Shown one piece after another: positions 1 to 64,000 of a stretch of 64,000 nt of DNA. The first letter of the stretch is position 1. Every line of letters starts with the position of its first letter. The DNA comes from Spongiibacter tropicus DSM 19543 (GTDB lineage Bacteria; Pseudomonadota; Gammaproteobacteria; Pseudomonadales; Spongiibacteraceae). The stretch lies in assembly GCF_000420325.1 (NCBI RefSeq), contig NZ_ATUS01000001.1:1988463-2052462 (forward strand), read 5' to 3'. The position numbers and the translations under genes are program-made. The notes beneath the pieces were generated by a model. It ran no database searches. It was given only the letters and a program-made list of their open reading frames with translations, and had not been told where the DNA came from.

Positions 1-1
1 G

Positions 2-700
2 TCGCCAATTGGGGAGATTTCGCTTCGCCGTCGCCGGATTCCGGCATTTGGGGAGCGGGACATCTATGAGGTGAAGCTCGGCGATGAGTTTTTGATGTCG
101 AGTATGTTTTACGCGGCGGAGGAGGCATTGTCGACGCTGGGGCTGGCGGCGGTACAGGGGGAGGACTTACGTGTGGTGGTGGGCGGTTTGGGCCTCGGCT
201 ACACAGCGGTAAAGGCGCTGGAGGATGCGCGGATTGCCGAGTTGCTGGTGGTGGAGGCGCTGGATACGGTGATTGGCTGGCACCGGAATGAGTTGGTGCC
301 GCTGGGCCGTGTGTTAAATGCGGATGCGCGCAACCGCTATGTGTTGGGCAGTTTTTTCGATCTGGCAACCTCGCCGGAGACCGGCTTTGATCCGGACTGT
401 GACGGTCAGCGCGTCGACGCGATTCTGCTGGATATCGACCATTCCCCCACCGAGTATTTGAATTCGGCGAACGCGAGTTTTTATACGACGGATAATCTGT
501 CGCTGATGGCGCAGCAGTTGCGGCCGGGCGGGGTGTTTGCGATGTGGTCGCAGAATTTGCCGGATGCCGAGTTTGAGGCGCTGTTGAAAACGGTATTTCC
601 GTCGGTGGAATCCCATGTGGTGGCGTTCTACAACCCTTTTCAGAATAACGAAGCGACGAATTCGGTGTATGTCTGCGTAACGGCAGAGCAGGGGCGTTAA
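2..700 (+). CDS. Spermidine synthase-like methyltransferase-fold protein (5' truncated by window edge)
   Basis: The frame is open to the left edge of the window. A GTG at 71 is possible, but codons upstream of it read on as SPIGEISLRRRR and RDIYEVKLGDEF, which is the normal N-terminal block of the spermidine-synthase-like family, so the true start lies outside the window. A Rossmann-type glycine motif (VVGGLGLGYTA) and an aspartate-rich strand (AILLDIDHSP) are visible, as expected for an aminopropyltransferase/methyltransferase fold. This subfamily is often annotated as spermidine synthase without proof of polyamine activity. The next gene starts 4 bases downstream, so the two are probably cotranscribed. 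Family call is good; the substrate is unknown. Confidence 0.75.
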   Translation, partial: SPIGEISLRRRRIPAFGERDIYEVKLGDEFLMSSMFYAAEEALSTLGLAAVQGEDLRVVVGGLGLGYTAVKALEDARIAELLVVEALDTVIGWHRNELVPLGRVLNADARNRYVLGSFFDLATSPETGFDPDCDGQRVDAILLDIDHSPTEYLNSANASFYTTDNLSLMAQQLRPGGVFAMWSQNLPDAEFEALLKTVFPSVESHVVAFYNPFQNNEATNSVYVCVTAEQGR

Positions 701-704
701 GACG

Positions 705-1301
705 ATGGCAAAAGCACTGTGGTTGATCGTGTTTTTCGCGGTGCTGCTGTGGTCGGCGGTGAACCCCCACGATCGCATCACCTGGTGGTTGGAAGTTGCT
801 CCGGCGCTGATCGGTTTTGGCTTGATAGTGACGACTTACAAACGCTTTCCGCTTACCCCACTGCTGTACGGCCTGGTTCTGGCGCACTGTGTGGTGCTGA
901 TGGTTGGCGGTCATTACACCTATGCCGAAGTGCCCGGTTTTACCGGTTGGTTCGGCAGCGAGCGCAATAACTACGACAAGATCGGTCATTTCTTTCAGGG
1001 CTTTGTTCCCGCCATCCTGGCGCGTGAAATCCTCATTCGTAAACAGGTAGTGAACGGTAGCCGCTGGCTGGCGCTGTTCGTGGTGTCGGTGTGCCTCGCC
1101 TTCAGCGCCTTTTACGAGCTGATTGAGTGGTGGGTGGCCGAACTGAGCGGCGAAGGCGCCGAGGCGTTTCTCGGTACCCAGGGCTATGTCTGGGATACCC
1201 AATCCGATATGGCGCTGGCGCTACTTGGCAGTATCGCGGCGCTATTGAGCCTGTCGGCAGTTCACACTCGCCAGTTGCAGCGATTGCCAAAAATGGCTTG
1301 A
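705..1301 (+). CDS. DUF2238 (YjdF-like) integral membrane protein
   Basis: A 198-residue, very hydrophobic protein with about five or six predicted membrane segments, starting at residues 4-18. The central block with NNYDKIGHFFQGF, then FYELIEWWVAELSGEGAEAF and a WDTQSDM motif, is the conserved core of the DUF2238/YjdF family of inner-membrane proteins of unknown function. The ATG lies 4 bases after the stop of the preceding gene, so translation is probably coupled. Nothing in the sequence reveals its role. Confidence 0.8.
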   Translation: MAKALWLIVFFAVLLWSAVNPHDRITWWLEVAPALIGFGLIVTTYKRFPLTPLLYGLVLAHCVVLMVGGHYTYAEVPGFTGWFGSERNNYDKIGHFFQGFVPAILAREILIRKQVVNGSRWLALFVVSVCLAFSAFYELIEWWVAELSGEGAEAFLGTQGYVWDTQSDMALALLGSIAALLSLSAVHTRQLQRLPKMA

Positions 1302-1454
1302 TGCGTGGCCGTAGGCACTAACGCCGACGTTTTTGCTGTTAAATTCCGCCATTGTTACCGATTTTGCCCGCCTGCAGCGGCCTGCGCTGGTCGCCATGAG
1401 CCGCATTCGCTACCATTCACCCCTGTTTTTCAAACGCCTCGATAGGAAAATTCT

Positions 1455-2816
1455 GTGTCTCTGGAAGTGATTATTTTGGCAGCGGGTCAGGGCACCCGCA
1501 TGCGCTCTAAAAAGCCGAAGGTATTGCACCCACTGGCGGGCAAGCCGATGCTTCAGCACGCCATTGATGCGGCCGCGCAAACGTCGCCGGCGGCGATTCA
1601 TGTGGTGGTGGGGCACGGCGCCGAGCAGGTGAAGGTGGCGGTGGCGCATCCCGCCCTGCAATGGGCCTTGCAGGCCGAGCAAAAGGGCACTGGCCACGCG
1701 GTGGCGCAGGGGCTGGATGCGGTTGCCGACGAGGCCACGGTATTGATTACCTACGGCGATGTGCCGCTGGTGCGCGCCGAAACTTTGCAGAATATGGTGG
1801 ATCGCTGTGCCGATAATTTGGTGCTGCTGACCGCCACGCTGGATAACCCCACGGGCTACGGCCGGATTATTCGCGATGCCTCCGGCGCGGTGCAGGCGAT
1901 TGTCGAGCAGAAAGATGCGACCGCTGAGCAGTTGGCGGTGCAGGAAGTGAATACCGGCATGATGGCGCTGCCCGCCAAATACCTGCGCGAGTGGCTGCCA
2001 AAGCTGTCGGCTAACAATGCCCAGGGCGAGTACTACCTTACCGATATTATTGCCATGGCCGTGGCCCAGGGCGTGGCCGTAGAGGTGGCGCAACCGGCGG
2101 CGCTGTGGGAAGTGGAGGGGGTGAACAACCGCCTGCAGTTGAACGCGCTAGAGCGCCAATACCAGCGCCTGCAGGCCGAGGCGCTGATGACCGAGGGCGC
2201 GAGCCTGGCCGATGCCGATCGCATTGATATTCGCGGCGCGCTGCACATCGGCCAGGATGTCAGCATCGACGTGAACTGTGTGTTTGAGGGTGAGGTGACC
2301 CTTGGCGACGACGTGCAGATTGGCCCCAACTGCGTGATCAGCAATAGCCGCGTGGCGTCGGGCAGTGTGATTCGCGCCAACTCGGTGCTGGAAGATGCCG
2401 TGGTCGGCGAGGACTGCACCGTCGGGCCCTTTGCGCGGCTGCGTCCCGGCACCGTGCTGGCCAAGGCCGCGCGTATTGGCAATTTTGTCGAGACCAAGAA
2501 CGCGCAGGTGGGTGAGGGCAGCAAGATTAATCACCTTAGCTATGTTGGCGATGCGACGCTGGGCAGCAACGTGAATATCGGCGCGGGCACCATTACCTGC
2601 AATTACGACGGGGTGAACAAATCCCGCACCGAAATCGGCGATAATGCCTTTGTCGGCTCAAACACCTCGCTGGTGGCGCCGGTGTCGGTGGGCCAATCGG
2701 CCACTGTGGCCGCAGGCTCGACCATCACCGGCAATATTGCCGACGGCGAACTGGGAGTGGCCCGGGGCCGACAGCGTAATATACGGGGCTGGAAGCGCCC
2801 CCAAAAGCGCTCCTGA
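1455..2816 (+). CDS. glmU: Bifunctional UDP-N-acetylglucosamine diphosphorylase / glucosamine-1-phosphate N-acetyltransferase
   Basis: GlmU makes UDP-GlcNAc for peptidoglycan and LPS: the C-terminal domain acetylates glucosamine-1-phosphate with acetyl-CoA and the N-terminal domain adds UMP. The N-terminal pyrophosphorylase signature LAAGQGTRMRSKKPKVL is at residues 8-24, followed by the GTGHA and YGDVPL motifs. The second half (from about residue 250) is a left-handed beta-helix of hexapeptide repeats with the acetyltransferase segment ARIGNFVETKNA and NIGAGTITCNYDG. Length 453 is normal. The start is GTG, fixed by the usual N-terminus (SLEVIILAAGQG). It sits 25 bases upstream of glmS, which supplies its substrate pathway, so the two form an operon. 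Confidence 0.98.
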   Translation: MSLEVIILAAGQGTRMRSKKPKVLHPLAGKPMLQHAIDAAAQTSPAAIHVVVGHGAEQVKVAVAHPALQWALQAEQKGTGHAVAQGLDAVADEATVLITYGDVPLVRAETLQNMVDRCADNLVLLTATLDNPTGYGRIIRDASGAVQAIVEQKDATAEQLAVQEVNTGMMALPAKYLREWLPKLSANNAQGEYYLTDIIAMAVAQGVAVEVAQPAALWEVEGVNNRLQLNALERQYQRLQAEALMTEGASLADADRIDIRGALHIGQDVSIDVNCVFEGEVTLGDDVQIGPNCVISNSRVASGSVIRANSVLEDAVVGEDCTVGPFARLRPGTVLAKAARIGNFVETKNAQVGEGSKINHLSYVGDATLGSNVNIGAGTITCNYDGVNKSRTEIGDNAFVGSNTSLVAPVSVGQSATVAAGSTITGNIADGELGVARGRQRNIRGWKRPQKRS

Positions 2817-2841
2817 CAGCGACCAATAGAAGGCAGTAATT

Positions 2842-4671
2842 ATGTGTGGAATCGTCGGGGCAGTCGCCCAGCGTGACGTGGCCGATATTCTGTTAGAGGG
2901 CCTGCGCCGCCTGGAGTATCGCGGTTATGACTCGGCCGGCATGGCGGTGATTTCCCCCGAAGGCTACAACGATCGCCGCAAGCGCGTGGGCAAGGTCGAG
3001 GCGCTGGCAGAGGCACTGAAAGCGCAGCCGCTGCCGGGGCGCATTGGGGTGGCGCATACCCGCTGGGCCACCCACGGCGAACCCTCCGAAGTGAACGCTC
3101 ACCCCCATAATTCGGGCAAGCTGTCGCTGGTGCACAACGGCATTATCGAAAACCACGAAGCCCTGCGCGCGCGCCTGCGCAAGCTGGGCTACGAGTTTGT
3201 CTCGGCCACCGACACCGAAACCATCGTGCACTTGGTTCACCATTACTACCAGCAGCAGCGCGACCTGCTGGGCGCGGTCAAACTGGCCGTGACCGAGCTG
3301 GAAGGCGCCTACGGCCTGGCGGTGATTCACGCCGATCAGCCCGATAAATTGGTGTGCGCCCGCAAAGGCAGTCCGCTGGTGATTGGCATTGGTATTGGCG
3401 AAAACTTTATCGCCTCTGACCAGCTCGCATTGCGTCAGGTCACCGACCGCTTTGTGTATCTGGAAGAGGGCGATATTGCTGAAGTCAGCGCCGGTCATTA
3501 CCGCATCTGGGATGCCCAGCAGCAGCCGGTGGTGCGTGAAGTCAGTCAGATTGATACCGCCGCAGAGTCGGCGGATCGCGGCCACTACCGCCACTATATG
3601 CTCAAGGAAATCTACGAGCAGCCGATGGTGATTCAGCGCTCGCTGGCGGCGCGTCTGGGCAGCAAGAAAATTCTGGTCGAAACCCTGGGCGCCCGCGCCA
3701 ATGAGTTGTTGTCGACCGTGTCGTCGGTGCAGATTGTGGCCTGTGGCACCAGTTACCACGCGGGTATGGTCGCCAAGTATTGGATTGAAGGTGTGGCGGG
3801 CGTGCCCTGCCGCGTCGAGGTGGCCAGCGAATTCCGCTACCGTAAATTCAAGGTGCAGGAAAATACCCTGTTCGTGACCATCAGCCAGTCCGGTGAAACG
3901 GCCGATACCCTGGCGGCGTTGCGTCTCGCCAAAACATTGGGTTACTCCGCCAGTCTGGCAATCTGTAATGTAGCGCTCAGCTCACTGGTGCGCGAATCCG
4001 ATATGTACCTGATGACCGAGGCCGGGCCGGAGATCGGTGTGGCATCGACCAAGGCGTTTACCACACAGTTGGTGGCGCTGCTGCTGCTGACCGTCGCGCT
4101 GGGTCGCCATCACGACCTCAGCGAGTCCGACGAGGAAGCGATTGTTGCCGCGCTGCACCGCCTGCCCGTTCAGCTCGACGAAGCCCTTGCGCTGGACAGT
4201 GCGATCCAGCAGATGTCCGAAGCCTTTGCCGACAAGCATCACGCCCTGTTCCTCGGGCGGGGTGCACAGTGGCCAGTGGCGATGGAAGGGGCACTCAAGC
4301 TCAAGGAAATTTCCTATATCCACGCCGAAAGCTATCCGGCGGGTGAACTGAAGCACGGCCCGCTGGCACTGGTCGACAGCGATATGCCGGTGATTGCGGT
4401 GGCACCCAACGACGAGCTGTTGGAAAAACTGAAATCCAATCTGCAGGAAGTGCAGGCGCGCGGCGGCCAGTTGTTTGTGTTTGCCGACAAGGCAGCGGGC
4501 TTTGAAGCCGCGGATGGCCTGCAGATTATTGAACTGCCCCACGTTATCGATATTGTCGCGCCCATCCTCTATACCCTGCCGCTGCAATTGCTCAGCTATC
4601 ACGTGGCGATTCTGAAAGGCACCGACGTCGACCAGCCCAGAAACCTGGCCAAGTCAGTGACGGTTGAGTAA
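2842..4671 (+). CDS. glmS: Glutamine-fructose-6-phosphate aminotransferase (isomerizing)
   Basis: GlmS converts fructose-6-phosphate and glutamine to glucosamine-6-phosphate, the entry step to UDP-GlcNAc. The protein begins MCGIVGAV, placing the N-terminal nucleophile cysteine of the glutamine amidotransferase domain at position 2. The RWATHG and HNGIIENH motifs follow, then two SIS sugar-isomerase domains (about residues 280-600; [25 protein letters not shown]) and the C-terminal LAKSVTVE. Length 609 is standard. It lies directly downstream of glmU. In enterobacteria glmS is controlled by small RNAs; nothing in the upstream 25 bases shows a riboswitch. Confidence 0.98.
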
Positions 4672-4805
4672 GCGCCTACTATCGGTAGTGTTTCCTTTTT
4701 ATAAGGCTTTGTAGGGTGAGGAACACGTACGGCGCAGTGCATGCTCATCTTAGAAGTTTCACTGCCGGTGTATACTGAATAGTTGCGAACGTCCGCTGAC
4801 TCGAT

Positions 4806-4831
4806 AAATCCCGTGAATGCGCGGGATTTTC
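4806..4831 (+). terminator. Hairpin terminator downstream of glmS
   Basis: An 8-bp perfect stem AAATCCCG (4806-4813) / CGGGATTT (4822-4829) with an 8-base loop runs into a short T tract. It sits about 135 bases after the glmS stop, within the 285-base gap before the thiolase gene, and probably ends the glmUS transcript. I see no other defined element in this gap apart from the thiolase ribosome binding site. Confidence 0.6.
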
Positions 4832-4956
4832 CCTGCTTATTGTATTGGTGTCGCTTATCGCTATAGTAGCGCCTATCCTTGTGACCCCCTCGTGCTGTAT
4901 GCCTGCAGTGCTTGCGGAGCCTCTACGCTACCGTTGACCAAACAGGAGAAGAATTC

Positions 4957-6138
4957 ATGACCCAGGAAGTAGTTGTATTAAGTGCGGCCCGTTCGGGTAT
5001 CGGGACCTACGGTGGTGGCCTGAGCGGCATTGAGCCCCATGAGCTGGGCGGCCAGATCATGAAAGCGGCGATTGATCGCTCTTCTGTGGATCCGCAACAC
5101 ATCAATTACGTGACCGTCGGTAACTGCATTCCCACTGATTCCCGCTACGCCTACGTGGCGCGTGTTGCTTCCATCCAGGCTGGCCTGCCGATGGACTCGG
5201 TGGCGATGGGTGTAAACCGCCTGTGCAGCTCTGGCCTGCAGGCCATTGTGACCACCGCGCAGAACATCATGCTGGGCGACTGTGACTACGGCATCGGCGG
5301 CGGCGTGGAAGTCATGTCGCGCAGCGCCTACCTGTCCCCCAGCATGCGCAACGGCGCGCGCATGGGCAATGTCGAAATGCTGGACGCAATGACCTCGGCG
5401 CTGACCGATCCTTTTGGTGTCGGCCACATGGGCATCACCGCCGAAAACCTCGCCGAGAAGTGGGGCATCAGCCGCGAAGAACAAGACGCCTTTGCCGCAG
5501 AATCCCACCGCCGTGCAGCCGCTGCCATTGAAGCCGGTTACTTCAAAGAGCAGATTGCGCCGGTGACCCTGAAAACCCGCAAGGGTGACGTTATCTTTGA
5601 CACCGACGAGCACGTTAAGCCGGGCACCACGGCTGAGACGCTGGCTAAACTGCGTCCGGCCTTCAAAAAAGACGGCACCGTTACAGCGGGCAACGCCTCC
5701 GGTCTGAATGACGGCGCGGCCTTCATGGTACTGGCCTCGGCGCAAGCGGCTGAGAAAGCGGGCCAAAAACCCATCGCGCGCGTTGTCTCCTACGCGGTAG
5801 CGGGCGTACCGAACCACATCATGGGCGAAGGCCCGATCCCGGCCACCATCAAAGCGCTGAGCAAGGCGGGCCTGTCTGTGGCAGATATGGACGTGATTGA
5901 GTCCAACGAAGCCTTTGCCTCCCAGGCGCTGGCGGTTGCCAAAGGCTTGGAGCTGGATCTCAGTAAAACCAACCCCAACGGCGGCGCCATCGCTCTGGGC
6001 CACCCAGTCGGCTGCTCCGGCGCGTTTATCGCCACCAAGGCGATTTACGAACTGCAGCGCACCGGCGGTAAGTACGCGCTGGTCACCATGTGCATTGGCG
6101 GCGGTCAGGGTATCGCGGTTATTTTCGAGCGCGTGTAA
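4957..6138 (+). CDS. Acetyl-CoA C-acyltransferase (thiolase)
   Basis: Thiolases cleave 3-ketoacyl-CoA with CoA, or run in reverse to make acetoacetyl-CoA for storage polymers. The catalytic cysteine is in [10 protein letters not shown] (Cys90), the histidine in [11 protein letters not shown] and the second cysteine in [19 protein letters not shown] and ESNEAFASQ are also typical. The start chosen at 4957 has AGGAGA just upstream and gives 393 residues, the usual family length; an upstream in-frame ATG at 4912 would add a non-conserved tail. It stands alone between two hairpins. Whether it works in beta-oxidation or in polyhydroxyalkanoate synthesis cannot be decided from sequence. Confidence 0.92.
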
Positions 6139-6147
6139 GCGCCTTTG

Positions 6148-6167
6148 CGGCGGCCACTCGGCCGCCG
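6148..6167 (+). terminator. GC-rich hairpin after the thiolase gene
   Basis: An 8-bp stem CGGCGGCC (6148-6155) / GGCCGCCG (6160-6167) with a 4-base loop starts 9 bases after the thiolase stop. There is no immediate T tract, though ATTTTT follows about 10 bases later. It is probably a transcription terminator of moderate strength. Confidence 0.5.
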
Positions 6168-6358
6168 TGTCCCCCCATTTTTCCTGTCGGCCTCTGCCAT
6201 AACGACTCTTCTCAGTCGTTAATTTTTGTATCGTTGCCTCCCTGTTTTGACGGTGTTACCGAAAACCAAGCAGCTAACGGAATAATTATTTCGCGTTACG
6301 TTGCTGGCAACTTGTGTAATCACGTTCCCTACTTGTTCTAACACTTTTGTTATTTATC

Positions 6359-6417
6359 GTGACATTTTCTGCACGAGTCGCTGCTGATGTCACTTATAAA
6401 ACCGCCGCTATGTCACT
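6359..6417. promoter_or_regulatory. Three ATGTCAC motifs upstream of a TonB receptor gene
   Basis: The 422-base gap between the thiolase and the TonB receptor (6139-6560) holds a 7-base motif three times: inverted at 6359-6365 (GTGACAT) and direct at 6387-6393 and 6410-6416 (ATGTCAC, both followed by T). The spacing of the two direct copies is 23 bases. This looks like a regulator binding array. Further down, AGCCGCC (6500-6506) and GGCGGCT (6514-6520) can form a leader hairpin. No regulator gene is adjacent and the sigma factor elements are not clear. Confidence 0.35.
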
Positions 6418-6560
6418 CTAACGATCGTGGTTGTTCGTAAAACTACGTATGCCAATAGTGGTTACAGGTCAATAACTTGTGCCCCGCCTGAACACAAGCA
6501 GCCGCCGGCAAATGGCGGCTCGAATAAATCCATAGATTGCGGGCAGGGAGAAGCAAAATA

Positions 6561-8957
6561 ATGAGAAACATGATGGGGACGCCGCGGTTGTTGGCCGCGG
6601 CGATATTGGCTGCGCCGATGGTCCAGGCTGCCGAGTCGGGTGCTTATGCATTGGAAGAGGTGGTGGTAACCGCGCAGAAGAAAGCCGAGTCTTTGCAGGA
6701 TGCGCCTATTTCATTGACGGCCTTTGGTCAGCAGGAGCTGGAGACCAAGGGCATTAACAGCCTGTCGGATATTGGCGCGAATGTGCCGAGCATGAGCATT
6801 CAGCCGTTTCCGATTAACAACGCCACACTGCGAATTTTCATTCGCGGTATTGGTATTTCCGATGCGCAGATTACCCAGGACCCGCCGGTCGGCGTGTACA
6901 TGGACGGGGTGTATATTGCCCGCTCCACCGGCACCGCGCTGGATGTGGCCGACCTGGAGCGCATCGAAATTCTGCGCGGCCCGCAGGGCACGTTGTACGG
7001 CCGCAACACGACCGGTGGCGCGGTGAACCTGGTCACACGCAAGCCCAGCACAGAGGCCTTGGAGTTTGAGCAGAAGTTCACAGTAGGCGACCGCAGCCTG
7101 TTTACCTCCAAGACCTCGGCCAATATTCCCGTAACCGACACGCTCGCGGCCAAGCTGGCATTCATGACGACACAGCAGGACGGTTTTATTGAGAACACCG
7201 GGCCGGGCGGCGACTATGGCGACCGCGAGGTACAGGGTTACCGCCTCGACGTGCGCTGGGATGTCAACGAGACCATGACGCTCGATTATGCCTACGACCG
7301 CTCAGAGCTGGATTACTACAACACCAGTTATCAGGCGGTGACCCGGCCGCTGGGTGACAAAGGTCAGGCCGAGCCGATTAAAGAACATGCCAGTGAGCAG
7401 ACAGTTTACAGCAGTCGCCGCCTGGACAAGATGGCGACCGGCAAGCCACTGGAAGAGTCCAATACAGAGATTACCGGCCACGCGCTGACGTTCACCGCCG
7501 GTTTCGATGGCGGCGAATTCAAGTACATTGCGGCCTACCGGGAGTTGAGTGATGCGTCCTACGCCGATATTGGCGGTGGTGCCGGGTCCACCGAGTTTCG
7601 TCTGGATACGCACCGCTACAAGGGGCAGGCAACAAACGATGAGTGGACGCCCTTGGTAAAACCGCTGGTTACCCAGCGTCAGCGCTCCCACGAGCTTCAG
7701 GTGTCTGGCGATGCCTGGGATTCGCGTCTGGAGTATCTGGTGGGTGCCTATTATTTCAAAGAACGCGCGATCGAAGACAACTCGCCGCTGCACCACCAGT
7801 TGAGTGCTGATGCCCGCATTCCGGGGGTGCCGTTCCGGGTGCACGTGGTGAACCTGCTGTCGCAGCACTATGAGATTGAAAACGAGGCGATGGCCTTTTT
7901 CGGTCAGGCGACCTGGACGCCGAATGTGCTGGAAGATCGCCTGCAGCTGACATTTGGTGCGCGCCATTCCCGCGATAAACGCTCGGCCATTAAAAACCAG
8001 ACCGACCTGAATATTGCCGAGCTTTACGGTCTTGCCCTCGACTTGCCCTGGGGCACCATCGACCAGAGCGATCCGGGGCGGCAATTCGACGATGTGGAAG
8101 CCTCGAAGAAGTTTGACGATAACTCCTTCAGCTTCGTGGCCGAGTACGACCTGACCGACAGTATCAATCTGTACGGCAAGGTCAACGAAGCCTACAAGAG
8201 CGGTGGTTTTAATACCCGCGATCCCCAGCGCGATGGCAATCAGGGTCCGGCCAGTGACGGCATCGACTATGGCTTCGGTTTTGTCGACGGATTTGATGAA
8301 GAGAAAGTGCGCTCCATGGAACTGGGTATCAAGAGCGAGCTGATGGATCGCCGACTGCGCATCAACGCCGATATCTTCAAAAGCGTCTACAGCGACATGC
8401 AGCTGAACTTCATTCTGGACGGCACCGTTGCCGATACCAAAATCACCAATGCGGGCGAAGCGGAAATGCAGGGGCTGGAAGCGGATATCACCTTTATGGC
8501 GACCCGCAATCTGCTGCTGATGCTCAACTACGCCTACCTCGATGCCGAAGTCACCAAGGCGCGCGATGTTAACGGCCAGGATGTGAGCGATCAGTTTGTG
8601 TTCTTTGCGGCACCGGAGCAGAGCTATACCGCCGTTGCCGACTGGACCATTGCCGATGCCGACTGGGGACGTTTGGGTCTGAACGTCAGCTACAACTACA
8701 TGGATGAGCGCAACGGCGGCTCACTGGCGTCAAATGTGAAAAACACCCGGCTGGAGGCCTATGGCGTTTGGAATGCTCGCCTGGGTCTGAACGAGATGCC
8801 GCTGGCGGGTGGCATGCTGTCCGTCGCGGCCTGGGGTAAAAATCTGCTGGATGAAGAGTACGCGATCAGCGCTATCGACAATCAGCCCCAAGCCGACCGA
8901 TCTGTGCTGTGGGGAGATCCGCGCAGCTACGGGGTAGACCTGATCTACCGCTACTGA
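6561..8957 (+). CDS. TonB-dependent outer-membrane receptor
   Basis: A 798-residue beta-barrel receptor for energy-dependent uptake across the outer membrane. A signal peptide (about residues 1-23, ending MVQA) is followed by a TonB box region LEEVVVTAQKK, the plug domain (SLQDAPISLTAFG, RGIGISDAQ, GPQGTLYGRNTTGGAVNLVT) and a barrel ending in aromatic Y-R-Y. The start at 6561 is preceded by AGGGAGAAG; an in-frame start at 6537 would put extra charged residues before the signal. The plug style is that of receptors common in marine gammaproteobacteria and sphingomonads that take up carbon compounds rather than siderophores. The ligand is unknown. The LLM oxidoreductase downstream is separated from it by a terminator. 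Confidence 0.93.
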   Translation: MRNMMGTPRLLAAAILAAPMVQAAESGAYALEEVVVTAQKKAESLQDAPISLTAFGQQELETKGINSLSDIGANVPSMSIQPFPINNATLRIFIRGIGISDAQITQDPPVGVYMDGVYIARSTGTALDVADLERIEILRGPQGTLYGRNTTGGAVNLVTRKPSTEALEFEQKFTVGDRSLFTSKTSANIPVTDTLAAKLAFMTTQQDGFIENTGPGGDYGDREVQGYRLDVRWDVNETMTLDYAYDRSELDYYNTSYQAVTRPLGDKGQAEPIKEHASEQTVYSSRRLDKMATGKPLEESNTEITGHALTFTAGFDGGEFKYIAAYRELSDASYADIGGGAGSTEFRLDTHRYKGQATNDEWTPLVKPLVTQRQRSHELQVSGDAWDSRLEYLVGAYYFKERAIEDNSPLHHQLSADARIPGVPFRVHVVNLLSQHYEIENEAMAFFGQATWTPNVLEDRLQLTFGARHSRDKRSAIKNQTDLNIAELYGLALDLPWGTIDQSDPGRQFDDVEASKKFDDNSFSFVAEYDLTDSINLYGKVNEAYKSGGFNTRDPQRDGNQGPASDGIDYGFGFVDGFDEEKVRSMELGIKSELMDRRLRINADIFKSVYSDMQLNFILDGTVADTKITNAGEAEMQGLEADITFMATRNLLLMLNYAYLDAEVTKARDVNGQDVSDQFVFFAAPEQSYTAVADWTIADADWGRLGLNVSYNYMDERNGGSLASNVKNTRLEAYGVWNARLGLNEMPLAGGMLSVAAWGKNLLDEEYAISAIDNQPQADRSVLWGDPRSYGVDLIYRY

Positions 8958-8984
8958 GCTGAACTGGGTGTCCTTCACCCTCTT

Positions 8985-9006
8985 GCCGCCTGCGGGCGGC
9001 TTTTTT
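8985..9006 (+). terminator. Rho-independent terminator of the TonB receptor gene
   Basis: A perfect stem GCCGCC (8985-8990) / GGCGGC (8995-9000) with a 4-base loop is followed directly by six T residues, 28 bases after the receptor stop codon. Confidence 0.85.
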
Positions 9007-9125
9007 GTCTCTGCGCTACGGCCCTCTCCTCCATATGCCGTATTCCACCCGGCGGGGTCTTTCCCGCATGTTCTATGCTTGCACCGGCGTTCAACGCTGC
9101 GAATACATAATAATGGAGAATAACG

Positions 9126-9983
9126 ATGCACCTGGGTTTCAGTTCCATGAACACGGTCCACGATCCTCGTCCGGCGGATCTGGCGAAAATCCTCGAAGAG
9201 GCCGGTTTCGAGTCGCTGTGGTACGGCGAGCACAGCCACATCCCCATGTCGCGTAAAACGCCCTATCCCCCCGGCGGAGAATTGCCCGAGCCCTACAAGG
9301 AAATGATGGACCCCTACATCTCGTTGATGGAAGCAGCTGCGGTAACCAGCAAGCTGAAACTGGGTACCGGCATTGCGCTGCTGCTGGAGCGGGAGCTGCT
9401 GTCCCAGGCCAAGACCATCGCAACCCTTGACCGTCTGTCTGAGGGGCGCCTGATCATCGGCACCGGGGTGGGCTGGAATGAAGAGGAATTCGAAAACGCG
9501 ACAAAGCTGCCGTGGAAACGCCGTTATCTCGGTCTGAAAGAAACCGTCGCTGCCACTCGTGCGCTGTTCCGCGACGAGGCGCCGGAATACCACGGTGAGC
9601 TGATCGACTTCGATCCAGTGTGGTTCGAGCCGAAGCCCGTGCAGGCCGGTGGTCCCAAGTTTCTGTTCGGCGCAATGGGGCCGCTGGGCACCAAGCACGC
9701 CGCCATGTGGGCTGATGGCTGGATGCCCGTCGACGTGGTGATGCCGGATGTGGGCGAGGGCATTGCTGCCTTTCATCAGGCCGTAAAAGACTTCGGCCGT
9801 AACCCCGACGACGTGGAAATTACCATGGTCGCGATGGGCGAGATCACGGCCGACTTGCTCAAGCGCTACCGTGATTTGGGTATCCACCGCGTGAACATCG
9901 GTGTCGGCATGGAGAACTGGAACAAGCCCGAGATCATCATGCCGATGATCGAACAGTTCTCGAAAATCATCCCCGAGCTCTAG
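9126..9983 (+). CDS. LLM-class flavin-dependent oxidoreductase (F420-type family, TIGR03619-like)
   Basis: Luciferase-like TIM-barrel flavoenzyme of 285 residues. Visible family blocks are LGTGIALLLERELLSQAKTI, the TLDRLSEGRLIIGTGVGWNEEEF segment that surrounds the flavin, and KFLFGAMGPLGTKHAAMWADGW. Family members use FMN or F420 to oxidise or monooxygenate small organic substrates. The F420 label comes from the family name; many proteobacterial members probably use FMN, and no F420 biosynthesis gene is seen in this window. ATG at 9126 follows GGAGA. It is transcribed alone, with a hairpin behind it. Confidence 0.85.
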   Translation: MHLGFSSMNTVHDPRPADLAKILEEAGFESLWYGEHSHIPMSRKTPYPPGGELPEPYKEMMDPYISLMEAAAVTSKLKLGTGIALLLERELLSQAKTIATLDRLSEGRLIIGTGVGWNEEEFENATKLPWKRRYLGLKETVAATRALFRDEAPEYHGELIDFDPVWFEPKPVQAGGPKFLFGAMGPLGTKHAAMWADGWMPVDVVMPDVGEGIAAFHQAVKDFGRNPDDVEITMVAMGEITADLLKRYRDLGIHRVNIGVGMENWNKPEIIMPMIEQFSKIIPEL

Positions 9984-9995
9984 TCATACTTTTCC

Positions 9996-10031
9996 GCCGG
10001 GCGCGCTCTGCCCCCGGCTTTCGTTTTTTCG
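9996..10031 (+). terminator. Probable terminator after the LLM oxidoreductase
   Basis: A stem GCCGGG (9996-10001) / CCCGGC (10013-10018) is followed by a T-rich stretch containing six consecutive T residues. The loop is long (11 bases), so efficiency is uncertain. Confidence 0.55.
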
Positions 10032-10118
10032 CTGGGGCACCGTTGGCAACAGTGGCGACCTGAAGCGCTTCGTGCACTACACTTTGTCCGGACAACTACT
10101 CTCTGGGGAGAGGAAACC

Positions 10119-11030
10119 ATGAGTAACCTGGGCCGGGTGTGTGAACAGGATGGTGCGGTTCACGATGGCGGTGACCGCATCGAGATGGTTCTCGATGGCA
10201 AGGAGAAAGCACTGGGCGGTTTTTCCGTGCGTCGGGTGCTGCCGAGTGTGCGGCGCAAACTGGTGGGGCCGTGGATCTTCTTCGATCATATGGGGCCGGC
10301 GGATTTCCCCGCCGGGCAGGGGGTCGATGTGCGCCCGCACCCGCATATCGGTATTGCGACGGTGACTTATCTGTTTGAGGGCGAGATGCTGCACCGGGAT
10401 TCACTGGGCAGCGAGCAGCGGATTCGTCCGGGTGATATCAATCTGATGGTTGCGGGCCGGGGTATTGTGCACTCCGAGCGCCAGCGCCCGGAAGTGCTGG
10501 CGGCTCCCCAGCGCATGCACGGACTGCAACTCTGGCTGGCGCTGCCCATTGGGCAGGAAGAGATTGATCCGGCGTTTTATCACTACCCCGATGCTGATAT
10601 CCCCGCTGTTGATGTTGGGGGAGTGGCGGTGCGGGTGATGATGGGCAGCGCCTACGGGGTGACCGCGCCGGTGAAAACCTACGCAGAAACCCTGTACCTG
10701 GAAGCGCGGCTTGAAGCCGGTCAATCATTGGTATTGCCTGAGGCGGAGGAGCGTGCGGTCTACGTGGTGGAAGGGTCACTGACAGTTGGGGATCGTCATC
10801 TGCCCCAGCACAGCATGGCGATTCTCCGGCCCGGCGAGCAGTGTGTGGCGGCGGAGGAAGAGAGTCGGCTGGCATTGATCGGTGGCGAGTCCTTCGAGAA
10901 ACGCTACATCGACTGGAATTTCGTTTCCAGCCGCAAAGAGCGGATTGAGCAGGCCCGCGACGACTGGCGCAACGGGCGCTTTCCCTCTGTACCGGGTGAC
11001 GATGTCGAGTTTATTCCTCTGCCGGAATAG
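10119..11030 (+). CDS. Pirin family protein
   Basis: A 303-residue bicupin. The N-terminal cupin carries the metal-binding motif HPHIGIATVTYLFEG and, after PGDINLMVAGRGIVHSE, the last metal-ligand region, so the iron site looks intact. The C-terminal cupin is about residues 165-280 (EERAVYVVEG, RPGEQC). Bacterial pirins are quercetinases or modulators of enzymes such as pyruvate dehydrogenase, so the role here is open. ATG at 10119 follows GGGGAGAGG. It is convergent with the Kef-type gene, with only 3 bases between the stop codons. Confidence 0.9.
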   Translation: MSNLGRVCEQDGAVHDGGDRIEMVLDGKEKALGGFSVRRVLPSVRRKLVGPWIFFDHMGPADFPAGQGVDVRPHPHIGIATVTYLFEGEMLHRDSLGSEQRIRPGDINLMVAGRGIVHSERQRPEVLAAPQRMHGLQLWLALPIGQEEIDPAFYHYPDADIPAVDVGGVAVRVMMGSAYGVTAPVKTYAETLYLEARLEAGQSLVLPEAEERAVYVVEGSLTVGDRHLPQHSMAILRPGEQCVAAEEESRLALIGGESFEKRYIDWNFVSSRKERIEQARDDWRNGRFPSVPGDDVEFIPLPE

Positions 11031-11033
11031 CCT

Positions 11034-12806
11034 TCAGTCCAGCGACAGGGGTTCAGGCTGCACCGGCCTGATGTGCAGTTTGTCGCTGCCGGCCATGATG
11101 CCTTCGTCCACTTGTTGGCGGAGGCGCTCCAGGTCACGGCGGCGAATGTCGGCGATAATGCGGCTGGCGAGTGCCTCGTCGGCGCCCATGCCGATCAGGG
11201 TTTGGCGGCTGAGCGCCAGTGCCGATTCAAAGCACTCCCGCACGCTGAAGTCGGCGTTCAGGGCTTTCAGCTCGATGGAGTGCAGGCGGTCGTAAGAGCG
11301 TACATAAACCCGCGCCTCCGGGTTCTCCTTTTTCACCAGTTCCACTATTTGACTGTTGCGCTGCGGGTTGTTGGTGGCGATCACCACGGCCTTCACATTG
11401 GCAATGCCCGCCGCCCGTAAAATCTCCCGGCGGCTGCCGTCGCCAAAGTGCACTCTAAAGCCAAAGCGGCGGGCGTCTTCAATGCGGCGACTGTCATTGT
11501 CCAGCGTGACCACTTGCAGGCCGTTGGCAAACAGCGGTTGCGAGACCATCTGCCCGAAGCGGCCAAAGCCGATAATCAGCACGCTGCCGACGGCGTCGGA
11601 GTAATCCTCTTCGGGGTCGCCGCTACGCTGCTGGCGCAGTAACAGCGGCAGCAATTTATCGGTGAGCCCGGCCAGTGCCATGGATACCGAGATGATGCAG
11701 ATCAGCACCGATGACAGCTCGGCGCCCAGCAGCCCGGTTCCTGCGGCGGCGGCAAACAGCACAAAACCGAATTCACCGTGTTGGGACAGCCCCAGCGCGG
11801 TGCGCACCGAGGTATTGTGTTCGCTGCCAAACCATCGCGTGACCGCGTACAGGCCCAGGGCTTTCAGCGCCATCGCCAGCGGCGCGGCGGCGACAATAAT
11901 CAACGCGTTGTCGAGGATGGTCTGAATATCGAGCGACAGACCGACGGCCATAAAGAACAGGCCGAGAAACAGCCCGCGAAAGGGTTCGATATCGGCTTCG
12001 ATCTCGTGGCGGTAAGAGGACTCTGCCAGCATCACACCGGCGAGAAAGCTGCCCATCGCATAAGACATGCCCGCGACATCCATCAGCAGTGCGGCGGCGA
12101 TGACAATGCCCAGGGCGGTTGCCGTCATAATTTCCGGCACGCCAGACTTGGACAGCAGGCTGAACATCGGGCTCAGCAAATACCGTCCGGTCAAAATCAG
12201 CAGCAGAATGGCAAGCAAGGCAATACCAATATTGGCAGCGCTGTCGGCCAGACTGAGCGAGTCGTTGGCGGGGGCCAGCAGCGCTGCCAGCAGCAACAGC
12301 GGTACGATGGCCAAATCCTGAAACAGCAGGATGCTGAAGGCCTTGCGGCCGTGCAGGGTATTGCGCTCGCGACGCTCATCCAGCTGCGTCATCACGATGG
12401 CGGTGGACGACAGCGCCAGGCCCAGGCCGACAATAATGGCGGCGGTGGGCGCAATCCCGCACAGCGCTGCGGCAACCGCGAGCAGTGCGCCGCAGCCCAA
12501 CATTTGTGCGAGACCGAGTCCGAAAATATCGCCGCGCATTTGCCACAGGGTCTGAGGCTTCAGCTCCAGACCAATAACGAAGAGGAACAGCACTACGCCG
12601 AATTCGGAGAAGTGCAGCAGCTCTTCAGGGTGTTCAGAAAAATTGCCCGCATAGGCAAGGTTGACCACAATACCGGCTAACAGATAGCCGAGAATGGTGC
12701 CCAGCCCCAGCTTCTTCATCAGCGGGGTAAACAGGCAGGCCGCTGCAATCAGCGACAGGGTTTGCCAGAAGAGCAGTTCGAGGTGGCTAGGTTGGTAGTC
12801 GATCAC
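11034..12806 (-). CDS. Kef-type monovalent cation:proton antiporter (CPA2 family) with TrkA-N domain
   Basis: A 590-residue protein. The membrane part is about residues 10-385, with roughly twelve segments (LGLGTILGYLLAGIVV near the start). A cytosolic RCK/TrkA-N domain follows from about residue 410, with the NAD-binding motif VLIIGFGRFGQ and acidic residue at the end of the next strand (VVTLDNDS). Such proteins export K+ or Na+ in exchange for protons and are gated by nucleotides or glutathione adducts. No ancillary KefF/KefG subunit gene is beside it. The gene is divergent from the quinone-reductase-like gene, with 94 bases between. Confidence 0.9.
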   Translation of the reverse strand: MIDYQPSHLELLFWQTLSLIAAACLFTPLMKKLGLGTILGYLLAGIVVNLAYAGNFSEHPEELLHFSEFGVVLFLFVIGLELKPQTLWQMRGDIFGLGLAQMLGCGALLAVAAALCGIAPTAAIIVGLGLALSSTAIVMTQLDERRERNTLHGRKAFSILLFQDLAIVPLLLLAALLAPANDSLSLADSAANIGIALLAILLLILTGRYLLSPMFSLLSKSGVPEIMTATALGIVIAAALLMDVAGMSYAMGSFLAGVMLAESSYRHEIEADIEPFRGLFLGLFFMAVGLSLDIQTILDNALIIVAAAPLAMALKALGLYAVTRWFGSEHNTSVRTALGLSQHGEFGFVLFAAAAGTGLLGAELSSVLICIISVSMALAGLTDKLLPLLLRQQRSGDPEEDYSDAVGSVLIIGFGRFGQMVSQPLFANGLQVVTLDNDSRRIEDARRFGFRVHFGDGSRREILRAAGIANVKAVVIATNNPQRNSQIVELVKKENPEARVYVRSYDRLHSIELKALNADFSVRECFESALALSRQTLIGMGADEALASRIIADIRRRDLERLRQQVDEGIMAGSDKLHIRPVQPEPLSLD

Positions 12807-12900
12807 GGGCGCGTCCTGAATGTAGGGTGGTGGGCTGGTGGGGGAAACGCAAAGTAAACAGGGTAGAAGTGTAGCCCGAGTACTGCCTCAGGGAGGCCGA

Positions 12901-13854
12901 ATGAAAGCCGCAATTGTAGAAAAATTTGGTGAACTGCCGCACTACGGCGAGTTTGATGTGCCTCAGCCGGGTGATGGCCAGCAACGGGTATGGGTGAAAG
13001 CGGCGGCGCTGTCGCAACTGGTGCGCGCCCAGGCGGCGGGTCGTCACTACAGCAGTGCACAGCCGCCACTGGTGCCGGGGGCGGATGGTGTGGGTGTGCT
13101 GGAAAATGGCCAGCGGGTGTACTTCGCCTTTCCAGCGCCGCCGTTTGGCAGTATGGCAGAACAGGTGGTGGTGGACAGCGGCAATATCGTGGCCTTGCCG
13201 GACCACCTCGATGACATCACCGCAGCGGCGATGGCGAATCCCGCCATGTCTTCCTGGGCGGCGCTGGTGGAACGGCTGAATTTTCAGCCCGGACAGCGGG
13301 TATTGGTCAACGGTGCCAATGGTGCGTCGGGAAGGCTGGCGGTTCAGATTGCCCGCCATCTCGGCGCCGAACACATTGTGGCAACCGCGCGCTCACGCTC
13401 GGCGGAATCCGAACTGAAAGCGCTGGGCGCCGATGCCTTCATCAGCTTGGAACACCCCCACGACGAATTAACAGCCGCGTTCCAAGCGGTGCTCGCCGAA
13501 GGTATGGATGCCGTACTGGACTACGTTTGGGGGCCATCGATGGAAGCGCTGCTGGCGGCACTGCCGAAAGCCCGTGGGCGCGCGGCAGCGCCGCCGGTGC
13601 GAATCGTGAATATGGGCTCTCTGGCGGGGGAGCAGATTAGCCTCAAGGCGTCGATGCTGCGCAGTGCAGACCTGAAGATGATGGGCAGTGGCCTCGGCAG
13701 TGTTTCCCAAGCGGGTCTGCTGCGCAGTATCGCGGCCGCCTTTGCCGCCGCAGAAACGGCTGGACTGAAGATTGCAACCCAGGTTTTGCCTCTGGCTGAG
13801 GTTGCGCAAGCCTGGCGGATAACCGGACCCGAACGCGTGGTGCTGCGACCCTGA
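12901..13854 (+). CDS. Zinc-independent quinone oxidoreductase-like MDR protein
   Basis: A 317-residue medium-chain dehydrogenase/reductase. The N-terminus is a GroES-like domain (MKAAIVEKFGELPHY, VPGADGVGVLENG). The nucleotide-binding domain carries GQRVLVNGANGASGRLAVQIARHLGA. The catalytic zinc ligands of alcohol dehydrogenases are not evident, which fits NADPH:quinone reductase-like enzymes. The start at 12901 is chosen because AGGGAGG precedes it and the protein begins at the family's usual MKAA; an earlier frame-open ATG at 12838 is not supported. Substrate unknown. Confidence 0.85.
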   Translation: MKAAIVEKFGELPHYGEFDVPQPGDGQQRVWVKAAALSQLVRAQAAGRHYSSAQPPLVPGADGVGVLENGQRVYFAFPAPPFGSMAEQVVVDSGNIVALPDHLDDITAAAMANPAMSSWAALVERLNFQPGQRVLVNGANGASGRLAVQIARHLGAEHIVATARSRSAESELKALGADAFISLEHPHDELTAAFQAVLAEGMDAVLDYVWGPSMEALLAALPKARGRAAAPPVRIVNMGSLAGEQISLKASMLRSADLKMMGSGLGSVSQAGLLRSIAAAFAAAETAGLKIATQVLPLAEVAQAWRITGPERVVLRP

Positions 13855-13940
13855 CAGCGGCAGCGTATCCCCAATATAGGGGTTTCTTGGTGTTATAGCG
13901 CTGCTATGATGATTTTTTACCCTCCATAAAGGACCCTGCC

Positions 13941-16544
13941 ATGACCCGCCTTGAGGACAAGCTACTTAAGGGACTGACCCTCCTGGCTTTCGCTCTCATT
14001 TCGGCCTGTGCCAGTTTCTCGCCGTATACCACCGCCGCTAATCAGGGCGATCTCAGTTTTATCGACAGCTATCTAGCCGAGGGTGGTGAGGTGGATCAGC
14101 GCGACGGCTTTGGCAATACCGCGCTGTATCAGGCGGCCAAGACCGGGCAGCTTGCCGTGCTTGAGCGCTTATTGGAGGCGGGTGCCGATCCGGGGCTGAC
14201 GGTCGGTGAGCAGGGGGATACGGCATTATTGGCCGCGGCGGCTTCCACGGTGGATGGTGACAAGATGGTTGCCGCCCTGCTGCATGCGGGTGCGAATGCC
14301 GAACAGAGCGACATTTCCGGGGTCACGCCGCTGTGGTCAGCGGTGGAGGCGAACAACCTCGATGCTGCTCGCCTGTTGATCGATGCCGGTGCGAACCCCA
14401 ATGAGATGGTGCACGGCTATACCCCGCTGATGCTGGCGGCGCATAACAAGTACAGCGATATGGTGAAATTGCTGCTGGTGCGCGGAGCGGATGTAGATGT
14501 GCTGAGCGATGGCGTAGAGGTGGGCTACAACGCGCTGTACTTTGCGGTTGAGCTGCGTCACTGGGAACAGAAAAGTGGCTGGCAAAGTGCCACGCCGCTG
14601 GGTCGTGTCAGCAAATACTATGATGGCAGCAATGGCGCAAATGCCATTTTCCTGCTCGACCAACAGCAGAAGGTGGTGGATATACTGCTGGCGGCGGGCT
14701 CTGACCCCGACGCGACTCGGGGGGAGTGGACGGCACTGACCCGTGCGGCGCGGCAGGGCGCTGATGCCTCGGTGGTTGAGGCGCTGCTGTTGGCCGGGGC
14801 CAATCCGAATTTGAAGTCGCGGGAAGATTATTCGCCGCTGTATCTGGCAGCGGGCTGGAATCGCGCGGCGCAGGTCGATGTCTTGCTGGCCTTGGGCGCG
14901 GATGTGGATCTGGGCAATGACAACGACAATGAGACGGCGATTTACAATGCGGCGAACAACGGCCACCTGGAGCCGGTAAAAAGTCTGCTGGCGGCAGGTG
15001 CCGATGTGAATATCGCTGATGGCAAGGGCTTCACCGCGTTGTACCTTGCCAGCTATGACGGCTATACCGAGGTGGTGCAGTACCTGATTGCGGCGGGTGC
15101 CAACATGGATACCCGCAGTGGCAAAGGGGGCTGGAGCCCGCTGCATACGGCGGCGGATAAGGGCAAAGAGGGTGTGGTCCGAGAGCTGATAGCCGCCGGT
15201 GCTGATGTCAATTTCCGCAGCAGCGGGGATTACTCCGCCATGTATTACGCCGCAAAATCCGGCAAGAAGGCCGCTGAAGATATCATTAAAATGCTGGCGG
15301 TGGCCGGTGGCGATGTGAACGCGCGCTGCAACGGCTACTATCCCCTGCACATGGCGGCCGATAACGGTTACTACGACGTTGTTAAAACACTGCTGCAATA
15401 CGGTGCCAATCCCAATCTGCGTGACAAGGACGACGATTCGGCGCTGGATATCGCCATGCGTCACGGCTACCAAAAAACCACCAACTACATACAGCAGTAC
15501 GGCGGGCAGACCAATTCCTACAGCAAGTCCTCCGGCGGCGGCGACATGTTCGGCAAGATTTTCGCTACCGTTGCTATTGGGGCTATCGCGGGCAGTGCCG
15601 ATATTCCAATAGAAAACTCTCTCGATATTATGGGCGCCGCCGTGGGAGATATCTGGGTGGACGATGGTCAGGGCAGTCGGCTGGCGACCATGCAGCAGCA
15701 AATGGCGCAGGGCACTTATCAAATCAAAGATCCGGCGCTGCGCAGTCTGGCGGAAACCCGCATGCAGTTAGAAAAACAAAACCGCGACATTCAGCAGCAG
15801 GTCGCGGCCTATAACGCCGAGCAGAAGCGCCGTCAGGAAGAGCACCGACTGGCGATGGCGCAGCGACAGGCGGAATATGCCGAGCAGAAAGCGGCCTACG
15901 AACAGCGCCAGCGCGAAGCCGCTATTGCCCGGCAGGAAGCGGCTCGCGCTGCGGAGCAGGCCCGGCGCGACGCGGAAATTGAGCGCCAGAAACAGCGTGC
16001 CGAGGAGCAGGCGCGCCGTCAGCAGGAAGCCGATGACGCCCGGGAGCGGGAGCTGGCAAGACGTGCCGCCGAAGCCGCAAAACCCAAGCCCCTCAGTGGC
16101 AGTATTCGCAGCGGCCGAATGAATGAGGGTGAAGGCGCGGATTGCGACTGCGAAGGCACGCTGACCATGCAGAGCTTCAGTGTGGGTAGCTGCCAGGTGT
16201 CCTCGCTGGTTGTGGCCTATGAGGTCAGCCATTTCTTCGGTGAGCCCACCGTTAACGGGAAGTATAAATGGCAGACCAGTGGCGCCGATGATGATTGTCT
16301 GCCCAGCGACTTTAATCTCTGGCTGAAAATCCAGAACGGCGATGCCTACGGCTACATCGAAATCGATCCGGCCATTCCGCGTGCGGGTGCGGTGTCCTAT
16401 TCGGGGACATCGGGCAGCCCCAACTGGGACAGCTTTATCTGCGGCTATCAAGGGGGTAAAGCGACAGCCTGTTTCGATGCAGCCAGCGCGAAAACGCTCT
16501 ATAAACACGGGCGCATTGTCGGCGTGGAGGCATCACACCAGTGA
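13941..16544 (+). CDS. Ankyrin-repeat lipoprotein with long coiled coil and Cys-containing C-terminal domain
   Basis: An 867-residue protein of unusual make-up. A signal peptide with lipobox ISAC (residues 20-23) predicts a lipid anchor. From about residue 30 to 520 there are a dozen or so ankyrin repeats with recurring LLxAGAxP/VN and TALxxA motifs. A Gly/Ser-rich linker and short hydrophobic stretch (about 530-555) lead to a highly charged coiled coil (about 605-716, rich in Q, E, R and A). The last 150 residues are a separate domain with six cysteines (DCDCEGTL, SCQV, DDCLPS, FICGY, ACFDA) that I do not recognise. It probably acts in the periplasm or on the outer membrane as a protein-binding scaffold. 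The next gene overlaps its end by 4 bases. Confidence 0.85.
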   Translation: MTRLEDKLLKGLTLLAFALISACASFSPYTTAANQGDLSFIDSYLAEGGEVDQRDGFGNTALYQAAKTGQLAVLERLLEAGADPGLTVGEQGDTALLAAAASTVDGDKMVAALLHAGANAEQSDISGVTPLWSAVEANNLDAARLLIDAGANPNEMVHGYTPLMLAAHNKYSDMVKLLLVRGADVDVLSDGVEVGYNALYFAVELRHWEQKSGWQSATPLGRVSKYYDGSNGANAIFLLDQQQKVVDILLAAGSDPDATRGEWTALTRAARQGADASVVEALLLAGANPNLKSREDYSPLYLAAGWNRAAQVDVLLALGADVDLGNDNDNETAIYNAANNGHLEPVKSLLAAGADVNIADGKGFTALYLASYDGYTEVVQYLIAAGANMDTRSGKGGWSPLHTAADKGKEGVVRELIAAGADVNFRSSGDYSAMYYAAKSGKKAAEDIIKMLAVAGGDVNARCNGYYPLHMAADNGYYDVVKTLLQYGANPNLRDKDDDSALDIAMRHGYQKTTNYIQQYGGQTNSYSKSSGGGDMFGKIFATVAIGAIAGSADIPIENSLDIMGAAVGDIWVDDGQGSRLATMQQQMAQGTYQIKDPALRSLAETRMQLEKQNRDIQQQVAAYNAEQKRRQEEHRLAMAQRQAEYAEQKAAYEQRQREAAIARQEAARAAEQARRDAEIERQKQRAEEQARRQQEADDARERELARRAAEAAKPKPLSGSIRSGRMNEGEGADCDCEGTLTMQSFSVGSCQVSSLVVAYEVSHFFGEPTVNGKYKWQTSGADDDCLPSDFNLWLKIQNGDAYGYIEIDPAIPRAGAVSYSGTSGSPNWDSFICGYQGGKATACFDAASAKTLYKHGRIVGVEASHQ

Positions 16545-17005
16545 GTGGCGATCCGATACCGTATGCACCGAGGCGCTGCCGGTTTCTGGATATCTGGGAG
16601 CTCGGCGACTGGCAGCTAAAGGTCTATGGCATTGTCTATGACGACGCGCCACTGTCCCCCGATCTGGTAGCGGCGGCCCGGCAGTTGGCTGAGGAGCGGC
16701 TGGCCCTGTCCGCCGAGCAGACGGGCCACTACAAGGTGGGATTTGTGGGTGTTCATCAGGGAAAAACATCCCACTTTGTTTTCGTAGACTGGTGGGCGGA
16801 CAGCAACGAACTGCATCACCATGTGTATGTTGCGCCCCTCGATGCGCCGACGGCGTTCAGCTACACCAGCCCATCAGGCTTGATTGCCTGTGTGTGGGAT
16901 TTGGAGTTGATGGCGTTTGAGCGAAAGGCCTGGGTGCACACCGCGATGTCACCGCAGGGCGATATCGCCGCGTATCTCAATCGTCACTTTAACGGTGATC
17001 TGTGA
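16541..17005 (+). CDS. Conserved hypothetical protein, translationally coupled to the ankyrin lipoprotein
   Basis: A 154-residue soluble protein starting at a GTG that overlaps the preceding stop codon. It has no signal peptide. Distinctive segments are DWQLKVYGIVYDD, HFVFVDWWADSNELHHHVYVAP and GLIACVWDLELMAFERKAWV. I have an impression of similar hypothetical proteins, sometimes loosely labelled isochorismatase, but none of that enzyme's motifs is present. The coupling suggests a shared function with the ankyrin protein, yet one is predicted exported and the other cytosolic. Function unknown. Confidence 0.75.
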   Translation: MSGDPIPYAPRRCRFLDIWELGDWQLKVYGIVYDDAPLSPDLVAAARQLAEERLALSAEQTGHYKVGFVGVHQGKTSHFVFVDWWADSNELHHHVYVAPLDAPTAFSYTSPSGLIACVWDLELMAFERKAWVHTAMSPQGDIAAYLNRHFNGDL

Positions 17006-17009
17006 GGCG

Positions 17010-17036
17010 GTGTTTTGTAGGGCAGTGTTTTGTAGG
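17010..17036. repeat. Short tandem direct repeat
   Basis: GTGTTTTGTAGG occurs at 17010-17021 and again at 17025-17036 (15-base period), between two converging genes. It is probably a slippage duplication with no known role. Confidence 0.6.
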
Positions 17037-17043
17037 ACAGGGC

Positions 17044-17565
17044 TCAGTGGTCATCCGCTGAGGCCGAAAACTCTTCATCCATACGCATAAACATATAGAC
17101 GCCCATCCGGTTTTCCTCGTCTGAGAAATTGTCGGTAATGCGTCGAATCACCTCACAGGCGCTGGCGATCATGGTTTTGCAGTGCTGTTTACCCGCAGGG
17201 GTCATGGTGACCAGTTTTTCGCGACCGGAGTTCGGGTCTTCGGTCAGCTCGATATAGTGCAGGGGCTCTTTCGCGAGTGCGCGCAGGGCCTTGGAGACAC
17301 TGCTGCTGGTAATGTCGTACCAGTTGGTCATCAGCCGCACAATGTCCTTGCGGCTGATCGACGTTTCACCACTGCGCTGCATCTCTGAGCGCAGTATCCA
17401 CATGATGACGGTCTGGTGGCGATCCAGTTGCCCGCAGCTCATCAATCCGGCTTCTATCTTCATGCCAATAGAGAAGTGGATGGGATAGAAATAATCCAAA
17501 AACATCTCTGGAGCATTGGCGCTGGTGGCCGGTACATCCTCGAATTTTTGCCATTCCTTGTCCAA
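17044..17565 (-). CDS. MarR-family winged-helix transcriptional regulator
   Basis: A protein of 173 residues from the TTG start I chose. The reading frame stays open to 17799, but I reject the extension. The region upstream of 17565 is AT-rich, carries a divergent promoter and palindrome, and codes a poorly folded-looking tail. GGAG lies 6 bases before the TTG, and the resulting start MDKEWQKFEDVP resembles the N-terminus of the family. The winged helix covers about residues 40-125 (SISRKDIVRLMTNWYDITSSSVSKALRALA, then a wing with EDPNSGREKLVTMTPAG). It is divergent from the aldehyde dehydrogenase-P450 operon and is its likely repressor. Effector unknown. Confidence 0.8.
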   Translation of the reverse strand: MDKEWQKFEDVPATSANAPEMFLDYFYPIHFSIGMKIEAGLMSCGQLDRHQTVIMWILRSEMQRSGETSISRKDIVRLMTNWYDITSSSVSKALRALAKEPLHYIELTEDPNSGREKLVTMTPAGKQHCKTMIASACEVIRRITDNFSDEENRMGVYMFMRMDEEFSASADDH

Positions 17566-17662
17566 TTTTATCTCCAACGCACTGATTTTAAGCGCATTTT
17601 TAACCTGGAAACTGTTTTTGTCAAGAATAATGTCTTTGTAACGACTGTTGTGTTTTATTAAT

Positions 17663-17700
17663 AGTGTCGAGTTGACACTGTTTCTAAAAGAAAATAATAT
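17663..17700 (+). promoter_or_regulatory. Consensus sigma-70 promoter overlapped by a palindromic operator
   Basis: The -35 TTGACA (17672-17677) and -10 TAATAT (17695-17700) are separated by exactly 17 bases, a near-perfect promoter pointing at the aldehyde dehydrogenase-P450 operon, whose start is 35 bases further on. An inverted repeat AGTGTC (17663-17668) / GACACT (17674-17679) with a 5-base spacer covers the -35 box, so a bound dimer would block RNA polymerase. A weaker TTGACA on the reverse strand (17619-17624) with TAAAAA 16 bases on could serve the regulator gene. Confidence 0.75.
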
Positions 17701-17735
17701 CGCCTCAACAATAACAAACAGAGACGGTATTTCTG

Positions 17736-19124
17736 GTGGATGCTTCATCGCTTCATGCTGCGTATACAGGCCTGAAAAAGGGCGTGGCCAAAACGCCATA
17801 CCCGACGGCGGCCCTGCGTCGTGACCGGCTGCGGCGGCTCAAACAATTGCTGGTGGAAAACGAGCAGGCGTTCTGTGATGCCCTGTCGGCAGACTTCGGT
17901 TATCGCTCGGCGGATCAGTCCCGCTTCGCGGATATCACCACTACGATCAAATCGGCGAATCATGCGCTGGATAATCTCGGCTTCTGGATGCAGCCCCAAC
18001 GCCGCGTGGCGGACCTCAGCCTGCGCCTCGGCGGCGCTCGATGCCGCGTGCACTATCAGCCCAAGGGTGTGATCGGCATTGTCAGTCCCTGGAATTTTCC
18101 GGTGAATCTGGCGCTGTCGCCCTTGGTAAGTGCGCTGGCGGCAGGCAATACGGCCTATATCAAACCCTCAGAGCTGGCTCCGCGCTGTGCAGAAGTATTG
18201 GCTGAAGGCGTTCGCCAGCACTTTTCGCCCGACGAGGTGAACGTGGCCTGCGGCGATGCCGACGTGGCCCGCGCGTTTGTGAGCCTGCCTTTCGATCACC
18301 TGATTTATACCGGCGGCGAACGCATCGCCAAATCGATCATGCGCGATGCCGCCGACAAACTGACGCCGCTGACGCTGGAGTTGGGTGGCAAGTCGCCGGT
18401 TGTCGTGGGTCGAGGCAGCAATTTGCCGCGACTCGCCCAGCGCCTGATGTTCGGCAAGTTCTTCAACGCTGGTCAGGTGTGTATTGCACCGGACTATCTG
18501 ATGATTCAGCCGGAGCAACTGCCCGTCTTGCTGGATGCCCTGCGGCAGGCGCTGGCAGAGATGGATCGCGCAGCCGGTGCCGACGCCGTGCAGGTAATCA
18601 GCGATGCGCACCGGGCGCGCCTCAAGCAGCTTTGCGACGACGCCGAGCAATACGGTGCGACGCTGCACCGCCTGAAACTGGACGGCTCGCCTTACGAGCT
18701 CACCGTGGTGGTCGATCCGGGTGAAGATGCCTTGATCCAGCGCGAAGAAATCTTCGGGCCGGTGTTGCTGGTCAACACCCACGCCGACTTCGCCGAGATG
18801 CTCGATGAGCTGCAACACCGCGACTCACCGCTGGTGTCTTACTACTTTGGCAGTGCCGACCAGGAATTTGCCCAGCTACGCCAGCACAGCCGCTCCGGCG
18901 CGCTGGTGAAAAACGATGTGGTGTTTCAGTACGCCAACGACGACCTGCCCTTTGGCGGTATTGGCAGCTCCGGCATGGGGCGCTATCGGGGCATTGATGG
19001 TTTCCGCGAATTTTCCCACGCCCGTGCCGAGTTCCACGCACCGCGTATCGACCTGGCTGCAATGGTGACGCCACCGTTTTCCAGCCTGTTCTCAACTGTT
19101 AACAAAATGATGAGGTGGCTATGA
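17736..19124 (+). CDS. Aldehyde dehydrogenase (coniferyl-aldehyde dehydrogenase-like subfamily)
   Basis: NAD(P)-dependent oxidation of an aldehyde to the acid. Of 462 residues, the key parts are GVIGIVSPWNFPVNLALSPL (cofactor-binding strand), ELGGKSPVVV with the general-base glutamate, and FNAGQVCIAPDY with the catalytic cysteine. The C-terminal PFGGIGSSGMGRYRG is normal. The short form without an N-terminal extension fits class 3/coniferyl-type enzymes acting on long-chain or aromatic aldehydes. The start is GTG with GAGACGG upstream. It is the first gene of the operon behind the promoter at 17672-17700 and overlaps the P450 by ATGA. Confidence 0.93.
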   Translation: MDASSLHAAYTGLKKGVAKTPYPTAALRRDRLRRLKQLLVENEQAFCDALSADFGYRSADQSRFADITTTIKSANHALDNLGFWMQPQRRVADLSLRLGGARCRVHYQPKGVIGIVSPWNFPVNLALSPLVSALAAGNTAYIKPSELAPRCAEVLAEGVRQHFSPDEVNVACGDADVARAFVSLPFDHLIYTGGERIAKSIMRDAADKLTPLTLELGGKSPVVVGRGSNLPRLAQRLMFGKFFNAGQVCIAPDYLMIQPEQLPVLLDALRQALAEMDRAAGADAVQVISDAHRARLKQLCDDAEQYGATLHRLKLDGSPYELTVVVDPGEDALIQREEIFGPVLLVNTHADFAEMLDELQHRDSPLVSYYFGSADQEFAQLRQHSRSGALVKNDVVFQYANDDLPFGGIGSSGMGRYRGIDGFREFSHARAEFHAPRIDLAAMVTPPFSSLFSTVNKMMRWL

Positions 19125-20380
19125 GCGCTATCACTGCAGCGCCGCAGAACGCGGCAAGTATTCTCGACAATATGCTGTCGCCGGAATGTATCCAGAATCC
19201 CTATCCGGTGTACAAACAACTTCGTGAGCTGGGACTGGTTTACGGGCTGCGCGACTTCCCGCCCGGCACGGTACCCGGTGTCGACACGCCGTTTCCCGCC
19301 TGGGTCGTGACGCGTTACGAAGACGTTGATTTCGTATTGAAGAACGCCGATCTGTTTTCCTCGGAAGACCCGATGCAGGCCAATTCCAGCGCCCCGAGTC
19401 TGATGCTGGTCAACCATGACCGGCCGCGCCACACCGCGTTGCGCAATCTCGCCAAAGCGGCTTTTACCCCCAAGCGAATTCACGACGATATCGTCGATCG
19501 CCTGCGCGCCGACGTGCAGAAAATTGTGCAGGACTGTCAGGGCGAAACCGTCGATTTCATGGAGCGTGTCGCCGGGGTCATTCCCGCGATGGTGATGACC
19601 TACCTGTTCGGTCTGCCGCGTGAGGACTACAAAAAGCTGGTCAACTGGGCCAATGCCTTCATGGTGTCGTCGGACTTTACCCCCGAGCAGCGACTGGCCT
19701 GCAACGAAGAGCTGTTCCACTACTTCGTCAACAAGGTCGAGCTGCGCAACCAGGCCATCAACAACGGCGAGTCGGTGCCCGACGATCTGATGTCGGCGTT
19801 CATTCGCGCCGAGTGTGATGGCGATGTACTGACCAAGGACGAAGTCGTCCTGTTCTGTATCACCCTGGTGGTGGCGGGTGCAGAAACCACCACCTATTTC
19901 CTCGGCAACCTGATGGGCGTGCTGCTGGAAGATGCCGAATGGTTTGACCGCCTGAAAGAAGACCGCACACTGATTCGCCCGTTTATGGAAGAGTGTCTGC
20001 GTCGTGACGGACCGCCACAGCGCCTGTTCCGCGTGGTGAAGCAGGACTGTGAAATCAACGGCCAGCCGATCAAGGCCGGTGACTGGATTGCTTTCTTCAT
20101 GGCGGCAGCCAATCACGACGAAAGCATGTTCCCCGAGCCGGAAAAATTCATTATCAACCGCTCGAATATCTCCCGCCATCTCACCTTTGGCCGAGGAATC
20201 CATCACTGCCTGGGCGCACCGCTGGCGCGAGTGGAAGCCGAGATCATGCTCAACACGCTGTTTGATAGCTGCGTGGGGCTGGGGGGTTCACTCAGCGAGT
20301 CGCGCCGTCAATCCGGCGGTCTGCTGGCCTATGGCTTTGCCTCGCTGCCGGTACGCCTGCTGGCGGAGGGCCAGGCATGA
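19121..20380 (+). CDS. Cytochrome P450
   Basis: A soluble bacterial P450 of 419 residues. The heme-binding loop is FGRGIHHCLGAPLARVE with Cys363 as axial ligand. The I-helix oxygen-activation motif is VAGAETTTYFLGN and the K-helix ExxR is ECLR. The ATG at 19121 has GAGGTGG upstream and overlaps the aldehyde dehydrogenase stop. The ferredoxin encoded two genes downstream is the probable electron donor; no ferredoxin reductase is in the operon. The neighbours (aldehyde dehydrogenase, enoyl-CoA hydratase, TonB receptor) suggest hydroxylation of a terpenoid, alkyl or steroid-like carbon source; this is inference, and I cannot assign a CYP family. Confidence 0.95.
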   Translation: MSAITAAPQNAASILDNMLSPECIQNPYPVYKQLRELGLVYGLRDFPPGTVPGVDTPFPAWVVTRYEDVDFVLKNADLFSSEDPMQANSSAPSLMLVNHDRPRHTALRNLAKAAFTPKRIHDDIVDRLRADVQKIVQDCQGETVDFMERVAGVIPAMVMTYLFGLPREDYKKLVNWANAFMVSSDFTPEQRLACNEELFHYFVNKVELRNQAINNGESVPDDLMSAFIRAECDGDVLTKDEVVLFCITLVVAGAETTTYFLGNLMGVLLEDAEWFDRLKEDRTLIRPFMEECLRRDGPPQRLFRVVKQDCEINGQPIKAGDWIAFFMAAANHDESMFPEPEKFIINRSNISRHLTFGRGIHHCLGAPLARVEAEIMLNTLFDSCVGLGGSLSESRRQSGGLLAYGFASLPVRLLAEGQA

Positions 20381-21210
20381 GTGACTGGCAGAATTTTTCC
20401 CTGCAGAAAGACGGCGGCCTTTACCGCCTGACGCTGCACACGCAGTGCAAGGGAAATGCCTACAACCGTTTGTTCTGGCAGGAGATGGACAGTCTGCTGG
20501 CGGATTTGAAGCACGACAGCGCCTGTCGGGTTCTGCTGATTGATGCCGAAGGTCGACACTTTGGCGCCGGCATGAACGTGGATTATCTGGCCGAGCTGAA
20601 TGTCAGCAAGGGCGATGATCCGGCCCGTTACAACCACTGGATTCGCGAAAAAGTGCTGTATCTGCAGGCGGTGATCAGCCGCCTGGAAGCACTGCCCATG
20701 CCGGTAATTGCTGCGGCGCGCGGCGCCTGCATCGGCGGATCGCTGGCCATCTTTGCGGCCTGCGATCTGCGCCTGGCTGACAGCAGTGCCTTCTTCTCTA
20801 TTCACGAAACCCAGATCGGCATCATGTGCGATCTCGGCACCATCCAGCGCTTGGCCTGCCTCTGTGGCGAGTCGGTGGCCACGCGAATGTCGCTGACCGG
20901 CACCCGTATCGACGCTGAAGAAGCCCTGCGCGTGCAGTTGCTGAGTGCGCCGGCCGCCGCGCCGGAAGCCCTCGACGCTGAGGCCCGGCAGTTGGCTGAG
21001 AACCTGATGGCACTGTCGCCGCTGGCCCTGAGCGGGGTGAAGCGCACGCTGATTGAGGGGCGCGACATGAGCTTTTCGGCGTCGCTGTCGATGTCGGCTA
21101 GCTGGAATGGCGGCATGTATACCAGCCCGGAAATCCGCGAAGCCATTGCCGCCCAGCGTGAGCGCAAGGCGATGGACTACCGCCCGCTGTATGGGGAGGT
21201 CGCGCAATGA
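20377..21210 (+). CDS. Enoyl-CoA hydratase/isomerase family protein
   Basis: A crotonase-fold protein of 277 residues. The oxyanion-hole segments are visible (HFGAGMNVDYL and ARGACIGGSLAIFAACDLRLAD). The two canonical catalytic glutamates are not obvious. The first expected site follows FSIHETQIG, where a glutamate is present (HETQ), and the region IMCDLGTIQRL replaces the usual GxxPGxGG. It may therefore be a hydratase, isomerase or hydrolase. Start and stop overlap both neighbours by 4 bases, so it belongs to the P450 operon and indicates that the substrate is processed as a CoA ester. Confidence 0.88.
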   Translation: MSDWQNFSLQKDGGLYRLTLHTQCKGNAYNRLFWQEMDSLLADLKHDSACRVLLIDAEGRHFGAGMNVDYLAELNVSKGDDPARYNHWIREKVLYLQAVISRLEALPMPVIAAARGACIGGSLAIFAACDLRLADSSAFFSIHETQIGIMCDLGTIQRLACLCGESVATRMSLTGTRIDAEEALRVQLLSAPAAAPEALDAEARQLAENLMALSPLALSGVKRTLIEGRDMSFSASLSMSASWNGGMYTSPEIREAIAAQRERKAMDYRPLYGEVAQ

Positions 21211-21509
21211 GAGTGCTTGTTACCGATCGCCAGCAGCAGTCTGCCGAATATCTGGTGGAGGACTTCCAGGAGTTGTTCGACGAGTTGTCGTCGCAGATGA
21301 AGATCGACGCCCTGTGTGGCGGCTGCTGTTCCTGCGCGACCTGCCACGTGTATCTCGACGAGCCCGAGGTCGCCGTTCCGGCAGAAGACCAGGAAAAGGA
21401 GGTGTTGGAGGGACTGATTCACCACCGCGATAACAGTCGGCTGCTCTGCCAGTTGGAAGCCAGCCAGGACATCACCGAACTGAAAATTCAGATCGCCCCC
21501 GCAGAATAA
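21207..21509 (+). CDS. [2Fe-2S] ferredoxin
   Basis: A 100-residue plant/adrenodoxin-type ferredoxin. Cluster ligands are Cys37, Cys43, Cys46 (CGGCCSCATC, spacing CX5CX2C) and Cys81 (LLCQL). Two further cysteines at 40 and 41 lie inside the cluster loop, which is unusual. It begins in an ATGA overlap with the hydratase and sits in the P450 operon, so it most likely feeds electrons to the P450. Its reductase must come from elsewhere in the genome. Confidence 0.93.
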   Translation: MRVLVTDRQQQSAEYLVEDFQELFDELSSQMKIDALCGGCCSCATCHVYLDEPEVAVPAEDQEKEVLEGLIHHRDNSRLLCQLEASQDITELKIQIAPAE

Positions 21510-21519
21510 GGAGAAAATA

Positions 21520-21915
21520 ATGCGTAATCTTGAAGTGACTCAGGAAATCTTCAGGTGCTTCGGCGCCCACGATGTCGACGGCATTGTGGAGCTGCTGCAC
21601 CCGGAGTGTGTGATCGATTTCTACGGCCCCGAGGTCATCCCCTATGCGGGGCACTACGAGGGGCTGACGGAGTGTCGGGGCTTTTTCGACACCGTGTTGT
21701 CCTCGGTCGATATTCATGTTTTCGACGCCGATCAGTTCATCTGCGAGGGCGAGCATGTCGTGGTGGTGGGCAAACTTCGCCTCACCACCAAGCGCGATGG
21801 CAGGGAGATTAAGTCGCCGTTTGTTCACGTGATCCACTGTCAGGATGGCAAGTGGAAACACTTCCGCGACTTTATGAATACCGCGGTGGCTCAGGATGCC
21901 TTCCGTGAACGTTGA
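21520..21915 (+). CDS. SnoaL-like / NTF2-fold protein
   Basis: A 131-residue protein with the cone-shaped NTF2-like pattern: an N-terminal helix (TQEIFRCFGAHDVDGIVELL), then HPECVIDFYGP, YEGLTECRGFFDTVL and later strands ending HCQDGKWKHFRDF. Members include hydrolases, isomerases and ligand-binding proteins. AAGGAGAAAATA gives it a strong ribosome binding site 10 bases after the ferredoxin gene. It may act on or bind a product of the P450 pathway. No catalytic residues can be assigned with confidence. Confidence 0.8.
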   Translation: MRNLEVTQEIFRCFGAHDVDGIVELLHPECVIDFYGPEVIPYAGHYEGLTECRGFFDTVLSSVDIHVFDADQFICEGEHVVVVGKLRLTTKRDGREIKSPFVHVIHCQDGKWKHFRDFMNTAVAQDAFRER

Positions 21916-22285
21916 GAACCGCCACCGCCTGGTCTACCACGCCGACCTCGGTCTGTTCCTGTTGCTGGCGACCCCCTGGGTCAACCAGCAGTTGCTGACG
22001 CTGATTTTTTCCTTTGGTCAGCAGGAGCTGTATCAGGGCGCTGCCGCCCAAGCCATTACTGTGTTTGTGGGACTGATGGGCGTGCTCGGCTTTGGCCTGA
22101 GTTATCTGCGTCTTGGCGTTGATGACAGTCGCACGGTGGTTGCACGCAGTGCTTTGGTCAAAGCGCTGGCCGCGCTGTGGCTGTTCTACGCCTATCTCTG
22201 CGGACTCTCTCCGATATTTCTTTTGCTGGCTGCGATGGATGCGGCGGCGTTGCTTTTGTTGCTGTCGAGCCTGCGCCGACGGTAG
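21896..22285 (+). CDS. Small integral membrane protein of the P450 operon
   Basis: A 129-residue protein with about four predicted membrane segments (LGLFLLLATPWV, AAAQAITVFVGLMGVLGFGL, LVKALAALWLFYAYL, FLLLAAMDAAALLLLLSSL). It overlaps the SnoaL-like gene by 20 bases; ATG 21896 and GTG 21905 are both possible starts. I do not recognise the family. Location at the end of the operon and before the TonB receptor suggests a part in substrate entry or membrane insertion of an enzyme, but this is only context. Confidence 0.7.
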   Translation: MPSVNVENRHRLVYHADLGLFLLLATPWVNQQLLTLIFSFGQQELYQGAAAQAITVFVGLMGVLGFGLSYLRLGVDDSRTVVARSALVKALAALWLFYAYLCGLSPIFLLLAAMDAAALLLLLSSLRRR

Positions 22286-22342
22286 CCCACAGGACGTGCT
22301 CTAACAACTGACGAATAACGATTAAAACAGGGTACACAGACA

Positions 22343-24709
22343 ATGAAGACAAAGACCCGCTTACTGGCGACCTCGGTGTTGCTGGGCTCTGGCGTGATAG
22401 CGCCGGTCGCAATGGCTCAAGAGGGCAGTGCTTCCCGTGGCAGCCGCCTGCTGGAAGAGGTGATGGTCACCGCCCAGAAACGCGAAGAAGATTCGCAGGA
22501 TATACCCATTATGATCAGCGCCTTTGGCGCCGATAAACTCGACGCCTTTGGCATTGAAGCCACCGCCGATCTGCAAAAGATCACGCCGGGGCTGACCTTT
22601 ACCTATGCCTACGGCTATACCGTTATCTATCTGCGCGGCGTGGGTACGGATGCCTTTCTGCCGAACGCTGACCCCAGCATTGCCACCTACATTGACGGTA
22701 TTAACATCGGCCCCAGCCAGGGTAAGCAAGATACCCTCGGTGCCGTACAGCGGGTAGAGGTATTGAAGGGACCGCAGGGCACACTGTTTGGTCGGAACGC
22801 CACTGGCGGTGCGATCAATATTGTGACGGAAGATCCGCCGGAAGAATTTGTCGGTACCCTGAAAACCGAATTCGGTAACTACAACGCCGAGTCCTATCAG
22901 TTGTATTTAGGGGCGCCGATCACCGACAGTATCGGGGCGACGGTCTCCTTGTTCAAAAGCCATCAAGACCTGTACGGGCGCAATGAAATCTTTGGCGAGC
23001 CGGGTCCGATGCGCGATGAATTTGCCGAGGGTGCGCGGGTAAAAATTCGCTGGGATATTTCCGATACCTTTAACGCCACCTTGATTGGCTCCTACGGAAA
23101 CCAGTTCACCAGTAATTCGCTGTCGCAGGAAAATACCCGTCCCTCACCGTTGCTGTTAGCCGGGACCGAGCCGGACGAACTGGATCGTGTCTGGCACAAC
23201 AATAAGCTGGGCGGTAACTCGACCATGAACGAGCTGTACGGCGGGATTTTCGAATGGCTGCCGGGCCCGGTCGATATCAAGTTTATCTACTCGGAAAACT
23301 ATGCCGATGTGGATGAAGCCCACTACGATCTCGATTCGACCGAGTTGTCGGAGGCTTACTTCTACAGTGCAGACCAGTTCAACAATCAGAAGACCTATGA
23401 ACTGCAGATACTCTCCAACGAGGATACCTGGCTGTCGGAGCATATTGAGTGGGTGGCGGGTCTGTATCGTCTGGAAGGTGAGGGCGGTTTCGGCAGTCTT
23501 TATCTGACACTGAACGCGGCGGGACTGGCGACCAATCTGATCGGTTTGCCGCTGCCCGATATACTCGGTCCGATTCTGGGGCCGATCATTAATATGACGC
23601 CCGATGTGGTATTGGGCAACGGCGGGATTCTGGAGACCGAGTCTAACTCCGCGTATATGCAGGCCACCTGGTTTACAACAAGCTGGCTGAATATTACCGC
23701 CGGGGTGCGTTATCAGGAAGAAACCCGCGGTATCACCAACAGCTATCTGGATGTGGTGAATCCGCTGGTCGGTAATCCGCCGAATGAATACTACAAGTCG
23801 GGTGACCAGTCGCAGAATATTCGCTTGGCGGATTTCTCTGCGCCGGATCTGGAAGATAAAACCATTTCTCCGCGTATCGCAATTCAGCTTTTCCCGACCG
23901 AGAACCTGCAATTGTTTGCGTCGGCGCAGCGTGGCTATAAAAGCCCCACGTATAACATCGTGAACTTCTTTACCGACCCTAACCCGGTTGAGCGCGAAGA
24001 AGTCACGGCGTTTGAGCTGGGCTTCAAGTCCGATCTGTTCGACGGTGCGCTGCGCTTGAATGGTGCCGTGTTCAAAACCGAAACCGAAGGCTTGCTGACG
24101 GCACTGGTGGCCATTCCCTCAGGGGGTATTGTCAGCTTCCGAAACGCCGGTACTTCTGAAATTGAAGGTGCGGAAGTGGACTTCCAGTGGCAGCCGATGC
24201 CCAACTGGAACGAGGGCCTGGTGATTACCGGTGGCGCGACGTATCTCGATGCCTACTACACCGACTATAAAGACGGTGCGGGTTTCGATGACGATACCGG
24301 CCTGTATTTCGGCTCCGACAGTCTGCTGGGTGACACCGCACGGGACTTCTCCGGCAACCGGATTGTGCGCACGCCGCGCTTTACCTCCAGCGTATCGCTG
24401 AACCAGTTTATCCACGCCGGTGACTGGGGGGCATTCGAGTTCGGCCTGGATTATTACTACAACAGCGGCTACAACACCACGCCGCAGAATTCGCCGTTCT
24501 ACGAACAGGACCAGTACGAGTTGTGGGATGCGCGCCTGTCGTATTTCTACGATCCGCTAGGCATTCAAATTACCGGCTTTGTTCGCAATGCCAAAGACAA
24601 GGAATATACCCAAGCCATGATCCAGCAGGATTTCGGTCGCACCGTGACGCTGGCGCCGCCGAAAACCTATGGGGTGAAACTGAAGTGGGACTTCGACACG
24701 CTGTTTTAA
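22343..24709 (+). CDS. TonB-dependent outer-membrane receptor linked to the P450 operon
   Basis: A 788-residue receptor with a signal peptide (cleavage near VAMAQ), TonB box region LLEEVMVTAQKR, plug motifs (SQDIPIMISAFG, IYLRGVGTDAF, GPQGTLFGRNATGGAINIVT) and a barrel ending in D-T-L-F. The gap of 57 bases from the preceding gene contains no terminator, so it is probably read from the same operon. It very likely imports the substrate or a precursor that the P450 pathway degrades. The receptor resembles the one at 6561 in plug style but differs in barrel sequence. Confidence 0.93.
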   Translation: MKTKTRLLATSVLLGSGVIAPVAMAQEGSASRGSRLLEEVMVTAQKREEDSQDIPIMISAFGADKLDAFGIEATADLQKITPGLTFTYAYGYTVIYLRGVGTDAFLPNADPSIATYIDGINIGPSQGKQDTLGAVQRVEVLKGPQGTLFGRNATGGAINIVTEDPPEEFVGTLKTEFGNYNAESYQLYLGAPITDSIGATVSLFKSHQDLYGRNEIFGEPGPMRDEFAEGARVKIRWDISDTFNATLIGSYGNQFTSNSLSQENTRPSPLLLAGTEPDELDRVWHNNKLGGNSTMNELYGGIFEWLPGPVDIKFIYSENYADVDEAHYDLDSTELSEAYFYSADQFNNQKTYELQILSNEDTWLSEHIEWVAGLYRLEGEGGFGSLYLTLNAAGLATNLIGLPLPDILGPILGPIINMTPDVVLGNGGILETESNSAYMQATWFTTSWLNITAGVRYQEETRGITNSYLDVVNPLVGNPPNEYYKSGDQSQNIRLADFSAPDLEDKTISPRIAIQLFPTENLQLFASAQRGYKSPTYNIVNFFTDPNPVEREEVTAFELGFKSDLFDGALRLNGAVFKTETEGLLTALVAIPSGGIVSFRNAGTSEIEGAEVDFQWQPMPNWNEGLVITGGATYLDAYYTDYKDGAGFDDDTGLYFGSDSLLGDTARDFSGNRIVRTPRFTSSVSLNQFIHAGDWGAFEFGLDYYYNSGYNTTPQNSPFYEQDQYELWDARLSYFYDPLGIQITGFVRNAKDKEYTQAMIQQDFGRTVTLAPPKTYGVKLKWDFDTLF

Positions 24710-24743
24710 GCCGAATTATGTAACGAGTTGAACTAGCGCTTTG

Positions 24744-24778
24744 CCGGGATCCCTGCGCTGACATATCCCGGTTTTTTT
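24744..24778 (+). terminator. Rho-independent terminator after the TonB receptor
   Basis: A 7-bp stem CCGGGAT (24744-24750) / ATCCCGG (24765-24771) with a 14-base loop is followed by seven T residues. Confidence 0.85.
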
Positions 24779-24810
24779 CCCATCATTAATTAATAACAAG
24801 AGGAATTGCT

Positions 24811-25242
24811 ATGAACCCCTATCGTCGGACTATTTGCCGTCTCGCATTGGCCGCGTCACTCGCTGCCAGCTCACTGGCTGCTCAGGCGCAGCAGGGTCTG
24901 CTGGCTATTTTGCCGATTGGTGGCGAGGCGCCCACGCTGGCAATACTCGACCCGATTGTACAGCCCCTGACGGATGCCGGTGTGCTTCCCCAGGGTGTAC
25001 AGAATCTCGATTTGCTGATTGGTATAGGGATGGAAGTGCTGACCAATGAGAACGGCCTGATGGATACACTGGGTGGACTCGGTGGTCCGGTGACTGCGCA
25101 GTTTGTGCCGGTCTTGGATGTGCTGATGACATCGCCGCTGAGCACTCCCGGTTATCTGTTCTTCGAGGGTGGCACCATTATAGGTCCCAACCTGTCGGTC
25201 GTGCCGGTCGAGATTCCGATCGTTAACGCGCCACTGAATTAA
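24811..25242 (+). CDS. Small secreted protein of unknown function
   Basis: A 143-residue protein. The signal peptide is clear (RRTICRLALAASLAASSLAAQAQ, cleavage near residue 27). The mature part of about 115 residues is rich in Leu, Gly, Pro and Val with few charges, and contains repeated-looking LDPIVQPL / PVLDVLM phrases and a hydrophobic end (LSVVPVEIPIVNAPLN). ATG follows AAGAGGAATTGCT. It lies between two terminators downstream of the P450-linked TonB receptor, so it has its own transcript or relies on read-through. I know no family; a periplasmic or surface binding protein for a hydrophobic ligand is one guess. Confidence 0.75.
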   Translation: MNPYRRTICRLALAASLAASSLAAQAQQGLLAILPIGGEAPTLAILDPIVQPLTDAGVLPQGVQNLDLLIGIGMEVLTNENGLMDTLGGLGGPVTAQFVPVLDVLMTSPLSTPGYLFFEGGTIIGPNLSVVPVEIPIVNAPLN

Positions 25243-25263
25243 CCCAACCTCTAGGGTCTTGAC

Positions 25264-25289
25264 GCCAGCACCTCGGTGCTGGCTTTTTT
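25264..25289 (+). terminator. Rho-independent terminator after the small secreted protein
   Basis: A perfect 8-bp stem GCCAGCAC (25264-25271) / GTGCTGGC (25276-25283) with a CTCG loop is followed by six T residues. Confidence 0.9.
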
Positions 25290-25304
25290 GCGTTTGGTTC
25301 AGCG

Positions 25305-26126
25305 CTACGCAACGCGCTGCAGGCGCCGCGGTGGATTGCGCGGGTAGTTCGGCCCGGTCGGTTCCGACTGGGCCAGCAGATAGGCCTGCACCGCTTCGCG
25401 CACGGCTTTATCGCCACCGGCCACTGCCTGGTTGCCAAACAGGCGATTAAATTCCAGCACGTAGGGATGTTCGCCCACCATCGCAATATCAAAACCGGCG
25501 TGATTGATATCCAGGCTGCGTGCCAGATGCAGTGCCAGCTGAATGGCCGCGTCGGGTATCGGGCTGTGGTCACTCTGACCGCCCTTGGCGATGTTGTTAT
25601 AAAAGCCCTGTTCGGCCTGCAGACGCCAGTAGGCGGAAATGACCTCATCACCGACGATCACCACGCGAATATCCCGGTCGATGGGCAGGTATTCCTGCAC
25701 ATAAATCACCTCGCTGCGCTGCAGGTAGGCGTTCCAGTCATCGCGATTATCGATCAACCACACGCCGGCGCCCTGCGAGGCTTTGGGCAGCTTTGCCACA
25801 AAGGGCAGCAGCATGTCCTGCCAGGCCTGTTCGGCATGTTCCGGGGTATTCGACAGAATCAGGGTATGGGGCGTGTTGGCGGGCGCGACCAGTTCAAAGG
25901 CGCGGCTCATCTCGATTTTATTGTGGCCCAGCCGATAGCTCGCCTCGCTGGGAAACACGCGGGCTTTCAGCCCGTACACCAGCGCGTTGAGTTGCCAGTA
26001 CTCCGGGTAAAGAACCCAGTCGGCGGCACTGATCTCATCCCGGCAGCGGAACACATCGCCGGGTTTTAAGCACAGCGTGTCGGCAAAACCGAGCGTTCGG
26101 AAAACATCAAAAGAAATCCATGCCAT
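25305..26126 (-). CDS. RimK-like ATP-grasp protein
   Basis: A 273-residue protein starting at MAWISFDVFRTLGF; the longer frame to 26216 is rejected because the family length fits the shorter form. The ATP-grasp core is visible: VAKLPKASQGAGVWLI (nucleotide-binding Lys and Gly-rich loop), YVQEYLPIDRDIRVVIVGDEVISAYWR, and the metal-binding HAGFDIAMVGEHPYVLEFNRLFG. RimK-type enzymes join amino acids, often glutamate, to proteins or peptides. The substrate here is unknown. There is no operon partner. A 186-base region separates it from the divergent DASS transporter. Confidence 0.8.
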   Translation of the reverse strand: MAWISFDVFRTLGFADTLCLKPGDVFRCRDEISAADWVLYPEYWQLNALVYGLKARVFPSEASYRLGHNKIEMSRAFELVAPANTPHTLILSNTPEHAEQAWQDMLLPFVAKLPKASQGAGVWLIDNRDDWNAYLQRSEVIYVQEYLPIDRDIRVVIVGDEVISAYWRLQAEQGFYNNIAKGGQSDHSPIPDAAIQLALHLARSLDINHAGFDIAMVGEHPYVLEFNRLFGNQAVAGGDKAVREAVQAYLLAQSEPTGPNYPRNPPRRLQRVA

Positions 26127-26312
26127 GATAGTACACGCGAAATTGAACGGCGGATTTTTAAGCCCAAACCGTCGCGCCGTCAATAGCGGCAAACGGGGAA
26201 TTTTCCGACGTACCACACGCCCTATTCAGCGGCTCTATTGATCTCAGCGCTGGCACGCGGCTAATTTCAGCCGCTACACTTCTGACTCGTGTTTGATTTT
26301 GGAGAGTCGCCT

Positions 26313-27746
26313 GTGACTGAACCCCGGCACAGCCCTGTGAAATGGCCCGCCTTGCTGGCGGGACCGGCCCTGCTTCTGGTTGCGCTACTGTTGCCGCCAC
26401 CGGCGGGCATGGCCCCGGCCGCCTGGCTGTGCGCGGGCATGGGCCTGTGGATGGCGGTGTGGTGGGCGACTGAGGCGATTCCCATTCCCGCGACCGCGCT
26501 GCTGCCGCTGGTATTGGGGCCGCTGCTGGGCCTGACGACGATGACGGGCGCGGCTCAGCCCTACGCCCATCCCATTGTGTTTCTGTTTATGGGTGGTTTC
26601 ATGCTGGGGCTGACGATGGAGCGCTGGCAGCTTCACCGCCGTCTGGCATTGGTCATTCTCTGTAAAGTTGGCGGTGAACCGCGCCGCCAGATAGCGGGAT
26701 TTATGCTGGCTACGGCATTTTTGAGCATGTGGGTCAGCAATACGGCGACCTCGGTGATGATGTTGCCCATCGCGATGTCGGTAGTGGGTCTGCTGCCGCT
26801 TGAGCTGGGTGATCAGCGCCGCCGGTACGCGGTAGCCCTGTTGCTGGCCATTGCTTACAGCGCCAGCATCGGCGGCATTGCCACGCTGATCGGCACACCG
26901 CCCAATGCGCTGCTGGCCGCTTATCTGCACAGCAGCCACGGCATTGAGCTGGGCTTTGCCCAGTGGATGATGTTGGGCCTGCCGGTATCACTGGCCATGT
27001 TGCTGTGCTGCTGGTGGCTGTTGTCCCGAGGGGGCTTTGGCGATATCGAGCGTTACTGCGGCGCCGATATCAGCCGGCGCGCGCTGGCCGATATGGGCGC
27101 AATGAGCCGCCCCGAACGCCGTATTGCCGCGGTGTTTGCCATCACTGCCGCGGCGTGGATTTCCCGTCCGCTGATTACCCAGTGGTTGCCGGGCCTGACC
27201 GATACCGGCATTGCCATTCTGGCGGGGGTGATGCTGTTTATCCTTCCCGCTGGCAAGGATCACCACCACTTGCTTGACTGGCCCACGGCCCAGCGCCTGC
27301 CCTGGGGCGTGTTAATGCTGTTTGGCGGCGGCCTGTCGCTGGCGGCGATGATCGGCAGTTCCGGGCTGGCGGAGTGGATTGCCCAGCAGTTTGCGTTGCT
27401 TGAGGCACTGCCGACATTGGCGCTGGTGGTGCTGATTGTGGTGGTGATGATTTTCCTCACCGAACTGACCAGCAATACCGCCACCACGGCTGCCTTTCTG
27501 CCCTTGCTTGGCGCCCTGGCGGTGTCGCAGGGTCTGTCACCGATCCTGTTCTGCGCCGCGGCGGCGGTTGCGGCGTCCTGCGCGTTCATGATGCCGGTGG
27601 CCACGCCGCCCAATGCCGTAGTGTTTGGCAGCGGCGAACTGGAAATCCGCGATATGATGCGCCAGGGCTTTCGCCTCAACCTGTTGGGGATCGTGCTGGT
27701 CTCCCTGCTGGCTTACGGCGTGATCAGTCTGTTCTGGCTGGCCTGA
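26313..27746 (+). CDS. DASS-family (SLC13) anion symporter
   Basis: A 477-residue membrane transporter with about eleven membrane segments. It carries the two SNT signatures of sodium:dicarboxylate symporters: WVSNTATSVMMLPIA and ELTSNTATTAAFLPLL, and the paired GTPPNALLAAY and ATPPNAVVFGSG. These build the substrate and sodium sites. Substrates in the family are C4-dicarboxylates, citrate or sulfate. The GTG at 26313 has GGAGAG seven bases before it; an earlier GTG at 26289 lacks a binding site. The MAPEG gene follows after 27 bases. Confidence 0.92.
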   Translation: MTEPRHSPVKWPALLAGPALLLVALLLPPPAGMAPAAWLCAGMGLWMAVWWATEAIPIPATALLPLVLGPLLGLTTMTGAAQPYAHPIVFLFMGGFMLGLTMERWQLHRRLALVILCKVGGEPRRQIAGFMLATAFLSMWVSNTATSVMMLPIAMSVVGLLPLELGDQRRRYAVALLLAIAYSASIGGIATLIGTPPNALLAAYLHSSHGIELGFAQWMMLGLPVSLAMLLCCWWLLSRGGFGDIERYCGADISRRALADMGAMSRPERRIAAVFAITAAAWISRPLITQWLPGLTDTGIAILAGVMLFILPAGKDHHHLLDWPTAQRLPWGVLMLFGGGLSLAAMIGSSGLAEWIAQQFALLEALPTLALVVLIVVVMIFLTELTSNTATTAAFLPLLGALAVSQGLSPILFCAAAAVAASCAFMMPVATPPNAVVFGSGELEIRDMMRQGFRLNLLGIVLVSLLAYGVISLFWLA

Positions 27747-27773
27747 GCCAACAATAACGACAAGGAGTAAATC

Positions 27774-28169
27774 ATGAGTACGCCGCTGGTTTGTATCGCT
27801 ATTCTCGGCGCCCTGTGTTTTGTACTGGGCTTGAATGTAAGCCTTGCAAGAATGCGGGCGGGGGTGGGTTCCGGTTGCCCGGATGACCCCAAAGACCCGC
27901 TGCACAAAGCGGTGCGCGCTCATGCCAATACCATTGAGTACGCACCGGCGCTGATGCTGCTGATATACATTGCCAGCCAGGCGCAGATTGCCAGTTGGGT
28001 GATGTGGACCATGGTCGCTGCTACCGCCTGCCGCGTGTTAATCGTGATTGGCATTATCGGCACCCGCAGCCTCGCACGGCCGAATCCCATGCGCTTTACT
28101 GGCGCGCTGGGCACCTATATCACCGGCCTGATTCTGGCCGGTGTCGTGTTGAACATGGCCTTTGTGTAG
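27774..28169 (+). CDS. MAPEG family membrane protein
   Basis: A 131-residue protein with four membrane segments and the MAPEG pattern VRAHANTIEYAPALMLL (the R-x-x-N-x-x-E core that binds glutathione in eukaryotic members). Bacterial MAPEG proteins may have glutathione transferase or peroxidase activity. AAGGAG lies before the ATG. The next gene, a GFA-type protein, also belongs to a family linked to glutathione chemistry, so a shared detoxification role is possible but unproven. Confidence 0.88.
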   Translation: MSTPLVCIAILGALCFVLGLNVSLARMRAGVGSGCPDDPKDPLHKAVRAHANTIEYAPALMLLIYIASQAQIASWVMWTMVAATACRVLIVIGIIGTRSLARPNPMRFTGALGTYITGLILAGVVLNMAFV

Positions 28170-28180
28170 GCCGCTATCAG

Positions 28181-28603
28181 ATGGCGGGTCCTCACGCGCT
28201 AAGCGGGCGCTGCCACTGCGGCGATATTGCTGTAAGCGTGCAGCTTAGCGGCGCTGCTGAACGCTATTCTCCCCGTGCCTGCGACTGTGATTTCTGCCGC
28301 TTGCACGGCGCCTCGTACCTCTCTGACCCGAAAGGGCAGCTGCGCTTTACAGTGCAGTCGGGGGCGGTGCTGAACCGCTACCGGCAGGGTGCCGGAGAGG
28401 CCGACATGCTGCTCTGCGGCCGATGCGGTGTGCTGGTGGGGGCCTGCTATGAGCGTGATGGTAGCTGCTATGGCACTGTGAATGCGGCGGTATTGCCACC
28501 GGTATTTGCCGCGCCACAGCCGGTATCGCCCAAGCAGCTGTCGGCGGATGAGAAGACCCGTCGCTGGATGCTGCTGTGGTTTCCTGATGTGGGGATAGGC
28601 TAG
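28181..28603 (+). CDS. GFA / CENP-V domain zinc protein
   Basis: A 140-residue protein with the cysteine layout of the Gfa family: GRCHCGDI (residues 9-16), ACDCDFCRLHG and LCGRCGVLVG, which bind two zinc ions. Members were first described as S-hydroxymethylglutathione synthase; most bacterial homologues are of unknown activity. The start at ATG 28181 is 11 bases after the MAPEG stop, making the pair an operon; the longer frame from 27995 is an out-of-frame overlap with the MAPEG gene. Confidence 0.85.
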   Translation: MAGPHALSGRCHCGDIAVSVQLSGAAERYSPRACDCDFCRLHGASYLSDPKGQLRFTVQSGAVLNRYRQGAGEADMLLCGRCGVLVGACYERDGSCYGTVNAAVLPPVFAAPQPVSPKQLSADEKTRRWMLLWFPDVGIG

Positions 28604-28684
28604 CGTTGTCTCCCGCCTCCCCTGTTTGGCGAAATTTTGTGGCTATACTCGTTACTTAAAACTTAGCTAATAACAGGGATGGTT

Positions 28685-29452
28685 ATGTATTTCATGTATG
28701 TAGATGAAAGCGGTGATTGTGGTTTAAAGAACAGTCCTACCCGATACTTTACCCTGTCTGGTCTTGTCGTTCATGAGTTGAGGTGGAGTGAATTTCTGGA
28801 GAGGATAATTGAATTTAGAAAAAGGATGAGGAATAGCTTTGGTTTGCTTATGCGAGAAGAGATTCATTCTGCGCATATGATCAATAATCCAGGAGATCTG
28901 GTTCGTATAAAGAGAAATGATCGTCTAACGATTATCAAGTATTTTTTGAATGAAATCGCCGGAATGCCAGATGTGAGTGTCATCAATGTCGTTGTTGATA
29001 AAGAAGGCAAGGCGGAAGACTATGATGTTATGGTCAGGGCTTGGGAAGCTTTGATTCAGAGGTTTTCAAACACGATGTCTTATAGAAATTTCTCCGGTCC
29101 GGCAAATGCTGATGATAGAGGAATGATTATTCCCGATAATACCGATGTCAAAAAAGTACAGGGACTTCTCAGAAAAATGAGAAAATTTAACCCAGTACCT
29201 AATCAAGGCATCTATGGCCGAGGCTACCGAAATTTAACGATTGGAAACTTAGTGGAAGATCCTTTTTTTAAAGACTCTAGAGATTCATACTTAGTACAAG
29301 CTGCCGATGTGATTGCTTTTTCACTATATCAAAAGCTTTCACCGTCTTCTTACATTAAGAAGAAGTCAGCACACAGGTTTTTCGACAGGCTTGATCCAGT
29401 GCTTTGTAAGGCAGCATCAAGCATGGATCCAGAGGGGATAGTAAGGCTATAA
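28685..29452 (+). CDS. DUF3800 domain protein
   Basis: A 255-residue protein beginning MYFMYVDESGDCG, the hallmark of DUF3800, a family with an RNase H-like fold that is common on mobile and defence-related islands. Conserved acidic residues occur in YVDESGD (start), NVVVDKEGK (middle) and VQAADVIAFS (end). The start at 28685 is preferred because AGGGAT lies at proper distance; ATG 28679 is too close to it. The gene is strikingly AT-rich with codon use unlike its neighbours, suggesting recent transfer. It stands alone. Confidence 0.88.
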   Translation: MYFMYVDESGDCGLKNSPTRYFTLSGLVVHELRWSEFLERIIEFRKRMRNSFGLLMREEIHSAHMINNPGDLVRIKRNDRLTIIKYFLNEIAGMPDVSVINVVVDKEGKAEDYDVMVRAWEALIQRFSNTMSYRNFSGPANADDRGMIIPDNTDVKKVQGLLRKMRKFNPVPNQGIYGRGYRNLTIGNLVEDPFFKDSRDSYLVQAADVIAFSLYQKLSPSSYIKKKSAHRFFDRLDPVLCKAASSMDPEGIVRL

Positions 29453-29460
29453 AAAATAAA

Positions 29461-29476
29461 GGGGCCAAAAGGCCCC
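29461..29476 (-). terminator. GC hairpin, terminator for reverse-strand transcription
   Basis: GGGGCC (29461-29466) / GGCCCC (29471-29476) around AAAA. On the reverse strand it is followed by TTTATTTTTTAT, a proper T-rich tail, so it best serves transcripts arriving from the exported oxidoreductase operon. The forward DUF3800 transcript may also end here. Confidence 0.65.
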
Positions 29477-29533
29477 GGATGAATCCTACTAGCCGATTGA
29501 GTCGACGTTCAGATTCACTTGGAATGCTACCGT

Positions 29534-29617
29534 TCAGACAGTAAAAGTCAAGTTGGTAGTTGCCTTATCTTTGTAGTAGCTGGATACCTTGTTGTCGGAA
29601 AATATAAAAACAAATAT
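29534..29617 (-). other. Possible gene remnant in a 190-base AT-rich gap
   Basis: Between the DUF3800 gene and the reverse operon (29453-29643) the reverse strand has a 27-codon open stretch with no start, ending SYYKDKATTNLTFTV-stop. Its composition resembles the C-terminus of a secreted or structural protein. It may be the surviving end of a gene lost when the DUF3800 segment was inserted, or chance. Nothing else is recognisable in the gap. Confidence 0.2.
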
Positions 29618-29643
29618 TTACAAAAAATATACGCTACCTATAG

Positions 29644-30963
29644 TCAGGCCCCCTGCTGAAACACCGGCCAAACCTCGCTGATATGCTCGCCGTCGAACAC
29701 AGCAATATCGCCGAATTGCAGGAAGACAAATTCGCTTTGTGAGGGGCGCAGAAATACGAAGTCATCCCGCTTCAGTTGAACGCTTTCCGACCCGTTGAGC
29801 ATTTCCTGGTTGGTGGAGCGGCCGAACAAGCTGTTGGTCTGTAAGCCTGCGGGGGATTCCGGTCGGGATTTCCAGTAGCCGCCGTAGGTGAAGAACGTCC
29901 GGGCGGTGTTGGGATCCCAGGCAGAGAGCAGACCGGCGGCGCTTTCCAGGCCGGGAATGTGGGTCTTATCCAGCGCCTTGATCACCGGGGTAGCGATAAA
30001 TGCAGCAGGGACATGGTCGTTGAGGCTGGGCACGTCGAAGTCAGTGGGCATGACCAGCGCCGAGCCGGTGGCGAGTTCGTTACAGGGTGCCGGGCCGCCG
30101 AACATCTGTGGCTGGTACATCTGATAGGTTGAGCTGCCACCCGCATTCAGGGTGAGGGTGGCGGGGTCGAAGGCGTCTTTCAGCACGTCCTGCGCAGCGG
30201 CGACACAGTCGCGGTAAAAGCCCATGGCCGCCTCCAGCGCCTTCGGTGGGCCGCCGACAATGCCCGGCATTTTCGACACATGGGCCTCGTAGCCCATAAA
30301 CCCGGAGAAGCTGAGCAGTGGATCAGCCTGCAGTACCTCAATGGCCTTGGCGACGTCCCGAGCGTCGGTGAAGCCGCCGCGGTGCAGGCCGACATCCAGC
30401 TCCAGATTGATGCGCATGGGCTGCTGCAAGGCCTGAGCGAGCTGGCGATATTCCTGCAGGCGCTCCGGGCCTTCGATCAGCCACTGCAGTTGCCGGTCGG
30501 GCTGAAATACCGAGTCCGCGGGGTGAAACTCATAAAAGCGCTGAGCCATTTTCACCGGCATGGGTTTGCCCAGCAGCAGCTTGGCATCGGGCATGTCCCG
30601 GGCCAGCAGGTTGAGAAACGGCTGGTGGAATACCATCACCCGGTCAGTGCCGGTCTGGGCGCGAACGGTATTGATCAGCGGCAGGCTGGGCAGGGATTTG
30701 CCGACGATGCGGTAGTCAAAATTGCCGTTGATATGCTGCGTGAGCTTGCCGATATTGCTGTCGAGCCGGGCCTTGTCGATGACCAGTGTCGGCCGGTAGA
30801 GACCGGCCTCGGCCAACGCCGCCTGCAAGGCGAGAAAGTAGGGAGTATGCGCACCACCGTGATCGCCGGGACGCAGCAGGGCTCCTCCCGCGATCAGTGC
30901 GCCCAGGCCGCCACCGGCCCAGAGTAGGCGGCGACGGCTGGGGTTGCTCGGTGCATCAGACAT
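29644..30963 (-). CDS. Exported PLP-dependent amino-acid racemase/aldolase-like protein (D-threonine aldolase fold)
   Basis: A 439-residue protein of the alanine racemase N-terminal barrel / D-threonine aldolase type. The N-terminus SRRRLLWAGGGLGALIAGGALL looks like a twin-arginine signal. The PLP lysine is in DYRIVGKSLPSLPLI, and LELDVGLHRGGF plus a conserved NAGGSSTYQMY phosphate-binding area follow. The C-terminal half (DFVFLRPSQSEFVFLQFGDIAVFD) matches the D-serine/threonine aldolase metal domain. It overlaps the oxidase gene by 8 bases. A periplasmic PLP enzyme of this class is uncommon. Substrate unknown. Confidence 0.8.
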   Translation of the reverse strand: MSDAPSNPSRRRLLWAGGGLGALIAGGALLRPGDHGGAHTPYFLALQAALAEAGLYRPTLVIDKARLDSNIGKLTQHINGNFDYRIVGKSLPSLPLINTVRAQTGTDRVMVFHQPFLNLLARDMPDAKLLLGKPMPVKMAQRFYEFHPADSVFQPDRQLQWLIEGPERLQEYRQLAQALQQPMRINLELDVGLHRGGFTDARDVAKAIEVLQADPLLSFSGFMGYEAHVSKMPGIVGGPPKALEAAMGFYRDCVAAAQDVLKDAFDPATLTLNAGGSSTYQMYQPQMFGGPAPCNELATGSALVMPTDFDVPSLNDHVPAAFIATPVIKALDKTHIPGLESAAGLLSAWDPNTARTFFTYGGYWKSRPESPAGLQTNSLFGRSTNQEMLNGSESVQLKRDDFVFLRPSQSEFVFLQFGDIAVFDGEHISEVWPVFQQGA

Positions 30964-32344
30964 CGGTAAATACCTTTCGCAGGTGGTCGTTGAGCATCAC
31001 GCCCTTGGGATCGAGGCTCTGGCGAATATCGTTAAAGTCTTTCCAGCGCGGGTAGCGCGCGGCGAGTGTGGCGGCATCCAGCGTGTGCAGTTTGCCCCAG
31101 TGGGGGCGGCCTTCCATCGGCTGGTAAATCGGCTCGATGGATTTGAAGTAAGGCAGGAAGTCTTCTTCGTAGTAGCGGTGGGTCGCCAGCGACGCAGAGG
31201 GTCGTTTGTAGAAGGGGCTTAACCAGGCATCATCTTCCTGCACGACGCGGACTTCCACCGGGAAAAACACATCGGGGTGTTGGGTCTCGGCAATTTCACG
31301 CACCTTGCGCAGGGCGGGCACGATGGCCTCGCGGGGCAGGTGATACTCCATTTCGTTGAAACGCACCGCGCGATCAGAGGGGTAGATGTTCCACCACCAG
31401 TCGACGCTTTCGGTGGGCTCGGTCATGGCCGCCACACTGCTGACCAGCTTGCGGCGCAGGCCGGGCCACCAGGCGGTGTAGTCGCGGAGCTTCTGCAGGT
31501 CGCGCACCGAATCATTGTCGGTGTCTTCGCCACGGGGGCTGACCGGCTCGTCGCTGAGGTCGGTGGTAATGACCAGCGCGTAGTCGCAGTGCGGGATGTA
31601 GTACATTTCGAAGTTGCGGTGATTATTCGCCAGCTCGTGGAAGTTATCGAACACTTCTTCGATGGGCCGCATCTCGGTGCGCAGCTTGAGCTTGTAGGGC
31701 TCGACATTCTTCAGGGTGTATTCGGTGATCACGCCAAGGCTGCCCAGCGAGACGCGGGCGGCATCGAAGATATCCGCATTCTGTTTGCGGCTGCAGTCCA
31801 GAATGTCGCCGCGCGGGGTGACCAGTCGCAGCGATTCCACGTAGCTGTGCATGGCCCCAAAGTTGGCGCCGGTGCCGTGAGTGCCGGTGTTGAAGGCACC
31901 GGCCACCGTCTGCTGGTTGATATCGGGCATATTAGGCAGGGCCTGCCCCAGTTCATTAAGCTGTCCGGCCAGTTGCCCGAGTTTCACGCCGGCACCGACG
32001 CGGGCACGGTTGCCGTCCAGTGCCTCCACCGAAGAGAAGTGGCGTGTTGAGAGAATGCTGCCGTCGGTGGGTACCAGCGCCGTGAACGAGTGCCCGGCGC
32101 CCACCGGGCGCACGGTCAACTCGCTGGTTTTCAGCAGCTCTGCCAGCTCGTCCTCGGTTTTCGGACTGAGCCGCGCGGCGGGCTTGGCCTTCTGATAGCC
32201 CGACCAGTTCTGCCAGGGAATGCGGCGTGCACTGCTGGCCGCTTTGCCGTCGTTCTCTGCCAAAGCGTGGAGAGGTTTCAGGGTCAGTTGGCCCGCAAAC
32301 AGGGCCGAGAGCAGACTCGCTCTATTAAAGTCGCGTCGTTTCAT
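30956..32344 (-). CDS. Exported FAD-dependent sugar-lactone oxidase/dehydrogenase (ALO / L-gulonolactone oxidase-like)
   Basis: A 462-residue VAO-type flavoprotein. The FAD-binding domain shows SELTVRPVGAGHSFTALVPTDG and a segment GTHGTGANFGAM. The C-terminal D-arabinono-1,4-lactone oxidase domain contains YYEEDFLPYFKSIEPIYQPMEGRPHWGKLHT, close to the family's HWGK signature. The N-terminus MKRRDFNRASLLSALFAGQLTLKPLHA resembles a Tat signal, so the enzyme probably acts in the periplasm. The c-type cytochrome gene 9 bases upstream is the likely electron acceptor, which would make it a dehydrogenase rather than an oxidase. Confidence 0.87.
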   Translation of the reverse strand: MKRRDFNRASLLSALFAGQLTLKPLHALAENDGKAASSARRIPWQNWSGYQKAKPAARLSPKTEDELAELLKTSELTVRPVGAGHSFTALVPTDGSILSTRHFSSVEALDGNRARVGAGVKLGQLAGQLNELGQALPNMPDINQQTVAGAFNTGTHGTGANFGAMHSYVESLRLVTPRGDILDCSRKQNADIFDAARVSLGSLGVITEYTLKNVEPYKLKLRTEMRPIEEVFDNFHELANNHRNFEMYYIPHCDYALVITTDLSDEPVSPRGEDTDNDSVRDLQKLRDYTAWWPGLRRKLVSSVAAMTEPTESVDWWWNIYPSDRAVRFNEMEYHLPREAIVPALRKVREIAETQHPDVFFPVEVRVVQEDDAWLSPFYKRPSASLATHRYYEEDFLPYFKSIEPIYQPMEGRPHWGKLHTLDAATLAARYPRWKDFNDIRQSLDPKGVMLNDHLRKVFTDV

Positions 32345-32353
32345 TAGGGGCTG

Positions 32354-32749
32354 TTATTCCTGGCCGGCCATAAAATTAATAAGGGCAACAAATTCTTCTT
32401 CGCCGCAGTCCATGCACATTCCCAGCGGAGGCATACCGTTAAAACCGTTGATGGTGTGATCCAGCAGGGTGTCCATGCCCTTGGCCAGTCGCGGTGCCCA
32501 ATCCCCGCTGTTGCCCGTGCGTGGTGCGCCTGCCGCGCCGGTTCCGTGACAGCTATAGCAGCTTTGGATGTACAGCGATTTGGTGTCGGGGTCGGTGGGC
32601 ATCAGCCGCTTGCTGTCGACAGCCGCAGTGGTATTGCCGGTGGTTCCGGTTGTTGCGGCACTGTTATCCGGGGCCTTTGAGCAGGCGGCGGTCAGCGCGA
32701 GAACAGCAATGGAAACAAGGGAGAGCGAGCGGAATACAGGGCGTATCAT
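32354..32749 (-). CDS. Cytochrome c5-like lipoprotein
   Basis: A 131-residue protein from ATG 32749. The signal peptide ends in a lipobox (TAAC, Cys23). A low-complexity Thr/Asn linker is followed by the heme site CYSCH (Cys64, Cys67, His68), and the axial methionine is probably in NGMPPLG. The pair of cysteines in MCMDCGEEEF is the extra disulfide seen in cytochrome c5. It is the first gene of the three-gene exported redox operon and would pass electrons from the flavoprotein to the respiratory chain. Confidence 0.9.
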   Translation of the reverse strand: MIRPVFRSLSLVSIAVLALTAACSKAPDNSAATTGTTGNTTAAVDSKRLMPTDPDTKSLYIQSCYSCHGTGAAGAPRTGNSGDWAPRLAKGMDTLLDHTINGFNGMPPLGMCMDCGEEEFVALINFMAGQE

Positions 32750-32888
32750 TGAAGTACCTTTTACCAGAGGTGGTGGCCGGGCAATCTGCATTCCCCGTGC
32801 CATATCCTTATGTTTTCACCAGAAACTTTGATTACATACGGGAATGCACGCCAATTGCAAGTCTGTGTCGTTTCTTGTCATGACAAGA

Positions 32889-33719
32889 TCAGTCAAAGCG
32901 CGGCTTGCGTTTCTCGAAGAAGGCTGCGGCCGCTTCCTCAACATCGCCGCTGAGGCCATTGAGAATCTGGTTGCGGTTTTCCAGCATCAGCGCCTGTTGC
33001 AGCGAGGTGGCATTGAGGTTTTCCCACATTGCCTGTTTGGTGGAGATCAGGCCGTAGGGGCTGAAATCGCAGAGGCTTTCGGCCAGTACGGTGGCCGCGT
33101 CGCGCAGCTCGGCGTCGCTGGTGTGTCGTGTAATGAGTCCCCAGTCCAGCGCCTGATGGCTGTCGACGACGCGGGCGGTCAGCATCATATCGTGGGCACG
33201 GCTGCCGCCAATCAAACGTGGCAGGGTGTAACTGACACCGAAGTCACAGCCGGACACTCCGAGGCGAATAAACTGCGTACAGAATGTGGCGCTCTCGGCG
33301 GCAATGCGCAGGTCGCAGGCCAGCGCCAGCGCCAGACCGCCACCGTAGGCATGGCCGTGAATCGCGGCGATGATCGGCTGTTGAATACGCCGCATCAGCA
33401 GGGCAATTTCGGCCATATATTCCTGAGCGCGCATGCCGCTGCGACTGCCCGCCTTGATATCGCCGATGGTGGCGCGGAGGCTGTCGGGGTTGTTCTGGTC
33501 CAGCAGGTCCAGACCGGCGCAAAAGGATTTACCGGCGCCGCTCAGAATGACCACCCGACACTGGTTGTCGCGATCAATCAGTTCGAAAGCGGTTTTCAGT
33601 TCGCGAATGAGTTGCCAGTTCAGCGCATTGCGGGCGTCGGGGCGATTCAATACCAGCCGCACGACGGGCGGGGCAGGACGCTCTAATCGCAGGCAATCAA
33701 AGGTGGGCTCGTTCGACAT
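32889..33719 (-). CDS. Enoyl-CoA hydratase/isomerase family protein
   Basis: A 276-residue crotonase-fold protein: LNRPDARNALNWQL at the N-terminus, SGAGKSFCAGLDL (first oxyanion segment) and AIHGHAYGGGLALALACDLRIAA (second). The expected catalytic positions read RLGVSGCDFGVSYTLPRLIG, where Cys-Asp replaces one usual residue, so hydratase activity is not assured. ATG 33719 has GAGGAG seven bases upstream; the open TTG at 33734 overlaps that site. It is the last gene of the DUF1214-sulfotransferase-SDR operon. Confidence 0.9.
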   Translation of the reverse strand: MSNEPTFDCLRLERPAPPVVRLVLNRPDARNALNWQLIRELKTAFELIDRDNQCRVVILSGAGKSFCAGLDLLDQNNPDSLRATIGDIKAGSRSGMRAQEYMAEIALLMRRIQQPIIAAIHGHAYGGGLALALACDLRIAAESATFCTQFIRLGVSGCDFGVSYTLPRLIGGSRAHDMMLTARVVDSHQALDWGLITRHTSDAELRDAATVLAESLCDFSPYGLISTKQAMWENLNATSLQQALMLENRNQILNGLSGDVEEAAAAFFEKRKPRFD

Positions 33720-33730
33720 CGTACTGCTCC

Positions 33731-34492
33731 TCAAGACACCATAAAGCCGCCATCGGCCACCACGGTGCTGCCGGTGGTATAGGCCCCCATATCGCTCACC
33801 AGGTAGAGCAGGGGGCCGACGATTTCCTCCGCATCGGCGATGCGCTTCTGCACATTGCTGTTCAGCGTGGCTTCTTCAAAGCCGGGAATACCAAAGCTGT
33901 TGCTCAGCATGTCGGTCATATAACTGCCCGGCGCCAGCGCGTTTACGCGAATATTCTGTGCGGCCCATTCGGCCGCCATGACTTTGGTGAGTGTTTCCAG
34001 CCCGGCCTTGGTCATGGCATAGAAGCCCATAAAGGCGCTGGGCTTGAGGGCGCTTACCGAGATCACGTTAACAATACTGCCGCCGCCGTTTTCCGCCATG
34101 TGCGGTGCCAGCCGTGATGCCAGGTACCACGGTCCTTTCAGATTGACGTCCACCATCTTGTCGAACATGGCCGGCGCCAGTTCCGACAAGCCGCCAAAGG
34201 CCGGATTGATACCGGCGTTATTGATCAAGATATCCACCTTGCCCATCTCGGTGATGGCGGTGTCGATCAGTGCGTCGAGACTGTCGCAGTCGCCGGTGTG
34301 TGCGGCGACGGCAATCGCTCGGCGTCCCATACCGATGATTTCTGAAACAACCGCTTCGCAGGCCCCCTGCTTGCGGCTGGCAACGACGATATCGGCGCCC
34401 GCTTTAGCCAGCCCGAAGCACATGGCGCGCCCCAGTCCCCGGCTGCCACCGGTGACCAGTGCGACCTTGCCACTGAGGTCCAGTTGATACAT
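33731..34492 (-). CDS. Short-chain dehydrogenase/reductase
   Basis: A classical SDR of 253 residues. The cofactor motif is VTGGSRGLGRAM (TGxxxGxG), the NAG motif is INNAGINPAF, the catalytic serine is in VNVISVSALKPS, and YAMTKAG holds Tyr-x-x-x-Lys. The C-terminal ADGGFMVS is typical. An arginine after strand 2 (VVASRKQGA) suggests NADP. It follows the sulfotransferase by 41 bases and precedes the hydratase by 11. The four genes look like one pathway, with this enzyme oxidising or reducing a hydroxyl/keto group. Confidence 0.93.
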   Translation of the reverse strand: MYQLDLSGKVALVTGGSRGLGRAMCFGLAKAGADIVVASRKQGACEAVVSEIIGMGRRAIAVAAHTGDCDSLDALIDTAITEMGKVDILINNAGINPAFGGLSELAPAMFDKMVDVNLKGPWYLASRLAPHMAENGGGSIVNVISVSALKPSAFMGFYAMTKAGLETLTKVMAAEWAAQNIRVNALAPGSYMTDMLSNSFGIPGFEEATLNSNVQKRIADAEEIVGPLLYLVSDMGAYTTGSTVVADGGFMVS

Positions 34493-34533
34493 GTGTTTTC
34501 CTCTTCCGGGTGATTGGGCGTTGGGGCGGCGAT

Positions 34534-35781
34534 CTAAAATTCTGACGCGACGCCGAAGTAGTCCTGATAGCTTTGGCAGCGCTTGCGCTCGGTCTGGTAG
34601 TCGAGGCCACTGTCTTCGAAGCGGTGTTTATGACCACCATCTTTGTCGTGAGGATTGCTGGCGATATAGCGGCGAATGCTCTCGGCAAAGGTCTCGCTGA
34701 AGGGCAGCTCAAAGGTGTCATAGATGCGTTTGACGGCGCCCGCCTGATCCGCCATGAACTCACTGAACTGAATATCCACTATCTGCTCCGGGGCAATGCG
34801 TCCGGACTGGCGAACGACCACGGAATTGTCCAGCGCTTCCATATTGTTGTCGGCCCATTCCCGGGCAATCTCCAAAGGGCGAATATCGTCGCTGCCCATT
34901 GAGCGCAGCGTAGGCAGCATGGACGCCATCGATGAGGCAATTTTCAGCGGGTCGCGGTGGGTCTGAATCAGCTTGGCGTCCGGGTATTCGTCCAGCAGTG
35001 CATTGAGATGCCAGAGATGGCCGGGGGATTTCAGCACCCAGCGCTTGCCGGGGCAGCGCCACTGCAACAGTTGCAGCAGGCAGCGGTGGTAGCGGTAGAT
35101 GGGAGCCATATCGGCCTCGTGACTCAGCCAATGCTGGTAGCCGGGAATGCGATAAATGGTGGAATTCACCATGCTGTGAAACGCGTGCCGCGTGAGGATG
35201 ATGCACTCCTGAGGCAATTGCTCGCCCATGCGGTGCATCTTGGTAACCTCGGGAATGAGGTAGTGGCTGAAGCGCAGTTCCTTGGCGGCGGCGCGAATGC
35301 GCGGGTCGCTTTGATAGCTGGCGGTCTCCGGCGGCGGACAGGGTGCGTCGGCTTCCCAGGTGAGGGGCAGGCGGTTGTCCGGGTCGAGCTGCATCAGTTC
35401 GTGCAGAATGGTGGTGCCGGTGCGCGGCATCCCGATGATGATCAGTGGCGCTTCAATTTTCTCGTCGGCAATTTCCGGGTAGCGGTTGAACCAGTCCTGT
35501 ACCTGAAGCTGCACGCCCAGCGCTTTGATGATGTCGGCGCGGGCCATCTGGCGGCCCAGTGGCGTCAGCGCGGCTTCGTTTTCCAGTGACTCGATCAGCG
35601 CGTCCATGCCCTCGGTAAAGGGGCCGGGGCCAAAGTCGCTGAGCTTGAATTTGCGGCAGGCCTCGTCGATCAGCTGCCCGGCGTCCAGCGGCTTGCCTTT
35701 GAAGCCGAGACTGGCAAAGCCGCGGCCCAGATGGTTGAGCGCGCGAATGGGAAAAGGCGGTTTGGGGGCGATGGCGTTCAC
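34534..35781 (-). CDS. Sulfotransferase family protein
   Basis: A 415-residue protein of the PF13469-type sulfotransferases, which transfer sulfate from PAPS to hydroxyl groups. The 5'-phosphosulfate loop is PLIIIGMPRTGTTILHELMQ (P-loop-like), and the 3'-phosphate motif is KLIQTHRDPLKIASSMASM. A catalytic histidine cannot be pinned down. The C-terminus carries a YQDYFGV tail. The gene starts 18 bases after the DUF1214 gene. Many marine gammaproteobacteria carry this type with lipid or steroid genes; no substrate can be stated. Confidence 0.88.
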   Translation of the reverse strand: MNAIAPKPPFPIRALNHLGRGFASLGFKGKPLDAGQLIDEACRKFKLSDFGPGPFTEGMDALIESLENEAALTPLGRQMARADIIKALGVQLQVQDWFNRYPEIADEKIEAPLIIIGMPRTGTTILHELMQLDPDNRLPLTWEADAPCPPPETASYQSDPRIRAAAKELRFSHYLIPEVTKMHRMGEQLPQECIILTRHAFHSMVNSTIYRIPGYQHWLSHEADMAPIYRYHRCLLQLLQWRCPGKRWVLKSPGHLWHLNALLDEYPDAKLIQTHRDPLKIASSMASMLPTLRSMGSDDIRPLEIAREWADNNMEALDNSVVVRQSGRIAPEQIVDIQFSEFMADQAGAVKRIYDTFELPFSETFAESIRRYIASNPHDKDGGHKHRFEDSGLDYQTERKRCQSYQDYFGVASEF

Positions 35782-35799
35782 TTCGGTTTTCTCCGCGGC

Positions 35800-36915
35800 T
35801 CAGGATGACAGGCTGTCGATGTCGACGACGTCGGCCTGCGGGGTGTCGATATCGCCTTCGGGCAGAAAGAAACGCCAGAACACGATGCCCAGTGCGCGAC
35901 CTTCGGTATCCAGCCAGTTCGGCACCCCCGGATCGCGGTGCGCGATGACCATACGGAAGTTGCCGTCGGCATCCGCTTCGGTCTGGGCGCGATTCAGTGA
36001 CACCTGCCGGTGCTCGTAATCGAAAGTCTGCTGGTGGCGGGTCCACAGGTTGACGTTGGCAAAGCGGCAGCTCGGCCAGCGCCCGGTGATGACCAGTGCC
36101 TGATCGGGGCCCAGGAAATAGGGCGCCATGGAGTAGGCGGCGTCGAAGGCCGACAAGCCGAAATCACCGGGTTTAACCGGCTTGGGAAAGGCGTTGGGCA
36201 CAATCGAGACAAAGGCCGGATTGTCGGCGTTCGCCATGGGCGGCATACCCAGTGTGCGGCTGCGGACGAACCCGGCAACGCGGCGAATGCCGGCTGCAAT
36301 ACTCTCGTCATTGGGGGCAGTCGGTGGCGGTGCCTGATCGAGTCGACGAATCGACAGTACCGGCTCCCGGGCCGGGTTGCCCGCTGCGCACTGCGCTTCT
36401 TCAAAATAGTGCCGGGTGGTCAGCCGCGAGGCGCCCTCCGGCAACGGCAGCCAGTTGCGCTCGGCGGGCTCGCCACCCACGCGCAGGGTGAAGTTGCCGT
36501 CGGCATCCACATCGAACTGGGTATCGTTGATTACGCCCGCCGTTCGGCTGGCCATGCTGCCGTCTTCGGTGCCCACCTCGACGGTGATCGACACATAGAC
36601 GGCGCTGTTCATCGAGCCCTGTACCTCGTACTGGAAGTCCGGGCTGACCGGCGTATCGAAGTAGATGGCGTCGCTGTTATCGCCGGTAAATTTGCGCTGC
36701 GGCGTGACAATGCGTCGAAAGCGCGGGTAGGCGGGGTCGGATTCAAACATGGTCGCAAGGCCGCCCTCCAGCACATGCATCAGCGAGCGGTGGGCGGCGG
36801 CGACATCGTCCTCGCTGTGCAGATTCCATTCGGGACCGGCCCAACGCTGGTCAATTTCTTCAAGTAAATCAATTAATTCCCGCAGTGCGCTGCGGCTTTC
36901 TGTGCTGATGGTCAT
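35800..36915 (-). CDS. DUF1214 domain protein
   Basis: A 371-residue soluble protein. The C-terminal DUF1214 block is clear: ITGRWPSCRFANVNLWTRHQ, then SLNRAQTEADADGNFRMVIAH and PNWLDTEGRALGIVFWRFFLPE. The N-terminal half carries FDTPVSPDFQYEVQG and a second VDADGNFTLRVGG, which looks like an internal repeat of the same fold. It leads the operon with the sulfotransferase, SDR and hydratase. Biochemical role of the family is unknown. Confidence 0.87.
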   Translation of the reverse strand: MTISTESRSALRELIDLLEEIDQRWAGPEWNLHSEDDVAAAHRSLMHVLEGGLATMFESDPAYPRFRRIVTPQRKFTGDNSDAIYFDTPVSPDFQYEVQGSMNSAVYVSITVEVGTEDGSMASRTAGVINDTQFDVDADGNFTLRVGGEPAERNWLPLPEGASRLTTRHYFEEAQCAAGNPAREPVLSIRRLDQAPPPTAPNDESIAAGIRRVAGFVRSRTLGMPPMANADNPAFVSIVPNAFPKPVKPGDFGLSAFDAAYSMAPYFLGPDQALVITGRWPSCRFANVNLWTRHQQTFDYEHRQVSLNRAQTEADADGNFRMVIAHRDPGVPNWLDTEGRALGIVFWRFFLPEGDIDTPQADVVDIDSLSS

Positions 36916-36970
36916 GGCGTCTTCCGCTGTTATTGTTGTGGGCTTGATGGCTGTCTGAGCGAGTAACGAA

Positions 36971-36982
36971 TTAATTAATTAA
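36971..36982. promoter_or_regulatory. AT palindrome between divergent genes
   Basis: TTAATTAATTAA lies 56 bases upstream of the DUF1214 start in the 270-base gap 36916-37185, which separates that operon from the forward lipoprotein gene. It is the only AT-rich block in the gap and could be an operator or UP-like element. No defined -35/-10 pair was recognised. Confidence 0.3.
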
Positions 36983-37185
36983 GCCATAAGTTAAATAGCA
37001 GAGTACGAGTGTGACGTAGCGCCGGTCATCGTCCTTTTGGATGAGCCTGAGGGAATGGTGCCCGGGAAGTCGGCGGACGGCTGTGGCAATTACGCATGAT
37101 ATAGTGGCGCCGCTTCAAATAGGATTTGGGCCCCGACCGAGGTTTTCGGTGCGGTGAAGATTTTAAATAAACAGGGGCAGGCATC

Positions 37186-39783
37186 GTGGGGCGGGTTGGC
37201 TTTTTATTCTGGTGTGGAACTCTCATTGCGCTGGCTGCATGTGGTGGCGGTGGCAGCAGCAGTGGAGGCAGTGCGGATGGCGGCGTGCAGGAGGTGCTGG
37301 TTCAAGCTTCCGAAGCACGAGATATTTCCTTTGGTGACGGGGCTATGCTGAGCCTGTCTGCCACCAGCCTGGATAGCCAGCAAGCACTTCGTTTTGAAGT
37401 AGTGGGGGAGGACGGCGAACTTTTGTATCGCCTCGGGCCGGTGTCTCTCTCGGTACTGACTCCTGCGAGACTGACTTTACCGCTGTTGTCGGGTGGTTCG
37501 GGGCGCTGGGTGATTGCTCGGCAGGAGGGCGAGGCTTGGCGTCCGCTGCTCAGCTCGGTGCAGGGCAGCGAATCAGTATCAGCCAGTATTACCGAGTTTG
37601 GTCACTACCGACTGATTCCACAACCCCAGTTGAATGCAGTGCGCAACATTGGCCCGGCCTGCGATGAAAGTGCGTCGGAGCAGGATTTGCGCATTGTGCA
37701 TGTGGCTGACCTTCACGCCCGCTATGGCAGCCCGGAGAAGCTGTTTGGCCGGATCAAGGCCTATCATCGGCAGGCGCTCAGCGATACGCCATATACGCTC
37801 TTTACCAATGGTGGCGACGATTTTGAAAAAGGCAGTGTCGCCGAGATGGTATCGGAAGGTGCTGCCACGGTTGCCGCGATTCAGGCCATGGAGTTCGATG
37901 TGCGGGTGGTCGGTAACCATGACTTTGCCTGGGGCGCCGATACGTTGCTGCAGCACGCAGAGGATGAACGTGCTGCGGTAATTGCCAGCAATAGTCACTA
38001 TCAGGGCGATGCTCAGCCTTTTGCTGCCCGCGATATTGTTGCCATACAGCTGGGCTGTCTGAAAGTGGGTCTGTTTGGTATGAGCTCTGTGCCCTGGAAT
38101 GAGCTTGATGAGCCACTGGAAAGCCTGCCGATCCCAGATTTTGTGCCCGGTATCCGCATGAACTGGCATTGGCAGCAGATTGCCGAAGGTGCCATCAGTC
38201 AGTACCGCGACCAGGTTGATGTACTGATTATGCTCAGTCACTTGGGTGTTGGCGCCGACCGGGAACTGCTGGAGCAATATCCGGAGATCGATATGGCGCT
38301 GGGTGGGCACACTCACGGTGGTACCGCGTTCGAGCTATTGGACGGCGGTAATATTCTTCTGCAGCCGGATTTCTATGCCGATGGTCTAAGTGATTTGGTG
38401 CTGAGCTATTCCCTGCCAGAAAAGCAGCGGCTATCCGCAACCGTAAATCATGTCCCAAGTCGCGATATCTCTGATATAGACCCCGCTGTTGATACCGCCG
38501 TTGAGGCGCTCATGGCTCAGTATGCGCCGGACGCCTATGCTGAAATCGCACTTGTCAGCGCCTATGCAGATGCGACAGCCGTGAGCGAAATAGCTGCTCG
38601 TGCGGCCAGATACCACCATGGCGCCGATGCCGCTCTGCTTGATCCTGCTTTGGTAGTACAGGCTTGGCTACCGGGCAGTGTGACGCAAACGGATTTTCAT
38701 CGGGCGTATCCTGTCGAGCGCCAAGTGTCAGACACGCCCGGATTTAACGCTTTTTATCGTGTTCAGGTAAGCGCTGCAGAATTTGCTGCGATGCGTGCAG
38801 CGCAGCCAACATGGGTGGTTGATGCTGCTGATCTTGATGAAAAGGTAACGGTATCAGTGATTTTGCAGAAAGGCGCTGCGCTCAATATGCCGCGCTTTTT
38901 TAGCAATGTGGCACAGGCCGAAGCCAGTTTCCTGTCAGAGGCTTGGGAGAGTCTAGACAGCTATGCGCGCTATCGCACCAGCGAATGCCTATATATGGAT
39001 CGTAATCTCGTTCTCCATGCCTGTACAGAAGATACGCTGACCACTACCTGGCAGTTTTTTGACGACGACGATCCCCTGAGAGCGGATAGCGGTCCTTCGA
39101 GCCTGAGTTTTTATCAGCAGGGCGGCGATGACACGGTATTTGCTCTGGCGTCGGCACTGGGATTGCCAGCCCTGCCCGGTGGTGACTCGGTGGTGATGGC
39201 CTTTCCTGGCTACGCTCCGGATGAAGGTCTGTTAGTAACGGCCGCCGTGCCACCCAATGCCCAGTTTGGCGCTCGCGTCAAACTGGGGGAGTACTCTCTG
39301 GTAATGGACCTCTTGTGGCCCGCTGCAAGCGATGGTCGTTGGCGGGCAGTATTGCAAACGGCACTCGATAACAGTGACGATGCGGACCTGTTTTTCCAGA
39401 ATGCCGAGGCTGGCGGTATTGGCATTGCCAGCGGCAATTCCGGTTATTTCGGTAGGATACCCGCCGAGCAGTGGCACCGCGTTGCGGTGGTTTTTTACGC
39501 GGGTGAAACAAACGGTACGTTTAAAGTCTATATCGATGGTGAACAGATCGGCGCCAAAGCTGCCGGTGACGTTGGTGAGCGCTGGGCCATCGACGAACAG
39601 CTACTATTGCTAACCGACAATGGTTACGAAACGGAAGCAGGCTATGTGAATGCCTTGCTGTTTTCCGGACGAGCGCTCAGTGACAGTGAGTTGCAGCGCT
39701 TGGGCGGCCCCAAACAGCAGTTGCAACTCACATTGCCCACGGAGCAACTGCAACAGCGCGTGCAGCGTGCTCTACGGTTTTAA
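37186..39783 (+). CDS. Metallophosphatase (5'-nucleotidase-like) lipoprotein with C-terminal LamG-like domain
   Basis: An 865-residue secreted protein. The lipobox is LAAC (Cys19), followed by a Gly/Ser linker. The calcineurin-like phosphatase domain begins near residue 168: LRIVHVADLHARYG, NGGDDF, VVGNHDFAWG and LGGHTHGG supply the metal ligands. A 5'-nucleotidase C-terminal-like domain follows (about 420-600, with SDTPGFNAFYRVQVS). The final 220 residues resemble a concanavalin/LamG domain (WHRVAVVFYAGETNGTFKVYIDGEQIG, ALLFSGRALSDSELQRLGG). The combination suggests surface nucleotide or phosphate-ester scavenging with carbohydrate binding. GTG start with AGGGGCAGG upstream. Confidence 0.87.
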   Translation: MGRVGFLFWCGTLIALAACGGGGSSSGGSADGGVQEVLVQASEARDISFGDGAMLSLSATSLDSQQALRFEVVGEDGELLYRLGPVSLSVLTPARLTLPLLSGGSGRWVIARQEGEAWRPLLSSVQGSESVSASITEFGHYRLIPQPQLNAVRNIGPACDESASEQDLRIVHVADLHARYGSPEKLFGRIKAYHRQALSDTPYTLFTNGGDDFEKGSVAEMVSEGAATVAAIQAMEFDVRVVGNHDFAWGADTLLQHAEDERAAVIASNSHYQGDAQPFAARDIVAIQLGCLKVGLFGMSSVPWNELDEPLESLPIPDFVPGIRMNWHWQQIAEGAISQYRDQVDVLIMLSHLGVGADRELLEQYPEIDMALGGHTHGGTAFELLDGGNILLQPDFYADGLSDLVLSYSLPEKQRLSATVNHVPSRDISDIDPAVDTAVEALMAQYAPDAYAEIALVSAYADATAVSEIAARAARYHHGADAALLDPALVVQAWLPGSVTQTDFHRAYPVERQVSDTPGFNAFYRVQVSAAEFAAMRAAQPTWVVDAADLDEKVTVSVILQKGAALNMPRFFSNVAQAEASFLSEAWESLDSYARYRTSECLYMDRNLVLHACTEDTLTTTWQFFDDDDPLRADSGPSSLSFYQQGGDDTVFALASALGLPALPGGDSVVMAFPGYAPDEGLLVTAAVPPNAQFGARVKLGEYSLVMDLLWPAASDGRWRAVLQTALDNSDDADLFFQNAEAGGIGIASGNSGYFGRIPAEQWHRVAVVFYAGETNGTFKVYIDGEQIGAKAAGDVGERWAIDEQLLLLTDNGYETEAGYVNALLFSGRALSDSELQRLGGPKQQLQLTLPTEQLQQRVQRALRF

Positions 39784-39799
39784 AGCAAGGCAAAAGCGT

Positions 39800-40249
39800 A
39801 TGTTTCAAATTGTGCAACGGGAGCGCATCCGGGCACCTCGCCAGCGGGTTTGGGAGGTTATCTGCAAAACGGATGACTACCCGGAGTGGAACCCCTTTGT
39901 GGTGGCCTGTGATTCCAGCTTTGCCGTGGGCAGCCCGATTCGGATGCGGGTTCGGGTGCTGCCGTGGTTTGCCATGCCTCAGACCGAAACGGTGCGTGCC
40001 AATCGCGAGGGCGAGTTTCTGGAATACGGTATTCGCCTGCCGCTGGGCCTGCTGGAAAGTTCACGCCAGCATTACCTCAGTGAACTGAACGCCAATACCT
40101 CCCACTACGAGTCACGCTTCTGCCTGCGCGGCCCGCTGGCGCCGCTGGTGAGTGTGTTGCTCGGGGCGCAGTTGCGACGCGGTTTTCGCGAGATGACCCT
40201 GGGCATTGTTGCGCGTGCGTCAGAGCGCTCGGCGGAGGCGAAGGGATGA
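39800..40249 (+). CDS. SRPBCC (polyketide cyclase/START-like) family protein
   Basis: A 149-residue protein with the START-like pattern: IRAPRQRVWEVICKTDDYPEWNPFV at the N-terminus and a long C-terminal helix (VLLGAQLRRGFREMTLGIVARA). It forms a hydrophobic ligand pocket in other family members. ATG 39800 lies 16 bases after the phosphatase gene; the frame open from 39650 overlaps that gene and is not used. It overlaps the GNAT gene by 4 bases. Ligand unknown. Confidence 0.85.
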   Translation: MFQIVQRERIRAPRQRVWEVICKTDDYPEWNPFVVACDSSFAVGSPIRMRVRVLPWFAMPQTETVRANREGEFLEYGIRLPLGLLESSRQHYLSELNANTSHYESRFCLRGPLAPLVSVLLGAQLRRGFREMTLGIVARASERSAEAKG

Positions 40250-40668
40250 TCCGGGATTATCACAGCGATGATTGCGACGAGGTGCTGAGAATCTGGCTGG
40301 CGGCGTCCATTGAGGCACATAACTTTATCGATGCCGCGTATTGGGAGGCCCGTGTCGAGGACATGCGGACGGTATACCTGCCCGCCGCGGAGAGCCGTGT
40401 GCTTGTGCACGATGGTCGCATCCAGGGCTTTTACTCCCTCTGCGAAAATGTGCTGGCGGCCCTGTTTGTCGATCCGGTGTTTCAGGGGCAGGGCGTGGGC
40501 TCGGCACTGCTCGACGACGCCTTGCAACACCGGGCGCCACTGAGTCTGGCGGTGTATAAGTCGAATACCAAGAGTGCCCGCTTTTACCGCTCCCGCGGGT
40601 TTTTAGTTGTGCAGGAGCAGGGTGATCCGCAGACCGGACAGGATGAATACCTGATGCGGAGCAGCTAG
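40246..40668 (+). CDS. GNAT family N-acetyltransferase
   Basis: A 140-residue acetyltransferase. The acetyl-CoA-binding loop is DPVFQGQGVGSALLDDAL (motif A, Q/RxxGxG/A), followed by LAVYKSNTKSARFYRSRGF, the motif B segment. The start overlaps the SRPBCC stop by ATGA. It resembles the YjaB/ElaA-like small acetyltransferases; substrate unknown. It converges with the DUF2970 gene, stop codons overlapping. Confidence 0.9.
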   Translation: MIRDYHSDDCDEVLRIWLAASIEAHNFIDAAYWEARVEDMRTVYLPAAESRVLVHDGRIQGFYSLCENVLAALFVDPVFQGQGVGSALLDDALQHRAPLSLAVYKSNTKSARFYRSRGFLVVQEQGDPQTGQDEYLMRSS

Positions 40669-40868
40669 CCCGCCTGGCTGAGAATGAGCCGTACCAAGCC
40701 GTTCACGGTGAGCAGAAACAGCGCGATGAAACACACCGCACCCAGCACATAGTGATGAAACTTGCCGGCTTCGCCGGTTTCCTCCATGCCTTTGCGGCTG
40801 CGCACGCCAAAGGCCATGGAGGCGATATTGCGCAGAATCTTCAGGGGTTTGACGCGTTCTTGGCTCAT
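40665..40868 (-). CDS. DUF2970 small membrane protein
   Basis: A 67-residue protein from ATG 40868 (GAGGAG before it). A conserved N-terminal block PLKILRNIASMAFGVRSRKGMEE is followed by one membrane helix (YVLGAVCFIALFLLTVNGLVRLIL), the DUF2970 layout. It overlaps the SulP stop by ATGA, so it is translationally coupled to the transporter and may be an accessory subunit. The open frame to 40928 is not used. Confidence 0.85.
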   Translation of the reverse strand: MSQERVKPLKILRNIASMAFGVRSRKGMEETGEAGKFHHYVLGAVCFIALFLLTVNGLVRLILSQAG

Positions 40869-42601
40869 GATTGCTCCTCGTTTGCACCAGCCAGAATGCC
40901 GGCAATGGCCTGGTGGTGAGACAGCCATACACGGCCTTTCAGGTGCTTGAGGAAATCGGTTTTCTCCAGCACATCCGTCACCGGGCCTTTGAGTTCAGAA
41001 AAGTGCAGGGCAATGCCCTGTTCGCCCAGTCGCTCGTTGATCGATTCCAGTGCTTCCAGCGCGCTGAGGTCAATTTCATTGATTGCCGTGCCCATAATCA
41101 CCACATGTCTGGCTTTGGGGTATTCCTCCAGCAGGGCGTAGATGCGGTCTTCAATAAATCCGGCGTTGGCAAAGTACAGGCTCTCGTCGATGCGCAGTGA
41201 CAGGATCTCCTCGTGGGTTACCACCTGATGGCGGTTGATATTGCGGAAATGCTCGGTGCCCGGCACTTCGCCGATCACCGCCATATGCGGCTTGGACGTT
41301 TTGTACAGATGCAGTGCCAGCGAGGCGAATACGCCACAGGCAACACCGGCCTCTACGCCAACCATCAGGGTAACCACCAGGGTGCTGGCGACGGCGATGA
41401 AATCGGAGTAACCGTAGTTCCAGGTCTTTTTGAGAATCGACAGATCGACCAGCGACAACACCGCCACAATAATGGTGGCGGCCAGCGTGGCTTTGGGCAG
41501 ATAGGCCAGATAGGGCGTGAAGAAAATCGCCGCAAGCCCGATGCCCACGGCGGTAAACATACCTGCCGCCGGGGTTTCCGCACCCGCGTCGAAGTTCACC
41601 ACCGAGCGCGCAAAGCCGCCGGTGACCGGGTAGCCGCCAGAGACTGAGGAGGCAATATTCGATGCGCCGAGGCCGATCAGCTCCTGATTGGGCGAAATTT
41701 TCTGCCGCTTCTTGGCGGCCAGCGTATGGCCTACAGAGACCGACTCGACAAAGCCGATGATGGAAATAAAGATCGCGGAAATCAGCAGCTCCTGCCAGGC
41801 CGGGTGGTGCAGCGGCGGCAGCGACAGCGTTGGCAGACCGCTTGGCACGCTGCCAACCAGCGCCACACCGCGATCGCCGAGATTAAACACCACGGCGGCG
41901 ACACTGGTCAGCACCACGCCAACCACCGGACCGGCTTTGCTGACCATGGCAGCAGAGAACGGTGACATGCCCAGCTTTTCCAGCACGGGCTGCAAGCCTT
42001 TGCGCACCCAGAACAGAAAGATGACCACCGGCACGCCGACCGCCAGCGTCGCGAAATTGGTATCGCCAAGGTGCTCCGTCAGGCTCATGACGATTTCATA
42101 AAGGTTGTCGCCGTGGGCCTGTACGCCCAGCAGATGGCGAACCTGGCTGATGGCGATGATAATGCCCGAAGCGGTAATAAAGCCCGCGATGACCGGGTGC
42201 GACAGGAAGTTCGCCAGAAAGCCCATGCGCAACAGACCCATACCGAGGAGGAACAGGCCCGAGAATGCGGCCAGCAAGGTGGCGGCTTCGAGGTAGCCCA
42301 TGCTGCCGACCTCGGCTACCCGCCCCACCGCAGATGCGGTCATCAGCGAGGCGACCGCCACCGGGCCGACCGACAGGCTGTTGCTGCTGCCCAATAAGCC
42401 ATAGGCCACTAGCGGCAGCATCGATGCATACAGTCCCACCTCCGGCGGCAGCCCGGCCAACAGAGCATAGGCCAGCGACTGGGGGATCAGCATGATCGTC
42501 ACAATTACTGCGGCCAGCAGGTCTGAGACCAATTGGCTGCGGTTGTACTGACGACCCCAGCTGAGAATAGGGAAGTATTGGCTGAGCGAGGCTTTCAACA
42601 C
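40865..42601 (-). CDS. SulP family anion permease with STAS domain
   Basis: A 578-residue transporter. The membrane domain (about residues 15-410) starts with VTIMLIPQSLAYALLAGLPPEVGLYAS, the SulP signature, and a C-terminal STAS domain (about 440-560, RHVVIMGTAINEIDLSALEALESI) follows. SulP proteins move sulfate, bicarbonate or related oxyanions. Its place 79 bases behind the sulfide oxidoreductase fusion, in the same direction, suggests it handles sulfite, thiosulfate or sulfate made by sulfide oxidation. This is inferred from context. Confidence 0.92.
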   Translation of the reverse strand: MLKASLSQYFPILSWGRQYNRSQLVSDLLAAVIVTIMLIPQSLAYALLAGLPPEVGLYASMLPLVAYGLLGSSNSLSVGPVAVASLMTASAVGRVAEVGSMGYLEAATLLAAFSGLFLLGMGLLRMGFLANFLSHPVIAGFITASGIIIAISQVRHLLGVQAHGDNLYEIVMSLTEHLGDTNFATLAVGVPVVIFLFWVRKGLQPVLEKLGMSPFSAAMVSKAGPVVGVVLTSVAAVVFNLGDRGVALVGSVPSGLPTLSLPPLHHPAWQELLISAIFISIIGFVESVSVGHTLAAKKRQKISPNQELIGLGASNIASSVSGGYPVTGGFARSVVNFDAGAETPAAGMFTAVGIGLAAIFFTPYLAYLPKATLAATIIVAVLSLVDLSILKKTWNYGYSDFIAVASTLVVTLMVGVEAGVACGVFASLALHLYKTSKPHMAVIGEVPGTEHFRNINRHQVVTHEEILSLRIDESLYFANAGFIEDRIYALLEEYPKARHVVIMGTAINEIDLSALEALESINERLGEQGIALHFSELKGPVTDVLEKTDFLKHLKGRVWLSHHQAIAGILAGANEEQS

Positions 42602-42680
42602 GCGGTCCTCTCCGTAAGCATGGCATTACCCTGATCCCCGAAGGGAAAACAGCGCCACGAGAGTGGCGCAACAGGGTGGG

Positions 42681-44369
42681 TTATTTCTTGGCCGGGGCGT
42701 CTTCGCCGATGACCGGTTTCACCAGCCACTCGTGCCCCTTGAGCATGCCCTGCCAGTAAATCGGTGGCAGCAGCTTCTCTTTCAGCAGCCAGGCGAGACG
42801 GGTGGGTTGAGTGCCGTCGAGCAGGAATTTTGGGAAGCTGGGCAGCAGCTTGCCGCCGTAGCCGAACTCCGCCAGTACGATCTTGCCGCGCTCCACGGTC
42901 AGCGGGCAGGAGCCGTAGCCGTTGTAGTGGGAGATCTGGTCGCCGCGACCGGCAATGTCAGCAGCAATATTGTTGGCCACGATCGGCGCCTGCATACGGG
43001 CTGCCGCTGCGGTTTTGGCGTTGGGCGCATTCATCACGTCGCCCAGCGACCAGATGTTGGCGTAGGTTTTATGGCGCAGTGTGCTCTGGTCGACATCCAC
43101 CCAGCCGGCCTCGTCTACCAGTGGGCTGTTGCGAACAAAGTCGGGCGCGACTTGCGGCGGTACGACGTGAATCATGTCGAACTCGCGGCTGACTTCGATA
43201 TCGTTACCAGCATCATCCTTGGTGGCAAACCATGCGGTCTTGTTGGGGCCGTCGATGCGGGTCAGCGTGTGGCCAAAGTTGAGCTTGGCCTGGTATTTGT
43301 CGATGTACTTCATCAGCGCGGGCACGTAATCGGCCACGCCGAACAGCACCGCACCGGCGTTGTAGAATTCCACATCGATGTTGTTCAGACGGCCTTCCCG
43401 ATACCAGTGGTCGCAGGACAGGTACAGCGCCTTCTGCGGTGCGCCGGCGCATTTGATGGGCATGGGGGGCTGGGTAAACAGCGCCTTGCCGCCTTTGAGG
43501 TTTTCCACCAGCTCCCAGGTATAGGGCGCCAGATCGTAGCGGTAGTTGGAGGTCACCCCGTTCTTGCCCAGCGTTTCGCTCAGGCCTTCGATGGCGCCCC
43601 AGTTGAGCTTGATCCCGGCGGCCACTACCAGCCGCTTGTAGTGCAGCAGTCGACAGCCTTCCAGAATGACCGTGTTGTGGTCGGGATCAAATGCCGCCAC
43701 TGCCGCCTTGATCCATTCCACGCCTTTGGGGATCAGCGACGCCATGCTGCGCGCAGTTTGCTCCGGTGTGAATACGCCGCCGCCGACCAGCGTCCAGCCG
43801 GGCTGATAATAGTGAGTGTCGGCGGGGTCGATAATGGCGATGGAAATACCGTGGCAGCGTTTTTTCAGGCTGGCGGCGGTAGAGATGCCAGCCGCGCCGC
43901 CACCGACAATCAGCACGTCGTAGGTCGCCATGCCCTCGGCTTCTGTACCGCCGTTTTTGGCGGCAATCCGTGATACCACACCACTCATGTCGTAACCGGC
44001 TTTGGCGGCAGCATCGACGATGTCCGTCAGTGATTTTTGCTCGCCCCGGCTCAGTGCCCACAGGGTGGTGCAGCGCATACCGCTGCGGCAGTAGGCGTGC
44101 ACGGGTTCGGTCTGGGCCGCCAGCAACTCGCCAAACGCTGCGGCGTCTTCATCGGTAACGCGACCGCTGACCACCGGCAGATAGTGGCATTGAATACCCA
44201 GTTCGGCAGCCTTGGCTTCCAGCTCTTTGAAGCCGGGCTGATCGCCGCCCTCACCATCGGGCCGGTTACAGATCAGGGTTTTTACGCCGCGTTCGGCAAG
44301 CGCGGTGAGATCGTCGACCGTCAATTGGCCGGAGACGGTCAGATTGTTATCGAGTTGTTTGTAATCCAT
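42681..44369 (-). CDS. Fusion of DUF442 (BLH-type) phosphatase-like domain and sulfide:quinone oxidoreductase
   Basis: A 562-residue protein. Residues 1-110 are a DUF442/TIGR01244 domain (LTVSGQLTVDDLTALAERG; HAYCRSGMRCTT with the phosphatase-loop cysteine at 94). From residue 149 a flavoprotein of the SQR type follows: the FAD motif VGGGAAG is at 155-161, and the two redox cysteines known from mitochondrial-type SQR are both present as KCAGAPQK (Cys307) and GYGSCPL (Cys488). SQR oxidises sulfide at the membrane, passes electrons to ubiquinone and makes persulfide. It lies 18 bases behind the dioxygenase-like gene. The fusion directly links sulfide oxidation to the BLH domain. Confidence 0.92.
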   Translation of the reverse strand: MDYKQLDNNLTVSGQLTVDDLTALAERGVKTLICNRPDGEGGDQPGFKELEAKAAELGIQCHYLPVVSGRVTDEDAAAFGELLAAQTEPVHAYCRSGMRCTTLWALSRGEQKSLTDIVDAAAKAGYDMSGVVSRIAAKNGGTEAEGMATYDVLIVGGGAAGISTAASLKKRCHGISIAIIDPADTHYYQPGWTLVGGGVFTPEQTARSMASLIPKGVEWIKAAVAAFDPDHNTVILEGCRLLHYKRLVVAAGIKLNWGAIEGLSETLGKNGVTSNYRYDLAPYTWELVENLKGGKALFTQPPMPIKCAGAPQKALYLSCDHWYREGRLNNIDVEFYNAGAVLFGVADYVPALMKYIDKYQAKLNFGHTLTRIDGPNKTAWFATKDDAGNDIEVSREFDMIHVVPPQVAPDFVRNSPLVDEAGWVDVDQSTLRHKTYANIWSLGDVMNAPNAKTAAAARMQAPIVANNIAADIAGRGDQISHYNGYGSCPLTVERGKIVLAEFGYGGKLLPSFPKFLLDGTQPTRLAWLLKEKLLPPIYWQGMLKGHEWLVKPVIGEDAPAKK

Positions 44370-44387
44370 GGTCAGTCCTCGCGGCCC

Positions 44388-45278
44388 TTACAGTACGTTG
44401 AGTGGCAGTTTCAGATAGACAGTGCCGTTGTCCTCCGCGCCGGGCAGGTGGCCCGCCCGCATATTGACCTGCAGCGAGGGAAGGATCAGGCGCGGCATGC
44501 CCAGTGTGGCATCGCGGGCTTCGCGCATGGCAACAAACTGATCTTCGCTGGTGCCCACATGCACGTGGATGTTGGCTTCTTTCTCGGCGGCAACCGTGGT
44601 TTCGTACTCCACTTCGCGGCCATTGGGCATATAGTCGTGGCACATGAACAGGCGCGTTTCATCCGGCAGCGACAGCACCCGCTGAATCGATTTGTACAGG
44701 ATGCGGGCATCGCCGCCGGGGAAATCGGCGCGTGCGGTGCCGCCATCTGGCATGAACAGGGTATCGCCGACAAAGGCCGCGTCGCCCATAATGTGCGTCA
44801 TGCAGGCCGGTGTGTGGCCCGGTGTGTGGATGGCGTGGCAGACCATGTTACCCACGGTGTACTCATCGCCATCTTCAAACAGCTGGTCGAACTGTGAGCC
44901 GTCGCGGGCGAACTCTGTGCCTGCGTTGAAAATCTTGCCAAAGGTGTCCTGGACCACGGTGATCTGCGAGCCGATACCGACGCGCCCGCCGAGTTTTTCC
45001 TGAATATAGGGCGCTGCCGACAGGTGATCGGCGTGCACATGGGTTTCGATGATCCACTCGAGTTTCAGGTCGTGGCTGCGGATGTAGTCGATGATTTTAT
45101 CGGCGCCGTCGAGTGACAGGCGGCCGGCGGCGTAGTCGATTTCCATCACGGAGTCGACGACGGCGCAGGACTTGGAGGTCGGGTCTTTGACCACGTAAGA
45201 AAAGGTGTTGGTGGGCTCGTCAAAAAACGGGACGACTTCGGGTTTGTGGTCGAAATCCACGCGGATATTGTCAGTCAT
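44388..45278 (-). CDS. Persulfide dioxygenase-like metallo-beta-lactamase-fold protein (BLH/ETHE1 type)
   Basis: A 296-residue metallo-hydrolase fold protein. The metal motif reads ETHVHADHLSAAPYI, with further ligands in HTPGHTPACM, VGDTLFMPDGG and MCHDYMP. In ETHE1 and its bacterial relatives a single iron site of this kind converts glutathione persulfide to sulfite. The C-terminal extension (about 45 residues, NMRAGHLPGAED) matches the BLH subtype. It is the first gene of the sulfide operon; the fused SQR downstream would supply its persulfide. Confidence 0.88.
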   Translation of the reverse strand: MTDNIRVDFDHKPEVVPFFDEPTNTFSYVVKDPTSKSCAVVDSVMEIDYAAGRLSLDGADKIIDYIRSHDLKLEWIIETHVHADHLSAAPYIQEKLGGRVGIGSQITVVQDTFGKIFNAGTEFARDGSQFDQLFEDGDEYTVGNMVCHAIHTPGHTPACMTHIMGDAAFVGDTLFMPDGGTARADFPGGDARILYKSIQRVLSLPDETRLFMCHDYMPNGREVEYETTVAAEKEANIHVHVGTSEDQFVAMREARDATLGMPRLILPSLQVNMRAGHLPGAEDNGTVYLKLPLNVL

Positions 45279-45346
45279 GATGAAGTCCTCTTGCTGTCAG
45301 GGGCGGCCCGCTTTCAGGAGGTGCTCGCCATTGTCCATATTTAATT

Positions 45347-45362
45347 GGAATAAGCTTATTCC
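45347..45362. promoter_or_regulatory. Perfect 16-bp palindrome upstream of the persulfide dioxygenase gene
   Basis: GGAATAAGCTTATTCC is a gapless palindrome 69 bases before the dioxygenase ATG on the reverse strand. It is of the size bound by ArsR- or similar winged-helix dimers, the class that includes the sulfide sensor BigR. No such regulator gene is in the window. It could also fold in the leader RNA. Confidence 0.5.
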
Positions 45363-45376
45363 TTATGTGCTTATAA

Positions 45377-45391
45377 ACAGGAATTATGCCA
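45377..45391 (-). promoter_or_regulatory. Weak candidate sigma-54 promoter for the sulfide operon
   Basis: On the reverse strand TGGCATAATTCCTGT has the -24 TGGCA half and the correct 10-base spacing to a -12 element, but GT stands where GC is expected. A FisR-type activator needs a sigma-54 promoter, and this is the best match I found in the 360-base gap 45279-45638. Low confidence. Confidence 0.25.
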
Positions 45392-45498
45392 ACCTCGCTG
45401 ACGCGGCGTTTGATAGTTCCAACATATTGTTAACATTAAGTTTTTCCCCGAAATAAGCGGATTCTTGGCGACGCTCCCAAAACGGGCGCCGCGAAAAA

Positions 45499-45533
45499 TG
45501 TCAAATTTGTCACTATTCGCGTCACTTTTGACA
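45499..45533. promoter_or_regulatory. Nested repeats between the sulfide operon and the divergent TonB receptor
   Basis: TGTCAAA (45499-45505) and TTTGACA (45527-45533) form an inverted repeat enclosing two direct GTCAC copies (45509-45513 and 45521-45525). It lies about 110 bases beyond the candidate -24 element of the sulfide operon, the usual distance for a sigma-54 activator site, and about 105 bases before the receptor gene, so it could serve either direction. Confidence 0.4.
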
Positions 45534-45638
45534 CAGCTGCGCTGGGCGGCGGCGGTGGCTGCGACAATTTGCCACTTTGTCTAAATATTGATCACTGTAA
45601 TAGGGTTCGCCGTTTTTGCGGATTAATGGAAATTGGGA

Positions 45639-47906
45639 ATGACTTATCGCCTGTCGCGCGCCGCTCTGGTGCTGTTGCTGTTTCCCGCGCTGTCGGCGCT
45701 GGCGGACACCGCTGTTGAAGAGATGCGGGTGTGGGGGGAGCGTCGCAGCAGTGACGATTCGTCGTTCACCAGTCCCAACAGCATTCTTCGCCCGGAAGAT
45801 ATGCTGAGTATCAACGCGACGACCACCGAAGACCTAGTGAAATACGAGCCCAGCCTGGTGATTCGCCGTCGCTTCATCGGCGATGCCAACGGCACGCTGG
45901 GGATTCGCGGGAGCAATATGTTCCAGACCTCGCGGTCGATGGTCTTTGCCGACGGGGTGCCGCTGCATTATTTCCTCCAGTCCCGGTGGAACGGCGCGCC
46001 GCGCTGGACATTGGTATCGGCCAGCGAAATAGCGCAGGTCGAAGTGCTCTACGGCCCGTTCTCCGCTGAGTATAGTGGCAATGCCATGGGCGGCGTGGTG
46101 CTGATCGAAACCGCGATTTCGGAGCGCGAAGAATTCCACGTGGATGTGGGTTACTTCTCTCAACGCTTCGAGGCCTATGGTGTTGACGAGCAACTCGATG
46201 GCTACAAAACCTTTGTTTCCTACGGCAACCGGGTTGGCGATGCCAGTTACTACTTCTCCTACAACCGTCTGGAAAGTGATGCGCAGCCACAGACCTACTT
46301 CTATGGTGGCAGCGATACCGGCGCGCCGCCGCAGAGTGTCAGCGGGGCGATTCGGGCTCGCGATGAGTTGAGCAATTCGCGCCTGTACTTTGGCGATAGC
46401 GGCGTGGTGGCGACAACCACTGACAATATCAAAATGAAGCTGGGCTACGACTGGGAGCAGTGGTCGGTGCTGGCCAATATCGCCTACGAAGGTCGCGAGG
46501 GGTTGAGCACCCGCCCCAACAGCTATTTGCGCGACAGCAACGGCAATGCGGTTTGGGAGGGCAACGTCGAGCAAGGCGGTGAGGTATTCTCGGTGCCTGC
46601 TTCCCGGCTGGGGGTGAGCGAGCAGGACCGCGACAGCCTGTCGGTGGGGCTGCGCTTGCGCGGCGAACTGAGTGAGCGCAGTGCGCTGGAGGCCAACCTC
46701 AATCGCTTTGACATCTTGCGTGATGAAGCCCGCAGTTCGGCGGCAAACCCCAATGCGCCGTCGTTTGACGGCAGCGGGCAAGTAACGGATTTCGGTGATA
46801 CCGGCTGGACAACTGCAGAGCTGAAATGGTCGGTGGACGGCGTGTTTGGCGAGGACGTGGATCTGGTCGCCGGTCTGCGTCACGAGCACTACGAACTCAA
46901 TACCACGGTATACCGCAGCAGTGATTACCGGGCGGGCCGCAAAACGCAGGCGGTGGATCGCAGCGGCGGTGAAACGACCTTGAACGCGGCGTTCCTGCAA
47001 CTGAGCTGGACCATCAGTGAGGCCTGGGATGCAACGTTGGGCGGTCGCTACGAGGACTGGAAAAGTCATGGCGGCTACTACGCTGACGATCAGGCGGCGA
47101 CGCCGGGTCTCGACGTGGTGAAGGTGCCGTCTCGCGATGACAGCAGTATCTCACCCAAACTTTCGCTTGGCTTTCAGCCCGCTGAGCACTGGCAGCTGCG
47201 CTACGCACTGGCCCGGGCCTACCGCTTCCCGATAGTCGAAGAGCTGTTCAGTCAGTACCAGGCCTACAACAGCGTCAATGCCGCGAATCCCGATCTGAAA
47301 CCGGAGCGCGGCCTGCACCACAATCTGATGATTGAGCGGCGGCTGGGCAGCGGCTATGTGCGCGTCAATCTGTTTAAGGAAACCGTTCGGGATGTCATTG
47401 AGTCGCAGACCACCATGCTGGCCGGAGGCACCTCGCTGCGTACCTTTGTTCCGGTCGATCAGGTGGAGACCGAGGGCGTGGAGTTGATCTTCAACGCCTA
47501 CGATGTGTTTACGCCGGGTCTGAACCTGCGCGCGAATCTGGCGTGGACGGATGCCGAAATTACCCAGAACCGCGTTGACCGCAGCATTGTCGGTAATCAG
47601 TTTACTCGCATGCCGAAGTGGCGGGGGAATCTGCTGGCGAATTACCACGTGAATGCGCGTTGGGATGTGGGGGCGAATCTGCAATATGCCAGCGACAGCT
47701 ACGGTCGCCTCGACAACCGCGACCGCGAAGACAATGTCTACGGTGCGCAAGACGGCTATCTGCGCTTGGGCGTAAAAACGCGTTACCAGTTTACGCCGCA
47801 ACTGAGTGGCAGCATCGGCATCGATAATCTGCGCAATGACATCGACTATGTTGCCCATCCCTGGCCGGGCCGCACCGGCTATGTGAGCCTGTCCTATGAC
47901 CTCTGA
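45639..47906 (+). CDS. TonB-dependent outer-membrane receptor (paired with PepSY protein)
   Basis: A 755-residue receptor starting at ATG 45639. It has a short signal peptide (ending ALADTA), TonB box region EEMRVWGERR, plug (LVKYEPSLVIRRRFI, GIRGSNMFQTSR, VLYGPFSAEYSGNAMGGVVLIET) and a barrel ending G-Y-V-S-L-S-Y-D-L. The plug differs from the two carbon-type receptors in this window and is closer to metal or siderophore receptors. The PepSY gene overlaps its end by 11 bases, a pairing typical of ferric-siderophore or copper uptake. No Fur box was recognised upstream. Ligand unknown. Confidence 0.92.
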   Translation: MTYRLSRAALVLLLFPALSALADTAVEEMRVWGERRSSDDSSFTSPNSILRPEDMLSINATTTEDLVKYEPSLVIRRRFIGDANGTLGIRGSNMFQTSRSMVFADGVPLHYFLQSRWNGAPRWTLVSASEIAQVEVLYGPFSAEYSGNAMGGVVLIETAISEREEFHVDVGYFSQRFEAYGVDEQLDGYKTFVSYGNRVGDASYYFSYNRLESDAQPQTYFYGGSDTGAPPQSVSGAIRARDELSNSRLYFGDSGVVATTTDNIKMKLGYDWEQWSVLANIAYEGREGLSTRPNSYLRDSNGNAVWEGNVEQGGEVFSVPASRLGVSEQDRDSLSVGLRLRGELSERSALEANLNRFDILRDEARSSAANPNAPSFDGSGQVTDFGDTGWTTAELKWSVDGVFGEDVDLVAGLRHEHYELNTTVYRSSDYRAGRKTQAVDRSGGETTLNAAFLQLSWTISEAWDATLGGRYEDWKSHGGYYADDQAATPGLDVVKVPSRDDSSISPKLSLGFQPAEHWQLRYALARAYRFPIVEELFSQYQAYNSVNAANPDLKPERGLHHNLMIERRLGSGYVRVNLFKETVRDVIESQTTMLAGGTSLRTFVPVDQVETEGVELIFNAYDVFTPGLNLRANLAWTDAEITQNRVDRSIVGNQFTRMPKWRGNLLANYHVNARWDVGANLQYASDSYGRLDNRDREDNVYGAQDGYLRLGVKTRYQFTPQLSGSIGIDNLRNDIDYVAHPWPGRTGYVSLSYDL

Positions 47907-49200
47907 ACCATCAGGGCGGCGCAGCGCTTTATACCGCCGTTTGTGGCGTTGGCATTTTTACGCGGGCCTGTTCTGTATCCCGTTTGTGCTGACGTTGGCG
48001 GCGTCCGGGGCCATCTATCTGTTCAAGCCGCAGGTCGAACAGTGGCTGGATGCGCCGTATCGAGAATTGCCCGTCAGCGGGCCGCTGGCCTCGCCTCAGC
48101 AGCAAATCGATGCCGCACTGGCGTCGTTGCCGGGCAGCCGGCTCATCAACTACGAATTGCCGCTTGAACCCAATGATGCGGTGAAAATCGCGGTGGGGCT
48201 GCATGGCATCAAGCATCTGGTCTATGTGCATCCGGAAACGCTGAGGATTCTCAAGCAGATTGAATACGAGGCGCAGTTCATGCGTCAGGTCAGGGCATTT
48301 CACGGCGAGCTGCTGGCAGGGAATGTGGGCTCGGTGCTGGTGGAGCTGGCCGCGTGCTGGGCCATCGTACTGATTCTCACCGGGCTGTATCTATGGTGGC
48401 CTCGCCACAGCGTTGGGCTTGCCGGTGTTCTTTATCCACGCCTGCGACAGGGACGCCGTGTGCTGTGGCGCGACCTCCACGCGGTGACTGGCATCTGGAT
48501 ATCGGCATTTGCGCTGTTCCTGCTGCTCACGGGCCTGCCGTGGGCGCTGGTATGGGGCAGTGCCTTTAAAGAAGTCCGCCAGTGGGGTCAGCCGACACTG
48601 CAGCAGGACTGGTCGGTCGGTCACAGCGAGCACCACGCTCACAGTGCGGCACCGAAAACGATGCCGGTACTCAGCACGGAGGTGATGGCGCGGGCTGTCG
48701 ATCTGAATTTTGCGCCCCCCGTCGAACTCAGCCCCGACAAACAACAAGCCGGTGTCTGGAAGCTGGCATCCCAGAGCCAGAATCGACCCCTGCGTGCCGA
48801 GGCCTGGATTGATGGCCGCAGCGGTAGGCTGTTGAGCAGCCGCCATTTCGATGAGCGGCCGCTGGTCGATCGGGCGATTGGTATTGGGGTTGCCGCCCAT
48901 GAGGGGCAGTTGTTTGGCTGGTTTAATCAGCTGCTCGGTGTACTCACGGCGGTAGGGCTGATGATCATAGCGACGAGCGGTTTCGTGCTGTGGCGACGGC
49001 GCAAACCTGCGCAGCGCCTGGGAGCGCCGTCATTCCCGGCGGAGCACCGGCTGGCTGTCGGCGTAACGGTCATGATCCTCGGGCTGGCCCTTGTGCTGCC
49101 GGTGGTGGGAATATCCCTTGTGTGCATGGCGCTCATGGAGTTTGCCGTGTTGCGTCATATTCCGGCTGCACGTCGCTGGCTGGGCTTGCCGACAAGGTGA
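47896..49200 (+). CDS. PepSY-associated transmembrane protein
   Basis: A 434-residue inner-membrane protein. The first helix RRLWRWHFYAGLFCIPFVLTLAASGAIYLF is the PepSY-TM signature, and three more membrane segments follow (about 145-165, 195-220, 340-365) with periplasmic PepSY regions between. Conserved histidines such as WRDLHAVTG and AHEGQLFGWFNQ fit heme or metal ligands of ferric-reductase-like members. A His-rich stretch GHSEHHAHSA (about 237-246) is unusual and could bind copper or iron. It is translationally coupled to the TonB receptor and may reduce its imported metal complex. Confidence 0.88.
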   Translation: MTSEPSGRRSALYRRLWRWHFYAGLFCIPFVLTLAASGAIYLFKPQVEQWLDAPYRELPVSGPLASPQQQIDAALASLPGSRLINYELPLEPNDAVKIAVGLHGIKHLVYVHPETLRILKQIEYEAQFMRQVRAFHGELLAGNVGSVLVELAACWAIVLILTGLYLWWPRHSVGLAGVLYPRLRQGRRVLWRDLHAVTGIWISAFALFLLLTGLPWALVWGSAFKEVRQWGQPTLQQDWSVGHSEHHAHSAAPKTMPVLSTEVMARAVDLNFAPPVELSPDKQQAGVWKLASQSQNRPLRAEAWIDGRSGRLLSSRHFDERPLVDRAIGIGVAAHEGQLFGWFNQLLGVLTAVGLMIIATSGFVLWRRRKPAQRLGAPSFPAEHRLAVGVTVMILGLALVLPVVGISLVCMALMEFAVLRHIPAARRWLGLPTR

Positions 49201-49236
49201 TTGAGCTGCGCCGGAGTCGCGGCGCTGCCAGTCTTA

Positions 49237-49271
49237 TGCCAATATTGACAACCTGACTGTCAATATTGGCA
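49237..49271. promoter_or_regulatory. Perfect 14-bp inverted repeat just before the FisR-like gene
   Basis: The arms TGCCAATATTGACA (49237-49250) and TGTCAATATTGGCA (49258-49271) are exact complements separated by 7 bases, and end 6 bases before the ATG. There is no T tract, so it is unlikely to be a terminator. It may be an operator, possibly for autoregulation, or a hairpin that masks the start, which has no clear Shine-Dalgarno sequence. Confidence 0.7.
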
Positions 49272-49277
49272 AACACC

Positions 49278-50594
49278 ATGCAACACATCGCGACCGACGC
49301 CGACCTCGATTTCAGCTCTCTGCTCGACAGCCTGGATTATCCCGCCATACTGCTGTCGCCGGAGTACCGGATACTCGCCAGCAACAAGCGCTATGTCGAC
49401 AGCTTCGGTGACGTTCCCCAGGGCGACTACTGCTACCGCGTGTCACACGGCTACGACCGTCCCTGCGATCAGGCCGGTGAGAGTTGCCCTCTGCAGGCCT
49501 GCACCCGCAGTGGTCAACGCGAGCGCGTACTGCATATCCACAACACCCCACGTGGCCGCGAGCATATCGACGTGGAAATGCTGCCGCTGACAGATCGTCA
49601 CGGCAAACTGCGCTACTTCATTGAGGTCCTCAAGCCGGTCAAAAGCGCCAGCGCCGAAATCAGCAGCAGCCAGATGGTCGGGCGAAGTGCCGCCTTTAAC
49701 ACCATGCTGGAGCTGATCAACCTGGTCGCGCCCCACGAAACCTCGGTACTGTTGCTGGGCGAGTCCGGTGCCGGTAAGGAGCTGGCGGCGCAGGCCATTC
49801 ACGGCACCAGCCGTCGCGCCGACAGCGCCATGGTGACGGTGGAATGCGCCGGGCTGACCGAGACGCTGTTTGAAAGCGAGTTATTCGGTCACGTCAAAGG
49901 CGCTTTTACCGGCGCGGTCAGCAACAAGCCGGGCCTGCTGGAATCGGCGCGAGGCGGCACCCTGTTTCTGGACGAAATCGGCGATGTGCCACTGGGCATG
50001 CAGGTAAAGCTGCTGCGCCTGCTGGAAACCGGCAGCTACCGGGCCGTGGGCAGCACCCAGCCCAAGCTTGCCGACTTCCGGCTGGTCTCTGCCACCAACA
50101 AAGACCTGCCGGGGATGATTGCGCGGGGCGAATTCCGTGAAGATCTCTACTACCGGATCAATGCCTTCCCCATCCATCTTCCGCCGCTTAGAGAGCGTCG
50201 GGAAGACATTGCCCTGCTGTCGCGCTCCATCCTCAAAAAACTCAGCCCCAATGGCGGCTACCGGCTGACCGACTCCGCCGTTAAACGACTCCAGCAGCGC
50301 GAATTTCCCGGCAACATCCGCGAGCTGCGTAATCTGCTCGAACGCGCCACCATCTTTGCGCATTCCAGCATCATCGATGTGCCGGTACTGGAACGCTGCT
50401 TCAGCCAGGAAGTCGACACGGCGACCCATCGCTCGATGCCGTCTGAGGGACGTGACGGCCCCTGGCTGGATCTGAAAAATCAGGAACGCTACTACCTGAA
50501 AAAACTGCTGGAACACTGCAAGGGTGACAAGGACCGTGCCGCCGAAATTGCCGGGATCAGTTTGCGATCGCTGTATCGGCGGCTGGAAGGGTAG
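49278..50594 (+). CDS. fisR: FisR-like sigma-54-dependent regulator of sulfide/sulfane sulfur oxidation
   Basis: A 438-residue enhancer-binding protein. The N-terminal sensor domain has [19 protein letters not shown], giving Cys52, Cys63 and Cys70; FisR of Cupriavidus pinatubonensis senses sulfane sulfur through cysteines with this same 11- and 7-residue spacing (53, 64, 71). The AAA+ domain holds Walker A GESGAGKE (about 161), GAFTGA (about 208) for sigma-54 contact and Walker [11 protein letters not shown]. The C-terminal helix-turn-helix is [23 protein letters not shown] 49278 is chosen over the TTG at 49266, which lies within the inverted repeat. Its expected target is the dioxygenase-SQR operon about 4 kb away. 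Confidence 0.88.
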
Positions 50595-50638
50595 ACGACT
50601 TTTAGCACGGAGCAGGCTAGTTGCCACAAGGAGGGTTC

Positions 50639-51067
50639 ATGGCGAAACGAATGACGAAGGCAGAGATGCAGGGATGGGCGATTTTCATATGTCTTGCTAT
50701 TCCCGTTTATATCTTATTAAACGTGGTAGAGAGAGTAGGCTGGTTCCCACTGATTGTTATTGTTGGCGCAGCGATTAGTGCGATTATCTGGCTACAGATA
50801 GTTAATAGAAAGCGTCGCAGGGAAGCGTTAATGCTGAAGTACCATGATGAGAAAATCGTTAATGCTTTAATGGACAAGTCATTCTGGCAAGGACAAACAG
50901 CAGAGCAGTTAATGGACTCCCTGGGTAAACCGCAAGATATTGACCAGAAAGTCCTCAAGACAAAGAAAAAAGAGATTTGGAAGTACAATCATCGTGGCAG
51001 TAATCGATATGGACTTCGTATAACACTGGATAACGACATCGTTGTCGGATGGGATCAAAAAAAATGA
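50639..51067 (+). CDS. Hypothetical membrane protein with C-terminal BamE-like domain
   Basis: A 142-residue protein from ATG 50639, which has the strong AAGGAGG site. Two membrane helices (about 14-32 and 36-56) are followed by a cytosolic domain with QLMDSLGKPQDIDQKVLKTKKKEIWKY, a pattern reminiscent of SmpA/OmlA (BamE-like) modules that recur in small proteins. It is noticeably more AT-rich than its neighbours. The next gene overlaps its stop by ATGA. Function unknown. Confidence 0.75.
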   Translation: MAKRMTKAEMQGWAIFICLAIPVYILLNVVERVGWFPLIVIVGAAISAIIWLQIVNRKRRREALMLKYHDEKIVNALMDKSFWQGQTAEQLMDSLGKPQDIDQKVLKTKKKEIWKYNHRGSNRYGLRITLDNDIVVGWDQKK

Positions 51068-51405
51068 CTAGGTTTTTAAGGCGCGGCATTTTATCGATGC
51101 TGTGCTTCTGTTCACCGTTAGTCCTCGCTGAAGACTATTCCTACCACGCTATCAGTAAGCGCTATCCCGCTGCGCGGCTGGATGCGGTAACGGTGCGCGA
51201 TGCAAAAATGCAGGGAGAGTGTCTGGTGGGCTTGAAGCAGCTCAATTTCAAGCGTCGGGATACCTTTGATCCGGTCGCTGAGTGGACAAGTTATCGCTCG
51301 TTGTCGCTGCTGGAACAATTTCCACCGTGTCAGGTACTGGTGATGATGGAAGTGGCTCGCGGCTTGATTATCAAGCTTGAGCCACTTCCCACTGCAGTAA
51401 AATAA
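51064..51405 (+). CDS. Small secreted protein of unknown function
   Basis: A 113-residue protein from ATG 51064, overlapping the preceding stop. The signal peptide is MTRFLRRGILSMLCFCSPLVLAED, cleaved near residue 23. The mature part has two cysteines (GECLVGL, PPCQVLV) that may form a disulfide. No family recognised. It is coupled to the membrane protein before it, and the two form a small AT-richer unit between fisR and the symporter gene. Confidence 0.7.
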   Translation: MTRFLRRGILSMLCFCSPLVLAEDYSYHAISKRYPAARLDAVTVRDAKMQGECLVGLKQLNFKRRDTFDPVAEWTSYRSLSLLEQFPPCQVLVMMEVARGLIIKLEPLPTAVK

Positions 51406-51413
51406 CGTTTGGC

Positions 51414-52703
51414 CTAAGCTTTCCTGCCGGGACTGTCGATGGCGATCAGAGTTTGTTCTCCCTCGCTGCGAGCAATGACGACTGCGGCGCAGGAATCGCT
51501 GAAGACGTTCACGGCAGTGCGCATCATATCCAGTATCCGGTCTGTTACCAGCAGCAGGCCGATGCCTTCCAGTGGCAGGCCAATGGCGCCGAGAATCACC
51601 GAGATGGCGACGAGACTGGCAGCGGGAATGCCGGCGACGCCAATGGATGTGAGCAGAGCGATCATGACCACGGTGAACTGCTGGGCAAAGCTCAGTTCCA
51701 GTCCGTAGACCTGTGCGATAAACATGGCGGCGACGCATTCATAAAGCGCGGTACCGTCCATATTCACCGTTGCACCCAGAGGCAATACAAAACCGCTGGT
51801 GCGTTTGGATACGCCGGATTTGTCCTGCACACATTCCATGGTGAGTGGCAGGGTGGCGGAGCTGGAGGCTGTGGAGAAGGCGGTCAGCATGGCGGGTGCC
51901 ATGGCCTGAAAATGCTTTTTCGGCTGGACGCGGCCGAGGTAGCGCAGTATCAGCGGCATGGCCACGAAGGCATGCAGCAACAGCGCGAGACTGGCCGCGA
52001 AGAAAAATTTGAGCATGGGGGTAAAGGCATCAAAGCCGGTGGTGGCCACCGTTTTGGCGACCAGGCCGAAGACGCCGATGGGCGCAAATTTCATCACCCA
52101 CATGGTCATCGCGGTCATGATATCCATCAGGCCCTGCCAGAAATTGATTTGTACTTCGGCGTGGGCGGATTCGCTGCGCGCGAGGAAGAAGCCGTAAAGC
52201 AGGCTGAAGAAGATCAGGCCCAGCATTTGGCCTTCGGCGGCCGCGGCAATCACATTGGTGGGAATCATCCGCTCAAACACCTGCACCACATCGGCGGCAC
52301 TGCGTCCTTCGACTTTGGCAAGCGTATCGCTGAGTGCGGGATCATCGCTGCTGAGGCTGGCGGCCAGCGCCTGCGTATCACCCGTGCCGGGAGCGATGAT
52401 ATTGACGACCGTAAGGCCGATCAGAATCGCGATGAGGCTCGATGAGGCGTAGAACAGCAGCGTTTTCCCGCCGAGGCGTTCAAGGTTGTGACCGCCGATA
52501 CCGGCCATGCCGCTGATGATTGAGGCACTGACCAGTGGGACGATCAGCATTTTCAGTGCATTGAGGAACAGGGTGCCGAAGAAGGCGTAAACGGCGACAA
52601 GTTTGACGCCGCCAACCGCGGCGGTGTCTCCGCTGAGCAGACCCGCCAGTACGGCGAGGGTGATAGCGATGGCAATTTGCCAGTGCAGGGCCAGTTTTCG
52701 CAT
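51414..52703 (-). CDS. Dicarboxylate/amino acid:cation symporter (DAACS family)
   Basis: A 429-residue transporter of the GltP/DctA type, with eight membrane helices and two re-entrant hairpins. Diagnostic segments are AFSTASSSATLPLTMECVQ (serine-rich hairpin), PLGATVNMDGTALYE (sodium and substrate site) and AGIPAASLVAISVIL. It imports glutamate, aspartate or C4-dicarboxylates with H+ or Na+. It is monocistronic, with 108 bases between its start and the next reverse gene's stop. The substrate within the family is not resolved. Confidence 0.92.
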   Translation of the reverse strand: MRKLALHWQIAIAITLAVLAGLLSGDTAAVGGVKLVAVYAFFGTLFLNALKMLIVPLVSASIISGMAGIGGHNLERLGGKTLLFYASSSLIAILIGLTVVNIIAPGTGDTQALAASLSSDDPALSDTLAKVEGRSAADVVQVFERMIPTNVIAAAAEGQMLGLIFFSLLYGFFLARSESAHAEVQINFWQGLMDIMTAMTMWVMKFAPIGVFGLVAKTVATTGFDAFTPMLKFFFAASLALLLHAFVAMPLILRYLGRVQPKKHFQAMAPAMLTAFSTASSSATLPLTMECVQDKSGVSKRTSGFVLPLGATVNMDGTALYECVAAMFIAQVYGLELSFAQQFTVVMIALLTSIGVAGIPAASLVAISVILGAIGLPLEGIGLLLVTDRILDMMRTAVNVFSDSCAAVVIARSEGEQTLIAIDSPGRKA

Positions 52704-52811
52704 GAGCGGTATCCGTATTGCTGGGCTTGTGCGTGGGCGCGCATGGTGTCGCGCCGGGGCTGACTTTGCACTCTACCTTGCGACCGGCCGTCGAGCCAGC
52801 GCAAGAGGGGA

Positions 52812-53441
52812 TCAGGCCGCTGCTTTGCGGGCCCTGCCACTGAATACGTAGCCGGCAATGCGCGGGGCACCGGATATATAGCGCTGTGTGATTTCGGTGA
52901 TGTCGAAGCCGCCCTCGGTCAGCAGTTCGTTGATGGGCCGATTGAGGTGGCAGCCGCCAGCGAGGCATTTCCACATTGGCGTGATGCGGTTCTGCCAGCG
53001 TGCCACTCCGGCATCGGGCGACAGGCCGTGTTCACAGAACAGCAGCTCACCATCGTCTTTCAGTACCCGGTGCATTTGCGCCAGTGCGGCACGCCAGTCG
53101 GGGATGGTGCACAGCGTGAAGGTGAGCAGCACGGTATCCACACTGTTGTCGGGGAGGGGAATCTGCTCGCCGGGTAAGTCCAGCCAGCGCACTTCCACGG
53201 GGCTGTTCTTGAGGTGTTTTTTCTCGGCTTTGCGGCGCATGCCCTCTGAGGGCTCCAGCCCCCAGACCCAGTCGACCTTGTCGGCTTCGTAGAGTGACAG
53301 ATTGATGCCACTGCCCATGCCGACTTCCAGTACCTGACCCCGGCACTGGGGGACCACCTCGGCACGCAATTGCATTACCTCGGGCATGGAGCAGGCGCGG
53401 TCGATCACGCTGGGCAGCAGGTATTTTTCGTAGAGCGACAT
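52812..53441 (-). CDS. Class I SAM-dependent methyltransferase
   Basis: A 209-residue protein from ATG 53441; the frame open to 53522 adds a tail that overlaps the terminator of the upstream gene. The SAM-binding motif is VLEVGMGSGINL, with an acidic residue at the end of strand 2 (GLEPSEGM), and the later motif DTVLLTFTLCTIPDW. The C-terminal part (CEHGLSPDAGVARWQNRITPMWKCLAGGCHLNR) resembles METTL7/UbiE-like proteins. Substrate unknown; a small molecule or thiol is possible. Confidence 0.87.
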   Translation of the reverse strand: MSLYEKYLLPSVIDRACSMPEVMQLRAEVVPQCRGQVLEVGMGSGINLSLYEADKVDWVWGLEPSEGMRRKAEKKHLKNSPVEVRWLDLPGEQIPLPDNSVDTVLLTFTLCTIPDWRAALAQMHRVLKDDGELLFCEHGLSPDAGVARWQNRITPMWKCLAGGCHLNRPINELLTEGGFDITEITQRYISGAPRIAGYVFSGRARKAAA

Positions 53442-53522
53442 GGCGGTGTGCTTATCTGTTATTGGTTTTCTGCATTGCAGCGAAGCGCACAGGTAAATGC
53501 AATGGGCAAAACGGACAGGCAC

Positions 53523-53546
53523 AAAAAACCCCGCCGCAGCGGGGTT
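53523..53546 (-). terminator. Rho-independent terminator of the rubredoxin-reductase gene
   Basis: On the reverse strand an 8-bp stem (AACCCCGC / GCGGGGTT, 53539-53546 and 53527-53534) with a 4-base loop continues into a run of six T residues (53528-53523), 20 bases after the stop codon. Confidence 0.88.
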
Positions 53547-53566
53547 AGTGTCAGTGCCGTTCAGGC

Positions 53567-54943
53567 TCAGGGCATGATGGCCGGCAGTTGTTTCTGCAGG
53601 GCCATTTTCTGTTTGGCACCTTCGCCGGTCAGGGCGAAGCCCAGCAGATCGCCGGTCGCGGGATCGACGAATTTGGCGACCACGTTATTGCCGTCTTCTT
53701 CGATTTGCCACTCGCCTTTGGCATCGCGCGGCGGCGGTGCCACACATACGGGGCAGGCCGGTGTTTTAATGGTGACAGGCATTGCCGGGTAGCTGACTTC
53801 AGTCGGCTCGCCGCTCAGGGTTTTGGCCAGTGCGCGGGCCTGCGCCATCAGTGGCGCTACGTAGACCAGCACGTGACCGGAGACTTCGGCGCAGTCCCCC
53901 ATGGCGTAGACATTGGGCGCATTGGTTTCCATCAGGCGGTTGGTGACCACACCGCGGTTCACCTCAATTCCTGCTGACTTGGCCAGTTCCACCTGCGGGC
54001 GAACACCTACCGCAGACAGCACCAGATCGCAGTCAATGGTGTTGCCGTTGTTCAGGGTCACGGTCACGCCGTCGGCCGCCTTGTTCACTTCGGTGACCAG
54101 CGGGCCAAAGTGGAAGGTGGCGCCTTTTTCTTCCAGTGCACGTTGCACGGCTTTGCCCGCGGGCTCTGGCAGCAGCGTAGGCAGGCAGTAGCCCAGCGGA
54201 TCAACGGTTTCCACCTGCAGACCGCCATTGATCAGGTCATTGGTGAACTCACAGCCGATCAGGCCACCACCGATAATGCAGACTTTCTTAACATCGTTGT
54301 TGGCGACAGCTTTGCGGAAGTCGTCGTAGTCCAGCAGGTCGTTGACGGAGTAAACGTGGTCCAGAGCGTCGCCGGCAATCGGCGGACGAATGACTTCGGC
54401 GCCCAGTGCCAGTACCAGCTTCTTGTAGTGAACCTGAGTGGCGGTGTCGCCGCCGGTGGTCAAGGTCTGGGCTGCGGTATCGATGCCGGTGACCTTGGTC
54501 ATGGTCCACACGCTGGCGTTCAGGTCTTCACCCATGCCACCTGCATCTTTCTGTGCGAGGGCATCGGCATCCTGATTCTTGGTGAAGCCGGTAGACAGCA
54601 TCGGCTTGGAGTAGGAGCGGCCATCGTCAGAGGTGATCATTACGATCGGGGTGTCTTTGTCGAACTTGCGCAGCTCGCGAACCAGACCGTAGCCCGCCAG
54701 GCCGGTACCAATCACGACGATGGGAGCCTCGCTGCCTGCGCTCGCGGGTTCCTCATGATGGGGGAGATTGCTGGGCTCAGACTGTTCGATCATTTCAAAA
54801 TCTTCCTTGCCCACACCGCAGTCGGGGCAGAGCCAGTCTTCGGGGACGTCTTCCCAGCGAGTACCCGGTTTAATACCGGATTCCGGATCGCCGGTTTCCT
54901 CGTCGTACACCCATCCACAAACAATACATTCCCACTTACTCAT
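53567..54943 (-). CDS. Rubredoxin - rubredoxin reductase fusion
   Basis: A 458-residue protein. Residues 1-55 are a complete rubredoxin with iron ligands Cys6 and Cys9 ([10 protein letters not shown]) and Cys39 and Cys42 (LCPDCG). A short linker leads to a pyridine-nucleotide flavoprotein (about 73-458): FAD motif [20 protein letters not shown] motif [13 protein letters not shown] and [10 protein letters not shown]. In Pseudomonas the two parts are separate genes near ubiC-ubiA and carry electrons to alkane hydroxylase or oxygen-defence proteins. Here they are joined, giving NAD(P)H-to-acceptor transfer in one chain. Terminator directly behind. Confidence 0.95.
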
Positions 54944-55068
54944 ACACGTTCCTGCTCGAATTATTTCTACGTTTTATTACGCGGCTGCCACGGTGTGTAA
55001 CTGTTGACTCGTTATGGCTGCTGGCTTGCAAGTCGTCGTCGATTCACGCATTCTGCCGCACTCAGCGA

Positions 55069-55710
55069 ATGGACTGCCAACAGCCGGTGCTCTTTCTCCC
55101 GGCGTTCCGGCAGCCACTATTCAGTGATCAAACCACTGGAAACCCAACATTGTACGCCCTTCAATTAAACCGATGCTACCGCGAAGCGCCCCGCTGGCTG
55201 CCAGCTAATCAATTTGTGGGAGGTAATCGACCTCTCACTGCGGCTTCGTGGCTGTTGGACACCGGTTCCCTGACTGCGCATCTCCGGCGCGAAAGCCGGG
55301 GTGAATTTCACGTGCGGATTCTGCGGCAATACTGGGGTGTGCCGCAATTGTCAGAGCGTCGCCTGCTGGGCCTGGGCGATCGCGATTGGGCGATGATTCG
55401 CGAAGTGCTGCTGTGCTGTCACCAGCAGCCCTGGGTTTACGCCCGCAGTATTCTGCCGCTGAGCAGCATGACCGGCCATCTGCGTCGTTTGCGCGGGCTG
55501 GACAGTCGCCCGCTGGGCCATCTGCTGTTTGCCGACCGCAGCATGCGCCGCGAGCCCTTCGAACTCTGCCGGGTTCGAGCCTCTGCCCTGCCACTAGCTG
55601 AACTGAGTGAGGATTCCACCGAACTGTGGGGCCGCCGCTCCTGCTTTGTCCATGGCGATCGCCGTATTCTGGTGGGCGAGATCTTCCTGCCCGCCTTCCA
55701 GCCCTGGTGA
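55069..55710 (+). CDS. ubiC: Chorismate--pyruvate lyase
   Basis: UbiC removes pyruvate from chorismate to make 4-hydroxybenzoate, the first step of ubiquinone synthesis. Visible family features are WVYARSILPLSSM (active-site Arg), LGHLLFADRSMRREPFELCR, LWGRRSCF and EIFLPAF near the C-terminus with the catalytic glutamate. The call of 213 residues is longer than the 165 of E. coli; the extra N-terminal part may be partly untranslated, and the TTG near 55150 is an alternative start. It precedes ubiA by 39 bases. Confidence 0.9.
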   Translation: MDCQQPVLFLPAFRQPLFSDQTTGNPTLYALQLNRCYREAPRWLPANQFVGGNRPLTAASWLLDTGSLTAHLRRESRGEFHVRILRQYWGVPQLSERRLLGLGDRDWAMIREVLLCCHQQPWVYARSILPLSSMTGHLRRLRGLDSRPLGHLLFADRSMRREPFELCRVRASALPLAELSEDSTELWGRRSCFVHGDRRILVGEIFLPAFQPW

Positions 55711-55749
55711 TCCCCTCGGTATACTGCCCGGCAGCAACGAGGAGATAGG

Positions 55750-56643
55750 ATGAACGCGACGCTACAGCATATTCGTCAGCAGCTGCCCCATTATTTTGCG
55801 CTGATGCGCATCGACCGACCGATCGGCACCTATCTGGTTCTGTGGCCGACCCTGTGGGCGCTGTGGCTGGCGGCCGAGGGGCTGCCGCCGCTGCACCTGC
55901 TGTTTATCTTCGTGGCGGGCACCTATCTGATGCGCGCCGCCGGCTGTGTGATCAATGACTTTGCTGACCGCAAGATCGACGCCCATGTGAAGCGCACGGC
56001 CAACCGTCCCTTCGCGACGGGCAGCGTGACGGAGAAAGAGGCACTGCTGTTATTTGCGACACTGTGCCTGCTGGCCTTTGTGCTGGTGCTGTTTACCAAC
56101 ACCCTCACGATTCTGTTGTCGTTTGCCGCGGTGGCACTGGCGGCCTGTTACCCGTTTATGAAGCGCTATACCCATTTGCCACAGGTGGTGCTGGGGGCCG
56201 CGTTTTCCTGGGGGATGCCAATGGCGTTTGCAGCGGTGCGCAATGAGGTGCCGCTGGAAATCTGGCTGATATACATCGCTGGGCTGATGTGGACGGTGGC
56301 CTACGATACCTTTTATGCGATGGTTGACCGCGACGACGATCTGAAGATCGGCGTGAAATCCACCGCCATTTTATTCGGTGACGACGACCGGGCCATTACC
56401 GGCATGCTGCAGGCCTCGGCGATCGTGATTCTGGCGATTGCCGGGCCGAAATTCGAGATGAGCTTTATCTACTATGCCGGGCTGATGGTGGCGTCGGGCT
56501 TGTTTATCTACCAGCAGAAGCTGATTCGCCATCGCGAGCGTGAGGCCTGCTTCAAGGCCTTTTTGAATAACAACTATGTGGGCATGGCGATATTTATCGG
56601 CATTGCACTGCATTACGTCTTCGCTGAGTTAGGTATTGGATGA
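55750..56643 (+). CDS. ubiA: 4-hydroxybenzoate polyprenyltransferase
   Basis: UbiA attaches the polyprenyl chain to 4-hydroxybenzoate in the inner membrane. It has 297 residues and about eight membrane helices. The two magnesium-binding aspartate motifs are [19 protein letters not shown] and [25 protein letters not shown] with GAGGAGATA upstream. It forms the ubiC-ubiA operon and overlaps the next gene by 4 bases. Confidence 0.97.
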
Positions 56644-57797
56644 GCGTGGCGCCCGTGCTTGAGCTGAGTTTTATTGCCAGTATCCGCGAGGTGGAGGCGG
56701 CCGACTGGGATGCACTGGCGGGCAGCGATTATCCCTTTCTCCGCCACAGTTTTCTGCAGGCACTGGAAGACAGCGGTGCTGCCTGTGCCGAGTCCGGCTG
56801 GCAGCCCCAGCACTTGCTGCTGCATGAGGCCGGGCAGCTCTGCGGCTTGATGCCGCTGTATATCAAATCTCACAGCTACGGCGAGTACGTGTTTGACTGG
56901 TCATGGGCCAACGCTTACGAGCGCTACGGTCACGATTACTACCCCAAATTGCTGACTGCTATTCCCTTCACCCCGGCCACCGGGCCGCGCTTGGTTCTGC
57001 GTGACGATCTTGATCGCGACAAAGTAATGCTTGCGGTGGTGTCGCAACTGCAGGCGCGGGCGCAGCAGCTCAATGCCTCCTCGCTACATATCCTCTTCCC
57101 CGACCTCGACGAAACGTCGGCCTGGCAGCAGGCGGGGCTGATGCGCCGAAGCGGGCCGCAATACCACTGGTTTAATCGCGATTATCAGTGCTTTGAGGAT
57201 TTTCTGGCCGACTTCAGCTCGCGCAAACGCAAAAACCTGCGCAAGGAGCGGCGGGTGGTGGCCGAGCAGGGCCTGCGTCTTGAGCGCTTGCGCGGCGATG
57301 CCGTGAGCGAGGCACAATGGCGCTTCTTCTTCCACTGCTATCAACTCACCTACGCCAAGCGCAGCGGCCACGGTGGCTATTTGTCGGAAGCTTTTTTTCA
57401 GGCGATCGCCCACGCCATGCCGGAGCAGCTACTGCTGGTGCTGGCGTATCATGAGGATAAGCCGGTGGCGGCGGCGCTGAACTTTGAGGGCCGCGACACC
57501 CTGTACGGGCGCTACTGGGGCTGCGTGCGGGAATGCGATTTTCTGCACTTTGAAGCCTGCTACTACCAGGGTATCGAACACTGCATTGAGCGAGGCTTGT
57601 CGCGTTTTGATCCCGGTGCTCAGGGCGAGCACAAAATTCAGCGGGGTTTTACGCCGATCCGCACCTACTCTAACCACTGGCTAGCCGACCCCGCTTTCGC
57701 CGATGCCGTGCAGCGTTTCCTCGTTGAGGAAGACGCGCACATCGATGCTTATTTACAGGAAGCCGCCGAGCTGTTGCCGTTCAAGCAGAACGATTAG
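56640..57797 (+). CDS. FemAB-like GNAT family protein (PF04339, formerly DUF482)
   Basis: A 385-residue soluble protein with a repeated GNAT fold. The family block [30 protein letters not shown] occurs near the start, and the second half holds [29 protein letters not shown] and [25 protein letters not shown]. Members are called peptidogalycan biosynthesis proteins, but the reaction is not established. It starts inside the ubiA stop (ATGA), so it is coupled to ubiquinone genes. Confidence 0.87.
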
Positions 57798-57803
57798 CGC
57801 GGC

Positions 57804-58187
57804 TCATTGCTGGGCTTTTTTCAGGCCGCGCTCCACCACTAGCAGACAACCGATGGGCAGCACATAGCTGGTGAGGATCTGGGTGAGCATCAGGATTTCG
57901 GTGCTGCTCCACTGGGCGTCACTGCCGTACCAAAAAATGGCGAGCGGCAGCAGCACAAAGGCCAGTGTGGGCAGAATGCGCCAGAGGTTGTAGGCAAAGC
58001 TGCCCGCGTCCTCGCGATCGGCGCGGCGGTAGCAGTAAAAGGTCAGGCCGACACCGACCAGCCCCAGTGCGATGGCATAGCCATTGCCGACCAGGCTGGC
58101 CAGAAGTTGCAGGGCGGCGGCGAAGATCAGACTCAGCAAACTGACATTGATCAGGCCGCGCATCAGGCGCAATTTGCGTCGCTCCAT
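57804..58187 (-). CDS. Small membrane protein of unknown function
   Basis: A 127-residue protein with about four membrane segments (INVSLLSLIFAAALQLLASLVG, YAIALGLVGVGLTFYCYRR, ILPTLAFVLLPLAIFWYG, ILMLTQILTSYVLPIGCLLVV). No family recognised. It lies 34 bases downstream of the tRNA-hydroxylation gene in the same direction, and is convergent with the FemAB-like gene. Confidence 0.65.
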   Translation of the reverse strand: MERRKLRLMRGLINVSLLSLIFAAALQLLASLVGNGYAIALGLVGVGLTFYCYRRADREDAGSFAYNLWRILPTLAFVLLPLAIFWYGSDAQWSSTEILMLTQILTSYVLPIGCLLVVERGLKKAQQ

Positions 58188-58221
58188 ACAGCAATCTCCA
58201 AGTCAATCATTGGGCTACAGC

Positions 58222-59544
58222 CTAGCAGCCTGTGCTGTGAATATCCTTTACCAGCAGCCCAAAACGCAAGGCTTGCTCATCCAGCGCTTCACCCATGGGC
58301 AGTCGCACCCGATGGCCGGATCCCGGCGCCACCTCGATGGCCTTGCCGTTTTTATCCAGCAGGCTGCCCAACTGGAAGCGGCGATTGCCCGAGGGGCTCA
58401 TCAGCAGGAGCTCGTCGCCCAAGGCGAAGCGATTCTTCACGTCCAGCACCAGATCATCACCGGCAACATCGACCACTTCCGCCACAAACTGCTGGCGCTG
58501 TGCGGGATTGCTGCCCTGCTCGTAGCTCTGGTATTCCTTGGGTGGATGACGGCGGTAAAACCCCTCGGTGTAACCGCGGTTGGCCAGGGTTTCCAGCTCG
58601 TCCATCAGGCCCATGTCGAAGGGCTTGCCGGCAACCGCGTCGTCGATCGCGCGACGGTAGACCTGTGCGGTGCGCGCCACGTAGTAATGCGATTTGGTGC
58701 GCCCTTCGATTTTCAGTGAGTGAATGCCCATTTCCTGCAGGCGCTGTACATGTTGTACGGCGCGCAGGTCTTTTGAGTTCATGATGTAGGTGCCGTGCTC
58801 GTCTTCATAGGCGGGCATGTACTCGCCCGGTCGCTGCGCCTGTTGCAGCAGCACGGGGCCCGGCTCGGCGGCGGGTTCCGGTTCGAAGCTCTGCACGGCG
58901 ATCAGGTCGCCGGTATCATCCTCTTTGGCCTCGTGGGCCTGGTACTCCCAGCGGCAGGCATTGGTGCAGGCGCCCTGGTTGGGGTCGCGGTGATTCATGT
59001 AGCCCGACAGCAGGCAGCGGCCGGAATAAGCTATACACAGTGCGCCGTGAACGAAGACTTCCAGTTCCATCTCCGGGACCCGCTGGCGGATTTCTTCAAT
59101 CTCGTCCAGTGACAGTTCCCGAGACAGGATGACCCGGCGTATGCCGTTCTGATACCAGAACTTTACCGTCGCCCAGTTGACCGCGTTGGCCTGCACAGAA
59201 AGATGAATTGGCAGATCGGGCCAGCGCTCGCGCACCAGCATCATCAGGCCGGGATCGGCCATAATCAGGGCGTCGGGGCCGAGTTCAACAACGGGCTCAA
59301 GGTCGCGAATGTAGCTGCGCACCTTGTTATTGTGCGGCGACACATTCGAGGCCAGATAAAACTGTTTGCCCAGTGCATGGGCTTCGTTGATGCCCGTGGC
59401 CAGGATTTCCAGGTCTTTGAACTCGTTGTTGCGCACCCGCAGGCTGTAGCGGGGCTGGCCTGCGTAGACCGCGTCGGCGCCATAGGCAAAGGCGTAACGC
59501 ATATTGCGCAGGCTGCCAGCGGGGGAAAGCAATTCGCTTGGCAT
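58222..59544 (-). CDS. trhP: U32 family tRNA hydroxylation protein (TrhP/YegQ-type)
   Basis: A 440-residue protein starting MPSELLSPAGSLRNMRYAFAYGADAVYAG, the usual U32 start; GGAGGG lies upstream of ATG 59544, so the open frame to 59625 is not used. The U32 signature is VFVHGALCIAYSGRCLLSGYM, and cysteines in QGACTNACRW probably help bind an iron-sulfur cluster. In E. coli TrhP makes 5-hydroxyuridine at the wobble position of certain tRNAs using prephenate. The C-terminal domain has the beta-barrel VVDVAGDDLVLDVKNRFALGDELLLMSPSG. Confidence 0.93.
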   Translation of the reverse strand: MPSELLSPAGSLRNMRYAFAYGADAVYAGQPRYSLRVRNNEFKDLEILATGINEAHALGKQFYLASNVSPHNNKVRSYIRDLEPVVELGPDALIMADPGLMMLVRERWPDLPIHLSVQANAVNWATVKFWYQNGIRRVILSRELSLDEIEEIRQRVPEMELEVFVHGALCIAYSGRCLLSGYMNHRDPNQGACTNACRWEYQAHEAKEDDTGDLIAVQSFEPEPAAEPGPVLLQQAQRPGEYMPAYEDEHGTYIMNSKDLRAVQHVQRLQEMGIHSLKIEGRTKSHYYVARTAQVYRRAIDDAVAGKPFDMGLMDELETLANRGYTEGFYRRHPPKEYQSYEQGSNPAQRQQFVAEVVDVAGDDLVLDVKNRFALGDELLLMSPSGNRRFQLGSLLDKNGKAIEVAPGSGHRVRLPMGEALDEQALRFGLLVKDIHSTGC

Positions 59545-59748
59545 GGTGGGTAGCCCTCCGATAAAACAGGGCGCTATGGTAACGCAGTGCCCCTGCCTGC
59601 GGCCTGAATTTTGTGGTGCTGGCACAAAAGTTGTTGGATATTTACTAAGCTAGTGACTCTTATCGCTAAAATTGCGCCGTAATATCGGTTAGTATCGAGT
59701 GCATTCAGATATTGTCTGGAATAAATAACTCAGAACTGGGGGATTGCT

Positions 59749-61254
59749 ATGAGCAAGCAATGGATGAAGTCTGCTCTGGCGGCGGGCGTGCTGGTCGCGT
59801 CTACTGTTGGTGCAGCGAATGCTGAAGAAGAAAGTGGCTTCTACATTGGCGGCCACACTAAATATACCGACGTTTTTGACGCTGACGGTACCCTGAGAAC
59901 CGATGCACCAACACCAAGTGCTTTCGAGCAATTTCTGATTGATCTGGGTCTGATGGCTCAGCCGGTCGGCACGTCCACCGAACTCGATACCGAGTACGAT
60001 CGCGACTTCGGCTACGGCGCCAGCTTCGGTTACAAGTTCTCTAACCCGCTGCGTCTTGAGCTGGAATACCACGTTGGCGAAAACGACATCAAAGGCAGCA
60101 ACTCCTCGCTGGAAGTTGAGTCGCTGATGGGTAACCTGTGGTATGACTTCCGTGCCGGTGAGCGCCTGCGCCCCTACGTGGGTGGCGGTCTGGGTATGGC
60201 GACCATGGATCTGGACGGCGTTGAAGATGACGTGATGATCGGCCAGCTGGGTGCGGGTGTGAACTACAACCTGACGCCGCGTCTGGTACTGGATGCCGGT
60301 TACCGTTACGCCGTATCAGAAGACCCCACTTTTGATGCGGGCAGTTCCACCCTGGAAACCGAATACGAGTCACAGAGCCTGTTGCTGGGTCTGCGCTACA
60401 ACTTCTTCGACGCGAAATACGGCGTTCAGGATGCAGATGGCGACGGTGTTGCCGATGAAGCGGATCAGTGCCCCGGCACACCCCGCGGTGTACAGGTGGA
60501 CAGCGTAGGTTGCCCGCTGGACGGTGACAAAGACGGCGTTGCTGATTACCTCGACAAGTGCCCCAACACCCCTGCTGGCGAAGAAGTTGACGCACAGGGC
60601 TGTTCACTGGATGGCGATGGCGACGGCGTAGTTGATGCCGACGACATGTGTCCTGACACACCGGCTGGCACCGAGGTCATGTCTAACGGCTGTGGCGGTG
60701 AGCAATCTGTCGTACTGCGCGGCGTTAACTTCGAGCTGAATAGCGCACAACTGACCGTGAATGCGGAAACCATTCTCGACGGTGTTGCGGCGACGCTGAG
60801 CAGCTCACCGGGCTTCAATGTTGAGCTGCAAGGCCACACTGACAGCATGGGTAGCGACAGCTACAACATGAACCTGTCGCAGAACCGCGCCAAGTCAGTG
60901 AAAAACTACCTGGTTAATCAGGGCGTTGAAAGTGGTCGCCTGACCGCACGTGGCTACGGTGAAGAGCAGCCTATCGCCAGCAACGACACCGCTGAAGGCC
61001 GTGCGGAAAATCGCCGCGTTGAGCTGAAAGTGCTGGGCGAGCAGGACGTGATGGTGGATGAGGTTTACATGCCCGCCACTGAAGAGCCGATGGAAGAAGA
61101 GTCTTCTGTAGTCGATGCGCAGGTTGAAGACTATGAGCCTGCTGCTGACCTTGAAGAAGAGGAAAGCGTAGAAGAGAGCTACGAGTACGATTACGATCCC
61201 GCTGCTGAGATCGAGGAAGAAGAGTACGAGTACGACTACGAATACGAGCCCTGA
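59749..61254 (+). CDS. OmpA-family outer-membrane protein with calcium repeats and an acidic Tyr-rich tail
   Basis: A 501-residue protein. Signal peptide cleaved near ANA-EEES. An eight-strand OmpA-like barrel covers about residues 30-225. Three thrombospondin type-3-like calcium repeats follow (DADGDGVADEADQCPGTP, DGDKDGVADYLDKCPNTP, DGDGDGVVDADDMCPDTP, about 226-315). Next is the peptidoglycan-binding OmpA domain (VNFELNSAQL, LQGHTDSMGSDSYNMNLSQNRA, ARGYGEEQPIASN). The last 70 residues are extremely rich in Glu, Asp and Tyr, ending in repeated YEYDYDP/EYEYDYE units, which is unusual. It probably anchors outer membrane to cell wall. Preceded by a 204-base upstream region and closed by a strong terminator. 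Confidence 0.92.
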   Translation: MSKQWMKSALAAGVLVASTVGAANAEEESGFYIGGHTKYTDVFDADGTLRTDAPTPSAFEQFLIDLGLMAQPVGTSTELDTEYDRDFGYGASFGYKFSNPLRLELEYHVGENDIKGSNSSLEVESLMGNLWYDFRAGERLRPYVGGGLGMATMDLDGVEDDVMIGQLGAGVNYNLTPRLVLDAGYRYAVSEDPTFDAGSSTLETEYESQSLLLGLRYNFFDAKYGVQDADGDGVADEADQCPGTPRGVQVDSVGCPLDGDKDGVADYLDKCPNTPAGEEVDAQGCSLDGDGDGVVDADDMCPDTPAGTEVMSNGCGGEQSVVLRGVNFELNSAQLTVNAETILDGVAATLSSSPGFNVELQGHTDSMGSDSYNMNLSQNRAKSVKNYLVNQGVESGRLTARGYGEEQPIASNDTAEGRAENRRVELKVLGEQDVMVDEVYMPATEEPMEEESSVVDAQVEDYEPAADLEEEESVEESYEYDYDPAAEIEEEEYEYDYEYEP

Positions 61255-61281
61255 TCGGCATCGTTCAGTAGGAAAGTAGCT

Positions 61282-61312
61282 AAAACCGCGGCCCAGTGCC
61301 GCGGTTTTTTTT
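61282..61312 (+). terminator. Strong rho-independent terminator after the OmpA-family gene
   Basis: An 11-bp stem AAAACCGCGGC (61282-61292) / GCCGCGGTTTT (61298-61308) with a 5-base loop is followed by more T residues. The A-rich left arm means it can also serve the reverse gene ending at 61327. Confidence 0.92.
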
Positions 61313-61326
61313 GCCTGCTGATTGCG

Positions 61327-61917
61327 TCAGCGCTGCCAGATTAACAGGCGGTTGTTGGCGGGCAGTGCGTGGTCGTGTTGCAGTGTGAAACCTGCCGCCG
61401 AGGCCAGGGCATCGACGGCTTCGATATCGCGGATGCCGCTGAGCGGGTCGCGCTGTTTCAGAAAGGCGTCGAACTCGGCGTTACTCGGCGAGGTAAAGGC
61501 GCCGTTGTAATTGAACGGACCATAGATACACAGCCACTCCAGCGAGGGCTGCTCATCGCGGAGGCGTGCAAAGAAACGCTCCACCGATGTCCAGCTCATA
61601 ATATGCAGCGTGTTGGCTGAGTACAGCGCTTTGAACTGACCCTCGGGCCAGGGCAGGGCGTTGACCTCAAAGGGCAGAGGCGCGGGCAGATTGTCCAGTG
61701 AAGCCTCGTCAATCCATAGCCGCGCGCCGGGCAGATATTCCGGCTGGTCGCAACTCTGCCAGCGCAGCCAGGGCATGTGCTCGGCAAAAAATACGGCGTG
61801 TTGACCGGTGCCGCAGCCGACTTCCAGTACGCTGTCCACCTGCTTCATCACGGGTAGCAGTCCGTCCAGAATGGGACGCTTGTTGTTTTCACAGGCTTGG
61901 GAAAACGGTTTTTCCAT
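61327..61917 (-). CDS. DUF938 family SAM-dependent methyltransferase
   Basis: A 196-residue protein beginning MEKPFSQACENNKRPIL, the conserved DUF938 start; GAGGAT precedes ATG 61917, so the longer frame to 62112 is not used (it overlaps the EVE gene). The SAM motif is VLEVGCGTGQHAVFFAEHMP, and CIYGPFNYNGAFTSPSNAEFDAFLKQRDPLSGIRD is typical. Substrate unknown. It is divergent from the EVE gene. Confidence 0.9.
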   Translation of the reverse strand: MEKPFSQACENNKRPILDGLLPVMKQVDSVLEVGCGTGQHAVFFAEHMPWLRWQSCDQPEYLPGARLWIDEASLDNLPAPLPFEVNALPWPEGQFKALYSANTLHIMSWTSVERFFARLRDEQPSLEWLCIYGPFNYNGAFTSPSNAEFDAFLKQRDPLSGIRDIEAVDALASAAGFTLQHDHALPANNRLLIWQR

Positions 61918-62014
61918 GGGGTATCCTCGTTTATGCCATGAGGCTTTTCGTAGACGCTGCTCGCGGCGGCCCGATACACTTTTGCGGGCACAGTGTCGGT
62001 AAGGGGAGAACAGG

Positions 62015-62473
62015 ATGCAATACTGGTTGATGAAGTCTGAGCCGGATACCTTCGGTATTGACGATCTGGCAGCGCGACCCAAGGCCACGGAGCACTGGGA
62101 CGGTGTGCGCAATTATCAGGCGCGCAATATGATGCGTGACCAGATGAAGGTGGGCGATCAGGTGCTGTTCTATCATTCCGCCTGCAAAACGCCGGGAGTG
62201 GCGGGGATTGCCGAGGTGGTGCGTGAGGGCTATCCGGATTTCACTGCTCGTGATCCCGAATCGAAGTACTACGATCCCAAGGCCAGCGAGGACAACCCCC
62301 GCTGGTATATGGTGGACGTGCGTTTTGTGCGCAAGCTCGAGCGGCTGATCCCGCTCAGCGAATTGAAAGCCAATCCGCAGTTGGAGGATATGCCGCTGCT
62401 GAAGCGCGGCAACCGCCTGTCGATCATGCCGGTCGACCCGCAGCACTGGCAGCAGATCCTGGCGATGGAATAA
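62015..62473 (+). CDS. EVE domain protein
   Basis: A 152-residue protein of the PUA-like EVE family, related to the human THYN1 and YTH domains that read modified bases. The family pattern MQYWLMKSEPDTFGIDDL, HWDGVRNYQARNMM, GDQVLFYHS and DPRWYMVDV-type segments (here DNPRWYMVDVRF) is complete. EVE proteins of this sort are thought to bind modified DNA or RNA bases. Nothing around it suggests a restriction system; in proteobacteria this version is usually a stand-alone housekeeping gene. Confidence 0.93.
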   Translation: MQYWLMKSEPDTFGIDDLAARPKATEHWDGVRNYQARNMMRDQMKVGDQVLFYHSACKTPGVAGIAEVVREGYPDFTARDPESKYYDPKASEDNPRWYMVDVRFVRKLERLIPLSELKANPQLEDMPLLKRGNRLSIMPVDPQHWQQILAME

Positions 62474-62476
62474 GCC

Positions 62477-63250
62477 TCAGGCGGGCTCGTCGCGCAGGAA
62501 GACCCACTCGCTGTCGCTGGACTCTTCAGGGCTGAAGTAATAACCGTCCACGTCGAAGGTTTTGAGCTGTTCGGCGTCGGTAATACGGTTTTTGATGATG
62601 TAAGCGCTCATCAGTCCCCGCGCTTTTTTGGCGTAAAAACTGATGATTTTGTATTTGCCGTTTTTAAAGTCTTTGAATACCGGGGTGACCATCTCGGCAT
62701 TCAGCGCCTTTGGCTTCACGGCGCCAAAGTACTCGTTGGAGGCCAGGTTCACCACCAGCGGCCCGGCTTCTTTAAGCTGGGCATTGATCGCCTCGGTAAT
62801 GTCATTGCCCCAGAATTCGTAGAGGTTTTTGCCGCGGGCATTGGCAAACTTGGTACCCATTTCCAAGCGGTAGGGCTGAATCAGGTCGAGGGGGCGCAAC
62901 AGGCCATACAGACCGGACAGAATACGCAGATGCTGCTGGGCAAAGGCCAGGTCATCGTCGCTCATGCTGTCGGCGTCGAGGCCGGTATACACATCACCGC
63001 GAAAGGCCAGTACCGCCTGCTTGGCGTTGTCGGGAGCGAAGGGCGTCTGCCAGTCGGCAAAGCGCTGGTAATTCAGCGTGCCGAGTTTGTCGCTGATTTT
63101 CATCAGCGCCGAAATATCCTGCGGGGCAAGTGCGCGCAGTTCTTTGATGAGCACCTTGGATTCGTCCAGAAAATCCGGCTGGCTGTACTGCGCGGTGTGC
63201 GCGGGGGTGTCGAAATCCAGCGTTTTCGCCGGTGAAATCAGCATCAGCAT
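62477..63250 (-). CDS. yaaA: Peroxide stress protein YaaA
   Basis: A 257-residue DUF328 protein, starting [13 protein letters not shown] as in E. coli. YaaA limits intracellular iron and oxidative DNA damage during hydrogen peroxide stress. Typical segments are [43 protein letters not shown] and [18 protein letters not shown]. The gene converges with the EVE gene (3 bases apart). No OxyR site was recognised upstream. Confidence 0.94.
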
Positions 63251-63281
63251 TGCATCGTGTCCTGTGTAATCGTCGCGCGGT

Positions 63282-63779
63282 TCAGGCGTTGACCATGTCC
63301 TGCCACCAGTTCAGTGGTTCACCCTGATCGTCGTAAACATTGCCGTATAGCCACTTGGCTTCGCCGCGAGCAATCAGTTTGTCGAACAGTTTTTCCACGG
63401 TCAGAAACCCTACGCCGAAATACAGGCTGTAGACCAGTGCGCGCTCATTGCTGACATCCAGGCTGCCGCCTAGCTTTTCCACTTCGGCGGTGAGCTGTTC
63501 TTCCAGTGCGCTGTTGGCTTCGCGCAGAAAGACGCGCAGACAGAGGTTGCCGCTGCGCTCCACTACTTGAAAGCGCCCTCTTGCATCCGGGTTCAGGGCA
63601 ATGCGGTCCAGTGCGGCCACGCCGCGCACAAACAGCGGCGACTTCAGCAGACGGTACTCGCCTTCTTTGTCACAGGGCGTCGCCAGGCACTGCTCGAAGA
63701 CGGGCTGTTGATTGGCCGGGTGAATGCCGGCGAACAGTTCGAGTCGGGTTTCTTTGTCGGCGAAGGTCGCGTCAGTCAT
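63282..63779 (-). CDS. Conserved hypothetical protein
   Basis: A 165-residue cytosolic protein from ATG 63779. It contains [49 protein letters not shown] and ends [19 protein letters not shown] recognise no domain. It lies 31 bases upstream of yaaA in the same direction and may share its transcript. The open frame to 63839 overlaps the divergent intergenic region and is less likely. Confidence 0.7.
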
Positions 63780-63905
63780 ACGAGGGGGAATCCGGCCATA
63801 AAAGCGCCTAATGATACCGTGTTTAGCGGTGTGACGCATGGCGACGGCCCGCTTGCTGCGACTATAATGGAGCGCTTTGACGTCGACCCGAGCACGCCAA
63901 CAATA

Positions 63906-64000
63906 ATGAAAGTGACACTACAACTGATCGACGCCTTTACCGAGGCACTGGGCCGCGCACTGGCCTGGTGTGTGCCATTGATGGTGCTGATTACCGCTGC
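63906..64000 (+). CDS. TRAP transporter small permease subunit (DctQ-like), 3' truncated by window edge
   Basis: The first 31 residues are MKVTLQLIDAFTEALGRALAW and CVPLMVLITA, the usual start of a DctQ-type small membrane subunit, with the first membrane helix beginning near residue 17. TRAP transporters import dicarboxylates, keto acids or sialic acid with a periplasmic binding protein. The large permease and binding protein are expected downstream outside the window. The call rests on a short N-terminus, so confidence is moderate. Confidence 0.65.
   Translation, partial: MKVTLQLIDAFTEALGRALAWCVPLMVLITA

Follow-up and report, generated by a model that had tools for sequence, protein, structure and literature searches.

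The window (the whole stretch of 64,000 nucleotides of Spongiibacter tropicus DSM 19543 that was analysed) contains a reverse-strand operon with genes for a persulfide dioxygenase (PDO), an SQR, a SulP transporter and a small membrane protein and, beyond a TonB/PepSY gene pair, a regulator gene of the FisR type. The features, by position, are:

40665..40868, minus strand: DUF2970 small membrane protein (Pfam PF11174, on an 87-aa open reading frame)
40865..42601, minus strand: SulP anion transporter with STAS domain (Pfam; TIGR00815 above cut-off)
42681..44369, minus strand: DUF442(BLH)-SQR fusion, a rhodanese-like domain (C94, R99) joined to an SQR like human SQOR (C307, C488)
44388..45278, minus strand: PDO, ETHE1-like MBL fold with HVHADH (Pfam, motif, solved matches)
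45347..45362, no strand: GGAATA-N4-TATTCC, a perfect palindrome lying 30 bp downstream when counted from where the sigma-54-like site begins
45376..45392, minus strand: TTGGCATAATTCCTGTT, which scores 13/16 as a candidate sigma-54 promoter of pdo
45499..45533, no strand: double dyad resembling a FisR enhancer, ahead of pdo (mismatches at 2 of the 20 specified positions; 0/300 shuffles as good)
45633..47906, plus strand: TonB-dependent receptor (Plug and TonB barrel, Pfam, 163 bits)
47896..49200, plus strand: PepSY_TM membrane protein (Pfam, 219 bits)
49237..49271, no strand: double dyad of the same enhancer-like kind, ahead of fisR (0 mismatches)
49278..50594, plus strand: sigma-54 activator of the FisR type, composed of a PAS-like sensor (C52/C63/C70/C75), an AAA+ domain with GAFTGA and a Fis HTH

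Core operon and regulator

The open reading frames and Pfam annotations agree with the gene inventory of the original prediction, which had been made from the sequence alone (PDO, DUF442-SQR, SulP, DUF2970, FisR-type activator and TonB/PepSY); RNA families reaching their gathering score were absent from the window. The PDO (Lactamase_B, 73 bits) carries the metal motif HxHxDH as HVHADH at position 80. Among solved structures it matches 9g8t, 4ysk and 4efz best (E below 1e-100), which we take to be persulfide dioxygenases, with human ETHE1 (4chl) at 5e-19. The fusion protein combines BLH_phosphatase (78 bits) with Pyr_redox_2. Its DUF442 loop, CRSGMR, holds Cys94 and, at the loop end, Arg99, and the alignment with human SQOR, which covers SQR residues 149-546 (E 5e-91), places two redox cysteines in the FAD fold, Cys307 in KCAGAPQK and Cys488 in SCPL; all three cysteines had thus been numbered correctly beforehand. 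SulP consists of Sulfate_transp (347 bits) and STAS, with plant SULTR4;1 (7lhv) as its best solved match. The DUF2970 domain scored 36 bits against a cut-off of 27; the gene probably starts at ATG 40868, which overlaps the SulP stop and gives a protein of 67 aa, and among the loci compared at that stage homologues behind sulP (50-53%) were found only in L032 and L042.

The regulator shows PAS_4, Sigma54_activat (PF00158, 212 bits) and HTH_8 (PF02954) domains, and both the GAFTGA element of the AAA+ domain and the Fis HTH were found. Counting from ATG 49278, the sensor cysteines are Cys52, Cys63 and Cys70, as predicted, followed by a fourth at position 75, and all four are kept in 17 of 17 genus sequences. 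This ATG is the likelier start, since the TTG at 49266 that opens the reading frame falls inside the enhancer-like site. The sensor cysteines of Cupriavidus FisR are C53/C64/C71, spaced by 11 and 7, presumably the same spacing as the 11 and 7 of the window protein. According to the available part of one study, the FisR of Acinetobacter baumannii works without those cysteines (PMC7315123). Within the order, a match to SQR lies at most 15 kb away in 36 of the 57 genomes with a FisR sensor domain, and no such match was found in 21.

The core operon is a known kind of sulfide-detoxifying system. FisR reportedly activates the pdo-sqr operon in Cupriavidus pinatubonensis. In A. baumannii, FisR is the activator of pdo-sqr-tauE, and sulfide induces cydAB (PMC7315123, as far as its available part goes). 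These operons share with the window a divergent sigma-54 activator together with sqr, pdo and a candidate anion exporter, whereas the window has SulP in the place of TauE, and in its order the operon is often headed by cydAB, a place taken in the window by TonB/PepSY. The Cupriavidus enzyme likewise has a DUF442 rhodanese-like domain within the SQR, with Arg99 at the loop end described as critical in the accessible portion of PMC8533005, although its loop reads CRTGTR and not CRSGMR. The Blh/bigR operon of Xylella and Agrobacterium, in what is available of PMC5823870, also combines DUF442 with an ETHE1-like PDO; in contrast, the window fuses DUF442 to SQR instead of PDO, and has a FisR activator instead of the BigR repressor and SulP instead of TauE. 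NF040641 matches both the DUF442 and the ETHE1-like PDO halves.

Enhancer-like sites and sigma-54-like promoters

The candidate sigma-54 promoter of pdo sits 107 bp from the pdo double dyad. Its score of 13/16 was equalled by 20 of 300 shuffles, so that the candidate draws its support from the spacing and from conservation in the related genomes G011 and G012, and not from the score alone. The double dyad precedes fisR in all 17 genus loci, and in 22 of 24 promoter regions, among them that of the window pdo, the best sigma-54-like site lies 95-108 bp from the dyad. The cydAB promoter lacks the dyad in G020, the sole genus genome without a FisR sensor domain. Outside the genus, 11 of 20 FisR loci have an enhancer-like site with a sigma-54-like site 86-120 bp further on; in four (L165, L171, L172 and L174) no enhancer-like site was found at up to 3 mismatches. 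Given this distribution we consider the double dyad a candidate FisR enhancer, which FisR may bind and from which sigma-54 may be used. The motif and its spacing are concrete and can be tested directly; in a search of the open-access literature we noticed no paper describing either this enhancer motif or a cydAB pair inside a FisR operon.

In the window, no sigma-54-like site lies at the usual spacing from the fisR-side dyad. The fact that this dyad now faces no sigma-54-like promoter hints at autoregulation of fisR, which the site probably serves by analogy with PspF of Escherichia coli; there too the activator gene is divergent with an enhancer near its own start, and PspF represses its own gene via the shared enhancer (PMC3709507, available part), whereas for FisR such self-control is inferred.

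The palindrome GGAATA-N4-TATTCC is possibly a second (repressor) operator. L030 and L031 have it at an identical offset; it precedes pdo in L039 as well, and a weaker form occurs in L032, L042 and L043. A CsoR-family repressor was considered as its binder, as a gene of this family lies near pdo in G014, G016 and G019. This reading is not supported, because the palindrome is present regardless in G011 and G012, which have no CsoR-family match, and in G000, where the only match is 28% identical.

The interval between fisR and pdo

In all 16 genus-mates with fisR, the interval between fisR and pdo is occupied by the cytochrome bd oxidase pair cydAB (identity to the L030 proteins 79-100% for CydA and 73-100% for CydB); G020 has no fisR, and there cydAB precedes pdo. 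Among the genus fisR loci the window alone lacks this pair and has TonB/PepSY in its place. Of the 20 FisR loci outside the genus, 7 have the same kind of cydAB in this interval, which implies that the arrangement is old. In trees of FisR, SulP and SQR the window is sister to G011 and G012 (100% bootstrap), as it is in the PDO tree (86% bootstrap), and both of these genomes have cydAB at the locus. The pair that had been described as interrupting the locus is thus indeed there, but it is better described as standing where relatives have cydAB. The FisR system in the window's order accordingly often carries a bd oxidase pair, which would place respiration and sulfide oxidation in one candidate regulon.

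In each of the 18 genus loci read in addition to the window, SulP and PDO belong to one operon, and SulP still adjoins PDO in loci that lack SQR (G004, G007 and G020, and L156 outside the genus), which fits a candidate function as oxyanion transporter for the PDO product. Since SQR is lacking in G004 and G007, the main substrate may in some genomes be something other than exogenous sulfide. The reading of the locus as a FisR-type sulfide-oxidation operon is supported by the matching domains and by the fact that fisR stays with the pathway in relatives. The proposed survey of gene order gave a divided answer, in that fisR keeps to the sulfide genes and TonB/PepSY is found apart from them.

Origin and role of the TonB/PepSY pair

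Pairs of a siderophore-type TonB receptor and PepSY_TM are a known kind of two-gene module, to which the window pair conforms; its genes overlap by 11 bp, and the receptor gene likely starts at ATG 45639. Unlike such pairs, however, the window receptor reached the cut-off of none of the curated receptor families. Solved sequence relatives were found neither for TonB (best E 0.001) nor for PepSY (best E 0.1), and the TonB fold search returned PqqU, PhuR, PfeA, FecA and OprC alike, which is too unspecific to indicate a substrate.

No such pair lies beside fisR or sqr in the 16 genus-mates with fisR (up to 51 TonB candidates were scored per genome, and a copy of low rank may have escaped), nor in the 20 FisR loci outside the genus, and the supposed block of TonB, PepSY and fisR is hence not supported. 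The nearest pairs in the genus, in G015 and G016, are on another contig or around 330 kb from sqr. TonB relatives were examined at 80 loci, of which 33 span less than 20 kb and so have cut flanks. None of the 80 has a FisR sensor domain; one, L143, has an SQR-like match (48% over 412 aa) next to a TonB at 41%, and three have SulP matches, all weak (29-30% over 146 aa). This PepSY was next door in 29 of the 80, and quick clustering gave no other clear conserved neighbour. Toward TonB, the best sigma-54-like score at 95-108 bp from the enhancer-like site was 10/16, so that the suggested co-regulation with the sulfide genes by FisR finds no support. A simple scan with a Fur-box consensus gave a best site before TonB of 12/19, equalled by 95 of 300 shuffles and thus not above chance.

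It could be argued that the pair works in the sulfide response, supplying iron to PDO or recovering sulfide-stripped metal, and is co-regulated via the enhancer-like site around which it diverges from pdo. ETHE1-type enzymes bind iron (PMC5823870, available part), and the part available of PMC7315123 reports a ferric siderophore receptor of A. baumannii whose change under sulfide was larger when fisR was deleted than in the wild type. Receptors of other TonB families are also neighbours of this locus in three genomes, next to fisR in G014, beyond sulP in G004 and ahead of cydAB in G020; TonB receptors are numerous in these genomes, and these may be chance neighbours. Considering the distribution of the pair and the promoter spacing, membership in the sulfide pathway was rejected, and we regard a sulfide role as highly improbable. 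As a newcomer where close relatives keep a bd-type oxidase, the lineage-specific pair is probably not part of the pathway.

With high probability, then, the locus is a FisR-controlled operon for sulfide/persulfide detoxification in which a stand-alone TonB/PepSY pair has replaced the ancestral cydAB interval, as judged from gene content, gene order in relatives, conserved motif and spacing, and gene trees. In the biochemistry that this predicts, SQR would oxidise sulfide, the fused DUF442 domain would hand sulfane sulfur to a thiol, and PDO would turn the persulfide into sulfite, an oxyanion that SulP, perhaps with DUF2970, may move in one direction or the other. The FisR cysteines would sense sulfane sulfur, and FisR, bound to the double dyad that precedes the putative sigma-54 promoter by 107 bp, would activate pdo-sqr-sulP-DUF2970. 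In the ancestor, fisR would have faced cydAB, which headed the operon with its own FisR/sigma-54 promoter; in the window lineage cydAB and that promoter would have been lost and TonB/PepSY would have come into the same interval, the order of these events being conjectural. The pair itself is most likely a stand-alone metal-chelate uptake system with its own promoter and no sulfide function, a passenger that may now co-transcribe fisR.

The last point could be taken further. If fisR were the last gene of a TonB-PepSY-fisR unit, the level of the sensor would follow the promoter of the uptake pair (e.g. under metal limitation) and link metal status to sulfide detoxification. The three genes are co-directional, only 77 bp separate the PepSY stop from the fisR ATG (35 of them the enhancer-like site), and no terminator-like site was found on the plus strand between PepSY and fisR. 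Moreover, beyond the dyad only some 15-18 bp resemble G011/G012 before PepSY coding DNA begins, so that any native promoter of fisR located beyond this point would no longer be there. The junction resemblance is weak, however, with shuffles as good in 10/500 (G011), 49/500 (G012) and 58/500 (G014), the upstream region of TonB holds no Fur-like box above chance, and a fisR promoter may sit inside PepSY or overlap the enhancer-like site; we therefore consider such a capture of fisR rather doubtful. Less likely still is the fuller version, in which TonB/PepSY displaced cydAB together with the DNA beyond the fisR enhancer, put FisR under a metal-uptake promoter and so coupled metal scarcity to readiness for sulfide detoxification. 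If true, the perfectly kept fisR enhancer without a sigma-54 promoter would be a natural experiment isolating the self-control of FisR.

Returning to the replacement of the cydAB interval, what the comparison adds to a known kind of operon is this documented swap of an oxidase pair for an unrelated uptake pair, and it cautions that adjacency alone does not prove pathway membership. There is about an even chance that TonB/PepSY moved in by a rearrangement within the genus and replaced nothing functionally, the loss of cydAB being a separate event that was tolerable through a second CydAB. The window genome carries no cydA of the kind seen at the genus loci, only another CydA (36% identical), with CydB and CydD/CydC-like ABC genes, on another contig, a kind found in this genome only among the 18 of the genus; G015 and G016 carry the pair elsewhere; and the G+C of the interval equals that of its surroundings, a native composition that does not support recent foreign entry. 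Flanking repeats that would mark an insertion were not found in convincing form, and a single genome cannot date the order of events. Such a rearrangement is compatible with the replacement reading rather than opposed to it.

The sulfide locus and its counterparts in the genus

The window spans G000:C1:1988463-2052462 of the 3.95 Mb genome of Spongiibacter tropicus DSM 19543, and its sulfide/persulfide locus is real and of a known kind. Its features, with the genes of the pdo operon in their order of transcription, are as follows:

45278-44388, minus strand, pdo (persulfide dioxygenase), first gene
44369-42681, minus strand, DUF442-SQR fusion, second gene
42601-40865, minus strand, sulP, third gene
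40868-40665, minus strand, DUF2970 gene, fourth gene
45633-47906, plus strand, TonB-dependent receptor (TonB)
47896-49200, plus strand, PepSY_TM protein (PepSY)
49278-50594, plus strand, FisR-type gene (sigma-54 activator)
45347-45362, GGAATA-N4-TATTCC palindrome before pdo

The cysteines named in the original prediction, C94, C307 and C488 of SQR and C52, C63 and C70 of FisR, were confirmed in the window proteins, and FisR has a fourth cysteine at position 75. The catalytic part of SQR can be aligned with human SQOR, the DUF442 loop reads CRSGMR, and the PDO carries the HVHADH motif and has close relatives among the solved structures. According to excerpts of the respective papers, FisR drives pdo-sqr with TauE in A. 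baumannii, where sulfide also induces cydAB (PMC7315123; summary PMC8148161), the Cupriavidus SQR includes DUF442 (PMC8533005), and Blh is a DUF442 domain fused to PDO (PMC5823870).

The family sample contained 21 genomes, 18 of which belong to the genus of the window, and neighbourhoods of about 20 kb (one of 13 kb) were compared. Within the genus, the FisR sensor domain was found in 17 genomes (G020 lacks it) and a full-length SQR in 15, with no SQR in G004 and G007 and only the DUF442 part in G020. The gene order that includes the TonB/PepSY pair, for which a search had been proposed, was not recovered: in all 16 genus-mates with fisR, the interval between the divergent fisR and pdo holds cydA-cydB (cytochrome bd oxidase), whose products show 79-100% (CydA) and 73-100% (CydB) identity to those of locus L030 at each of the 16 loci. 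Pfam was used to check a single CydA/CydB pair and an additional CydA. In G016, CsoR-type, alginate-export-type porin and modA-like genes also sit between cydB and pdo; G020 has the order cydAB-pdo-DUF442-sulP, and G008 carries a second pdo-sqr-sulP copy (L039) without fisR and cydAB. Three genus-mates have a CsoR-family regulator gene separating cydB from pdo (L032:7592-7873, L043:11975-12304 and G016:C1:385059-385340), the first two matching PF02583.

The cydA of the genus-mates' kind is missing from the S. tropicus genome (G000) alone among the 18. Its only CydA match (36%) is best fitted by E. coli-type models, below their cut-offs, and is encoded on contig C5 with CydB and CydD/CydC-like ABC genes (L067, G000:C5:126000-145900); no second cydA match was found in the other genus genomes. 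This second-kind CydAB, with its CydD/CydC-like genes, may compensate for the lost bd oxidase. In phylogenies of four genes, G011 plus G012 form the sister group of the window (bootstrap 100% for FisR, SulP and SQR, 86% for PDO; deeper branches of the four trees partly disagree), and since both of these retain cydAB, the swap is derived. What sets the locus apart is that, in this lineage only, an uptake pair of unrelated function has taken the place of a bd oxidase, and the side effect that this would have on fisR expression can be tested.

Distribution of the TonB/PepSY pair

Given its distribution, its native base composition and the lack of conspicuous flanking repeats, the TonB/PepSY pair appears to be an independent module that reached its present place in this lineage. 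Within the family (at most 51 TonB candidates scored per genome), only G015 and G016 share a TonB of more than 60% identity over nearly the full length, and likewise only these two have PepSY relatives at 58-60%. The pair lies around 330 kb from sqr in G016 and on a separate contig from sqr in G015. PepSY was found at E 1e-60 or better in 7 of 293 order-level genomes. Of these, apart from the window genome, fisR and sqr occur in G015 and G096, where neither gene shares a contig with PepSY.

When named genomes were scanned with the TonB sequence no match was obtained, and a second scan, with a TonB alignment, gave 82 relatives. Among the best 80 of these 82, the window's PepSY kind adjoins the TonB relative in 29 loci and the FisR sensor domain occurs in none; other matches comprised one to SQR (48% over 412 aa) at a locus whose TonB matches at 41%, three weak ones to SulP (29-30% over 146 aa) and one each to PDO (27%), the general activator part of FisR (34%) and CydB (24 residues), where 47 of the 80 loci span at least 20 kb and linkage could be missed in the others. 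The SQR-like gene (L143:5604-6830) lies about 3 kb from its distant TonB relative in a Piscirickettsiaceae MAG. TonB receptors of other families adjoin fisR in G014 (L032:792-3371), lie beyond sulP in G004 (L065:14720-16981) and precede cydAB in G020 (L045:2561-4717), positions that may be due to chance.

Enhancer-like sites and the fisR-PepSY junction

A double dyad, TGYCA-N4-TGRCA-N7/8-TGYCA-N4-TGRCA, is present just before fisR in the window, as a perfect match, and in 16 relatives, with 0-2 mismatches overall. A second copy precedes pdo in the window (2 mismatches) and in L030, L031, L032, L039, L043 and L042 (3 mismatches). For 23 hand-cut promoter regions none of 300 mononucleotide shuffles reached the observed match; in the 24th (L045, from G020 without FisR) the site is absent (7 mismatches, 90/300 shuffles). 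The spacer-7 pattern at up to 3 mismatches gave 3 matches in the window, one being an overlapping shift, versus 0.02 expected. In 22 of the 24 regions the top-scoring sigma-54-like site begins 95-108 bp past the dyad, the exceptions being L045 and the pdo region of L042, where the top-scoring site is elsewhere and a 12/16 site lies 108 bp from the dyad. Before pdo of the window the site scores 13/16 at 107 bp, a score reached by 20 of 300 shuffles.

In the window no sigma-54-like site was found at the usual spacing toward TonB or from fisR into PepSY. Because a perfect copy is kept without a target promoter, the arrangement suggests that the enhancer-like site at fisR acts on fisR itself, for which PspF, as described in part of PMC3709507, is a precedent of an activator acting on its own gene. 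The fisR-side dyad is 36 bp from the PepSY stop, the 15-18 bp or so nearest the dyad weakly resemble G011 and G012 (10/500 and 49/500 shuffles as good, respectively), and the cydA promoter is gone. Considering this make-up of the junction and the loss of the promoter, fisR may be transcribed either by read-through out of TonB-PepSY or from a promoter located within the PepSY gene.

The GGAATA palindrome is also perfect before pdo in L030, L031 and L039 and matches at 10/12 in L032, L042 and L043; before cydA it occurs in L030-L033 (10-11 of 12). Where the sigma-54 site is clear, it lies 27-40 bp downstream of the start of that site in part of the genus, near the expected transcription start. 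None was seen near the dyad/sigma-54 sites outside the genus. It is possibly a second operator, for a putative repressor. Neither cydAB in a FisR operon nor the double-dyad enhancer motif was noticed in the portions of the open-access literature covered, which is weak evidence since the original FisR paper fell outside that scope.

FisR loci across the order and the possible role of SulP

At order level, 57 of 293 genomes contain the FisR sensor domain (E 1e-15) and 108 an SQR (E 1e-60); SQR matches occur in 44 of those 57, and in 36 cases one lies within 15 kb. Among 20 outside-genus loci, hand-chosen from the sensor domain search, cydAB of the genus-mates' kind lies between fisR and pdo in seven and beyond sulP in one (L169), a more distant cydAB is near fisR in three (L172-L174), fisR is beside pdo without cydAB in eight, and all of these partners are missing in L161. 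The window's TonB or PepSY kind occurs in none of the 20. The dyad is present somewhere in the stretch at up to 3 mismatches in 16/20; in a spacing scan confined to about 86-125 bp, the dyad, with no more than 2 mismatches, was paired with a sigma-54-like site scoring at least 13/16 at 86-120 bp in 11/20. In L161 (G246, an order-level genome) fisR is followed by an enhancer-like site that is accompanied by a good sigma-54-like site (L161:10631-10790), on a contig without a pdo or sqr match; this is possibly another FisR target.

SulP belongs to the PDO operon in all 18 genus loci compared with the window. SQR separates the two genes in 15 of these, DUF442 alone in one, and in two there is no gene between them; outside the genus L156 has SulP with PDO without SQR. 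As SulP stays with PDO even without SQR, it fits better as a putative transporter for the product of PDO than for sulfide. The fact that PDO and SulP outlast SQR hints at endogenous persulfide as a substrate. The pdo/sulP loci without SQR or with DUF442 only are L065 (G004), L066 (G007), L045 (G020) and L156. Among the loci compared at that stage, DUF2970 was found 3' of sulP only in the window, L032 and L042; an excerpt on Bordetella describes a DUF2970 gene within a cytochrome oxidase operon (PMC11257404).
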